Assembly (NCBI GenBank): GCA_012270885.1
Contig: JAAXHN010000034.1
Location: 2,032-34,588, forward strand
Reading direction: 5' to 3'
Origin: Acidimicrobiia bacterium
GTDB lineage: Bacteria; Actinomycetota; Acidimicrobiia; Spongiisociales; ZC4RG35
Length of the DNA: 32,557 nt
Shown: positions 1-32,557 of the stretch, one piece after another
How the letters are laid out: each line of letters begins with the position of its first letter
Position numbering within the stretch: the stretch's first letter is position 1
Translations under genes and position numbers: made by a program
Notes under the pieces: model-generated
Seen by the model: only the letters and a program-made list of their open reading frames with translations
Databases searched by the model: none
What the model was told of the DNA's origin: nothing

Positions 1-7
1 GAGTTGG

Positions 8-1174
8 TCAGCCGGCGCCCACGAACTTCAGGAGCGTTGCTGCGGCTTCTTCCACCTGTGACTCGGTGATCTGGGGGAAGCAGGGCAGGCCGATCATCCG
101 GGAGGCGGTCTTCTCGGCCACGGGCAGCGAACCCGGGCCGAGACCCATCCACCGGTAAGCCGGGTGAAGATGCAATGGGGGGTTGTAGTACAGCCTGCTG
201 GCGACCCCTCGCGACGCCAGGTGTTCCCGCGCCTGGTCGCGAAGCCCCTCGGGTACCATCGCGTTGTAGGCAAAGTAGACATGACGAGCCCAGGGGGCCT
301 CGTGGACGGCCGTGACCGGGGTGTCTGCGAAGAGGGTCCGGTACAGGGCGGCCGCTCGCCGCCGACCGGCGATGCGGTCCTCCAGGGTGGGAAGCTTGGC
401 GTTGAGGATGGCCGCCTGGATAGTGTCGAGACGCTGATTGAACCCTTCCTCTAGCACTTTCCATCCGCTTCCTCCGGTCAGGTCTTTCCCGGACAGTCGC
501 AAGCCCGGCGCATGACCGTAGTTTCTGAGCACCCTGATACGGTCAGCCAGGTCGGGGTCGTTGGTCACCACCATTCCTCCGTCTCCGTATCCTCCGAGGA
601 TCTTGCCCGGTGCCGTGCTGAAGCACCCCAGCGGGCCGAAGGTCCCGGTGCGCCGTCCCTTGTACTCACCGCCCACCGCCAGCGCCGAGTCCTCCAATAC
701 CGTGATCCCGTGACGGTCGGCGATCTCACAGATCGGGTCCATGTCGGCAGGATGCCCGAACAGGTGGACCGGAAGAATCACCTTGGTGCGGGGAGTGATC
801 TTCTCCTCGAGCTTCTCGGGGTCCATCGTGAAGGTGTCCCCGGTGGTATCGGCCAGGACCACCTTGGCCCCGGCATGCGACACCGCCGATGCGGTGGGGT
901 TGTCGGTGTTGGGAACGGTGATCACTTCGTGTTCGGGTCCCAGGTCCAAGGCGGCCAGGGCTAGATGCAAAGACGCGGTCCCCGATCCCACCCCCATCGC
1001 ATAGCGGGCTCCCACATAGTCGGCGAAGGCTTCTTCGAATGCTTCGAGCTCGTCGCCCAGCACGTAGTCGCCGCTGGCCAGAACCCGACCCACGGCCTCG
1101 TCGATCTCTGTCTTCAGTGACCGGTACTCCGCGGCCAGATCGCTCATCGGCACTACCAAGACAGACTCCTCCAT
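8..1174 (-). CDS. DegT/DnrJ/EryC1/StrS-family PLP-dependent aminotransferase
   Basis: This 388-residue protein has the full fold-type I sugar aminotransferase layout. It shows the SGT cofactor-phosphate motif (about residues 64-66), an ED pair at 161-162 where D162 would contact the pyridine nitrogen of PLP, and the internal-aldimine lysine K191 in FSTAPGKILGGYGDGG. Members transaminate keto-sugars to amino-sugars for cell-surface glycans or natural products; no sugar-pathway partner is visible, so the substrate is unknown. Start choice is open. The ATG at 1174 has no clear ribosome site, but GGAGGAG just inside the ORF lies 6 nt before an in-frame TTG at 1159, which may be the real start (residue 6). 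An ATG at residue 10 also exists. The family call is firm and the substrate unassigned. Confidence 0.93.
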   Translation of the reverse strand: MEESVLVVPMSDLAAEYRSLKTEIDEAVGRVLASGDYVLGDELEAFEEAFADYVGARYAMGVGSGTASLHLALAALDLGPEHEVITVPNTDNPTASAVSHAGAKVVLADTTGDTFTMDPEKLEEKITPRTKVILPVHLFGHPADMDPICEIADRHGITVLEDSALAVGGEYKGRRTGTFGPLGCFSTAPGKILGGYGDGGMVVTNDPDLADRIRVLRNYGHAPGLRLSGKDLTGGSGWKVLEEGFNQRLDTIQAAILNAKLPTLEDRIAGRRRAAALYRTLFADTPVTAVHEAPWARHVYFAYNAMVPEGLRDQAREHLASRGVASRLYYNPPLHLHPAYRWMGLGPGSLPVAEKTASRMIGLPCFPQITESQVEEAAATLLKFVGAG

Positions 1175-1432
1175 TTCAGGCTGCAGATCATGGGGAATCC
1201 TAACCCTATACGGTCTCCGGTTAGAGGCTGGGCTCAGCTGATCCGGCTAAACGCACCGTTGTATAGGTGACGGTCGGCGACCCGGGAGAACTCCCCCGTA
1301 CGGAGTTGGGTAAGGCCAAGCGAGTTTACGTACTGGAGTAGGCGCACTTCTCGAGGGTTGATAGAGGGCCGGACCAGCCCGGTGGATGCCAGCGGGACTG
1401 AAGCACGTATGAGGTGACGGGGAAGGACGGGG
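1175..1432. other. Intergenic stretch without a recognised gene
   Basis: About 260 nt separate the phosphoribosyltransferase stop from the aminotransferase start, both on the minus strand. It contains a short GGGAG/CTCCC inverted repeat near 1284-1295 followed by CCGTACGG, but no T-run, no tRNA fold that I can draw and no ORF with a convincing start. It probably holds the aminotransferase promoter, which I cannot pinpoint. Confidence 0.4.
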
Positions 1433-2071
1433 CTATCCGCGGCGGGCCTTTTCCAGTAACTCGATCACCTGATGGTCCGGGGTGGGTCGGAAGTCGGCGT
1501 AGAAGTGGCCGATGGCCGAGAATCGCCGCGGCGTGGAGACGGCCACGAATTCGTCGGCGGCCTCGGAGAAGATGGCGGGAGCTTCGCAGGGAGCGACGGG
1601 GGCGGCCATGACCACCCGGTCCGCGCCCAAGCGGCGGGCGATGGCGCACGCGGCCAGGGCAGTGGAACCGGTGGCGACCCCGTCATCGACGATTACGGCA
1701 GTGTTCCCCGAAAGATCAGCGGCTGGACGGCGCTGCCGGAACACCTCCGCCTGCCGGGTCATCTCCTTCCGCTCCTGGCTCACCAAGCGTTCTATGTGGT
1801 CGGCTCCGATGCGGAGTCTTCCTACCCGGTCCTCATCGATGATCTGAATGCCGCCCTCACCCAGGGCGCCGATCGCCAGTTCGGGCTGAAAGGGAGCGCC
1901 GAGCTTTCGCACCAGAAGAACCTCGAGCGGCGCCGACAGCCGGTGGGCAACCTCGAAACCCACCGGGATCCCGCCCCGGGGAAGCCCGAGAACCACCGTC
2001 CTCTCGCCTTGCAGGTGATCGAGACGGCGAGCCAGCTTGCGTCCGGCGTGGGACCGGTTCATGAACCTCAC
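1433..2071 (-). CDS. Type I phosphoribosyltransferase-domain protein
   Basis: The 212-residue product has the PRPP-binding loop VIVDDGVATGST at residues 126-137 (the two acidic residues, then the TGST phosphate loop) and an early PRGG motif at 31-34. Both are typical of the stand-alone actinobacterial phosphoribosyltransferase proteins of uncertain substrate. The start is GTG at 2071, preceded by AGGAG about 6 nt upstream, which decides it over the ATG three codons later. The gene diverges from the MscS channel gene across 110 nt. Family members are often annotated only as phosphoribosyltransferase; a role in nucleobase salvage cannot be claimed from sequence alone. Confidence 0.88.
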   Translation of the reverse strand: MRFMNRSHAGRKLARRLDHLQGERTVVLGLPRGGIPVGFEVAHRLSAPLEVLLVRKLGAPFQPELAIGALGEGGIQIIDEDRVGRLRIGADHIERLVSQERKEMTRQAEVFRQRRPAADLSGNTAVIVDDGVATGSTALAACAIARRLGADRVVMAAPVAPCEAPAIFSEAADEFVAVSTPRRFSAIGHFYADFRPTPDHQVIELLEKARRG

Positions 2072-2181
2072 CGCACTCTCCTGTCTTCCCGTCCAACTCC
2101 AGGGGCAGGGGCCTCCGGGATCGGACGGCCGCCCATCCGGAATGTCACATTAAGCTGAGGGTAAGGAATGGAGGAGATGGT

Positions 2182-3234
2182 GTGATGCCCTTTGTCGTGT
2201 TGGCACAGACGTTGACGGACGCCTGCGGCGCCGCCCCGCAGGCTATCTGCCGACTCGTGTTCGACATTACCGGCAGCGCCGGCGCGGCGCGTTTCGCTGA
2301 TTTCGCGGCCCGTCCTGTCAAGGTCGTGATCATCCTGGTGATTGCGTGGTTGGCCAACCGGATGGTACGGCGTTGGCTCAACCGGGCCGTGGAGGGTTGG
2401 TTGGAGCGAAGGGCGGCGGTGGCCGAGGCAGCCCGGGGTCGCTCTGCCGAGGCCTCTGATCGAAGAGAGGGGGGACTCCGGGAAGCGGCGCTCCAGCGCG
2501 CCAGCCTGATGCTCGAACAGCAGGAACGGAGCACCCAGCGGACCAGGACCCTCGGGGCAGTTCTGCGGTCGATTGCCTCGATCGTGATCTACGGCATGGC
2601 CGTGATGATGTCTCTCGCGGAGTTCGACGTGAACCTGGGACCCCTCATCGCCGGCGCCGGCATCGTGGGTGTGGCGGTCGGCTTCGGCGCACAGAGCCTC
2701 GTGAAGGACATCCTGACCGGGGTGTTCATGCTGTTGGAGGACCAGTACGGCGTGGGGGATGTGGTCAACGTGGGCGAAACCGTCGGGGTTGTGGAAGCGG
2801 TGAAGCTCCGCACCACTCAGATCCGGGACATCAACGGCACCGTGTGGTACGTGCCCAACGGGGAGATCCGCCGGGTAGCCAACCTGTCGCAGGACTGGGG
2901 TCGGGCGGTGTTGGACCTCGAGGTGGCGTACGACACCGACATCGAGAAGGCCAAGACGGTCATCAAGGAAGTGGCCGATGCGCTGTGGCGCGAGCAATTG
3001 CCGCATGCCACGATCATTGAAGAGCCCACCATCGCGGGTATTCAGAACTTCGGCGCAAGCGCTATAGCCATTCGGATGATGGCCAAGACGGAGCCTGGTG
3101 AACACTTCGCCACCGCTCGGGAATTACGGGGCCGGATCAAAGCAGCTTTCGACGAAGCCGGCATCGAGATACCGTTCCCCCAACGTACCGTATGGATGAA
3201 GACCGAGCAGCCGTATGACGGTTCGACAGCCTAG
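2182..3234 (+). CDS. MscS-family mechanosensitive channel
   Basis: This 350-residue membrane protein relieves osmotic downshock by opening a tension-gated pore in the plasma membrane. A transmembrane helix lies near residues 45-65. A charged, probably coiled-coil segment (about 70-120) follows, then a second helix near 125-145 and the pore-lining TM3 at about 153-175, with the glycine/alanine pattern AGAGIVGVAVGFGAQ. The signature LVKDILTG-F-LLED continues into the beta domain. GGAGGAG lies 5 nt before a GTG (2182) and 8 nt before an ATG (2185); either may be used. The long hydrophilic insert between the first two helices is larger than in E. coli MscS. Confidence 0.93.
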   Translation: MMPFVVLAQTLTDACGAAPQAICRLVFDITGSAGAARFADFAARPVKVVIILVIAWLANRMVRRWLNRAVEGWLERRAAVAEAARGRSAEASDRREGGLREAALQRASLMLEQQERSTQRTRTLGAVLRSIASIVIYGMAVMMSLAEFDVNLGPLIAGAGIVGVAVGFGAQSLVKDILTGVFMLLEDQYGVGDVVNVGETVGVVEAVKLRTTQIRDINGTVWYVPNGEIRRVANLSQDWGRAVLDLEVAYDTDIEKAKTVIKEVADALWREQLPHATIIEEPTIAGIQNFGASAIAIRMMAKTEPGEHFATARELRGRIKAAFDEAGIEIPFPQRTVWMKTEQPYDGSTA

Positions 3235-3302
3235 GCATCGATCTCCCATATGGACTGATTCTGCTCAACAGCCGCTCTATCGCTCAACGAAAGACAGAAG
3301 AC

Positions 3303-4076
3303 ATGACCAATAACAACAGGCTGGAAGGCAGGGTGGCGGTGGTTACCGGCGCTGCGGCGGGCATTGGCCAGGCCACCGGGGAGTTATTCGCCGAAGAGGG
3401 GGCCCGCGTGGTGCTTGCGGATCTCGCCGGTGCGGCGGTGGAACGGGTGGCCGCGGCGATCCGGGAGACCGGCGCGGAGGCCGTTGCCGTGGTTGCGGAT
3501 GTCTCGACCGAAGAGGGCGCGGAGGTGGTGGTGGGGACCGCGGAGCGCCGGTTCGGCCCGGTGGATATCCTGGTGAACAACGCGGGCGTCGAACTGAAGA
3601 AGCTGGTCGAGGACACGAGCCTCGAGGAGTGGGACCGGATCCTTCGCATCAACCTGACCTCGGCGTTCCTGATGTCGCGCCGAGTTGTCCCGAGCATGAA
3701 GGAACGGAGGAGCGGCGTGATCGTGATGAACTCCTCGGTGGCGAACTTCATCGCGGGGGGTGGCACCACCGCCTACGGGGCGTCGAAGGCCGGGATGATG
3801 GCGCTGGCGCGGGGGATGGCAATGGAGGGAGCGCCCTACGGAATCCGGGTCAACGCGGTGTGTCCGGGCGTGATCGACACTCCCATGAACGAGCGGAACC
3901 TATCCAGGGCCGAGGACCCGGAAGCCATGCGGCAGTCCTGGTTCGACATCACGCCCCTGGGACGACTGGGAACTCCCCGCGACGTGGCCCAGGCAATGCT
4001 GTTTCTGGCCAGCGACGAGTCGAGCTTCGTCACGGGGTTGCCGCTTGTCATCGACGGCGGGAGAATGATCCACTAG
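3303..4076 (+). CDS. Short-chain dehydrogenase/reductase (SDR)
   Basis: A 257-residue classical SDR. The Rossmann motif TGAAAGIG (15-22), NNAG (92-95), catalytic Ser near 144-145, and the Tyr158-x3-Lys162 pair in YGASK are all present. PG (188-189) and a C-terminal GLPLVIDGG follow. It would use NAD(P)H to oxidise or reduce an alcohol/ketone in the cytosol. D39 after the second beta strand (VVLADL) favours NAD(H) over NADP(H). It lies convergent to the beta-ureidopropionase-like gene, separated by only 36 nt, and shares no operon with it, so a role in the heterocycle pathway is not implied. The upstream ribosome site is weak. Confidence 0.92.
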   Translation: MTNNNRLEGRVAVVTGAAAGIGQATGELFAEEGARVVLADLAGAAVERVAAAIRETGAEAVAVVADVSTEEGAEVVVGTAERRFGPVDILVNNAGVELKKLVEDTSLEEWDRILRINLTSAFLMSRRVVPSMKERRSGVIVMNSSVANFIAGGGTTAYGASKAGMMALARGMAMEGAPYGIRVNAVCPGVIDTPMNERNLSRAEDPEAMRQSWFDITPLGRLGTPRDVAQAMLFLASDESSFVTGLPLVIDGGRMIH

Positions 4077-4112
4077 GTAGTTGTAGGGAGGACCCCGCAG
4101 TTCCCCCGGCGG

Positions 4113-4958
4113 TTATACGGCCGCCACCTCTTCGTAGACCTCGGGCCGGCGGTCGCGGTAGAAGGCCCAGTAGCGGCGCACCTCTTCCACCATCCCCAGA
4201 TCCAGTTGGCGCACCAGCACCTCGTCCTCGGTGTCCGAGGCGGTCTCGCCCACGATCTCCCCGCGGGGATCCGCGAAGTAGGAGGAGCCGTAGTAGTCGG
4301 TGCCCTCGAGGTCTTCGGCGCCCACCCGGTTGATGGCGCCCACGAAGTACTCGTTGGCGACCGCTGCGGCGGGCTGTTCCAGCTGCCAAAGGTGTTTGGA
4401 GTGGCCCCGGGTGGTGGCGGATGGGTTGAACACGATCCGGGCGCCTTTCAGGCCCAGCACTCTCCACCCCTCGGGAAAGTGGCGGTCATAGCAGATATAC
4501 ACCCCGATTCTTCCCACCGCGGTGTCGAAGATCGGGTATCCCAGATTGCCCGGCCGGAAATAGAACTTCTCCCAGAATCCCTGCACTTGGGGAATGTGGG
4601 TCTTCCGGTACTTGCCCAGATAGGTCCCGTCGGCGTCGATCACCGCCGCGGCGTTGAAGAAGGTGCCCTCGTCCACCACCTCGTATATGGGGACCACCAG
4701 CACCATCCCGGTCTCTTTGGCCACGGCGATCATGCGCTGGATGGTCGGTCCGTCGGGGATCGGTTCTGCCCAGGAGTAGTTGTCGCTGTCCTGAACGGTG
4801 CAGAAATAGGGGCTGTTGAATATCTCCTGGAAACAGAGCACCTGGGCACCCTGTTCGGCGGCCTCCCGGGCATAGGAGATGTTTTTCTCCACCATGGACT
4901 CCTGGTCGCCTGTCCACTCCGACTGGACCAGTGCGGCCTTTACCACTTGGTTGGACAT
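4113..4958 (-). CDS. Beta-ureidopropionase-like nitrilase-superfamily amidohydrolase
   Basis: This 281-residue enzyme has the nitrilase triad Glu45 (FQEIF), Lys119 (KYRKTHIP) and Cys156 (YICYDRHFPEG). The stretch after the cysteine, with FNPSAT and AINRVG, closely follows eukaryotic beta-ureidopropionase (UPB1), and GNLG-P-FDT before it does as well. The expected reaction is hydrolysis of an N-carbamoyl-beta-amino acid to the amino acid, CO2 and NH3, the last step of reductive pyrimidine breakdown. It is also close to N-carbamoylputrescine amidases, so the exact substrate is uncertain. AAAGGAG precedes the ATG by 7-8 nt. It follows the regulator gene by 47 nt in the same direction, so the two probably form an operon. 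Confidence 0.88.
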   Translation of the reverse strand: MSNQVVKAALVQSEWTGDQESMVEKNISYAREAAEQGAQVLCFQEIFNSPYFCTVQDSDNYSWAEPIPDGPTIQRMIAVAKETGMVLVVPIYEVVDEGTFFNAAAVIDADGTYLGKYRKTHIPQVQGFWEKFYFRPGNLGYPIFDTAVGRIGVYICYDRHFPEGWRVLGLKGARIVFNPSATTRGHSKHLWQLEQPAAAVANEYFVGAINRVGAEDLEGTDYYGSSYFADPRGEIVGETASDTEDEVLVRQLDLGMVEEVRRYWAFYRDRRPEVYEEVAAV

Positions 4959-5005
4959 TCAATCTCTCCTTTACTGCTGCCGGGTCCGATTGAAACCATG
5001 TGGAC

Positions 5006-5638
5006 CTAATCACCGCGAATGGCGTTCAGATAGTTGTAAATGGTAATTCGGCTGACTCCCATCGCCTCGGCCACGGTCTCCACCGACTTTCGGATCAGGA
5101 ATACGCCTTGCTCATCGAGGATGCGCACCGCCGCCTGCTTCTTCTCCCTTGGCAGATCGCCCAGCTTGCCACCCATCCGGCTCTCCACGACCGCCACGAT
5201 CCGCTCGACCGCTCCGTGGATGTCTTCGGGACGGGCCAATCCGATCATGGCCTGGTTCCAGACCGCCGGTTCATCGGAAGCCGTAACGCCGCCGTGGGCC
5301 GAGCTCGGGGTGTGGCCGACCACCTCGGAGACCGGGCCGATCGAGGGATCTGCGAGGCTTTTGGTCAGGGTGATGGAGATCCGGGAAGCTCCCTTTTCGA
5401 AGGCGGATCTGAGCACTGTTGGCAACACCGAAGTTAACGTCTCGTAGTCGCCATCCACAGTGTTTCCGAACGGCCCCATTGTCATCTCCAGACCATGCCG
5501 TTGCAGGATGTTCTGGGTCCCGAGTACGTGTGGTCCGGGATTCCCCTCCTCGAATGGCTCAACCAGGAACTCCAGGCGACACATTTCTTGGTGTGGGGAC
5601 TGCTCAGAGGTCATGGGGAATTGGGCACTGTAAGACAT
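5006..5638 (-). CDS. Transcriptional regulator: YkoF/MTH1187-like thiamine-binding domain fused to YheO-type HTH
   Basis: The 210-residue protein has two parts. Residues about 19-93 (motifs EFLVEPFEEGNPGPHV, GPFGNTVDGDYE and a closing beta strand) match the small thiamine/hydroxymethylpyrimidine-binding family (MTH1187/YkoF type). Residues about 164-207 match the HTH_22 DNA-binding domain of YheO-like regulators (VRILDEQGVFLIRKSVETVA, then GVSRITIYNYL as recognition helix). HTH_22 normally follows a PAS-like YheO domain, so a pyrimidine-binding sensor here is unusual. By inference it senses a pathway metabolite and controls the divergent catabolic genes. The ATG at 5638 has no ribosome site but lies 7 nt after TACAAT, consistent with a leaderless mRNA. 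Domain calls are from motif recognition only. Confidence 0.8.
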   Translation of the reverse strand: MSYSAQFPMTSEQSPHQEMCRLEFLVEPFEEGNPGPHVLGTQNILQRHGLEMTMGPFGNTVDGDYETLTSVLPTVLRSAFEKGASRISITLTKSLADPSIGPVSEVVGHTPSSAHGGVTASDEPAVWNQAMIGLARPEDIHGAVERIVAVVESRMGGKLGDLPREKKQAAVRILDEQGVFLIRKSVETVAEAMGVSRITIYNYLNAIRGD

Positions 5639-5676
5639 TTGACAAATTGTAAAGGCTTATGGTACAGTCAGCTGGG
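5627..5676. promoter_or_regulatory. Divergent promoter/operator between regulator and D-carbamoylase genes
   Basis: On the plus strand TTGACA (5639-5644) and TACAGT (5663-5668) are 18 nt apart and place transcription start at about 5675-5677, at the ATG of the second nitrilase. On the minus strand TACAAT (5651-5646) lies 7 nt before the regulator ATG at 5638, though its -35 is poor. An 11-bp perfect palindrome, ATTTGACAAAT (5637-5647), covers the plus -35 and the regulator start and is a natural operator candidate. Inverted ACTGTA/TACAGT hexamers lie at 5627-5632 and 5663-5668. Confidence 0.55.
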
Positions 5677-6621
5677 ATGAGCCGCAACTTGAAGTTAGGG
5701 GCCGCCCAACTCGGTCCCATCGCCCGGGAGGACACCCGCAAGGACGTCGTAGAGCGCCTTTTGAATCTGCTGGCCGAGGCCGGTGATCGAGGCGTGGAGT
5801 TGTTGGTTTATCCGGAGTTGGCTTTGACCACCTTTTTCCCGCGCTGGTATCTCGAGGATGAGGAGGAGATGCTCTCCTTTTTCGAGAAGGAGATGCCCTC
5901 CGACGACACCCAGCCCCTCTTCGATGAGGCGGCCCGCCTGGGCATCGGTTTCTGCCTAGGGTACGCAGAGTTGCACACCGATTCGGATGGCGTAACCCAC
6001 CGCTACAACACCCAGATGCTGGTGGAGCGGGATGGATCGGTAGTGGCCAAGTTTCGAAAAGTCCACATCCCCGGACATGCCGAGGTCCAGGGCTGGAGGC
6101 CCTTCCAGCACCTCGAGCGGTACTACTTCGAACCGGGACCCGACGGCTTCGGGGTGTGGCGGGCTTTCGGGGGGATAATGGGCATGGCGATCTGCAACGA
6201 CCGGCGTTGGTCGGAGACCTACCGGGTAATGGGGCTGCAGGGAGTGGAACTGATCATGATCGGCTACAACACCCCTTCCTTCTACGCTCCCGATCCCCAG
6301 CAGAATGCTCTGCAGAACTTCCACAACCATGTGGTGATGCAGGCGGGCGCCTACCAGAACGGATGCTGGGTGGTGGGAGTGGCCAAGGGAGGGATCGAGG
6401 AGGGGATAGACCACATAGCACAGAGCGTGATTATCGCTCCCTCCGGCCAGATCGTCGCCCAGACGATAACCACCGGTGACGAGCTGGTGGTGGCCAACAT
6501 CGACCTGGACTTCTGCTCCTTCTACAAGGACACCGTGTTCAAATTCGACCTGTACCGGGTGCCGGAGCACTATCGACTGATCAGCCAGACCAGAGGAGTG
6601 ATCCTCCCCCCCGAGGAGTAG
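5677..6621 (+). CDS. D-carbamoylase-like N-carbamoyl-amino-acid amidohydrolase (nitrilase superfamily)
   Basis: The product closely resembles Agrobacterium N-carbamoyl-D-amino acid amidohydrolase along its length. Shared elements are QLGPIARE-TR near the start, PELALTTFFPRW, GYAEL, the segment RPFQHLE-YFEPG, ICNDRRW-ETYRVMGL, GYNTP, and MQAG-YQNG near the C terminus. Numbered from the ATG at 5677, the triad is Glu47, Lys128 and Cys173, nearly the residue numbers of the known enzymes, which favours this start over an in-frame ATG at 5659. Such enzymes remove the carbamoyl group from N-carbamoyl amino acids produced by a hydantoinase. The gene opens the rightward operon and ends 3 nt before the molybdenum hydroxylase ATG. 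The actual stereospecificity is not readable from sequence. Confidence 0.9.
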   Translation: MSRNLKLGAAQLGPIAREDTRKDVVERLLNLLAEAGDRGVELLVYPELALTTFFPRWYLEDEEEMLSFFEKEMPSDDTQPLFDEAARLGIGFCLGYAELHTDSDGVTHRYNTQMLVERDGSVVAKFRKVHIPGHAEVQGWRPFQHLERYYFEPGPDGFGVWRAFGGIMGMAICNDRRWSETYRVMGLQGVELIMIGYNTPSFYAPDPQQNALQNFHNHVVMQAGAYQNGCWVVGVAKGGIEEGIDHIAQSVIIAPSGQIVAQTITTGDELVVANIDLDFCSFYKDTVFKFDLYRVPEHYRLISQTRGVILPPEE

Positions 6622-6624
6622 ACC

Positions 6625-9216
6625 ATGACTCTCATCGAAGCTCCTCCCACCGTCGCCTTCCGTCTCAACGGTGAGGACGTCTCGGTCCGGGGCGACCACC
6701 CTCATCTGCTGGCAGCCCTGCGCGAGGAGTTGGGGGTCACCTCGCCGAAGGACGGGTGCGCTCCTTCCGGACAATGCGGGTGCTGCACGGTGCTGGTGGC
6801 CGGGCGCGCCGTGGTGAGCTGCCAGGTTCCCCTCACCAGGGTGAGGGGCAAGGAAGTCGTAACCGTGGAGGGACTCGATCCGGTGGAGAGGGACCGCATG
6901 GCCCGCGGCTTCGCGGCCACCGGCGCCCTGCAGTGCGGGTTCTGCACCCCGGGCATCGTGATCCGGACCAAGGCTCTCATCGACCAGAAGGGGTCGGCGC
7001 TGGACCGGAGGACCATCAACGGCCGGCTGGGAGCCCATCTGTGCCGCTGCACCGGCTACACAAAGATCGTGGAGGCCATCGAGTTGTTGGCCTCCGGAGA
7101 CCCGATTCCCACCGTCGCCCGCCCCGGCGGGGTCGGGAAGGACGGCGCCAAGTACGAGGCGCTGGAGTTGACCCTGGGGGACCGTCCGTACATCGACGAT
7201 CTGATGTCTCCGATGATGCTGCATGGTGCCGTGCGTCTCACCGACCACTCCCGGGCGGACGTGTTGGCGATCGACACCTCTCCGGCCGAGGCCTATCCGG
7301 GGGTCGTGCGGGTGATTACGGCCGCCGATGTCCCCGGAGAGCTCCGGGTAGGGCTGATCCACAAGGATTGGCCGGTCTTTATCCCGGTGGGGGGCCGCAC
7401 CTCATATTCGGGAGACGTCTTGGCGATGGTGGTGGCGTCCGACGTGCAGACTGCCCGCGAAGCTGGCCGGTTGATCGAGGTCGAGTACCGCGTCCTGACC
7501 CCCATCAGCGATCCCGAGCAGGCGCTGGCGTCGGAGGACGCGGTGTGGGAGCTAGACGGGAATCTCCTGTCGCTCTCGGTCTACAAGCGGGGGGACGTGG
7601 AGGAGGCGCTTTCCCAATCGGCGCACACCATTCATGAGACTTTCAAGACCCAGCGGGTGGAGCACGCTTTCCTGGAGCCGGAGTCGACGGTGGCGGTTCC
7701 CTTTCCCAACGGCGACCTCCACGTCTATTCGGGAGGCCAGGGAGTGTGGGACGACCGCAACCAGATCGCCTCGGTGCTGGGGATGGATCCCTCCCGGATC
7801 ACAGTGGAACTGGTCTCCAACGGAGGCGCCTTCGGGGGGAAAGAAGACATGGCCAACCAGGCCCAGACCGCTCTTGCCGCTCACCTCTTGGGCAGGTCGG
7901 TGAAGTGCACCCTCACCCGCGAGGAGTCTCTGCACATCCACCCCAAGCGCCACCCCATCCGGATCGAGTTGTGGGCGGGCTGCGACGCTCAAGGGAGGCT
8001 CACCGCCCTCAAGACGCGAATGCTGGGTGACTCCGGACCGTACGCCTCGGTGGGGATGAAGGTGCTGGAGCGGGCCGCCGGACACGCCAGCGGCCCGTAC
8101 GTGGTGGGCGCCATAGACGTGGAGGCGGCCGCGGTGCGCACCAACAACTCGGTGTGCGGGGCGTTCCGCGGCTTCGGCGCCAACCAGGCCCAGTTCGCCA
8201 TGGAGGGAGTTATGGATCGTTTGGCGGAGAAGGTTGGGATCAGCGGCTGGGAGATGCGGGCTCGAAACGTGATCGAGCCGGGTGTGGTTTGGGGGCCGGG
8301 ACAGATCATGGATGAGGGATCGCGAGGAGCGCGGCGTTGCCTGGAGGCCGTCAAGCCTCATTACGACCGCGCGATCGAAGAAGGAAAAGCCGTTGGGGTG
8401 GGGCTCGGGTTGAAAAACTCCGGTCTCGGCAACGGCTTTCGTGAGGTATCCCGCTCCGTGGTGCGGTTCCGTCCGGACGGGACCGTGGAAGTCCGCCACT
8501 GCTGGACCGAGATGGGCCAGGGTGTGCACACCGTCGCCTTGCAGGTGGCGGTCGAGGAGTTGGGGATCGATCCCGATCGGATAGAGGTAATGGTCGACAC
8601 TTCCCGGGAACTGGGCGCCGGACAGACCACCGGTTCCCGGGGGACCCTTATGGTGGCTGGCTCGGTGGCGGACGCCTGTCGGAAGGCGTTGGAGGGAGGG
8701 TGTGAGCCGGGAGTGGACTATTACGGTGTCTGGGTGGTCGACTGGACGAACAGTCTCAAGGAGAAGGTTGAGAACCCGGTTATCCATTCAGCTTTCGGCT
8801 ACGCCAGCCAGTTGGTGATCGCCGATCCGGAGACCGGGAAGGTCGAGAAGGTGGTGGCCGCCCATGATGTCGGGAAGGCGGTTAACCCGGCTCTGTGCGA
8901 AGGCCAGATCGAGGGCTCTATCCACATGGGCCTGGGATACGCCCTTTCAGAAGACTATCCCTGCGACTCCGAGAGCCGACCCACCAACATGACCCTGCGC
9001 AGTCTGGGGATCATCCGCGCCAAGGACATGCCGGAGGTGGAGGTGATCCTGGTGGAGGAGCCCCAGCCGAACTCTCCTTACGGTATCAAGGGGGTGGGAG
9101 AGATCGGTTTGGTGCCGACCGCCGGCGCAGTGGCCGCGGCCCTGCACCAGGTGGATGGGGTTTGGCGTACTCAGTTGCCGTTCAACAAACACCACCCCCT
9201 CGGACGAAGGCGCTGA
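6625..9216 (+). CDS. Molybdenum hydroxylase, selenium-dependent xanthine dehydrogenase family (fused [2Fe-2S] and Mo domains)
   Basis: This 863-residue protein begins with two [2Fe-2S] sites. The first uses C45, C51/C53/C54 and C66, with the family spacing GCAPSGQCGCCT. The second uses C104-x2-C107 and C140-x-C142. A xanthine-oxidase-type molybdopterin domain follows, with GGAFGGKED, GAFRGFGANQAQF, GQTTGSRGT and the catalytic Glu826 in GVGEIG. The compact stretch around VDWTNSL and the fusion of both parts fit the selenium-dependent XDH family (TIGR03311 type) found beside ssnA and ygfK. It would hydroxylate a purine or similar N-heterocycle. No FAD subunit or cofactor-maturation gene (yqeB, selD) is in the window, so selenium use is only a family expectation. 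The downstream ssnA-like ATG starts 2 nt after its stop codon begins to close, which suggests translational coupling. Confidence 0.9.
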   Translation: MTLIEAPPTVAFRLNGEDVSVRGDHPHLLAALREELGVTSPKDGCAPSGQCGCCTVLVAGRAVVSCQVPLTRVRGKEVVTVEGLDPVERDRMARGFAATGALQCGFCTPGIVIRTKALIDQKGSALDRRTINGRLGAHLCRCTGYTKIVEAIELLASGDPIPTVARPGGVGKDGAKYEALELTLGDRPYIDDLMSPMMLHGAVRLTDHSRADVLAIDTSPAEAYPGVVRVITAADVPGELRVGLIHKDWPVFIPVGGRTSYSGDVLAMVVASDVQTAREAGRLIEVEYRVLTPISDPEQALASEDAVWELDGNLLSLSVYKRGDVEEALSQSAHTIHETFKTQRVEHAFLEPESTVAVPFPNGDLHVYSGGQGVWDDRNQIASVLGMDPSRITVELVSNGGAFGGKEDMANQAQTALAAHLLGRSVKCTLTREESLHIHPKRHPIRIELWAGCDAQGRLTALKTRMLGDSGPYASVGMKVLERAAGHASGPYVVGAIDVEAAAVRTNNSVCGAFRGFGANQAQFAMEGVMDRLAEKVGISGWEMRARNVIEPGVVWGPGQIMDEGSRGARRCLEAVKPHYDRAIEEGKAVGVGLGLKNSGLGNGFREVSRSVVRFRPDGTVEVRHCWTEMGQGVHTVALQVAVEELGIDPDRIEVMVDTSRELGAGQTTGSRGTLMVAGSVADACRKALEGGCEPGVDYYGVWVVDWTNSLKEKVENPVIHSAFGYASQLVIADPETGKVEKVVAAHDVGKAVNPALCEGQIEGSIHMGLGYALSEDYPCDSESRPTNMTLRSLGIIRAKDMPEVEVILVEEPQPNSPYGIKGVGEIGLVPTAGAVAAALHQVDGVWRTQLPFNKHHPLGRRR

Positions 9217-9217
9217 C

Positions 9218-10234
9218 ATGAACCGGGAAACCCCCGGGCTGGTCTGCGCTCATCATCATCTCTACTCGGCCCTGGCCAGGGGTATGCCCGCCCCTCCCTG
9301 CCTTCCCACGAGCTTCGGTGAGATCCTGGAGCAGATCTGGTGGCGGTTGGATGTCGCCCTGGATGAGGAGATGATTTACTGGTCGGCCAAACTGGGCGCC
9401 CTGGAGGCCTTGGAGCGGGGCACGACCGCCATCGTGGACCATCACGCCTCCCCTTCTGCGATCGAGGGCTCCCTGTCATTGATCGCCGATGCGTGCGCGG
9501 CCGTGGGGGTGAGGGTGGCGTGCGCCTACGAGGTGACCGACCGGCACGGGCGTGACGGCGCCCGCCGGGGTCTTGAGGAGAACCGGCGATTTCTCTCGGA
9601 GGGCGGGAAGGGTTGGGTGGGCGCCCACGCCTGCTTCACCCTTTCGGATCAGACCCTGGATGAGGTATGCGGGCTGGCAGACGACCTGGGGGTCGGGGTG
9701 CACATCCACGTGGCGGAGGGGATCGAGGATCCCGACGCCGGACGGCGCCTCGAATCCAGGTCCCGGGAGAACTGGCTCCTGGGGCATTGTGTTCACCTCG
9801 ACAGGGACTTGAAGGGAGTGATACTGCACAATCCCGAATCCAATCTGAACAACGGGGTGGGTTATGCCCGGCCCACCAGGTTTCCCAACCGCGTGGCCCT
9901 GGGGACCGACGGGATCGGGGGTGACATGCTGGGAGCCTTCCGGGCCGCGTACCTCCGGATGCGGGAAGAGGATGTCACATCGTCTCCGGAGATTGCCTGG
10001 TCGTGGTTGGAGACCGGCTGGGAGCTCTTCCCCGAGGCTCGGGGAGACCGGGTGGTCTGGTCGCATGATCCCATGGATCCCTGGCACCTGGCTTTCACCC
10101 CTGGTGTGCGGCCTCTCCGGGTGGAGGTGGGAGGCGAGGTCGTTCTTTCCGAGGGTCGGTCCACCCGGGTCGACCCCGACGAAGTGCGGGCCAAGGCCGC
10201 CGAGCATGCGGCCCGTCTCCATGCCCGCCTGTAG
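9218..10234 (+). CDS. ssnA: SsnA-like amidohydrolase/aminohydrolase, short N terminus
   Basis: The 338-residue product aligns by eye with E. coli SsnA from its metal-binding HxH (H12, H14 in VCAHHHLYSALARG) onward. Other matches are WWRLD-ALDEE, VDHHASP, H164 (HIHVAEG), H190 (LGHCVHL), N-NNGVGY and D231 in LGTDGIGGDM. These supply the expected mononuclear or binuclear metal site of amidohydrolases. SsnA-type proteins are thought to deaminate or hydrolyse purine-like rings. Usual length is about 440, and the roughly 55-60 residues before HxH, part of the small beta-sandwich domain, are missing. Reading upstream in frame only enters the hydroxylase gene and gives no such domain. It sits between the hydroxylase and the ygfK-like gene, the E. 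coli association. Confidence 0.88.
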   Translation: MNRETPGLVCAHHHLYSALARGMPAPPCLPTSFGEILEQIWWRLDVALDEEMIYWSAKLGALEALERGTTAIVDHHASPSAIEGSLSLIADACAAVGVRVACAYEVTDRHGRDGARRGLEENRRFLSEGGKGWVGAHACFTLSDQTLDEVCGLADDLGVGVHIHVAEGIEDPDAGRRLESRSRENWLLGHCVHLDRDLKGVILHNPESNLNNGVGYARPTRFPNRVALGTDGIGGDMLGAFRAAYLRMREEDVTSSPEIAWSWLETGWELFPEARGDRVVWSHDPMDPWHLAFTPGVRPLRVEVGGEVVLSEGRSTRVDPDEVRAKAAEHAARLHARL

Positions 10235-10254
10235 ATAGAAGGGAGCTATAAGAA

Positions 10255-12045
10255 ATGTCCTCCGGCGCCGATCCCCTAACTCCCTATCCGCTGGACATGC
10301 TGTTGGGGAGGGTGGCCGCCGAATGGGAGTCCCGGCAGCGGATTTTCGATCTGCCCTTTGCCAGGGTATGGAAGCGGCCGCCCGATCTCGACCTGGGATT
10401 CTCCTTCCTGGGCCGTCCCTGCGCCTCCCCGGTGGGTCCGGCCGCCGGGCCCCACAGCCAGATGACCCAGAACATCGTGCTGTCCTGGCTGGGCGGGTCC
10501 CGGCTCTTTGAGCTGAAGACCGTTCAGGTTCTCGACCGCCTGGAGATAGCTCGTCCCTGCATCGACATGCAGACCATCGGCTACAACATCGAGTGGAGCC
10601 AGGAACTGCGGGTGGAGGAGTCTCTGATCGAGTACGTGAAAGCATGGATGATGATCAGGATTCTCAACAACTGGGAGCCGGTGTCCGAGTTGGTGGGCCC
10701 CGATCCGGGCCCCTTTGTCTTCGACATGTCGGTTGGCTATGACCTGGAGGGGATCTCCACGGAGAAGGTCTCCGACTTCATAGTGGAGATGAAGAACGCC
10801 AAGAACCGGATCGACTCCTTCCGGCCTCAGATACCCGAGCCGTTCGCCCATCTTCGGGACCTCGACTTCCCGTCCCGGATCGCCGACACGGTGACGCTTT
10901 CCACTTTCCACGGTTGCCCGCCGCACGAGATCGATGCGATAACCAAGCATCTGATGACCCGTCATGAGTGCGATGTGATCGTCAAGCTCAATCCCACCCT
11001 GCTGGGAATCGGAAGGGTGCAGGAGATCCTCCACGAGACCCTCGGTTACGAACACATCCCGCTTCTGCCCCAGGCCTTCGTGGACGACCTGCAGTTCGAC
11101 CAGGGGATAGAGCTGATAGAGGGATTGCGGGAGTTTGCCCGCCGTCACGGCCGGCGGTTCGGGATCAAGCTCAGCAACACCCTGGTGGTGGGCAACGACA
11201 AGGGGTGGATGCCCGACGATCCCATGTACCTCTCCGGGCCTCCCCTCCATGTCATCACCTCGACGCTCCTGGACGAGTTGATCTGCGCTCTGCCCGGTGT
11301 CTTCAACCTGGCGGGGCACGGAGGCGACGTACAGGTGAGCTTCTCGGCAGGGGTAAGCAAGGAGAACCTCTCCGACACCCTGGGGATGGGAGTGGCGCCG
11401 GTCACGGTCTGCTCGGATCTGCTCAAGCCCGGCGGCTATGGCCGCCTTGCGCCCATGCTCAACCGCCTGGCCTTGGAGATGCGCCGGGTGGGAGCCGAAG
11501 ATCTGGCTTCCTGGCATCATCACAAGTGGGAGTTGGCGCGCGCCAGGGGATACCGGGGGCCGGTGGAGGCCCATGTGATGGCCATGAGCGGCGGCAAGGA
11601 GACCGGCTTCTACCATCTCTCGGGGAACGAAAAGTTGCCGCGAGCGGTGGACAAGGTCCTCCAGATGTGGGGATGCGTTGCCTGCAACTTCTGCGTTACG
11701 GTGTGTCCCAACGACGCGGTGATCCGCCTGGCCACCGTGCCCGAGCTTCAGGATGAGCTGACCGACCGGTGGCAGTACTTCATCCTGGCCGAGTTGTGCA
11801 ACGAGTGCGGCAACTGTTTGACCTTCTGTCCCGAGGAGGGCGATCCGGCGGTGCTCAAGCCCCGGCTGTTCGTGGACCGCGACCGGTTCGAGGCCGACCA
11901 GGACCAGGGATTCTTCGTAACACCCACCGCCGACCGGCTGGGGGTGCTGGCCAGCCCCGGCTATGAGAAGGAAGTGGCGCCTCTCACTGCCATGCTCAAC
12001 GGCGCCCAGGGTCTGCCGCTCCGGACCGCCGAGTTGCCGACCTAG
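10255..12045 (+). CDS. ygfK: YgfK-like FMN/Fe-S reductase lacking the central GltD-like domain
   Basis: The first about 420 residues follow E. coli YgfK closely: PVGPAAGPHSQMTQNIV, FELKTVQVLDRLEI-PCID, MSVGYDLEGI, TLSTFHGCPPHEIDAI, KLNPTLLG and DLLKPGGYGRL. This is the dihydroorotate-dehydrogenase-like barrel. Two ferredoxin-type clusters follow: C474, C477, C480, C484 and C515, C518, C521, C525. E. coli YgfK is about 1030 residues with an FAD/NAD(P) GltD-like domain between these parts. Here that domain is absent (596 residues in all), giving an architecture like the PreA subunit of dihydropyrimidine dehydrogenase. By inference it reduces a ring double bond with electrons from a separate donor. 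GGGAG lies about 10 nt before the ATG. The historical name selenate reductase is not supported by anything here. Confidence 0.88.
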   Translation: MSSGADPLTPYPLDMLLGRVAAEWESRQRIFDLPFARVWKRPPDLDLGFSFLGRPCASPVGPAAGPHSQMTQNIVLSWLGGSRLFELKTVQVLDRLEIARPCIDMQTIGYNIEWSQELRVEESLIEYVKAWMMIRILNNWEPVSELVGPDPGPFVFDMSVGYDLEGISTEKVSDFIVEMKNAKNRIDSFRPQIPEPFAHLRDLDFPSRIADTVTLSTFHGCPPHEIDAITKHLMTRHECDVIVKLNPTLLGIGRVQEILHETLGYEHIPLLPQAFVDDLQFDQGIELIEGLREFARRHGRRFGIKLSNTLVVGNDKGWMPDDPMYLSGPPLHVITSTLLDELICALPGVFNLAGHGGDVQVSFSAGVSKENLSDTLGMGVAPVTVCSDLLKPGGYGRLAPMLNRLALEMRRVGAEDLASWHHHKWELARARGYRGPVEAHVMAMSGGKETGFYHLSGNEKLPRAVDKVLQMWGCVACNFCVTVCPNDAVIRLATVPELQDELTDRWQYFILAELCNECGNCLTFCPEEGDPAVLKPRLFVDRDRFEADQDQGFFVTPTADRLGVLASPGYEKEVAPLTAMLNGAQGLPLRTAELPT

Positions 12046-12065
12046 GCGATAGCCTTCTGAGTAAA

Positions 12066-12079
12066 GCCGGGTCCCCGGC
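12066..12079 (+). other. GC-rich hairpin after the ygfK-like gene
   Basis: GCCGGG-TC-CCCGGC forms a perfect short inverted repeat 20 nt beyond the ygfK-like stop codon and 62 nt before the transporter start. There is no T-run, so a classical terminator is unlikely. It could reduce expression of the transporter relative to the upstream enzymes or protect an mRNA 3 prime end. Confidence 0.3.
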
Positions 12080-12141
12080 GGGCCGACAGGCGTCGTTTCC
12101 CGCGCCGGCTGAGGTGCCTACTCATCAGAAATCCCAGCGAC

Positions 12142-13089
12142 GTGCCGGCCCAGGCCGCAGGGTCCATCCAACCGACCGAGTCCTATGTCCGTCCTCACGC
12201 GGCGCGGGGCCTCGTCATGGCTGCCATCTCCACCGTGCTGTTCGCCGTGGTATCCGTTGCGGTGTTCGACCTGTTCTCCCACCACAACGCCCTGGAGTTG
12301 ACCTTCCGGATGAACTTGGCGGGTTTCGTGATTTTCCTGGTGATCGGTTGGTGGAGGAAGGCCCTGCACCCTCGGGGTCATCTGCGCACCCTCGTGCTTC
12401 TTGGGGTGTGCGTGGTAGCCGCAACGGTCATGTACTACGTGAGCCTGTCGCGTCTCGGCCCGGGTCCCTCGGCCACCTTCGCGTTCATCATGGTCCCCAC
12501 GGTGCTCATCTGGACGCAGATAAAGCACGGAATTCCCGTGCCGGCACGGGCATGGGCTGCGGCGGGCATCGTCTGCCTGGGCGTCTCCCTGGCAACCCAG
12601 ACCTGGACGTGGGAGCGGGCCGACCCGATCGGCATCGCTGGCGGGTTCGGCTCGGCCGCCTGCATGGGGGGCTATCTGCTGTTGGTGGACCGTCTGAGGG
12701 GCCTTTCGCCGGTGACCGTCGGAGTGTGGTTCAGATTCTCGGCAGCGATGCTGGTACTGCCGCTCTCCGGGATAGGGCCCATCGACCTGCCGGTATCGAA
12801 GTGGCTGGCCCTCGGCGTCGCCGCCGTGGCCAGCGCGGTCGGAATCCTGCTGGAGATCGCCTCGGTGGCTAGCGCCGGCCCGGGCACGGTGGGGACGGTC
12901 CTCACCGCCCAGCCGGTCGTGTCCTCGGCGGTGGCGTGGCTGGCCCTGGGAGAGAGCCTGACCTGGATGCAAATCGCCGGTATCGCAGTTGTGGCCCTGG
13001 GAGGTTTGACCCTCCATGGCCGCCCGAGACTGAAAGTCCGGTCGGACAAGAGACCCACGTCTCTGCGCCCGCAACACTCCGATCCGTAG
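12142..13089 (+). CDS. EamA/DMT-superfamily transporter
   Basis: This 315-residue protein shows about ten hydrophobic helices in two EamA-like halves (roughly residues 25-150 and 160-295), including the characteristic second-half helices with LGE after the ninth segment. Such proteins export or import small metabolites across the plasma membrane. It lies 96 nt after the ygfK-like gene in the same direction and may move the heterocycle or a product; this is inference from position. The GTG at 12142 has no obvious ribosome site. Later starts such as the ATG at 12217 would cut into the first helix, so the N terminus is uncertain. Confidence 0.82.
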   Translation: MPAQAAGSIQPTESYVRPHAARGLVMAAISTVLFAVVSVAVFDLFSHHNALELTFRMNLAGFVIFLVIGWWRKALHPRGHLRTLVLLGVCVVAATVMYYVSLSRLGPGPSATFAFIMVPTVLIWTQIKHGIPVPARAWAAAGIVCLGVSLATQTWTWERADPIGIAGGFGSAACMGGYLLLVDRLRGLSPVTVGVWFRFSAAMLVLPLSGIGPIDLPVSKWLALGVAAVASAVGILLEIASVASAGPGTVGTVLTAQPVVSSAVAWLALGESLTWMQIAGIAVVALGGLTLHGRPRLKVRSDKRPTSLRPQHSDP

Positions 13090-13158
13090 CTATAAAATAC
13101 GACGGGAACCGGGAGGCTTGAAAGCTTCCACCACGGCTCTTCGCAAAGGAGTCATCTG

Positions 13159-13458
13159 ATGGACGGAACGGTCTCTTTCACCCAGATGTCAGACAGGACC
13201 GCCGACGACTACGCGCTCCTCTCCGAGTACGAACAGGAAGAATTGGACGAGTTTCCGGATCGAGTGCTCGAGTGGCTCCGTTCCATGGACGAGCACACCG
13301 GATACCAGATCACCCGGCTGGGTCACTCCCTGCAAGCCGCCACCCGCGCCCACCGGGCCGGGGAGGGCGAGGAGATGGTGGTGGTGGCGTTGCTCCACGA
13401 CATCGGCGACGTCCTGAGTCCCGCCAACCACTCGGAGGTGGCGGTGGCTCCGACCTGA
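13159..13458 (+). pseudogene. Truncated HD-domain phosphohydrolase
   Basis: The 99-residue ORF has an ideal ribosome site (AAAGGAG, 7 nt) and matches the N-terminal half of a family of about 190-residue HD-domain oxygenase/phosphohydrolase-like proteins. Visible motifs are QITRLGHSLQAATRA and ALLHDIGD, the HD metal pair, followed by the conserved SPANHSE. After NHSEVA the family similarity stops and the ORF ends four residues later. The second half, which supplies further metal-binding histidines, is absent here and is not seen elsewhere in the window. Its TGA overlaps the ATG of the PLD-ATPase gene (TGATG). I infer that the island inserted or recombined at about 13445, leaving a non-functional stump, though a shortened expressed protein cannot be excluded. 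Confidence 0.72.
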
Positions 13459-15452
13459 TGTCTCCGAATTCGAATTTGCAGACTCTGGCGCTGGACGATG
13501 GTTCCGGACTCCGCGTGGTCCGGGCCCGGTTTATGGATGAAGAGAAGTTCGACTGGACTCTGTTCGAGGGATTCGAGCGTCTGCGGGTTCTGACCTTTTC
13601 CGCCAGCAGTGCAGCCGTGGTCAAGATGCTGGACGACTTCTCTTTCGAGAGCTTCGAGTGCGTATTCGGCAGCGAGGCCGTTCTCGGGAACTTCTTGGAG
13701 GTCATCGCCTTCCAGAGTGTGGTGACGGGACAGACGCGGGCGGCCATCATGGGTTTGAAAGACGAGCGGCACCGCCGCATCCTGGAGAGGATCGCCACCG
13801 GACAGGCCAGGTTCTGGGTCCTTCGCCAGTTTGTGGCCCATGCCAAGTTGTACCTCCTGTCCTCTGCGCGCAGCACCCGGGTGATTGTGGGTTCGGCCAA
13901 TCTGTCCGAACGGGCATTCTCGGGGAACCAGCCTGAGACCCTGGTCGTCTTCGACAACGACCAGGCGGCTTGGGGCCACTACAGTCGCATGTTCGAGGCC
14001 ATCCGGGACTCGGGCGCCGACGAGATATCGCTTCCCGAGGACCGGATAGTCCAGGCCGAGATCGAGGTGACCGAAGCCCCGGTGCTGTCCGACGACTCCA
14101 CGACAGTGGTCATAGAAGCACCGGATCCGGCGGTGGTCGAGATGTCGGTGCCGGTGCAGGTGGAGCGGATCGAGAAGGTGGTGGCGGTGTTGAAGCCACG
14201 CCTGGCGGCCGCAATCCCCAATTTCCGATCCGGGCGACAGCGGATCACCCCGGTCGTCAAGCGGGAGTTGAGCCGCATACGTCTGGTCAAGTCCAGTGAC
14301 GAAGCAGACAGTCGCTACTTCTCCCTGGACAGGATCAATGGAAAGGCGATGTTGTCCGGAGAGGACCTTCCTCTTCGGTGGGACAGTCGGTCAGTCCGCA
14401 CCGACGCCAGCCTGATCCTCGACTTCTTCGGGAACTACGAGGGGGCGTTCGAAGGTGATGTTCCCGCTCACCAGCGCGACTACTTCACTCTGATGGCCTG
14501 GCTTTACTTCTCTCCTTTCATCTGTGATCTCCGTTCACTGGCGCATCTCCGGGACAGCGATGTGGTTCGCTATCCCTCATTCGCGATCATCTTCGGCAAG
14601 TCCAACTGTGGCAAGACCAGTCTGGTGGACACCCTCACCACCTCTATGTTCGGTCGTCCCCACACTGTCGACAAGCGGAGTTTCACCACCGCCCAGTTGC
14701 GCGGCCTCCAGCACGCTTACCGGCGTCATCCGGTGGTGTTCGACGACATCGGGCGGAGAGCCTTCAACCAGCACGGCAGGGACATAATCAAAGACGAGTT
14801 GCCTCCCTCCGTCTCCGAGTACCCGGGTTTCGTCCTGTCGATGAACGCTGAGCCGCACTCTTTCCCCGATGAGATCGCCAAACGAAGCATGATGACCTAC
14901 ACCACCACCGCTCTCCCTGCCCACAACGAAGGTCTGCGGCAGAAGCTGCAGGGCGAGGTCCAGCAAATCCGAAAAGCCCTGACCGGTCATCTGTACCGAC
15001 GCTACCTGGCAGAAGTGATGGCCCGTTTGGAACTCGACCGGCTTCCCGAGGACTGGTTGGCGATTTCGTCCTCCGTTCTCCTCGGCATTCTGGAGGAGGC
15101 CTCCGATGGCGCGCCACCACCATGGTGTCGGCAGGTGACCTGGCTCGATTTCGCCGATAAACGTTACGACCGCGTGAGGGACCGGGTCCTGCACCTGCTC
15201 CGACTGTCGGCCTACACCAAGAGGGAAAGCGAGGGTCCCGTGGGCTGGACCATAGATGGGAACAACGTCATCGTCTGGGAGCAGCGAGACGCCTTCGGCA
15301 GACGCGCTTTCGCCTGGGAGGATCTGCCGTCCACTCTCATAGACGAGGCCGCCAGCGGTGGCGACCGGACAGTACTACACCGAAAGAGCCTCGAAAGCTT
15401 CCTCGGTCGCCCCCTGCGCCCGAGGGGGCACTGGTGGAGGCGTAGCCGGTAG
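13458..15452 (+). CDS. Phospholipase D-family nuclease fused to a P-loop ATPase (candidate defence protein)
   Basis: The 664-residue product starts at ATG 13458. Residues about 20-185 form a single-HKD phospholipase D nuclease domain: H128-x-K130 in VAHAKLYLL, then RVIVGSANLSERAFSGNQPE with N148 and E160. One HKD motif implies that two chains form the active site, as in the BfiI and NgoFVII restriction nucleases. A linker (about 190-335) leads to an ATPase with Walker A GKSNCGKT (380-387) and Walker B VVFDD (426-430). A later strand ends in LSMNAEP, followed by the arginine of EIAKRSM. These resemble motif C and the arginine finger of superfamily 3 or AAA+ enzymes. By inference it is an ATP-dependent DNA-cutting or translocating defence protein. 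The ribosome site is weak; the gene is coupled to the HD stump. Confidence 0.75.
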   Translation: MSPNSNLQTLALDDGSGLRVVRARFMDEEKFDWTLFEGFERLRVLTFSASSAAVVKMLDDFSFESFECVFGSEAVLGNFLEVIAFQSVVTGQTRAAIMGLKDERHRRILERIATGQARFWVLRQFVAHAKLYLLSSARSTRVIVGSANLSERAFSGNQPETLVVFDNDQAAWGHYSRMFEAIRDSGADEISLPEDRIVQAEIEVTEAPVLSDDSTTVVIEAPDPAVVEMSVPVQVERIEKVVAVLKPRLAAAIPNFRSGRQRITPVVKRELSRIRLVKSSDEADSRYFSLDRINGKAMLSGEDLPLRWDSRSVRTDASLILDFFGNYEGAFEGDVPAHQRDYFTLMAWLYFSPFICDLRSLAHLRDSDVVRYPSFAIIFGKSNCGKTSLVDTLTTSMFGRPHTVDKRSFTTAQLRGLQHAYRRHPVVFDDIGRRAFNQHGRDIIKDELPPSVSEYPGFVLSMNAEPHSFPDEIAKRSMMTYTTTALPAHNEGLRQKLQGEVQQIRKALTGHLYRRYLAEVMARLELDRLPEDWLAISSSVLLGILEEASDGAPPPWCRQVTWLDFADKRYDRVRDRVLHLLRLSAYTKRESEGPVGWTIDGNNVIVWEQRDAFGRRAFAWEDLPSTLIDEAASGGDRTVLHRKSLESFLGRPLRPRGHWWRRSR

Positions 15453-15490
15453 GGGGCAGGATGCAGAGGGCATTGTGATCAACCGAGTTG

Positions 15491-15504
15491 CAAATCGCGA
15501 TTTG
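15491..15504. promoter_or_regulatory. 14-bp perfect palindrome
   Basis: CAAATCGCGATTTG reads the same on both strands and lies 39 nt after the PLD-ATPase stop. Its size fits a dimeric repressor operator or a recombination site. No promoter elements could be confidently aligned to it. Confidence 0.4.
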
Positions 15505-15649
15505 GACACATTTGAGTAGCCAGCGCATTTAGCCCCCCCACCGACCACAAACCAGTCGGATAATCCAGGCTCAACAAGGTCCCTCCTGACCCATTCTGAT
15601 ATCTGAAGGTGTGGGTGACCTGAGAATCGGTTCTTATCATCTTCGGCTA

Positions 15650-15829
15650 ATGGCTACCGCAACTTATTAACTGACTCCTGAGGCGAGGGCTCGGATCAAG
15701 ATTGATGTGCAGTTGGAGGCATGTGGCTGGGTGGTTCAGGACTATCAAAAGGCGGCCCAGGAGGGTGTGGCGGGTGACCCGTTCTGTGAGCGTCACGACC
15801 GCCACCGGATGGTTCTCGCTTGCATTTGA
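15650..15829 (+). pseudogene. Remnant of type I restriction subunit HsdR (N-terminal fragment)
   Basis: In one frame ATG (15650) gives six codons and then a TAA. The frame continues as LTPEARARIKIDVQLEACGW and VVQDY (15671-15745), the standard opening of EcoEI-type HsdR proteins (TPE-AR-KID-QLE-AGW-VQD). After this the sequence loses the expected nuclease region and stops at 15827. The piece is far too short for the roughly 800-1000-residue enzyme. No HsdM or HsdS gene remains nearby. It is evidence that this site once carried, or received part of, a type I restriction system. Confidence 0.65.
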
Positions 15830-16002
15830 CAGCCAGCAATTCTGGCTGCCGCGAGCAACCACCGGTGGAGTTTCCTGCCCTTGGACCCCACCGGATTGAC
15901 CGGGATAATTCCCATGCTTACGATGGGCTGCCGCTGACCTCCCAATGGTTGGCTTACCGCCGGTGACGGTTGTGCACGCCTCTAGCACGGACGTTTATAG
16001 AC

Positions 16003-17349
16003 TCAGGAAACGGGCTCCACTCGAAGGACCGCCTTGGTGGTAAGGATGTACATCTCTCCTGAGCCGTCGGTTCCGAAGGAGACCACGTTGCCCAGGTCGG
16101 GAGCCCATTCTCGCACATCCATTGCCAGGGAACCGTCCCATCGGAAGCTGCGGAGGTAGCCGCCGCAGTAGTCGGAGTAGAAGTAGTGGCCCTGGAGGCC
16201 CGGCATGCTGTTACCTCGGTAGACGACGCCGCCGGTCACCGAGCAGGTTCCTCGGTCGCCATGGGCGATCTCCAGCACCGGCAGGGTGAGGCCGGTCGGA
16301 TCACATCCCTGCCGTGGCTCATAGCAGTGGAAACCCTCGGTGATCGGCCATCCGAAGTTGAGGCCCGGCACCGACAGGTTGGCCAGGCTGATCTCCTCGT
16401 ATGCGTCCTGGCCGACATCGGCGATGTAGGTCAGGCCGGTGGGCTCGTCGATCCAGAAACGCCAGGGGTTGCGGAGGCCGTACCACCACACCTCCGAGGT
16501 CACCTGGTCGGGCTGGATGCGCACCACCGCCCCCAGGGGAGTATCCGGCCGCTGGCCGTGGCCGTAGTAATCGCCCGCCCGGCCGCCGTCGCCCAGACCC
16601 AGGTACAGGTAGCCGTCGGGTCCGAACTGGATCATCCCACCGTTGTGATTGGTGGCGGGTTGCTGGGCGAAGAAGATGATTCTCTCCGAGTCGGGATCCG
16701 CGGTTCGTCCGTCTGCGGCAAGGGAGAACTCGGAGACGACGGTGTGGCCGCCCAGGTTGCTGTAGTGGACGAAAAGGCGATTGGGCTGGACCGGATGGAG
16801 GGCAATGCCCAACAGACCCTGCTCTCCCCGGGGGGTCACCTTCTCTGAGATGTCCATCACCGGCGGATCGGCGATTGCGTCATCGAGCACATAGAGAACC
16901 CGTCCTCCCTGTTCGGCCAGGTAAGAGTGGCCGGCGCCCGGCGATGCGGTGAGAAAGATGGGGTTTTGCGCCCCCTGTGCGACTTCGACGAATCGGAGAG
17001 AGTCGGGAGGCAGCGCCCTGGTGGTGGGGGGACCCTCCTCAGGTTCGGGGGGCGGGGAAGCGTCAGAGGGAAGGGAGGTCGCGGCGGAGGTGGTAGTGGC
17101 CGTGGAGGTGGGAGTCGTCTGGTCGCTCTCGGATGGGGAAGCTTCGTCGGATGGCGGGGAGGGCCCTTCTTCAGGAGGAGATGCAGCGGTTGCAACGGTG
17201 GTGACCGGAGAATTGGTGATAGGCGAGGACTGAGCAGTGGTGGTCTCCGATGTCTCAGGTGGGAGGACCCTTTCTTGGGGATCAGAGCAGGCCGCGATCA
17301 TCAGCACCGCCGCCAAGCACGCCAGGTTCCTGCTGTTCCATAGTGACAT
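16003..17349 (-). CDS. Secreted PQQ-type glucose/sorbosone dehydrogenase lipoprotein
   Basis: The 448-residue precursor begins with a lipoprotein signal (lipobox LMIAAC, Cys21 lipidated). A Pro/Thr/Ser/Glu-rich linker to about residue 115 would hold the enzyme away from the membrane or wall. The rest is a six-bladed beta-propeller of the soluble sugar dehydrogenase/Hip-like family: GEQGLLGIALHP, TNHNGG, YLYLGLGDGG, GLRNPWRFW and YIADVGQDAYEEI. Such enzymes oxidise sugars with PQQ outside the cell; no PQQ synthesis gene is in view, so cofactor use is a family expectation. AGGAGG lies 11 nt before the ATG. It lies between defence-type genes but is not itself one, and is transcribed divergently from the methyltransferase gene. 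Confidence 0.88.
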   Translation of the reverse strand: MSLWNSRNLACLAAVLMIAACSDPQERVLPPETSETTTAQSSPITNSPVTTVATAASPPEEGPSPPSDEASPSESDQTTPTSTATTTSAATSLPSDASPPPEPEEGPPTTRALPPDSLRFVEVAQGAQNPIFLTASPGAGHSYLAEQGGRVLYVLDDAIADPPVMDISEKVTPRGEQGLLGIALHPVQPNRLFVHYSNLGGHTVVSEFSLAADGRTADPDSERIIFFAQQPATNHNGGMIQFGPDGYLYLGLGDGGRAGDYYGHGQRPDTPLGAVVRIQPDQVTSEVWWYGLRNPWRFWIDEPTGLTYIADVGQDAYEEISLANLSVPGLNFGWPITEGFHCYEPRQGCDPTGLTLPVLEIAHGDRGTCSVTGGVVYRGNSMPGLQGHYFYSDYCGGYLRSFRWDGSLAMDVREWAPDLGNVVSFGTDGSGEMYILTTKAVLRVEPVS

Positions 17350-17442
17350 GTGAGTTGGGTCCTCCTCTCGATATCCGAAACCTACTGGACTAGGGGGTCA
17401 ACAAGGCCGCCCTAAGGGGCTCGGGGAGGCTCCCTTCCGCAG

Positions 17443-18993
17443 GTGCTGATCATCTATATGATGAATGGCATGGAGGATCGAGCGTCCCGGACCCCGCGCC
17501 GTTCCACCAGCACCTCCGTGTTCGGAGCAGGTCGACGAGAGAGTCATGACTCGTCGGCCTTTTACGCCCGTTTCAAACCACCGGTTATCGATGACGACAA
17601 TCGGGTCGGCTCCTGTCCCGACATAGACGGTCCGTTCCTGGGAGATGCCCGGTGGATGGGAGAACTTCCCGACCGGTCCGTTGCTTTGGTGGTTACGTCA
17701 CCTCCCTACTTCGTGGGGAAGGAGTACGAGGACGCGGTGCTCCAGGCTGCTCGTTCCAACTCTCTTTCGGCTGAACTTCCGGGAAACTACCGGGAGTATC
17801 TCCGGCTTCTTTACGATGTCTTCGCCGAGTGCCGCAGGGTTCTGGAGCCGGGCGGGCGCATGGCCGTCAACGTGGCCAATCTGGGGAGAAAGCCCTATCG
17901 TAGCCTCTCCGCCGATGTGATCGGGATCTTCGAGTCTCTCGGCTTGCTGCTCCGGGGGGAGATCATTTGGCGCAAGGCATCGGCAGCCAGTGGTTCCTGT
18001 GCCTGGGGCTCGTTTCGCAGCCCTGCCAATCCGGTGCTCAGGGACGTGACTGAGCGGGTGATCATCGCGTCCAAGGGTCGGTTTGATCGGGCTCTTACTT
18101 CTGCTCAACGACAAGCACAGGAGCTTCCCTTCCGTCCCAGCCTGGCTAACGACGAATTCGTCGAAGCGACCCTGGATGTGTGGGATATTCCCGCTGAGAG
18201 CGCCCGTCGGGTGGGTCACCCGGCGCCTTTTCCGGTGGAGCTTCCCTTGAGGCTTATTGATCTCTATACATACCGAGACGACCTGGTGCTCGACCCCTTC
18301 ATGGGGTCGGGAACTACTTTGGTGGCTGCTCGCCGAGCAGGGAGGAGAGGGGTCGGATACGACATAAACCCCGAATACGTGGACATGGCTCGGCAGAGGT
18401 TGGAGGTTGCTCACCGCCGACCCTTCCCGGAGGAGGAGATGGAGATTGCTTCGTCTCCCAACGGTGTCGCCGATGGAGGGGCCATCGCCGGTGAAACCAC
18501 AGAGCACTTCCAAGCGCGGGCGTTGCGGGAAGGGAAGAAAGCCCAGGACTTGGCGAGGGACGCGTTGAGTCATGCGGAGTTTGAGATTCTCAGGACCAAT
18601 CCCCGGATCGCCAGGTTGGGCATCCAGTTCAACTTCCTGGTCGAGAACCGGCATGGCCGGAGGTGGTACGTGGACGTCTCGGGGGCTTTCACCACCGTCC
18701 GTCCGGGACTCATGCGAACCGACACCCTGTGGAAGACGCTGGGCCGCGCCCACGTCCATCACATGGCGGGGGACGGGACTCCGCTCCTGATACTGACCTC
18801 GAACCTGCCCAAGCCTGGAGCCGAAGGATGGAAGGCTCTGAAGTCGGTGGGACCCCGAAGCGTGTTCGACGCCATCGAGATCTTCGACCCGGAGGGGGCC
18901 GACCGCCTCGGGTCCTACGGAAGGGAGGACATAAGCCGCCCCACAAAGGGGTTCTGGACTCCCGAGCAGATCGAACAGGCCTTCGGGAGATAG
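17443..18993 (+). CDS. TSPPY-type DNA methyltransferase with an extra C-terminal domain
   Basis: Motif IV is TSPPY (residues 85-89) and motif I is LVLDPFMGSGTTLVA, about 195 residues later. Motif IV before motif I is the beta-class order. TSPPY is commonest in N4-cytosine methylases, though N6-adenine cannot be excluded. Motif X follows (GVGYDINPEYVDMARQRLE). The catalytic module ends near residue 325. Residues about 345-516 form a separate domain with GIQFNFLVENRHGRRWYVDV and TDTLWKTLGRAHV, seen as a tail in other actinobacterial methylases. It might be a target-recognition or degenerate nuclease domain; I cannot assign it. Several starts are possible (GTG 17443, ATG 17458, 17461, 17470). 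It is probably the modification half of a restriction-modification or other defence set. Confidence 0.85.
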   Translation: MLIIYMMNGMEDRASRTPRRSTSTSVFGAGRRESHDSSAFYARFKPPVIDDDNRVGSCPDIDGPFLGDARWMGELPDRSVALVVTSPPYFVGKEYEDAVLQAARSNSLSAELPGNYREYLRLLYDVFAECRRVLEPGGRMAVNVANLGRKPYRSLSADVIGIFESLGLLLRGEIIWRKASAASGSCAWGSFRSPANPVLRDVTERVIIASKGRFDRALTSAQRQAQELPFRPSLANDEFVEATLDVWDIPAESARRVGHPAPFPVELPLRLIDLYTYRDDLVLDPFMGSGTTLVAARRAGRRGVGYDINPEYVDMARQRLEVAHRRPFPEEEMEIASSPNGVADGGAIAGETTEHFQARALREGKKAQDLARDALSHAEFEILRTNPRIARLGIQFNFLVENRHGRRWYVDVSGAFTTVRPGLMRTDTLWKTLGRAHVHHMAGDGTPLLILTSNLPKPGAEGWKALKSVGPRSVFDAIEIFDPEGADRLGSYGREDISRPTKGFWTPEQIEQAFGR

Positions 18994-18998
18994 GTTGG

Positions 18999-19022
18999 GA
19001 GGGGCGAGCGGGCCGACCCCTC
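18999..19022 (+). other. Possible hairpin after the methyltransferase gene
   Basis: GAGGGG (18999-19004) and CCCCTC (19017-19022) can pair across a 12-nt loop just after the methyltransferase stop. There is no T-run, so it is at best a weak or factor-assisted terminator. Confidence 0.25.
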
Positions 19023-19155
19023 ACCCAGGCGGCGTCAGGTTGATGGGGCTCACCCTGTAGATCAAACTGGACTCGGAAAAGTCAGACTGTCACACCCCCC
19101 TCTTACGGTTATGGAGAGACAGCAACAGGGCTATCACCACCAGGAGGTGTGAACC

Positions 19156-20178
19156 ATGACCGGGATTAACCGGACAAGAGAACCCCAGAAGACTCGGGAG
19201 GAGCGGGGGGTAGTAGAACTCAGAAAAGACAGCCTGGCATTCCGCTTTCCTCAGGTCCATAAGGACGCTGAGTTTTCCCTTGACTTTCAGCGCACTCTCC
19301 GGATACCCGACGACGGTCGGGAACACTATCTGCCACCCGGACTGGGGATATTCCCCATGGAACTGGTGGACGACTACGCGGACCGGGTCCCGGAGGCGTG
19401 GCGAGAACACGGCGGGGTCTTTCTTCCCATGTACCAGTCCGAGGCGATGTGGATCAACTTCAACGGCGCCTACCCCATGGCCGTCAAGGTGGCGGCCGGG
19501 AAGATCAACGCGCTGACCGGGGAGGAGTGGTCAGAGGACCTCTGCAAGGATCCCCAGGACTATCTCGTGCGCCCCGACCAGCCGTGGCTGGACGGGTTCA
19601 GTGTCAAGCGGGGCCTGATCCGCCAGTTCGTGGCGATGCGGCTGGGTGAAGGGTATACGGCCGAGGAGCAACTGACCAGCGAGGCCCGCCACGGCGGCGT
19701 CCAGATCACCGCCTATCCGATGAAGGCCACGGAATATGAGGAGCGCTACCGCAGAGTGGACAGACGTTCCGATGTCTCGTACAGCATGGCCGCCCCTCCT
19801 ATGGAAATGGGTCTGGCCCCCGGGGGGCTCATGCGCCAGGAGATCTACTCCGACGAGTACGGATTCGACGTGTGGGATACCACGGCCGGCGCCAGTTGTT
19901 ACGTGCACATCGTTAACAGCCTCCAGTACTTCTCGGTGTCCGGGGTTTCCCCGCCGCACCGACCTCCCACCGCGGAGAAGTATGCCGAGGCGGGGTTGCC
20001 GTGGTTCGACTATTACGACGCCGACCTGACGGCTCTGACGGGTGCGGAGAAGCTGGCCGGGTTGGACAGTGTCGCCCAGCGCCAGGTCAAGGAGGGAAGG
20101 GTGGTCCGCTCCGACGGCCCCCTGGGTCCGGTGGTCGTCCAGCCTCTCTCGGCCAAGGATCGGTCGCCGGTCGGTTAG
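19156..20178 (+). CDS. Conserved protein of unknown function
   Basis: The 340-residue soluble protein has no signal peptide or membrane helix. It is preceded by GGAGG at 8 nt from the ATG. I recognise the pattern of a conserved actinobacterial hypothetical family: FLPMYQSEAMWINF, KVAAGKIN-LTGE-W, QDYLVRPDQPWLDGF, IRQFVAMRLGEGYTAEEQLT, GGVQITAYPMK and MGLAPGGLMRQEIY, ending in GLPWFDYYDAD. No catalytic motif that I can name is present. Conserved Trp, Tyr, Gln and Gly clusters suggest a beta-rich fold, but this is speculation. Its place between a DNA methyltransferase and an IS remnant makes it a passenger of the accessory island. Confidence 0.8.
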   Translation: MTGINRTREPQKTREERGVVELRKDSLAFRFPQVHKDAEFSLDFQRTLRIPDDGREHYLPPGLGIFPMELVDDYADRVPEAWREHGGVFLPMYQSEAMWINFNGAYPMAVKVAAGKINALTGEEWSEDLCKDPQDYLVRPDQPWLDGFSVKRGLIRQFVAMRLGEGYTAEEQLTSEARHGGVQITAYPMKATEYEERYRRVDRRSDVSYSMAAPPMEMGLAPGGLMRQEIYSDEYGFDVWDTTAGASCYVHIVNSLQYFSVSGVSPPHRPPTAEKYAEAGLPWFDYYDADLTALTGAEKLAGLDSVAQRQVKEGRVVRSDGPLGPVVVQPLSAKDRSPVG

Positions 20179-20279
20179 GGCAGATGAGGCTTTTGCCGGC
20201 TTTGACCTCTTTGGTGGTTTATGGACGTCGCAGTAGCTGTAGCAGTGGGTATCTGGAGGATGTTTGTTCCGCTGGTCGC

Positions 20280-20597
20280 GTGTAGGAACCCGGTTGGGAC
20301 TGTTGTGGGGACGCGACGAACGATCCTCCAACCCGATGTCGCCTTCCTCCTGCCACCGGCGCAGCCACCGGTAGACGGTTTGGCGAGAAACCCCCACCGA
20401 CTCAGCGGCCCGAGCCGCCGGCCACCCTCCCACCACAACCCGATCCACCAACAACCGCCTTCCGAACGGTGTCAACTTCCTACAGTTGGTCCTCACGAGG
20501 GCCTCCTTTTGATTCGAAGGATTGGTTTCCCACAAATCAAACCAGGGAGGCCCTCACCCTCCAAACAATTTGTCAACCACGTCCCTGGGAAGTACAA
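20280..20597 (-). mobile_element. IS481-type insertion sequence remnant (transposase N terminus and one end)
   Basis: From a GTG at 20496, with GGAGG 5 nt upstream, the minus strand encodes a leucine/arginine-rich helix-turn-helix: KLTPFGRRLLVDRVV, then GVSRQTVYRWLRRWQEEGD and LEDRSSRPHNSP. This is the N-terminal DNA-binding part of IS481-family transposases. Similarity ends near 20280 and the DDE catalytic region is missing, so it cannot move by itself. The left end appears to be at about 20597, where the minus strand reads TGTACTTCCCAGGGACG, consistent with IS481 ends that start TGT. The insertion abuts the 3 prime end of the ATPase gene. The other end and a target duplication were not found. 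Confidence 0.7.
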
Positions 20598-21710
20598 CTA
20601 GGCATTTGTTTCACCCACTCCCGGGTGGCGTGATGGGCGAAGGTCACCCAACCTTTGCGGACCGGGATGATCATGCCGGCCTTTATGAGGCGGTGTCTGT
20701 AGACACCCGCATAACCGACGGTCACTCCCAGACGATCAGCCACATCGGCCAGCCGGGAGTCGAAGGCGTCCAGGGTCATGGCCATCAGAAACCGCCTGTC
20801 CACATAGGAGAGACCCTTCCAGACAGGTGCGAGAACCAACCGAGGCATCTGTCTTTCGGCTGCCGCGATTCCCGCAGCGGCTTCGTGGAAGGTGATTCCG
20901 GCATGCGGATCCGAGGCTGCTTTCCAGATGTGAAACCCCACCAGTTGGGTCATGAAGGCGTAGCCCGAGACTGCCTGGACGGCGGCACGCAGACCCTCGG
21001 GGGCGATGGTGGCCTTCTGGATACTGATGGGTAGGGCCAGTGCCTTAGCGGTGTCCTCGTCGCTGAGTGGTCCGATGTCTCTCCGGGCGCACCGCTGAAG
21101 GAAGGTGGCTGCGTCGCCCGCCAGCAGTGTCTCCTCGATCTGGGGGAGTCCGGCGCCGACAAAGGCGATCGGTCGGGCTTCTCTGCGGGTCAGGTGTTGG
21201 ATCACACTACCGAAGCGGCGAATCTCTCCGAGGTCGCCGCCCTGTAACTCGTCGATGGTGACCAACAATCCGGCACCCTTCGAGTGGAGGACATCGCTGA
21301 GTACGGTAAGCACGTTTCGGAGGTCTTGGGAGGGCTCAGACGAAGGGCTGGTTTCGAAGTCGACGCCAAAACCTCCTGCTCGCAGTCCGGTGATTCTGCG
21401 GGCGGGTCTGGGGGCGTCAAGTTCGTCAAGAGCCGATGCCGCCGCGGAGTTGATCCGAGCCAGCAGTCCCGGGTAGGCGGCATCCTCTGGAAATAGTTAT
21501 CCAGCCTTGGTTCCGGGCTAGTTCCTCTAACGCGTTGAGCATGGCCGTCTTGCCGGCGCCTCGCATCCCCAGCAACAGCAGCGTGTAGTCGGGATGGTGG
21601 GGTCCGGTTTCCAGGGCATTGTCCCAGTCGGCGAGGATGTCGTCACGCCCCGCCAGAACGGGTGGAGAGGTGCCAAAAGCAGGCGTAAAAGGGTTTTCTC
21701 GAGCGGCCAT
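20573..21710 (-). pseudogene. Frameshifted, 3 prime-truncated P-loop ATPase (actinobacterial AAA/ORC-like ATP-binding protein)
   Basis: The gene starts at ATG 21710 (MAARENPFTPAFGTSPPVLA), with Walker A GMRGAGKTAML and a GRDD motif typical of a family of about 400-residue STAND/ORC-like ATPases. Near 21488 the frame changes. The first frame reads RNQGWITIS and then nonsense to 21426; a second frame resumes with DAAYPGLLARINSAAA and continues through the Walker B-like GLLVTIDELQGGD (the last residues near 21240) to 20573. Removing one base at about 21488 restores a single reading frame with ISEDAAYPG. The last residues (CTSQGRG and stop) come from the IS481 end, so the native C terminus is lost. 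Either a sequencing error or a real disablement is possible for the frameshift; the truncation is independent. Confidence 0.75.
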
Positions 21711-21722
21711 GGTGATCAAGAT

Positions 21723-21820
21723 GTTTTGTAGCTTTTATTGTTTTTATGGGCTTTATTGTCTCCCACCTGGTTCTAGAGTTTAGGTTTTGTAGCTTTTATT
21801 GTTTTTTTGGGCTTTATTGT
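21723..21820. repeat. AT-rich 37-bp direct repeat, period 61 bp
   Basis: Two copies (21723-21759 and 21784-21820) differ at one base out of 37. Each contains two TTTATTGT octamers 18 bp apart (21734, 21752, 21795, 21813), that is ACAATAAA on the minus strand. GGTTC recurs in the spacer after each copy, hinting that a 61-bp unit was duplicated. The block is strikingly AT-rich against its surroundings and lies directly upstream of the broken ATPase gene and beside the trmL stop codon. It may be a binding-site array, a promoter or a junction of the island. Confidence 0.75.
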
Positions 21821-21832
21821 TTTGTGCCAGGT

Positions 21833-22297
21833 TCACACTGCGCCCATATAGCGGTGATGTGACCAGGCCTCGTAGACCACGATGGCCACCGCGTTGGCCA
21901 GGTTGAGGCTGCGAACGCCGGGCAGCATGGGAATGCGAGCGGTCTCGTCGACCCACAGGGCGGACGTCACCTCCTCGGGAAGCCCGGTCGACTCGGGCCC
22001 GAACAGCAGGGCGTCGCCGGGTGCGTAGTCGAGCGAGGAGTGCCAGGTGGCGCCCAGGGGCGAGAAGGCGAACACCCGTTGGGGTTCCTCGGATTCGATC
22101 CAGGCTTCGAGGCTCCCGTGCACCTGGGTGATCACCCTTTCCCGGTAGTCCATCCCCGCCCGCTTCAGGCGGGTGTCGGACATTTCGAATCCCAGGGGCT
22201 CGATGAGATGGAGAAGGCATCCGGTGTTGGCGGCCAGCCGCATGATGGCGCCGGTGTTGGGCGGTATCTCCGGCTGGTAAAGAACGATGGAGAACAC
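21833..22297 (-). CDS. trmL: tRNA (cytidine/uridine-34-2'-O)-methyltransferase
   Basis: The 154-residue protein is a minimal SPOUT methyltransferase. Its start FSIVLYQPEIPPNTGAIMR, the LIEPLGF-MSD segment, LLFGPESTGLP and the knot sequence MLPGVRSLNLANAVAIVVYE match TrmL (YibK) throughout and at normal length. TrmL 2'-O-methylates the wobble base of certain leucine tRNAs in the cytosol, using S-adenosylmethionine bound in the trefoil knot. It starts 22 nt after the ketosynthase stop on the same strand and is likely co-transcribed with it. It marks the return to housekeeping genes after the island. Confidence 0.93.
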   Translation of the reverse strand: MFSIVLYQPEIPPNTGAIMRLAANTGCLLHLIEPLGFEMSDTRLKRAGMDYRERVITQVHGSLEAWIESEEPQRVFAFSPLGATWHSSLDYAPGDALLFGPESTGLPEEVTSALWVDETARIPMLPGVRSLNLANAVAIVVYEAWSHHRYMGAV

Positions 22298-22319
22298 GGC
22301 GGCTCCCGGCGCCGGTGGG

Positions 22320-23489
22320 TCAGCTCCCCGGGCCGAAGACCAGCACGGTGTTGTGGCCCCCGAAACCGAAAGAGTTGGAGACCGCCAGACCGGGTTCCCA
22401 TTCCTGGCGCTCGGTCACGATGCGGTGGAGGGGAATCTCGGGGTCCTGTTCTCTCAATCCGATGTTGGGGGGGACCTGTCCCCGGCTGATGGCCAGCACG
22501 GAGGCCACCGCCTCTATCCCCCCGCTGGCTCCCAGGGCGTGGCCCGTGGTGCCCTTGATGGAGGAGACCAGCGGCTGGCGATCGCTCCAGATGTCGGCGA
22601 TGACCCGCCCTTCACCGGCATCGTTGAGTGGAGTGGCGGTCCCGTGGGCGTTGATGTAGCTCACTTCCTCGGGAGTGGCCCCCGCGTCCGCCAACGCTCC
22701 CTCGAGGGCGCGGCGCGCGCCGTCGCCCTCCGGGTGGGGAGCCGTGATGTGATGCGCGTCGGAGGTGGTCCCCGCACCCAGGACCTCCGCCAGGATGTCG
22801 GCTCCGCGCTCGGTGGCTTTGTTCCATTCCTCGAGCACCAACACGGCGGCGCCTTCCCCGACCACGAACCCGTTGCGATCGATGTCGAAGGGCCTCGACT
22901 CGTCGGTGGGGGAGAGTGCCCGCGCGACCCTGAATCCGGCGATGCTGGCCGGGCGGATTGCCGCTTCGGACCCTCCCGCCACCATCAGGTCGGTGTATCC
23001 CCACTGGATCTGGCGCAGGGCGTCGCTTATGGCCTGGGCGCCGGCCGCGCAGGCCAGGGTCTGGGTGGTGGCCGGTCCGAGAAAACCGAAGGTGATGGAG
23101 ATGTCGGCGGCGGCGGCGTTACCCATCATCATGGGGATGGCCACCGGCGAGGGACGAGGTCTCTCGCTGTGATTGACTGCCTCCACCAGGCCTTCGAACG
23201 ACTGCATTCCGCCGATGCCGGTTCCGATGCAGGTCCCCGACCGCAGGGGATCGGTGCCATGGTCGCCCGCCATGGCCAACGCCTCGTGGGCAGCCGTCCG
23301 CGCGTACTGGGAGAACAGGTCCAGCCGTCGGACCTCGCGGCGAGGTATCCACACCGTCGGGTCCCATCCTTCAACGGCAAAAGGCCCTTTTCCCGGGTCC
23401 TTGGTGAGGCCTTCCCAGAAGGCTTCCACGCCCACGCCCGGGCTGGTGACGACTCCTACGCCGGTGACCGCGACCCTACGTTTGTTCAA
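22320..23489 (-). CDS. fabF: 3-oxoacyl-ACP synthase II (FabF-like ketosynthase)
   Basis: This 389-residue condensing enzyme has the Cys147-His282-His317 triad: C147 in TLACAAGAQAI, H282 in NAHGTATPLND, and K312/H317 in KGTTGHALGASG. The N-terminal RRVAVTGVGVVTSPG and C-terminal NSFGFGGHN are also typical of KAS II. It extends acyl-ACP with malonyl-ACP in fatty-acid synthesis. It is slightly short for FabF (usually about 410), and no acyl carrier protein or other fab gene adjoins, so a role in a specialised lipid is possible. The next gene upstream on this strand, the VOC protein, ends 31 nt before its start. Confidence 0.92.
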   Translation of the reverse strand: MNKRRVAVTGVGVVTSPGVGVEAFWEGLTKDPGKGPFAVEGWDPTVWIPRREVRRLDLFSQYARTAAHEALAMAGDHGTDPLRSGTCIGTGIGGMQSFEGLVEAVNHSERPRPSPVAIPMMMGNAAAADISITFGFLGPATTQTLACAAGAQAISDALRQIQWGYTDLMVAGGSEAAIRPASIAGFRVARALSPTDESRPFDIDRNGFVVGEGAAVLVLEEWNKATERGADILAEVLGAGTTSDAHHITAPHPEGDGARRALEGALADAGATPEEVSYINAHGTATPLNDAGEGRVIADIWSDRQPLVSSIKGTTGHALGASGGIEAVASVLAISRGQVPPNIGLREQDPEIPLHRIVTERQEWEPGLAVSNSFGFGGHNTVLVFGPGS

Positions 23490-23520
23490 CCTGTCCCTCT
23501 CGTGCGGTGTGTCACGGTCA

Positions 23521-23895
23521 CTACTCGCTTTCGGCTTGGTCCATGGCAGCGGCCTGGTAGACCCCGAAGAATATGCCCTGGGGATCGCGGCAGTAGGCGA
23601 CTTGCCCGACCTCGGGAATGTCCTGGATGGGCATGACGGTCTCGCCGCCCGCAGACGAGATCGCTTCTAAGGCTTCGTGAATGTCGGGCACGTCCACGGT
23701 TATAACGGTGCGAGCCTGGTCGTCGGGTGAGGGCATCAGCGCGCCGTTGATTCCCGGCCGGTCGTCGGGGCCGGTGGTGGCCAACCAATACGGGAAGTCC
23801 CCCCATTGTTGGAAGGTCCATCCCAACGCTTTTGAGAAGAATTCCTGGCTGGCCGCCGGATCGGGACTTTGATACTCGAAATGAACCGGTCGCAT
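23521..23895 (-). CDS. VOC/glyoxalase-like superfamily protein
   Basis: The start is ATG 23895, chosen because AAGGAA lies 7-8 nt upstream; a longer upstream reading (to 24117) overlaps the acyl-CoA dehydrogenase and looks spurious. The 124-residue product shows the paired beta-alpha-beta-beta-beta motif: RPVHFEYQSPDPAASQEFFS, GW-FQQWGDFPYWL and, near the end, VAYCRDPQGIFFGVYQ. This family includes dioxygenases, glyoxalases and antibiotic-binding proteins. A metal-binding His5/Glu7-like start (VHFE) and a final GVYQ are visible, but the substrate is unknown. It ends 31 nt before the ketosynthase start and begins 14 nt after the acyl-CoA dehydrogenase stop, so these three genes look like one operon. 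Confidence 0.88.
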   Translation of the reverse strand: MRPVHFEYQSPDPAASQEFFSKALGWTFQQWGDFPYWLATTGPDDRPGINGALMPSPDDQARTVITVDVPDIHEALEAISSAGGETVMPIQDIPEVGQVAYCRDPQGIFFGVYQAAAMDQAESE

Positions 23896-23909
23896 GAACT
23901 TTTCCTTTC

Positions 23910-25718
23910 TCAGTGGGCAGCCATGTCGGGCCTGAAATCCAACTCGTACAGAAGCTCGGATCCGGCCGACGCCGCGCTTTCCAGGGAAGCGGCCTCGGGG
24001 AGGAGTTGCTCGCAGTAGTAGCGGGCGGTTGCAATCTTTTGCCGTAACCAGTCGTCGTCCGCTCCGGCCGTCCCAATCTTCCGTAGAGCTGCTTGGGCGG
24101 ATCGGATCATCAGCCATCCACCCATCGCCGTGCCGAACATCGTGAGGTAGGGGTAGGCGCCCGCCAGGGCGCCCTGATAGTCGCCCCTGGCCAGGTGAGA
24201 CCCCAGGGTGAGGCTGGATCGCCCGAGAATCCGGACCGAGCGGGCCAGTTCCTCGCCGGACTCCTGCAGTTCGGGGACCGAGGAGGCCTCGGCCGCGGTG
24301 ACGCCAACCTGCTCCAGCAATTCCTTGACCGCTGCTCCCATACGAATGGGGAGCCTTCTCAGCACCAGGTCGATGGCCTGGATGCCGTTGGTTCCCTCAT
24401 AGATTGGACTGATGCGGGAGTCGCGGAAGAACTGGGCGGCTCCGGTCTCCTCGACGAATCCCATGCCACCGTGGATCTGGATGCCCAAAGACGCCACCTC
24501 CACTCCCAGGTCGCTGCACCAGGCCTTGGCGACAGGCGTCAGGATCGATGCCAACTCCCCGGACCGGGCCCGCTCCTCATCGGTATCGGCGTAATGGGAC
24601 CGGTCGACGGTGGCCACGCAGTAGAACAAGAGGGCTCTCATCGCCTCGATACGGGCCTTCATGGTGGCCAGCATCCGTCGAACGTCCGGGTGTTCCACGA
24701 TCAGGGACTGCTGGCCTCTGGGAGCGCCCACCGCTCTCCCCTGGCGGCGCTCCCAGGAGAACTCCAACGCCTTCTGGTAGGCGCGCTCGGCCACCGCCAA
24801 CCCTCCCTGTCCCACGGCGATCCGCGCCGCGTTCATCATGGTGAACATCCGCGCCATGCCTCCCTGTTCAGGGCCCACCAGGTAGCCGACCGCCCCGTCT
24901 TTCTCACCGTAGGAGAGCATGCAGGTGGGGCTTCCGTGAATGCCCAGCTTGTGCTCCAGGGAGACGGTCCGGATGTCGTTCAACTCACCCGGTTCCCCGT
25001 CGGGGCCCACGAGGCGCTTGGGCACTATGAACAGCGAGATTCCCTTGGTGCCCGGAGCAGCGTCGGGGGTCCGCGCAAGGACGGTGTGAATGATGTTGTC
25101 CGCCATGTCGTGGTCGCCCCAGGTAATGAAAATCTTGGTGCCGGTGATCCGGTAGGTCCCGTCCGACTGGGGGATGGCTTTGGTGGTGAGGGCGCCGACG
25201 TCGGAGCCGGCGTGGGGCTCGGTTAGGTTCATGGTGCCCGACCACTCTCCGGTGGTGAGCTTCTCCAGGTAGAGGCCCTTTTGCTCGGGAGAACCGTGCA
25301 GGTTCAGCAGGTGGACCGTTCCGGTAGTGAGAGTGGGGCACAGTGAGAAGGACAGACTCGAGGAGATCATCATCTCATCGACCGCAAACCCCACAGCCTG
25401 GGGCATCCCCCCTCCGCCCCAGTCGCCCGGCAGAGAGATCGCCTGCCAGCCCGCTTCGACGAGTTTCCGGTAGGCCTCGGCGAACCCCGTAGGGGTCTTC
25501 ACCGTCCCGTCCTCGGTGAGGACCGACCCTTCGAGATCACCGACCGGATTCAGAGGGGCCACCACTTCGGAGAAGAAGCGCCCGGCTTCTTCAAGCAGTT
25601 CACCAACCGTTGCGGGATCGGCATGCTGGTAGCCGTTGAGTTTGGACAGAGACTCCAAATCAACGATGTTCTCCAGCACGAAACCGATGTCACGGAGGGG
25701 AGGTTGATAAACGCTCAT
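23910..25718 (-). CDS. Acyl-CoA dehydrogenase, DmdC-like long form
   Basis: The 602-residue FAD enzyme is the long acyl-CoA dehydrogenase type that includes DmdC (3-methylmercaptopropionyl-CoA dehydrogenase). It begins YQPPLRDIGFVLENI, and continues with LNPVGDLEG, TMNLTEPHAGSD, ITGTKIFITWGDHD, LEHKLGIHGSPTC and MFTMMNAARI. The catalytic base is Glu441 in IYEGTNGIQAIDLVLRR. It would make a 2,3-enoyl-CoA and pass electrons to ETF. Specific DMSP-pathway use would need DmdB/DmdD neighbours, which are absent, so medium or long acyl-CoA oxidation is equally likely. It diverges from the ppk gene across 125 nt. Confidence 0.93.
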   Translation of the reverse strand: MSVYQPPLRDIGFVLENIVDLESLSKLNGYQHADPATVGELLEEAGRFFSEVVAPLNPVGDLEGSVLTEDGTVKTPTGFAEAYRKLVEAGWQAISLPGDWGGGGMPQAVGFAVDEMMISSSLSFSLCPTLTTGTVHLLNLHGSPEQKGLYLEKLTTGEWSGTMNLTEPHAGSDVGALTTKAIPQSDGTYRITGTKIFITWGDHDMADNIIHTVLARTPDAAPGTKGISLFIVPKRLVGPDGEPGELNDIRTVSLEHKLGIHGSPTCMLSYGEKDGAVGYLVGPEQGGMARMFTMMNAARIAVGQGGLAVAERAYQKALEFSWERRQGRAVGAPRGQQSLIVEHPDVRRMLATMKARIEAMRALLFYCVATVDRSHYADTDEERARSGELASILTPVAKAWCSDLGVEVASLGIQIHGGMGFVEETGAAQFFRDSRISPIYEGTNGIQAIDLVLRRLPIRMGAAVKELLEQVGVTAAEASSVPELQESGEELARSVRILGRSSLTLGSHLARGDYQGALAGAYPYLTMFGTAMGGWLMIRSAQAALRKIGTAGADDDWLRQKIATARYYCEQLLPEAASLESAASAGSELLYELDFRPDMAAH

Positions 25719-25843
25719 CTTGCTGTAACAAAGAATATCAAGATGCCTGCCTTTGCCTTAAAGCCAAAACTTCTGGCTGCTCCGGCCTTGGCGGTCTATT
25801 CTTTGGACTCACTGATTTAGCCCACTGCCGCCCCCCGATTTCG

Positions 25844-27892
25844 ATGACCACCCGGACAGACCCTTCACACTTCTTCAACCGGGAGCTTTCCTGGCTGGAT
25901 TTCAACAGCAGGGTGCTTGCGCTGGCGGAGCAGGAGAACACGCCGCTCCTGGAGAAGGTGCGGTTTCTCTCCATCTGGGCTTCGAACCTGGATGACTTCT
26001 TCCAGATCAGGGTGGCCGGGCTCAAGGAGCAGGTCGCCCATGGGGTGATGAGGAAGAGCCCGGACGGACGCACCCCTGGGCAACAGCTCTCGGCCATCCG
26101 CGCCGAGAGCTCCGAGCAGTACCTCCGGGCTTCGAAGATCTTCTGTGATCTCTTGGCGCCGGGTCTGGACGAGGCGGGCCTGGGTCTGAAGTCATATTCC
26201 GACCTGGATGAGGAGACGGTTGCCGATCTGGACCGTTACTTCCATGCCACGGTCTTCCCGGTGCTTACTCCCCTGGCGGTGGACCCTGCTCATCCCTTCC
26301 CTCACATTTCCAGTCTCTCCCTCAACCTGGCGGTACATGTGCAAGAGGGCAGGAGCGGACCTGTCAGATTTGCCCGGGTCAAGATTCCTCCCATCCTTCC
26401 CGCCTTCGTGCCCTTACCCGATACCGGATGGTTTGTCCCGCTCGATGAGTTGATCGCAGCCAATCTTGATGAACTCTTCCCGGGGATGCGCATTCTGGAC
26501 TACCACCTCTTCCGCGTCACCCGCAATGCGGATTTCGAGTTGGAGGAAGACGCGGGCGGGGACCTCCTGTCGGCCGTCGAGTCGGAGTTGACCCGGAGGC
26601 GGTTCGGCCGGGCGGTCCGCCTGGAGGTGACCGGAACGATGAGCAGCGAGGCGCTCGACATGCTCATCCGGGAATTGCAGATATCTGAGTCGGATGTCTA
26701 TGTCATGGACGGGGTCCTGAACATGGCCGACCTCATGTTCATGGCCTCCCTTCCCCGGCCGGAGTTGCAATACCGTCCCTGGACATGGGTGACCCACCCC
26801 CGCCTGGCGGCGCGCATCAGCGACCACCTGGACATCTTCGAGGTGATCCGCGAGGGGGACATCCTGGTGCATCACCCCTATGACTCGTTCGCCTCCTCCG
26901 TGGAGGAGTTCATAGTGCAGGCTGCCGCCGACCCCAACGTACTGGCCATCAAGCAAACCCTGTATCGCACCGCCAGTGACAGCGTGATCATGAACGCGCT
27001 GATGGAAGCCGCCACCCGGGGAAAGCAGGTCGTCGTGCTCGTGGAGTTGAAGGCCCGATTCGACGAAGACGCCAACATCACCTGGGCTCAGAGGCTTGAA
27101 GACGTGGGCGTGCACGTCGTCTACGGGGTGGTGGGCCTGAAGACCCACACCAAGATCGCCCTGGTGGTACGGCGGGAAGGGGATGAGATCCGGCGCTACT
27201 CCCACATAGGCACCGGCAACTACAACGAACAGACCGCCCGTATCTATGAGGACCTGGGGCTGTTCACCTGTGACGAGGGGGTAGGCGCCGATTTGAGCTT
27301 CCTGTTCAACTACCTGACCGGATACAGTCGCCATTCGGTGTACCAAAAGCTCCTAGTGTCGCCTATCTTCACTCGGTCTCGCATCCTGAATCTCATCGGG
27401 GAACAGGCCCATCCCGAGGGCCTGATAACCATGAAGATGAACTCCCTGGTGGATCCGGCTATGATCAAGGCCCTTTACTCCGCCTCCGCGGCGGGGGCGA
27501 AGATCGACCTGGTGGTCCGGGGCATCTGTTGTCTGGTGCCCGGCGTGGAGGGGATGTCGGAGAACATCAGGGTGCGGTCCCTGGTCGGGAGGTACCTGGA
27601 GCATTCACGCGTCTACCGGTTCGGCGGCCGGGAGAACCGGGTCTACTACATGGGATCCGCCGACCTGATGCAACGAAACCTCGACCACCGGGTGGAGGCC
27701 ATGGTCCCCATCGAGGATCCCGATCTGCAGTTTCGCATCGACGAGATCTTCGAGGTGCTGATGGCCGACGACATTCTCTCCTGGGAACTGGGACCCGACG
27801 GGAAATGGACCAAGGTGACAGAACGGCGGGGTCTGAGCACTCACGTCGAGTTGCAGGACCTGGCGGAAGCCAGGGCGCAGGCCCGGTTCTGA
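25844..27892 (+). CDS. ppk: Polyphosphate kinase 1
   Basis: The 682-residue enzyme polymerises the gamma-phosphate of ATP into polyphosphate, reversibly. It has the four-domain PPK1 layout: N domain FFNRELSWLDFN-RVL (about 8-25), SNLDDFFQIRVAGL, then HHPYDSF and IKQTLYRT, the catalytic H435 in GLKTHTKIALVVRR (the same number as in E. coli), GTGNYNE, and the second conserved-histidine region DLMQRNLDHRVEA near the C terminus. It lies directly before the pst operon, which couples phosphate import and storage. The ATG at 25844 has no strong ribosome site. No PHO-like repeats were visible in the 125 nt ahead of it. Confidence 0.95.
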   Translation: MTTRTDPSHFFNRELSWLDFNSRVLALAEQENTPLLEKVRFLSIWASNLDDFFQIRVAGLKEQVAHGVMRKSPDGRTPGQQLSAIRAESSEQYLRASKIFCDLLAPGLDEAGLGLKSYSDLDEETVADLDRYFHATVFPVLTPLAVDPAHPFPHISSLSLNLAVHVQEGRSGPVRFARVKIPPILPAFVPLPDTGWFVPLDELIAANLDELFPGMRILDYHLFRVTRNADFELEEDAGGDLLSAVESELTRRRFGRAVRLEVTGTMSSEALDMLIRELQISESDVYVMDGVLNMADLMFMASLPRPELQYRPWTWVTHPRLAARISDHLDIFEVIREGDILVHHPYDSFASSVEEFIVQAAADPNVLAIKQTLYRTASDSVIMNALMEAATRGKQVVVLVELKARFDEDANITWAQRLEDVGVHVVYGVVGLKTHTKIALVVRREGDEIRRYSHIGTGNYNEQTARIYEDLGLFTCDEGVGADLSFLFNYLTGYSRHSVYQKLLVSPIFTRSRILNLIGEQAHPEGLITMKMNSLVDPAMIKALYSASAAGAKIDLVVRGICCLVPGVEGMSENIRVRSLVGRYLEHSRVYRFGGRENRVYYMGSADLMQRNLDHRVEAMVPIEDPDLQFRIDEIFEVLMADDILSWELGPDGKWTKVTERRGLSTHVELQDLAEARAQARF

Positions 27893-27918
27893 GGACCGGG
27901 GCGAAAACAGCGCCAAGA

Positions 27919-27962
27919 ATTCACATTCCGTTCGCATAAACCCGGATCTGTGTTCACTTGCC
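27919..27962 (+). promoter_or_regulatory. Probable PHO box upstream of pstS
   Basis: 11-bp units in one register: ATTCACATTCC (27919), GTTCGCATAAA (27930) and GTTCACTTGCC (27952, exactly two periods later). These fit the direct-repeat PhoB/PhoP binding pattern GTTCAC-N5 known from actinobacteria. The unit at 27941 is poorly conserved. It lies about 100 nt before the pstS start codon. Confidence 0.6.
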
Positions 27963-28063
27963 TTTCTTAGCGTGAGCGCATATGGGTGGGACCCGCGCCC
28001 GAGGGCAGTTTTGCTTTCCAGCGGGTCGTGAACGTGTCTCGAGTTCAGGAGTTCAGATATCAG

Positions 28064-29104
28064 ATGAACTTTGCCAGCAAACGTCTTCTCCGCTGGGGAG
28101 CAGTGCTTTCGGCCCTGCTCTTGGTGGCGGCGGCTTGCGGAGGAGATCAGGACAGCGATGCGCCCGCCACCGACGCCGCTTCCGAGCCTGATGAGCTGTC
28201 GGGTTCCATCGAGGTGTCTGGTTCTTCGACGGTGGAGCCGATTACGGCTCTGGTTGCGGAGAGGTTCAATGCTGCGCATCCGGGTGTGGGGATCTCGGTT
28301 GAGGGTCCTGGTACGGGTGATGGTTTCCAGCGGTTCTGTGCTGGTGAGACCGATATCTCGGACGCATCCCGGGCTATCAAGCAGACGGAGATCGATGCTT
28401 GTGCCGAGGCTGGTGTCGAGTGGGTCGAGTTGAAGGTGGCTTTCGACGGTGTAAGTGTTCTTACTTCTCCTGACAATGCGGCTGTTGGCTGTCTTGACAC
28501 CGGTGACTTGTATGCGTTGGTGGGCCCGGAGTCGGAGGGTTTCGGTTCTTGGTCTGACGCCAATGATCTTGCTGGCGAGTTGGCCGCAGCCGGTCTGGGC
28601 GGTTCGGGTGCTCCTTATCCGGATGCTCCGTTGGTGATCACCGCTCCTGGTGAGGAGTCGGGCACGTTCGATGCTTTCGTGGAGTTGGCGTTGGAGGAAA
28701 TCACCGAGGAGCGTGGTCAGGATGAGCCGACTCGTGTCGATTATCAGGCTTCTGCAAATGACAATGTGATTGTGGACAACGTCAGTTCCAATCCGACTTC
28801 CTTTGGTTGGGTGGGGTTTGCCTTCTATGTCGAGAACTCTGATGTGTTGAAGGCGATCGAGATCGATGGTGGTGCCGGTTGCGTGGCGCCTTCCATCCAG
28901 TCGATCGCGGATGAGTCATATCCGTTGTCTCGCGCTCTCTATATCTATGTGTCTTTGAACCGGGTGGCAGAGAACCCGGCGTTGGGTCCGTTCGTGGATT
29001 CCTATTTGGGCGACGGTTTCTCCTCGGTCGCCGAAGCAGGCTACGTAAACCTTCCCGACGACGAAATAGCCGCAGCCAAAACAGCCTGGGACAGCGCCCG
29101 GTAA
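28064..29104 (+). CDS. pstS: Phosphate ABC transporter substrate-binding lipoprotein PstS
   Basis: The start at ATG 28064 gives a 346-residue precursor whose first residues form a lipoprotein signal, with RLLRWGAVLSALLLVAAAC leading to the lipidated Cys. An AGGAG lies 12 nt upstream. The mature part begins IEVSGSSTVEPIT, the PstS phosphate-site loop, and contains GTGDGFQRFC, ISDASRAIK, then ESGTFDAFVE, and YPLSRALYIYV near the end. It binds phosphate outside the membrane for PstCA. An acidic stretch after the Cys is a linker. Third-codon positions in the middle of the gene favour T and G far more than in ppk or pstC, an odd local change. It is the first gene of pstSCAB-phoU. Confidence 0.95.
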   Translation: MNFASKRLLRWGAVLSALLLVAAACGGDQDSDAPATDAASEPDELSGSIEVSGSSTVEPITALVAERFNAAHPGVGISVEGPGTGDGFQRFCAGETDISDASRAIKQTEIDACAEAGVEWVELKVAFDGVSVLTSPDNAAVGCLDTGDLYALVGPESEGFGSWSDANDLAGELAAAGLGGSGAPYPDAPLVITAPGEESGTFDAFVELALEEITEERGQDEPTRVDYQASANDNVIVDNVSSNPTSFGWVGFAFYVENSDVLKAIEIDGGAGCVAPSIQSIADESYPLSRALYIYVSLNRVAENPALGPFVDSYLGDGFSSVAEAGYVNLPDDEIAAAKTAWDSAR

Positions 29105-29131
29105 GCTCTCGGTTCGGATCTGGGAAGGCAG

Positions 29132-30085
29132 ATGGGAAGGAACATGCTCGACACGTCGGTTTCACTGGACCTGTCCGGTGATCGGCGCCGGTTGCGCCGG
29201 GAGCGCACCATCCGCTGGCTGTTCCTGTCGGCCGGCGTCTTCACGATCCTGGTGAGCGTTGCCATCGTGCTCAGCCTGGTCGGAGAGGCGGTGACCTTCC
29301 TGCAGAGCATCGCCTCGGAGATTGACGAAGGCCTGGGTTCGCTGATCGCCGACGGGTGGTTCCCGCGCAGGGACCGGTTCGACCTGCGAACCATCATCTG
29401 GCACACCCTGGCGGTCTCGATCATCGCCATGCTGGTGGCTACTCCCCTGGGCTTGGGGGCGGCGGTCTATCTGAGTGAATACGCCAAACCTGGGGTGAGG
29501 CGGGTTCTGAAGCCGGTATTGGAGATACTGGCGGGAATTCCTAGTGTGGTTCTGGGTTACTTCGCCCTGCGCTTCATCACTCCCGACATCCTCCGCAATC
29601 TCTGGGACGGCACCCAGCAGTCCAACCTGATGGCGGCTGGGATCGGAGTGGGGATCCTGATCATTCCTCTCGTCTCATCGGTCTCCGAGGACGCCATGCA
29701 GGCGGTACCGCGCGCTCTCCGGGAAGCTTCCTACGGTCTGGGCGCCAAGAAGTGGCACACCTCTCTCAGGGTGGTGTTCCCTGCGGCCCTGTCGGGGATT
29801 GTCGCCTCTCTGATTCTGGGACTGTCCCGGGCAATTGGAGAGACCATGGTGGTGGCCATCGCCGCCGGCGCCACCGGAGGCTCGCTCCTCCAGCTCAATC
29901 CCCTTTACGGGGGCCAGACCATGACCGGAGCCATGGCTTCGCTCGCCATCGGCTCCGACCAGGTGGCGGGCGGGGTGGCAGCCTTCCAGAGCCTTTTCTT
30001 CGTCGGGCTTTTGCTGTTTTTGATGACCCTGGTCCTCAACATCGGAAGCGAGCGGCTGGTGCGTCGCTTCCGCCAGAGGTACTAG
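29132..30085 (+). CDS. pstC: Phosphate ABC transporter permease PstC
   Basis: The 317-residue membrane protein has about six helices, starting with LFLSAGVFTILVSVAIVLSL. It includes the permease features PLGLGAAVYLSEYA, EILAGIPSVVLGYFAL, the EAA-like loop VPRALREASYGLGAKKWHT, and GLSRAIGETMVVAIAAG. It pairs with PstA to form the channel energised by PstB. The start may be ATG 29132 or ATG 29144; each follows a GGGAAGG block at about 3 nt, so the sequence does not decide. It begins 27 nt after the pstS stop codon. Confidence 0.95.
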   Translation: MGRNMLDTSVSLDLSGDRRRLRRERTIRWLFLSAGVFTILVSVAIVLSLVGEAVTFLQSIASEIDEGLGSLIADGWFPRRDRFDLRTIIWHTLAVSIIAMLVATPLGLGAAVYLSEYAKPGVRRVLKPVLEILAGIPSVVLGYFALRFITPDILRNLWDGTQQSNLMAAGIGVGILIIPLVSSVSEDAMQAVPRALREASYGLGAKKWHTSLRVVFPAALSGIVASLILGLSRAIGETMVVAIAAGATGGSLLQLNPLYGGQTMTGAMASLAIGSDQVAGGVAAFQSLFFVGLLLFLMTLVLNIGSERLVRRFRQRY

Positions 30086-30104
30086 GGCTCGTGGAGGGAA
30101 GCCA

Positions 30105-31067
30105 ATGACTGTCCGGACCATAGGTTCACCCGTAACCCAGGAGATGGTCCGCCGGGCGTTGGAAGGCCGCCAGGTCAACATCATCAATCCACTGGTCGCC
30201 TTGTTGCTTTTGATCTCTCTCCTGGCGTCGCTGGCGATTCTGGTGGTTCTCCTGTGGGATGTGGTGGCCAAGTCGCTGCCGGTTTGGGAGGGGCGAGGGT
30301 GGTCGGTGATAACCAACGATCTCTCTCCCCGACCGGCAGAGACGGGAATGATCCAGGGAATCCTCGGATCGGTGATGCTAACCGGGATAGTGGTGGTGCT
30401 CTCCTTCCCCTTGGGGGTGGCCGCTGCCATATACCTGGAGGAATACGCCCGCGATACCAGGATCACCCGGCTACTGGTGGCCAATATCCGGAACCTGGCA
30501 GGGGTTCCCTCCATCGTTTACGGCCTGCTGGGTCTGAGCGTCTTTGTGAAACTCATCCTGGAGGGACTGGCGGGACAGGTCAGCGGTCGTACGCTGATCG
30601 CCGGAGGGCTCACCCTCTCGATGCTGGTGCTCTCGATCATGGTGATAACCACCCAGGAGGCGCTCCGGGCCGTGCCCCTCGCCATACGGGAGGCGTCCTT
30701 CGGAGTGGGCGCCACGCCCTGGCAGACCATCCGGCACCATGTGTTGCCCGTGGCAAGCCCGGCGATCTTCACCGGTTCGGTGCTAGCCCTGGCCCGCGCA
30801 TTCGGGGAGTCGGCGCCCTTGCTCCTGGCGGGCGCGGTGCTCTCCACATTCTTTGCGGCGCCCGAGGGGACGTCACTGATCGACCTGGTCTTGGAGGAGA
30901 AATACACGGCTCTGCCTATCATCATCTACAACTGGTCACGCCAGCCCCAGCAGGAATATGTTGCCTTAACCGCTGCCGCCATCGTGGCACTGCTGGTGAT
31001 TCTGCTGGTGGTCAACGCCGGAGCGATTTTGGCTAGAGACGCGTTGGAGCGGCGCAATCGGATGTGA
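30105..31067 (+). CDS. pstA: Phosphate ABC transporter permease PstA
   Basis: The 320-residue protein has six predicted helices and the conserved PstA pieces PLGVAAAIYLEEYA, NLAGVPSIVYGLLGL, the EAA loop AVPLAIREASFGVGATPWQT, and LARAFGESAPLLLAG. GGAGGG precedes the ATG by about 7 nt. It follows pstC by 19 nt. A TTFAAP-like conserved stretch (STFFAAPEGTSLI) and the C-terminal helix are intact. It forms the phosphate channel with PstC in the plasma membrane. Confidence 0.95.
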   Translation: MTVRTIGSPVTQEMVRRALEGRQVNIINPLVALLLLISLLASLAILVVLLWDVVAKSLPVWEGRGWSVITNDLSPRPAETGMIQGILGSVMLTGIVVVLSFPLGVAAAIYLEEYARDTRITRLLVANIRNLAGVPSIVYGLLGLSVFVKLILEGLAGQVSGRTLIAGGLTLSMLVLSIMVITTQEALRAVPLAIREASFGVGATPWQTIRHHVLPVASPAIFTGSVLALARAFGESAPLLLAGAVLSTFFAAPEGTSLIDLVLEEKYTALPIIIYNWSRQPQQEYVALTAAAIVALLVILLVVNAGAILARDALERRNRM

Positions 31068-31098
31068 AGCCCAATAACCAAACTTTGAAGGAGAAAAC

Positions 31099-31965
31099 GT
31101 GTCAACTCGTCTGGAGCCGAGTCCCGTCATGGTAGAAAGCGCGGTCTCGACCGGTGCCGCCTCGGCATCTCCCGCGTTGCCCGAAACTGCTCCTGTCATC
31201 TTCGATATCAAGGGTTTGAACGTCTATTACCGGGACTTTCATGCCGTGGCGGATACCGATCTCGACATTCATCAGAACGAGATAACCGCGTTGATCGGCC
31301 CTTCGGGTTGCGGCAAATCCACCGTTCTGCGTTGCTTAAACAGGATGAACGACCTGATCGACGGAGCGCGGGTGGAGGGCAAGGTTCTCTATCACGGGAT
31401 CGATCTGTACGGGCCGGCGGTGGATGCGGTCGAGGTTCGCCGGCGCATAGGGATGGTGTTCCAAAAGCCGAATCCCTTCCCCAAGTCCATATACGAGAAC
31501 ATCGTTTTCGGTCCGAAGGTGGCCGGATGGAAGGCCAACCTGGATGATTTGGTCGAGGAGTCCCTGCGTCGGGCCGCCCTGTGGGATGAGGTCAAGGACA
31601 AGCTGGACAACTCCGCGCTCGATCTGAGCGGAGGACAGCAGCAGAGACTTTGCATAGCGCGAGCGATCGCCACCAGCCCGGATGTGGTGCTGATGGACGA
31701 GCCGTGCTCGGCGCTCGACCCGATCGCCACCTACCGGATCGAGACTCTGATGAGGGAGCTGAAAGAGCGATACACCATCGTGGTGGTCACCCACAACATG
31801 CAGCAAGCCGCCCGGGTGAGCGACCGTACGGCCTTCTTCTCGGTGAACGTGGGCGAAAATGGCCAGCGAACCGGCCGCCTCGTGGAATACGACTTCACCG
31901 ATCAGGTGTTTACGGCTCCCTCCCTGAAGGAGACCGAGGACTACATCACCGGGAGGTTCGGATGA
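31099..31965 (+). CDS. pstB: Phosphate ABC transporter ATP-binding protein PstB
   Basis: The 288-residue ATPase has Walker [10 protein letters not shown] (residues 67-75), PstB-type [11 protein letters not shown]-loop [15 protein letters not shown], signature [16 protein letters not shown], Walker B VVLMDEP, D-loop SALDP and the H-loop histidine in VVTHNMQQA. The start is GTG 31099, which sits 6 nt after AAGGAG. It is longer than the usual 250-260 residues because of a roughly 30-residue Ala/Ser-rich N-terminal extension. It powers PstCA and overlaps phoU by 4 nt (ATGA). Confidence 0.96.
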
Positions 31966-32557
31966 CAACGGACCAGCGCCCCGACTTCCATGCCGCCCTG
32001 AACAGCCTCGAGGAGACCACTATGGACATGGCCGACCGGGTGGAGAGGATGGTGGGCATAGCGGTGGAGTCGCTGGTGACATCTGACAACTCCCTGGTTA
32101 CCCAGGTGATCTCTGCCGATGACATCGTCGACGAACTCTACATGGATATCCGGAGCAGATGGATGCAGATCATGGCCCGCCAACAGCCGATGGGAAGAGA
32201 CCTGAGGATGATGGCCGCCATCCTGGAACTCAACAACACCCTGGAACGCATGGGCGATCAAGCTGTGAATATCGCTCGCATAGCGCGAGCCACCGCCGGA
32301 CTGCCCCGGGAGGAGACGATCCTGGCCAAGCTGGTGGAGATGGGCGATTTGGTGAAGCCGATGATCCGGACCTCCATCGACTGCTTCGTACGCCGGGACG
32401 CCGAGGAGTGCCTCTTGCTCCCGGCCATGGACGTTCCTGTCGATGTGCTCAACCGCGGCATGTGGAAGCACGTGGTGGAATGCGGGCATGACCAGCCGCT
32501 TCTGGAGTGGGCGACCCGCATGGTGCTGGTCTCCCGGGCGCTGGAGAGGGTCGGCGA
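31962..32557 (+). CDS. phoU: Phosphate transport regulator PhoU (partial, runs off the window)
   Basis: The reading frame opens at ATG 31962, overlapping the pstB TGA, and stays open to the last base, giving 198 residues of a protein that is normally about 215-235 long. The helical-bundle signature is visible twice: [20 protein letters not shown] at the start, then [20 protein letters not shown] and QAVNIA. In the second repeat [14 protein letters not shown] is cut at the window edge. PhoU binds metal and links Pst transport to the PhoR/PhoP signalling pair, limiting phosphate uptake. The missing end is a window artefact, not a truncation. Confidence 0.94.

Follow-up and report, generated by a model that had tools for sequence, protein, structure and literature searches.

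The window, that is, the whole 32,557-nucleotide stretch of DNA that was analysed, carries on its minus strand an ORF coding for a 210-aa protein in which a thiamine-binding-type domain precedes a C-terminal HTH_22 domain. A row of catabolic genes diverges from it, and the short space between the two transcription directions holds a palindrome. The features discussed below are:

5006..5638, minus strand: ORF of the fused regulator, listed with 210 aa (probably starting at ATG 5614, 202 aa, by comparison)
5366..5563, minus strand: Thiamine_BP-type (MTH1187 fold) domain, residues 26-91, by Pfam match, motif, model and Foldseek
5210..5365, minus strand: linker, about 48 aa between the domain matches, of low confidence in the model
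5024..5209, minus strand: HTH_22 DNA-binding domain, residues 144-205, by Pfam match and model
5639..5653, no strand: palindrome TTGACAAATTGTAAA (TTNACANNNTGTNAA), a candidate operator between the divergent genes, from the upstream-region pattern
5639..5668, plus strand: promoter-like pair of the divergent gene, TTGACA (5639-5644), 18 bp, TACAGT (5663-5668), found by eye
5659..6621, plus strand: CN_hydrolase CNH1 (nitrilase-superfamily amidase), divergent, by Pfam; start 5659 as listed or ATG 5677
4113..4958, minus strand: CN_hydrolase CNH2, N-carbamoylputrescine-amidase-like (TIGR03381, 264.7 bits, below the cutoff of 410)
6625..9216, plus strand: molybdenum hydroxylase, Se-dependent-XDH-like (TIGR03311, 821.6 bits, cutoff 830.5)
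9155..10234, plus strand: SsnA-like amidohydrolase (NF005540, 253.5 bits, below the cutoff of 444)
10255..12045, plus strand: YgfK-like Fe-S protein (TIGR03315, 429 bits, below the cutoff of 835, N-terminal part of the model)

The sequence-only reading had proposed a fusion of the thiamine-binding family with HTH_22, and HMM searches bear this out. In the Pfam scan residues 26-91 matched PF01910 (Thiamine_BP; 30.1 bits against a gathering score of 24.9, E = 4.8e-07) and residues 144-205 matched PF13309 (HTH_22; 69.5 bits against 29.6, E = 2.4e-19). That a small-fold domain occupies the sensor place of a YheO-type regulator also held: neither PAS_6 nor any other PAS family appeared among the 13 families listed for the window protein at E ≤ 10, and the scan gave no match to a MarR winged-helix domain. 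The MTH1187 equivalog model TIGR00106 scored the window protein at 20.4 bits, below its cutoff of 54.7. Scanned singly, all 45 fused proteins of the alignment matched both families at E ≤ 0.1, which speaks against a chance or artefactual pairing. The genome of the regulator has one PF01910 match and one HTH_22 match over the cutoff.

As the first eight residues lie outside the frame conservation seen in relatives, the start conserved across the genus probably corresponds to ATG 5614 (residue 9, MTSEQ...) rather than 5638; therefore, the protein would be 202 aa long.

In the AlphaFold model, for which 45 fused relatives were used, residues 19-93 form a confidently predicted beta-alpha-beta-beta-alpha-beta domain (pLDDT about 84-95 for the N-terminal domain); residues 96-137 are modelled with low confidence, and the C-terminal part is a confident group of four helices. 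All 13 Foldseek matches at E ≤ 0.001 were DUF77/MTH1187/MJ1052/YBL001c/SP2199/TM0486 chains, with YkoF next in the list (E 0.005-0.03); a profile search against PDB sequences gave 1yqh (E = 9.6e-08), TM0486 (8.7e-06) and MTH1187 (9e-05). The predicted N-terminal fold is thus that of the MTH1187/DUF77 family, a ferredoxin-like fold. The VIA-align list was uninformative on function; common ferredoxin-like folds (de novo designs, PII proteins) stood at its top, tied at Z 8-9.

The regulator group has a conserved motif of its own, E23, E27-P28-F29, H37 and G55-P56-F57, which is largely missing from the stand-alone domains examined; E23 sits just ahead of the PF01910 match. Fused and split forms alike keep E23, E27, P28, F29, H37 and G55 nearly unchanged; these are candidate pocket residues.

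Ring-degrading genes had been anticipated beside the regulator, and we saw an XDH-like, an SsnA-like and a YgfK-like gene together with two amidases, one of which, CNH2, is encoded downstream of the regulator, also on the minus strand. XdhD, YgfK and SsnA act in reductive urate degradation in E. coli, with two ureido groups removed later (PMC12507026). The window holds homologues of all three; however, they score below the NCBIfam equivalog cutoffs, so the exact pathway is not proven, and two nitrilase-type amidases adjoin them. The product of 6625..9216 is a candidate XdhD-type urate/xanthine enzyme. CNH1 is a candidate ureido-group amidase, and CNH1 and CNH2 together could remove the two ureido groups. 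Elsewhere in the window, positions 17443-18990 hold a gene for an N6_N4_Mtase DNA methylase (PF01555, 139.9 bits).

Fused and split forms of the regulator

In Acidimicrobiia the thiamine-BP-type and HTH_22 domains are either fused or encoded by two adjacent genes, usually overlapping by RTGA. A match was found in 19 of the 60 relatives examined. The fused protein occurs in the five other members of the genus and in genome G028; 11 genomes have two separate ORFs, with the RTGA overlap of HTH start and thiamine-BP-like stop in every one of them (11/11); in G015 there is just a fragment of the HTH. Scanning species genomes yielded 224 confirmed relatives; the best 80 were retained, so that the counts describe the closest relatives: 47 fused, 30 split and three HTH-only, nearly all titled as Acidimicrobiia or Actinomycetota MAGs. 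The fusion, for which a database survey had been proposed, is therefore not unique to the window. Three loci (L038, L093, L086) come from records titled Bifidobacterium breve or Acidobacteria, yet fall among the Acidimicrobiia sequences; these records are probably mistitled.

Over all loci collected, 50 of 65 split pairs (two loci being duplicates) have the exact RTGA overlap, a recurrence that rules out a frameshift artefact in the split relatives. The duplicates, L128 (same as L067) and L131 (same as L089), are absent from the operator count given below and kept in the tree and in the split and context counts. Linker length ranges from 11 to 61 residues across 49 fused loci; the linker of the fused protein takes the position that, in split relatives, belongs to the N-terminal region of the HTH gene.

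A tree of 114 of the 135 loci (111 distinct; loci lacking one of the two domains, HTH-only or TBP-only, and short fragments were left out) rests on few columns and has many open forks; fused and split forms require six changes on it, and branches with good support force at least two of them. The idea of one fusion event, confined to the window, is thereby rejected. That coupled genes became fused repeatedly is an argument for the two parts acting together.

Other arrangements were seen as well. At L116, within a uricase/XDH cluster, the HTH gene precedes the overlapping thiamine-BP gene, the reverse of the usual order; at L115 the HTH and TBP genes lie apart; at L118 a thiamine-BP gene of the subfamily lies in an XDH/SsnA/YgfK cluster, with a one-mismatch palindrome upstream and no HTH gene behind it.

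Purine genes and a candidate operator

Purine markers, drawn from the window and from annotated records, were counted within 9.5 kb of each locus. Among the best 80 of the 224 relatives, at least one marker was present at 44 of 47 fused loci and at least two at 40 of 47; the control, 20 random 19-kb regions from eleven surveyed genomes, had none (0/20). The 30 split loci of the same set were divided into three groups: (i) purine-linked (4); (ii) linked to an M20 amidohydrolase (20); (iii) neither (6). The context label, purine or M20, changes once on the tree. One clade of split pairs (L037, L038, L067, L076-L078, L114, L117 and others) is M20 amidohydrolase-linked and has neither purine markers nor the palindrome.

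The purine/urate neighbours include XDH/XdhD-like, YgfK-like and SsnA-like genes, 8-oxoguanine deaminase and ureido-type amidases. Recurrent neighbours that scored over their cutoffs include 8-oxoguanine deaminase (577.5 versus 532) and a hydantoinase/carbamoylase-family amidase. No thiamine gene was found among the recurrent neighbours annotated.

Searching up to 260 bp upstream (stretches shorter than 150 bases left out) and allowing one mismatch at most, we found TTNACANNNTGTNAA at 43 of 46 fused purine-linked loci, compared with about 0.3% of Markov shuffles. Among split loci, it preceded 9 of the 24 that are purine-linked, 1 of the 25 that are M20-linked and none of the 12 others; it was also seen at 0 of 3 other fused loci and 1 of 15 TBP-only loci. 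The fused purine-linked loci, 765 kb in all, contained 37 exact copies and the split purine-linked loci (441 kb) 9; 429 kb of split M20-linked loci and 380 kb of random regions contained none. A first version of the consensus with a 4-base spacer fitted poorly and was replaced by the 3-base spacer.

The upstream regions that gave the pattern also served for counting it, and the loci are related; for these reasons a genome-wide test was run. There were 39 exact sites in 15 genomes of the class that bear the regulator (G170 has just the TBP gene), with two genomes having none; in 15 genomes of the compact fused clade there were 27, with three having none; 15 regulator-free relatives had four in total. 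Sites at the regulator or at a purine marker made up 17 of 27 in the compact fused clade and 15-16 of 39 in the regulator-bearing genomes of the class; the others (10 of 27 and 23-24 of 39, respectively) lay off purine markers. Some copies away from the regulator stand at pathway genes: in four of four genomes of one genus (G038, G045, G051, G058) the one further site separates divergent CNH1 and CNH2 genes, and in G450, G451, G454 and G457 non-regulator sites, in part on other contigs, immediately precede YgfK-like, XDH-small-subunit or XDH-like genes.

The window's own genome has four exact sites, one at the regulator and the other three by glycine-betaine, corrinoid or nuo genes. The three (L186, L187 and L189, on contigs C102, C130 and C201) lie near nuoH, a gene for a corrinoid (B12-binding) protein and one for a glycine-betaine-binding protein. 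Sites at corrinoid, glycine-betaine transporter and nuo genes of the window genus have different spacers, several being conserved between species; they may be owned by another regulator.

Related pairs and stand-alone domains in other Actinomycetota

Outside the class, uricase, HIUase and OHCU decarboxylase are the neighbours in other actinobacteria. By tblastn against plasmids we found a split pair in a uricase cluster (uricase, HIUase, OHCU decarboxylase, symporter, Gcl) of Tsukamurella tyrosinosolvens, and another in a uricase cluster of Streptomyces angustmyceticus, the latter also with 8-oxoguanine deaminase. These pairs are annotated as 'thiamine-binding protein' (or hypothetical) and 'helix-turn-helix'.

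A thiamine-BP-like match was present in 83 of 396 Actinomycetota genomes, and the regions around 40 matches were fetched. The 30 strongest comprised 16 with at least one purine marker, six with M20 and eight with neither; uricase clusters stand at most pairs of a Streptomyces-like genus (g78) and at the fused locus of G142. Seven of the 10 weaker matches had a purine marker and no HTH match; thus the domain accompanies urate genes even without an HTH partner. At seven loci (L145, L146, L149-L153) a divergent stand-alone thiamine-BP-like gene of about 95 aa adjoins or overlaps the XDH large-subunit gene, several of them near uricase; its product is perhaps a urate-pathway sensor or accessory protein.

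Streptomyces pairs that lie in uricase clusters have no full palindrome upstream; support for the operator is therefore limited to Acidimicrobiia. Six Streptomyces-like loci (L103, L124, L127, L130, L133, L136) share, by eye, an upstream TGTCAAG half-site rather than the full palindrome.

Proposed mechanism, ligand and alternatives

We propose, with a probability of about 0.7, that purine (urate) catabolism is controlled by the window protein as a one-component regulator, in which an HTH_22 dimer binds the palindrome and an MTH1187-fold domain senses an oxopurine, most likely urate; it is expected to be a repressor. The regulon, purine catabolism, is well supported; we infer binding of TTNACANNNTGTNAA by the regulator protein, dimerisation, the ligand, and repression rather than activation. 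The HTH_22 dimer would sit on TTNACANNNTGTNAA, which separates the regulator gene from the divergent catabolic operon, and would there block both divergent promoters, while the MTH1187-fold domain would control DNA binding by sensing an oxopurine of the pathway. Binding of urate to the sensor domain would then release the DNA, and derepression would follow, lifting autorepression too. Repression and autorepression are expected since promoter-like -35 elements of both strands lie within the operator. HucR and PecS, of the MarR family, bind a divergent operator and have their repression released by an oxopurine; the window regulator is proposed to work alike, but it has no MarR domain and its sensor fold is unrelated.

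Urate was chosen because it is common to the uricase and XdhD-YgfK-SsnA contexts and is the product of 8-oxoguanine deaminase. It is the compound shared by the oxidative uricase route and the reductive XdhD-YgfK-SsnA route (PMC12507026). One could argue for control of purine catabolism by a different ligand, such as xanthine, 8-oxoguanine, yanthine, a ureido intermediate or glyoxylate, since the clusters also contain 8-oxoguanine deaminase and allantoate-type amidohydrolases, and those of Streptomyces-like genomes and Tsukamurella contain Gcl. We regard this as a real, though clearly less probable, alternative: downstream intermediates differ between the oxidative and the reductive route, so a conserved ligand would more likely be urate or a compound upstream of urate.

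It is unlikely that the thiamine-BP domain serves as a scaffold or dimerisation module (or has a catalytic role) instead of sensing a ligand. Ferredoxin-like folds often assemble, and the divergent version in XDH-uricase operons stands alone with no HTH match; however, the polar residues E23, E27 and H37 are near-invariant in fused and split forms, the M20-linked clade included, which fits a binding site.

The halves of the palindrome, TTGACA and TTTACA, resemble -35 boxes, and TTGACA-18-TACAGT, just before ATG 5677, reads by eye as a promoter of the divergent gene; the palindrome might then be two back-to-back -35 boxes rather than an operator. The fixed 3-bp spacing, the rarity of exact copies in regulator-free genomes and random regions (4 in 15 genomes and 0 in 380 kb, as above) and the distant copies at urate-pathway genes make this quite improbable.

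Least probable is that the sensor binds thiamine or HMP like YkoF, with ring degradation tied to vitamin B1 status or a thiamine-derived pyrimidine being degraded: PF01910 is over its cutoff and the fold is that of MTH1187/TM0486/YkoF, but TIGR00106 falls short, the conserved motif is distinct, the annotated recurrent neighbours include no thiamine gene, and the pair is common to two different urate routes. Of the two ligands offered by the sequence-only reading, the aminopyrimidine (thiamine, HMP) is thus not supported, given the score, the motif and the neighbours, and the pathway intermediate is favoured by the purine/urate neighbourhood.

Among known systems, the proposed purine regulator shares with YheO-type (PAS_6 and HTH_22) regulators a C-terminal HTH_22 with a sensor ahead of it; in place of PAS_6 it has the MTH1187-fold domain, often encoded by a separate overlapping gene. 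With the MTH1187/UPF0045/YkoF thiamine-binding proteins (PF01910) it shares the fold and the Pfam match; it differs from them in its TIGR00106 score, its own motif, a DNA-binding partner and the purine context.

The sequence-only reading had suspected a little-described class, and in the literature searched, where subscription journals are thinly covered, we found no published description of the thiamine-BP/HTH_22 pair. In the searched text of the paper on the reductive urate pathway (PMC12507026) the word 'regulator' does not occur; passages of PMC3897704 label SCO6208 a transposase and SCO6211 a uricase, with nothing more on them, and a passage of PMC10717218 mentions a YheO-like regulator in Campylobacter, no more. 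As far as our searches go, the role of the domain pairing, the operator and the regulon are unreported.

A broader generalization, which we offer tentatively and hold at a little less than even odds, is that the 'thiamine-binding proteins' are receptors of urate (oxopurine), acting through a translationally coupled or fused HTH_22 and widespread in actinobacteria; the stand-alone versions at XDH and uricase genes would belong to the same lineage, and in Acidimicrobiia TTNACANNNTGTNAA would be the operator of a regulon that includes unlinked urate-pathway genes. The operator and the list of targets are directly testable, the split pair offers a regulator that a laboratory Streptomyces could serve to study, and the protein is a candidate for a genetically encoded urate sensor. 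If correct, the proposal would add a further sensor fold for HTH-linked purine sensing alongside the MarR-type regulators; it would also assign a function to, and correct a misleading name for, gene pairs in the urate clusters of Streptomyces, Tsukamurella and Acidimicrobiia.

Follow-up and report, generated by a model that had tools for sequence, protein, structure and literature searches.

The closest described relatives of the gene reported here come from haloarchaea, where long-A Argonautes are paired with a PLD protein, AgaP, in the APAP systems (PMC11442185). On its own AgaP is toxic, an effect that depends on H105/K107 and the GSxN residues and is suppressed by the Argonaute; plasmid restriction requires the catalytic PLD residues of AgaP, and immunity to an ssDNA virus depends mainly on the catalytic residues of the Argonaute (PMC11442185). 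AgaP is also described there as removing viral as well as plasmid DNA with no marked abortive infection. Within the family treated below, toxicity and a plasmid restriction that needs the PLD residues have been shown for AgaP alone, in that work. The terms ATPase, NTPase, Walker and P-loop occur zero times in the text of PMC11442185, and an earlier census of pAgo operons designated their PLD proteins as putative nucleases, an ATPase going unmentioned there.

We analyzed a window of 32,557 nucleotides from the 2.6-Mb draft genome (235 contigs) of an Acidimicrobiia bacterium, and focused on one gene of 664 amino acids on the forward strand (13458..15452, stop codon included), delimited by its ORF and motif positions. 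Its ATG at 13458 agrees with the alignment, in which homologues begin at the matching residue. An earlier note, made from the sequence alone, had read the product as a single-HKD nuclease joined to an SF3/AAA+-like ATPase. The ORF, its coordinates, H128, K386 and the motifs GKSNCGKT, VVFDD, LSMN and AKRSM all lie where that note placed them, and profiles and motif invariance bear out the predicted fusion.

The N-terminal PLD (single HKD) nuclease domain covers residues ~30–190 (13545..14027, +) and is recognized in Pfam by PLDc_2 (2.4e-6) and RE_NgoFVII (3.1e-5), both of which match all 14 of the 14 diverse family members searched. The catalytic motif HxK...GSxN (H128, K130, G145, S146 and N148; 13839..13901, +), with H128 within HAKLYLL...VGSANLS, lacks the D of the classical HKD, and all five residues are invariant in 22 sequences. 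An N-terminal PLD with HxK and GSxN is thus common to all 22 members, including the AgaP of N. pellirubrum.

For the other half, the domain assignment held less directly. Pfam returned sub-threshold P-loop/SF3 matches only, the best named one being PF00910 RNA_helicase (SF3) at 0.013, while a profile of the domain at residues ~305–540 (14370..15077, +) aligned to the bacterial DUF5906 SF3 helicases with a probability of 93.6% (E 2e-7). These 113 columns run from the Walker A to the Arg finger and include Walker A, Walker B, the motif C Asn and the Arg finger in the order and spacing of SF3 enzymes; for the FtsK control, 28 columns aligned with the ATPase profile, covering the P-loop alone. The motifs, all on the forward strand, are Walker A GKSNCGKT at residues 380–387 (14595..14618; G380, G385 and K386 invariant), Walker B VVFDD from residue 426 (14733..14747), motif C or sensor-1 LSMN from residue 460 (14835..14846; N463 invariant) and the arginine-finger segment AKRSM from residue 474 (14877..14891; R476 invariant). 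The C-terminal half is accordingly classed as an SF3/AAA+-like ATPase, with a predicted AAA+ fold and putative hexamer formation, ATP hydrolysis and unwinding. Behind it lies a C-terminal region of unassigned function (15090..15449, +). The close family conserves this region, part of which can be aligned with AgaP, and the hhalign alignment runs through it.

In the 22-sequence alignment, which reaches down to 16–18% identity, 11 columns are invariant (H128, K130, G145, S146, N148, G380, G385, K386, P425, N463 and R476). Ten of these are catalytic or motif residues of the two domains, the exception being P425, and D429 of Walker B is conserved at more than 90%. Judged from this invariance across 22 homologues, the motifs are beyond chance. 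The dN/dS of the gene is 0.11–0.13 between the window copy and three relatives, so the protein has been maintained under purifying selection. Searches of NCBIfam and PHROGs gave nothing useful, and PDB profile searches gave partial PLD matches and generic P-loop matches only. The AlphaFold models of the whole protein (pLDDT 47) and of the ATPase domain (pLDDT 42) were not usable, probably owing to too great a similarity among the sequences eligible for the alignment.

An overlap between a haloarchaeal homologue and a Piwi gene led us to the AgaP paper (PMC11442185). We identified the N. pellirubrum AgaP as a 717-aa ORF (L054:5998-8151) directly behind the Piwi gene, and this ORF matches nine of the nine published residue numbers, namely H105, K107, E112, G119, S120, D122, G157, S158 and N160 (PMC11442185). 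It also carries ATPase motifs, with GESNGGKGT at 447, VVVDD at 495, FISND at 529 and NRAK at 542. The plasmid record misannotates agaP as two short opposite-strand hypothetical ORFs and a 375-aa C-terminal piece. When a bacterial-only profile was compared with a haloarchaeal-only one by hhalign, they aligned with 99.9% probability (E 7e-33) over 570 columns covering both domains, and the ATPase domains alone aligned with an E of 1e-12; the C-terminal P-loop ATPase is thus homologous in the two groups. An HMM of the close bacterial family (~61% identity and above) reached haloarchaeal members with E-values of up to 8e-8 and AgaP with 0.002, the database size being set to 1e6, and unrelated ORFs among 5198 scored at most 15 bits. 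Overall, AgaP and the window protein are 16–18% identical, and the ATPase half stands outside the published AgaP tests, so transfer of function from AgaP is uncertain.

A Piwi gene is adjacent or one gene away in 7 of the 19 plasmid records with haloarchaeal homologues. Piwi matches were found neither in the window nor elsewhere in its own genome, and no Argonaute was seen beside the bacterial members examined. Downstream of haloarchaeal members at L056:8598-14049 and L057:8606-14043 comes a conserved series of genes, among them those for a ThiF (E1-like) adenylyltransferase, a DEAD/DEAH helicase and an RNase H-like protein; the series occurs also where an Argonaute is absent (L057).

Among 85,000 species genomes scanned, 14 close relatives (62–92% identity) turned up; they fall in Acidimicrobiia, Chloroflexi and Latescibacterota or belong to unclassified MAGs. 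The distribution is patchy. No further genome of the family or order carries the gene in a sample of 41, the class sample has it in 5 of 296 genomes (beyond the genus, as fragments only, in one more genome) and the phylum sample in 9 of 396, while the phylum samples around L012 (Chloroflexi) and L018 (Latescibacterota) gave 16/251 and 11/64, respectively. Protein searches of plasmids added plasmid-borne homologues from Acetobacter, Komagataeibacter, Arcobacter, lactobacilli and many haloarchaea, together with homologues from Thermus and Athalassotoga; carriage by phages or viruses was not found in INPHARED and five IMG/VR scans. In the plasmid copy of Thermus oshimai (L025:9968-13026), a transposase insertion has left separate PLD and ATPase ORFs. 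Chloroflexi and Latescibacterota interleave in the maximum-likelihood tree, where they form several separate groups with good support, a pattern indicative of horizontal transfer.

Such mobility would also suit a selfish protein of plasmids or integrative elements, acting in addiction, exclusion or maintenance, with an SF3-like domain derived from replication initiators, and spreading itself without defending its host. Plasmid copies are frequent near ParA/ParB, relaxase, Rep and toxin-antitoxin genes, toxin-antitoxin genes adjoin a family member at some loci (L127/L128), and an SF3-like ATPase is typical of replication proteins. We nevertheless regard this reading as unlikely, since there is no conserved partner antitoxin and the same chromosomal locus is kept across the genus under purifying selection; an exclusion role would in any case overlap with defence.

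Within the genus, the gene is intact in four of six genomes, 83–92% identical to the window copy, and stands at one chromosomal locus in the order purine/xanthine genes, EamA transporter, HD gene, PLD-ATPase gene, sugar dehydrogenase (on the opposite strand) and DNA methyltransferase. Genome G001 retains a 60-residue relic, and a second copy in the window's own genome, 81% identical, lies on a short contig (L052; G000:C163:4308-5682) with an apparent frameshift near residues 571–584. In the window, the upstream neighbours are the EamA transporter and a broken HD-domain gene, and the sugar dehydrogenase lies downstream, followed by the methyltransferase. The HD gene is a truncated PhnZ-like (oxygenase) gene of 99 aa (13159..13458, +; NCBIfam Phn-HD 7e-9), whose stop overlaps the ATG of the PLD-ATPase gene; it is intact with 185 aa in two other genomes of the genus (L008 and L010). 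By blastn, a deletion of ~1.1 kb relative to L010 has taken its 3' half and the spacer, with a junction at ~13442–13454, and this deletion produced the TGATG overlap. We therefore rejected an operon with the upstream ORF, the overlap being a deletion scar.

The earlier note had called the neighbours restriction-related, a description that did not survive: metabolic genes make up most of the direct surroundings, and the methyltransferase stands two genes away and is linked in this genus alone. This N6/N4 DNA methyltransferase (17443..18993, +; PADLOC MTase_II 1.8e-84) adjoins the PLD-ATPase gene only within its own genus, with an opposite-strand gene between them, and has no standing as a conserved partner; a cognate R-M pair was accordingly rejected. 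Its C-terminal extension of ~190 aa, conserved at the locus in the genus, has by eye only the look of a restriction-type nuclease (FLVENRHGRRWYVDVSG...). Farther downstream, a fragment resembling, by eye, the helix-turn-helix of an IS481-type transposase (20178-20535, -) suggests past mobile-element activity, and an AAA_16/STAND-like ATPase gene (20573-21719, -) is split into two ORFs in the window, whereas a relative has an intact ORF of 385 aa (L051:238-1395).

We then compared the neighbourhoods of the family with those of other genes, using 72 immediate neighbour genes at 20 bacterial loci and, as controls, 72 genes in 18 regions of the same genomes. In the neighbour set, 50 PADLOC families were matched at 1e-30. 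This PADLOC mode counts families, not loci; by a tally of loci made by hand, the matches trace to about five loci, including the methyltransferase of the window, or to six with a weaker BrxD match. The control set matched six families, which were judged to be housekeeping paralogues (cysteine desulfurase, NtrC-type regulator, kinase). Strong defence neighbours thus stand at ~5–6 of the 20 bacterial loci versus 0 of the 18 control loci, a modest difference (Fisher p 0.02–0.05) that rests on hand-picked loci and thresholds. Among the defence neighbours are, in Latescibacterota, a type I R-M operon accompanied by Schlafen-AlbA and Fic genes, then BrxD and BrxH-like genes (L120 and L114), at L115 a type IIG enzyme alongside HKD-Snf2 and DpdF/GajB-like helicases, and AbiLi at L050. 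In the Chloroflexi locus L115 (L115:1511-15875), the DpdF-like and GajB-like helicases are fused as one protein of 1703 aa; upstream of the Latescibacterota type I R-M/PLD-ATPase cluster lies a gene for 1480 aa with no Pfam match (L018:3814-8253).

Defence neighbours are therefore present at a minority of loci and absent from most. The earlier note had held that homologues lying mainly in housekeeping contexts would refute its reading, and this was in part what we observed, as the remaining ~14 of the 20 bacterial loci have metabolic or ordinary neighbours, the direct ones of the window included. The ordinary genes around many bacterial copies would fit an enzyme of DNA repair or end-processing, in which a tyrosyl-DNA phosphodiesterase-like HKD activity would resolve replication intermediates with branches or protein-DNA adducts, and the SF3-like ATPase would make the DNA accessible to it. 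In fact, several haloarchaeal members are annotated as tyrosyl-DNA phosphodiesterase, and PF06087 matches 2 of 14 members (best 7e-6). However, there is one HKD here versus two in TDP1, a core role is ill-suited to plasmid carriage and to a gene missing from nearly all relatives, and AgaP, whose HKD residues make it toxic on its own, acts against plasmids (PMC11442185). A repair role consequently seems rather improbable.

We consider it reasonably probable that the gene encodes a stand-alone anti-invader effector, distantly homologous to AgaP along its full length, in which an SF3/AAA+-like ATPase controls or powers a PLD (HKD) DNA nuclease. The homology to AgaP, the patchy and mobile distribution and the defence neighbours together make a role against invading DNA likely. 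For the bacterial branch, we infer a DNA substrate, ATP dependence, oligomerization, self-control and anti-phage activity. A single HKD generally works together with a second one, as in Nuc and BfiI, so a dimer or oligomer formed through the AAA+/SF3 domain would be a natural switch for the nuclease. In such a scheme, the ATPase would assemble on foreign or replicating DNA and possibly move along it, ATP binding or hydrolysis would pair the PLD domains into two-HKD active sites, and the paired sites would cut the DNA and so eliminate plasmids or phage genomes. On this view, the Argonaute supplies APAP systems with targeting and restraint; as the bacterial branch lacks one, the ATPase and linker would have to restrain and trigger the nuclease themselves.

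The PLD superfamily also includes RNA-acting members, and an abortive-infection effector that cuts RNA or tRNA, triggered by phage through the ATPase, would account for the weak SF3 RNA_helicase match and for the killing of cells by AgaP alone (PMC11442185). Yet the nearest families in Pfam are those of DNA nucleases (NgoFVII) and D5-type SF3 helicases, and AgaP is described as clearing viral and plasmid DNA with no marked abortive infection (PMC11442185), which leaves this reading very improbable.

Returning to the anti-invader effector, the earlier note had proposed a candidate undescribed anti-phage effector. A role against invading DNA is likely, and one against phages conjectural for this branch, while the family is not wholly undescribed, since AgaP is an experimentally tested, distant member; descriptions of the ATPase half of AgaP or of the Argonaute-free bacterial branch were not found in the open-access literature. 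An unannotated bacterial family spread across several phyla is now tied to a tested archaeal defence protein, which itself carries an ATPase half that its authors left undiscussed, and two questions become directly testable, namely the role of the ATPase in AgaP and whether the family works without an Argonaute. PADLOC-DB 2.0 has no model for the full-length family and gives partial PLD or P-loop matches only; scans that rely on this library would at present overlook the family. More tentatively, the family may be an immune effector encoded by a single gene, widespread and moving horizontally, whose SF3-type ATPase is a built-in sensor that triggers the PLD DNase without an Argonaute; the ATPase might then be the true control element of AgaP, and APAP an older stand-alone system that an Argonaute has captured.

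Two known systems with partial matches were rejected. The PLD segment resembles ZacB of Azaca in 14 of 14 members (best 6e-8), but only ~60 of the 586 profile positions match, the ATPase half is unmatched and there are no ZacA or ZacC neighbours in the window. The match to Mad8 of MADS (E 2e-4) covers the P-loop only, and the Mad8 model, a generic detector of FtsK-like P-loops, gave matches in all genomes tested, most of them to FtsK-like proteins.

The remaining comparisons concern domain order and partners. Like PbeA, HKD+Snf2 and Mokosh-type proteins, the window protein joins an HKD nuclease to a nucleic-acid motor; this motor is SF3-like here, whereas those of PbeA and HKD+Snf2 are SF1/SF2, according to papers and model titles. 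The motor of Mokosh is SF1, fused to a PLD in type II (MkoC), and no Mokosh model appears in the PADLOC hit list. BrxL-HKD of type 1 BREX is likewise a defence protein with an AAA+ ATPase fused to an HKD nuclease, but its HKD is C-terminal and has K changed to R, and the protein belongs to a multi-gene BREX system (PMC12839542), while the HKD here is N-terminal and retains K, and the gene stands alone. BfiI and NgoFVII share the single-HKD PLD lacking the classical D, as reflected in the RE_NgoFVII matches; the C-terminal half of the window protein, however, is a predicted ATPase and not a specificity domain, and it has neither an obligate cognate methyltransferase nor a conserved adjacent one. 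AgaP differs in a gap of ~50 residues between HxK and GSxN and in its linked long-A Argonaute, which the window's genome lacks, so that the gene falls outside APAP itself. With AgaP the protein nevertheless shares homology along its full length, the order of the domains, HxK...GSxN, and the Walker A, Walker B, N and R residues.
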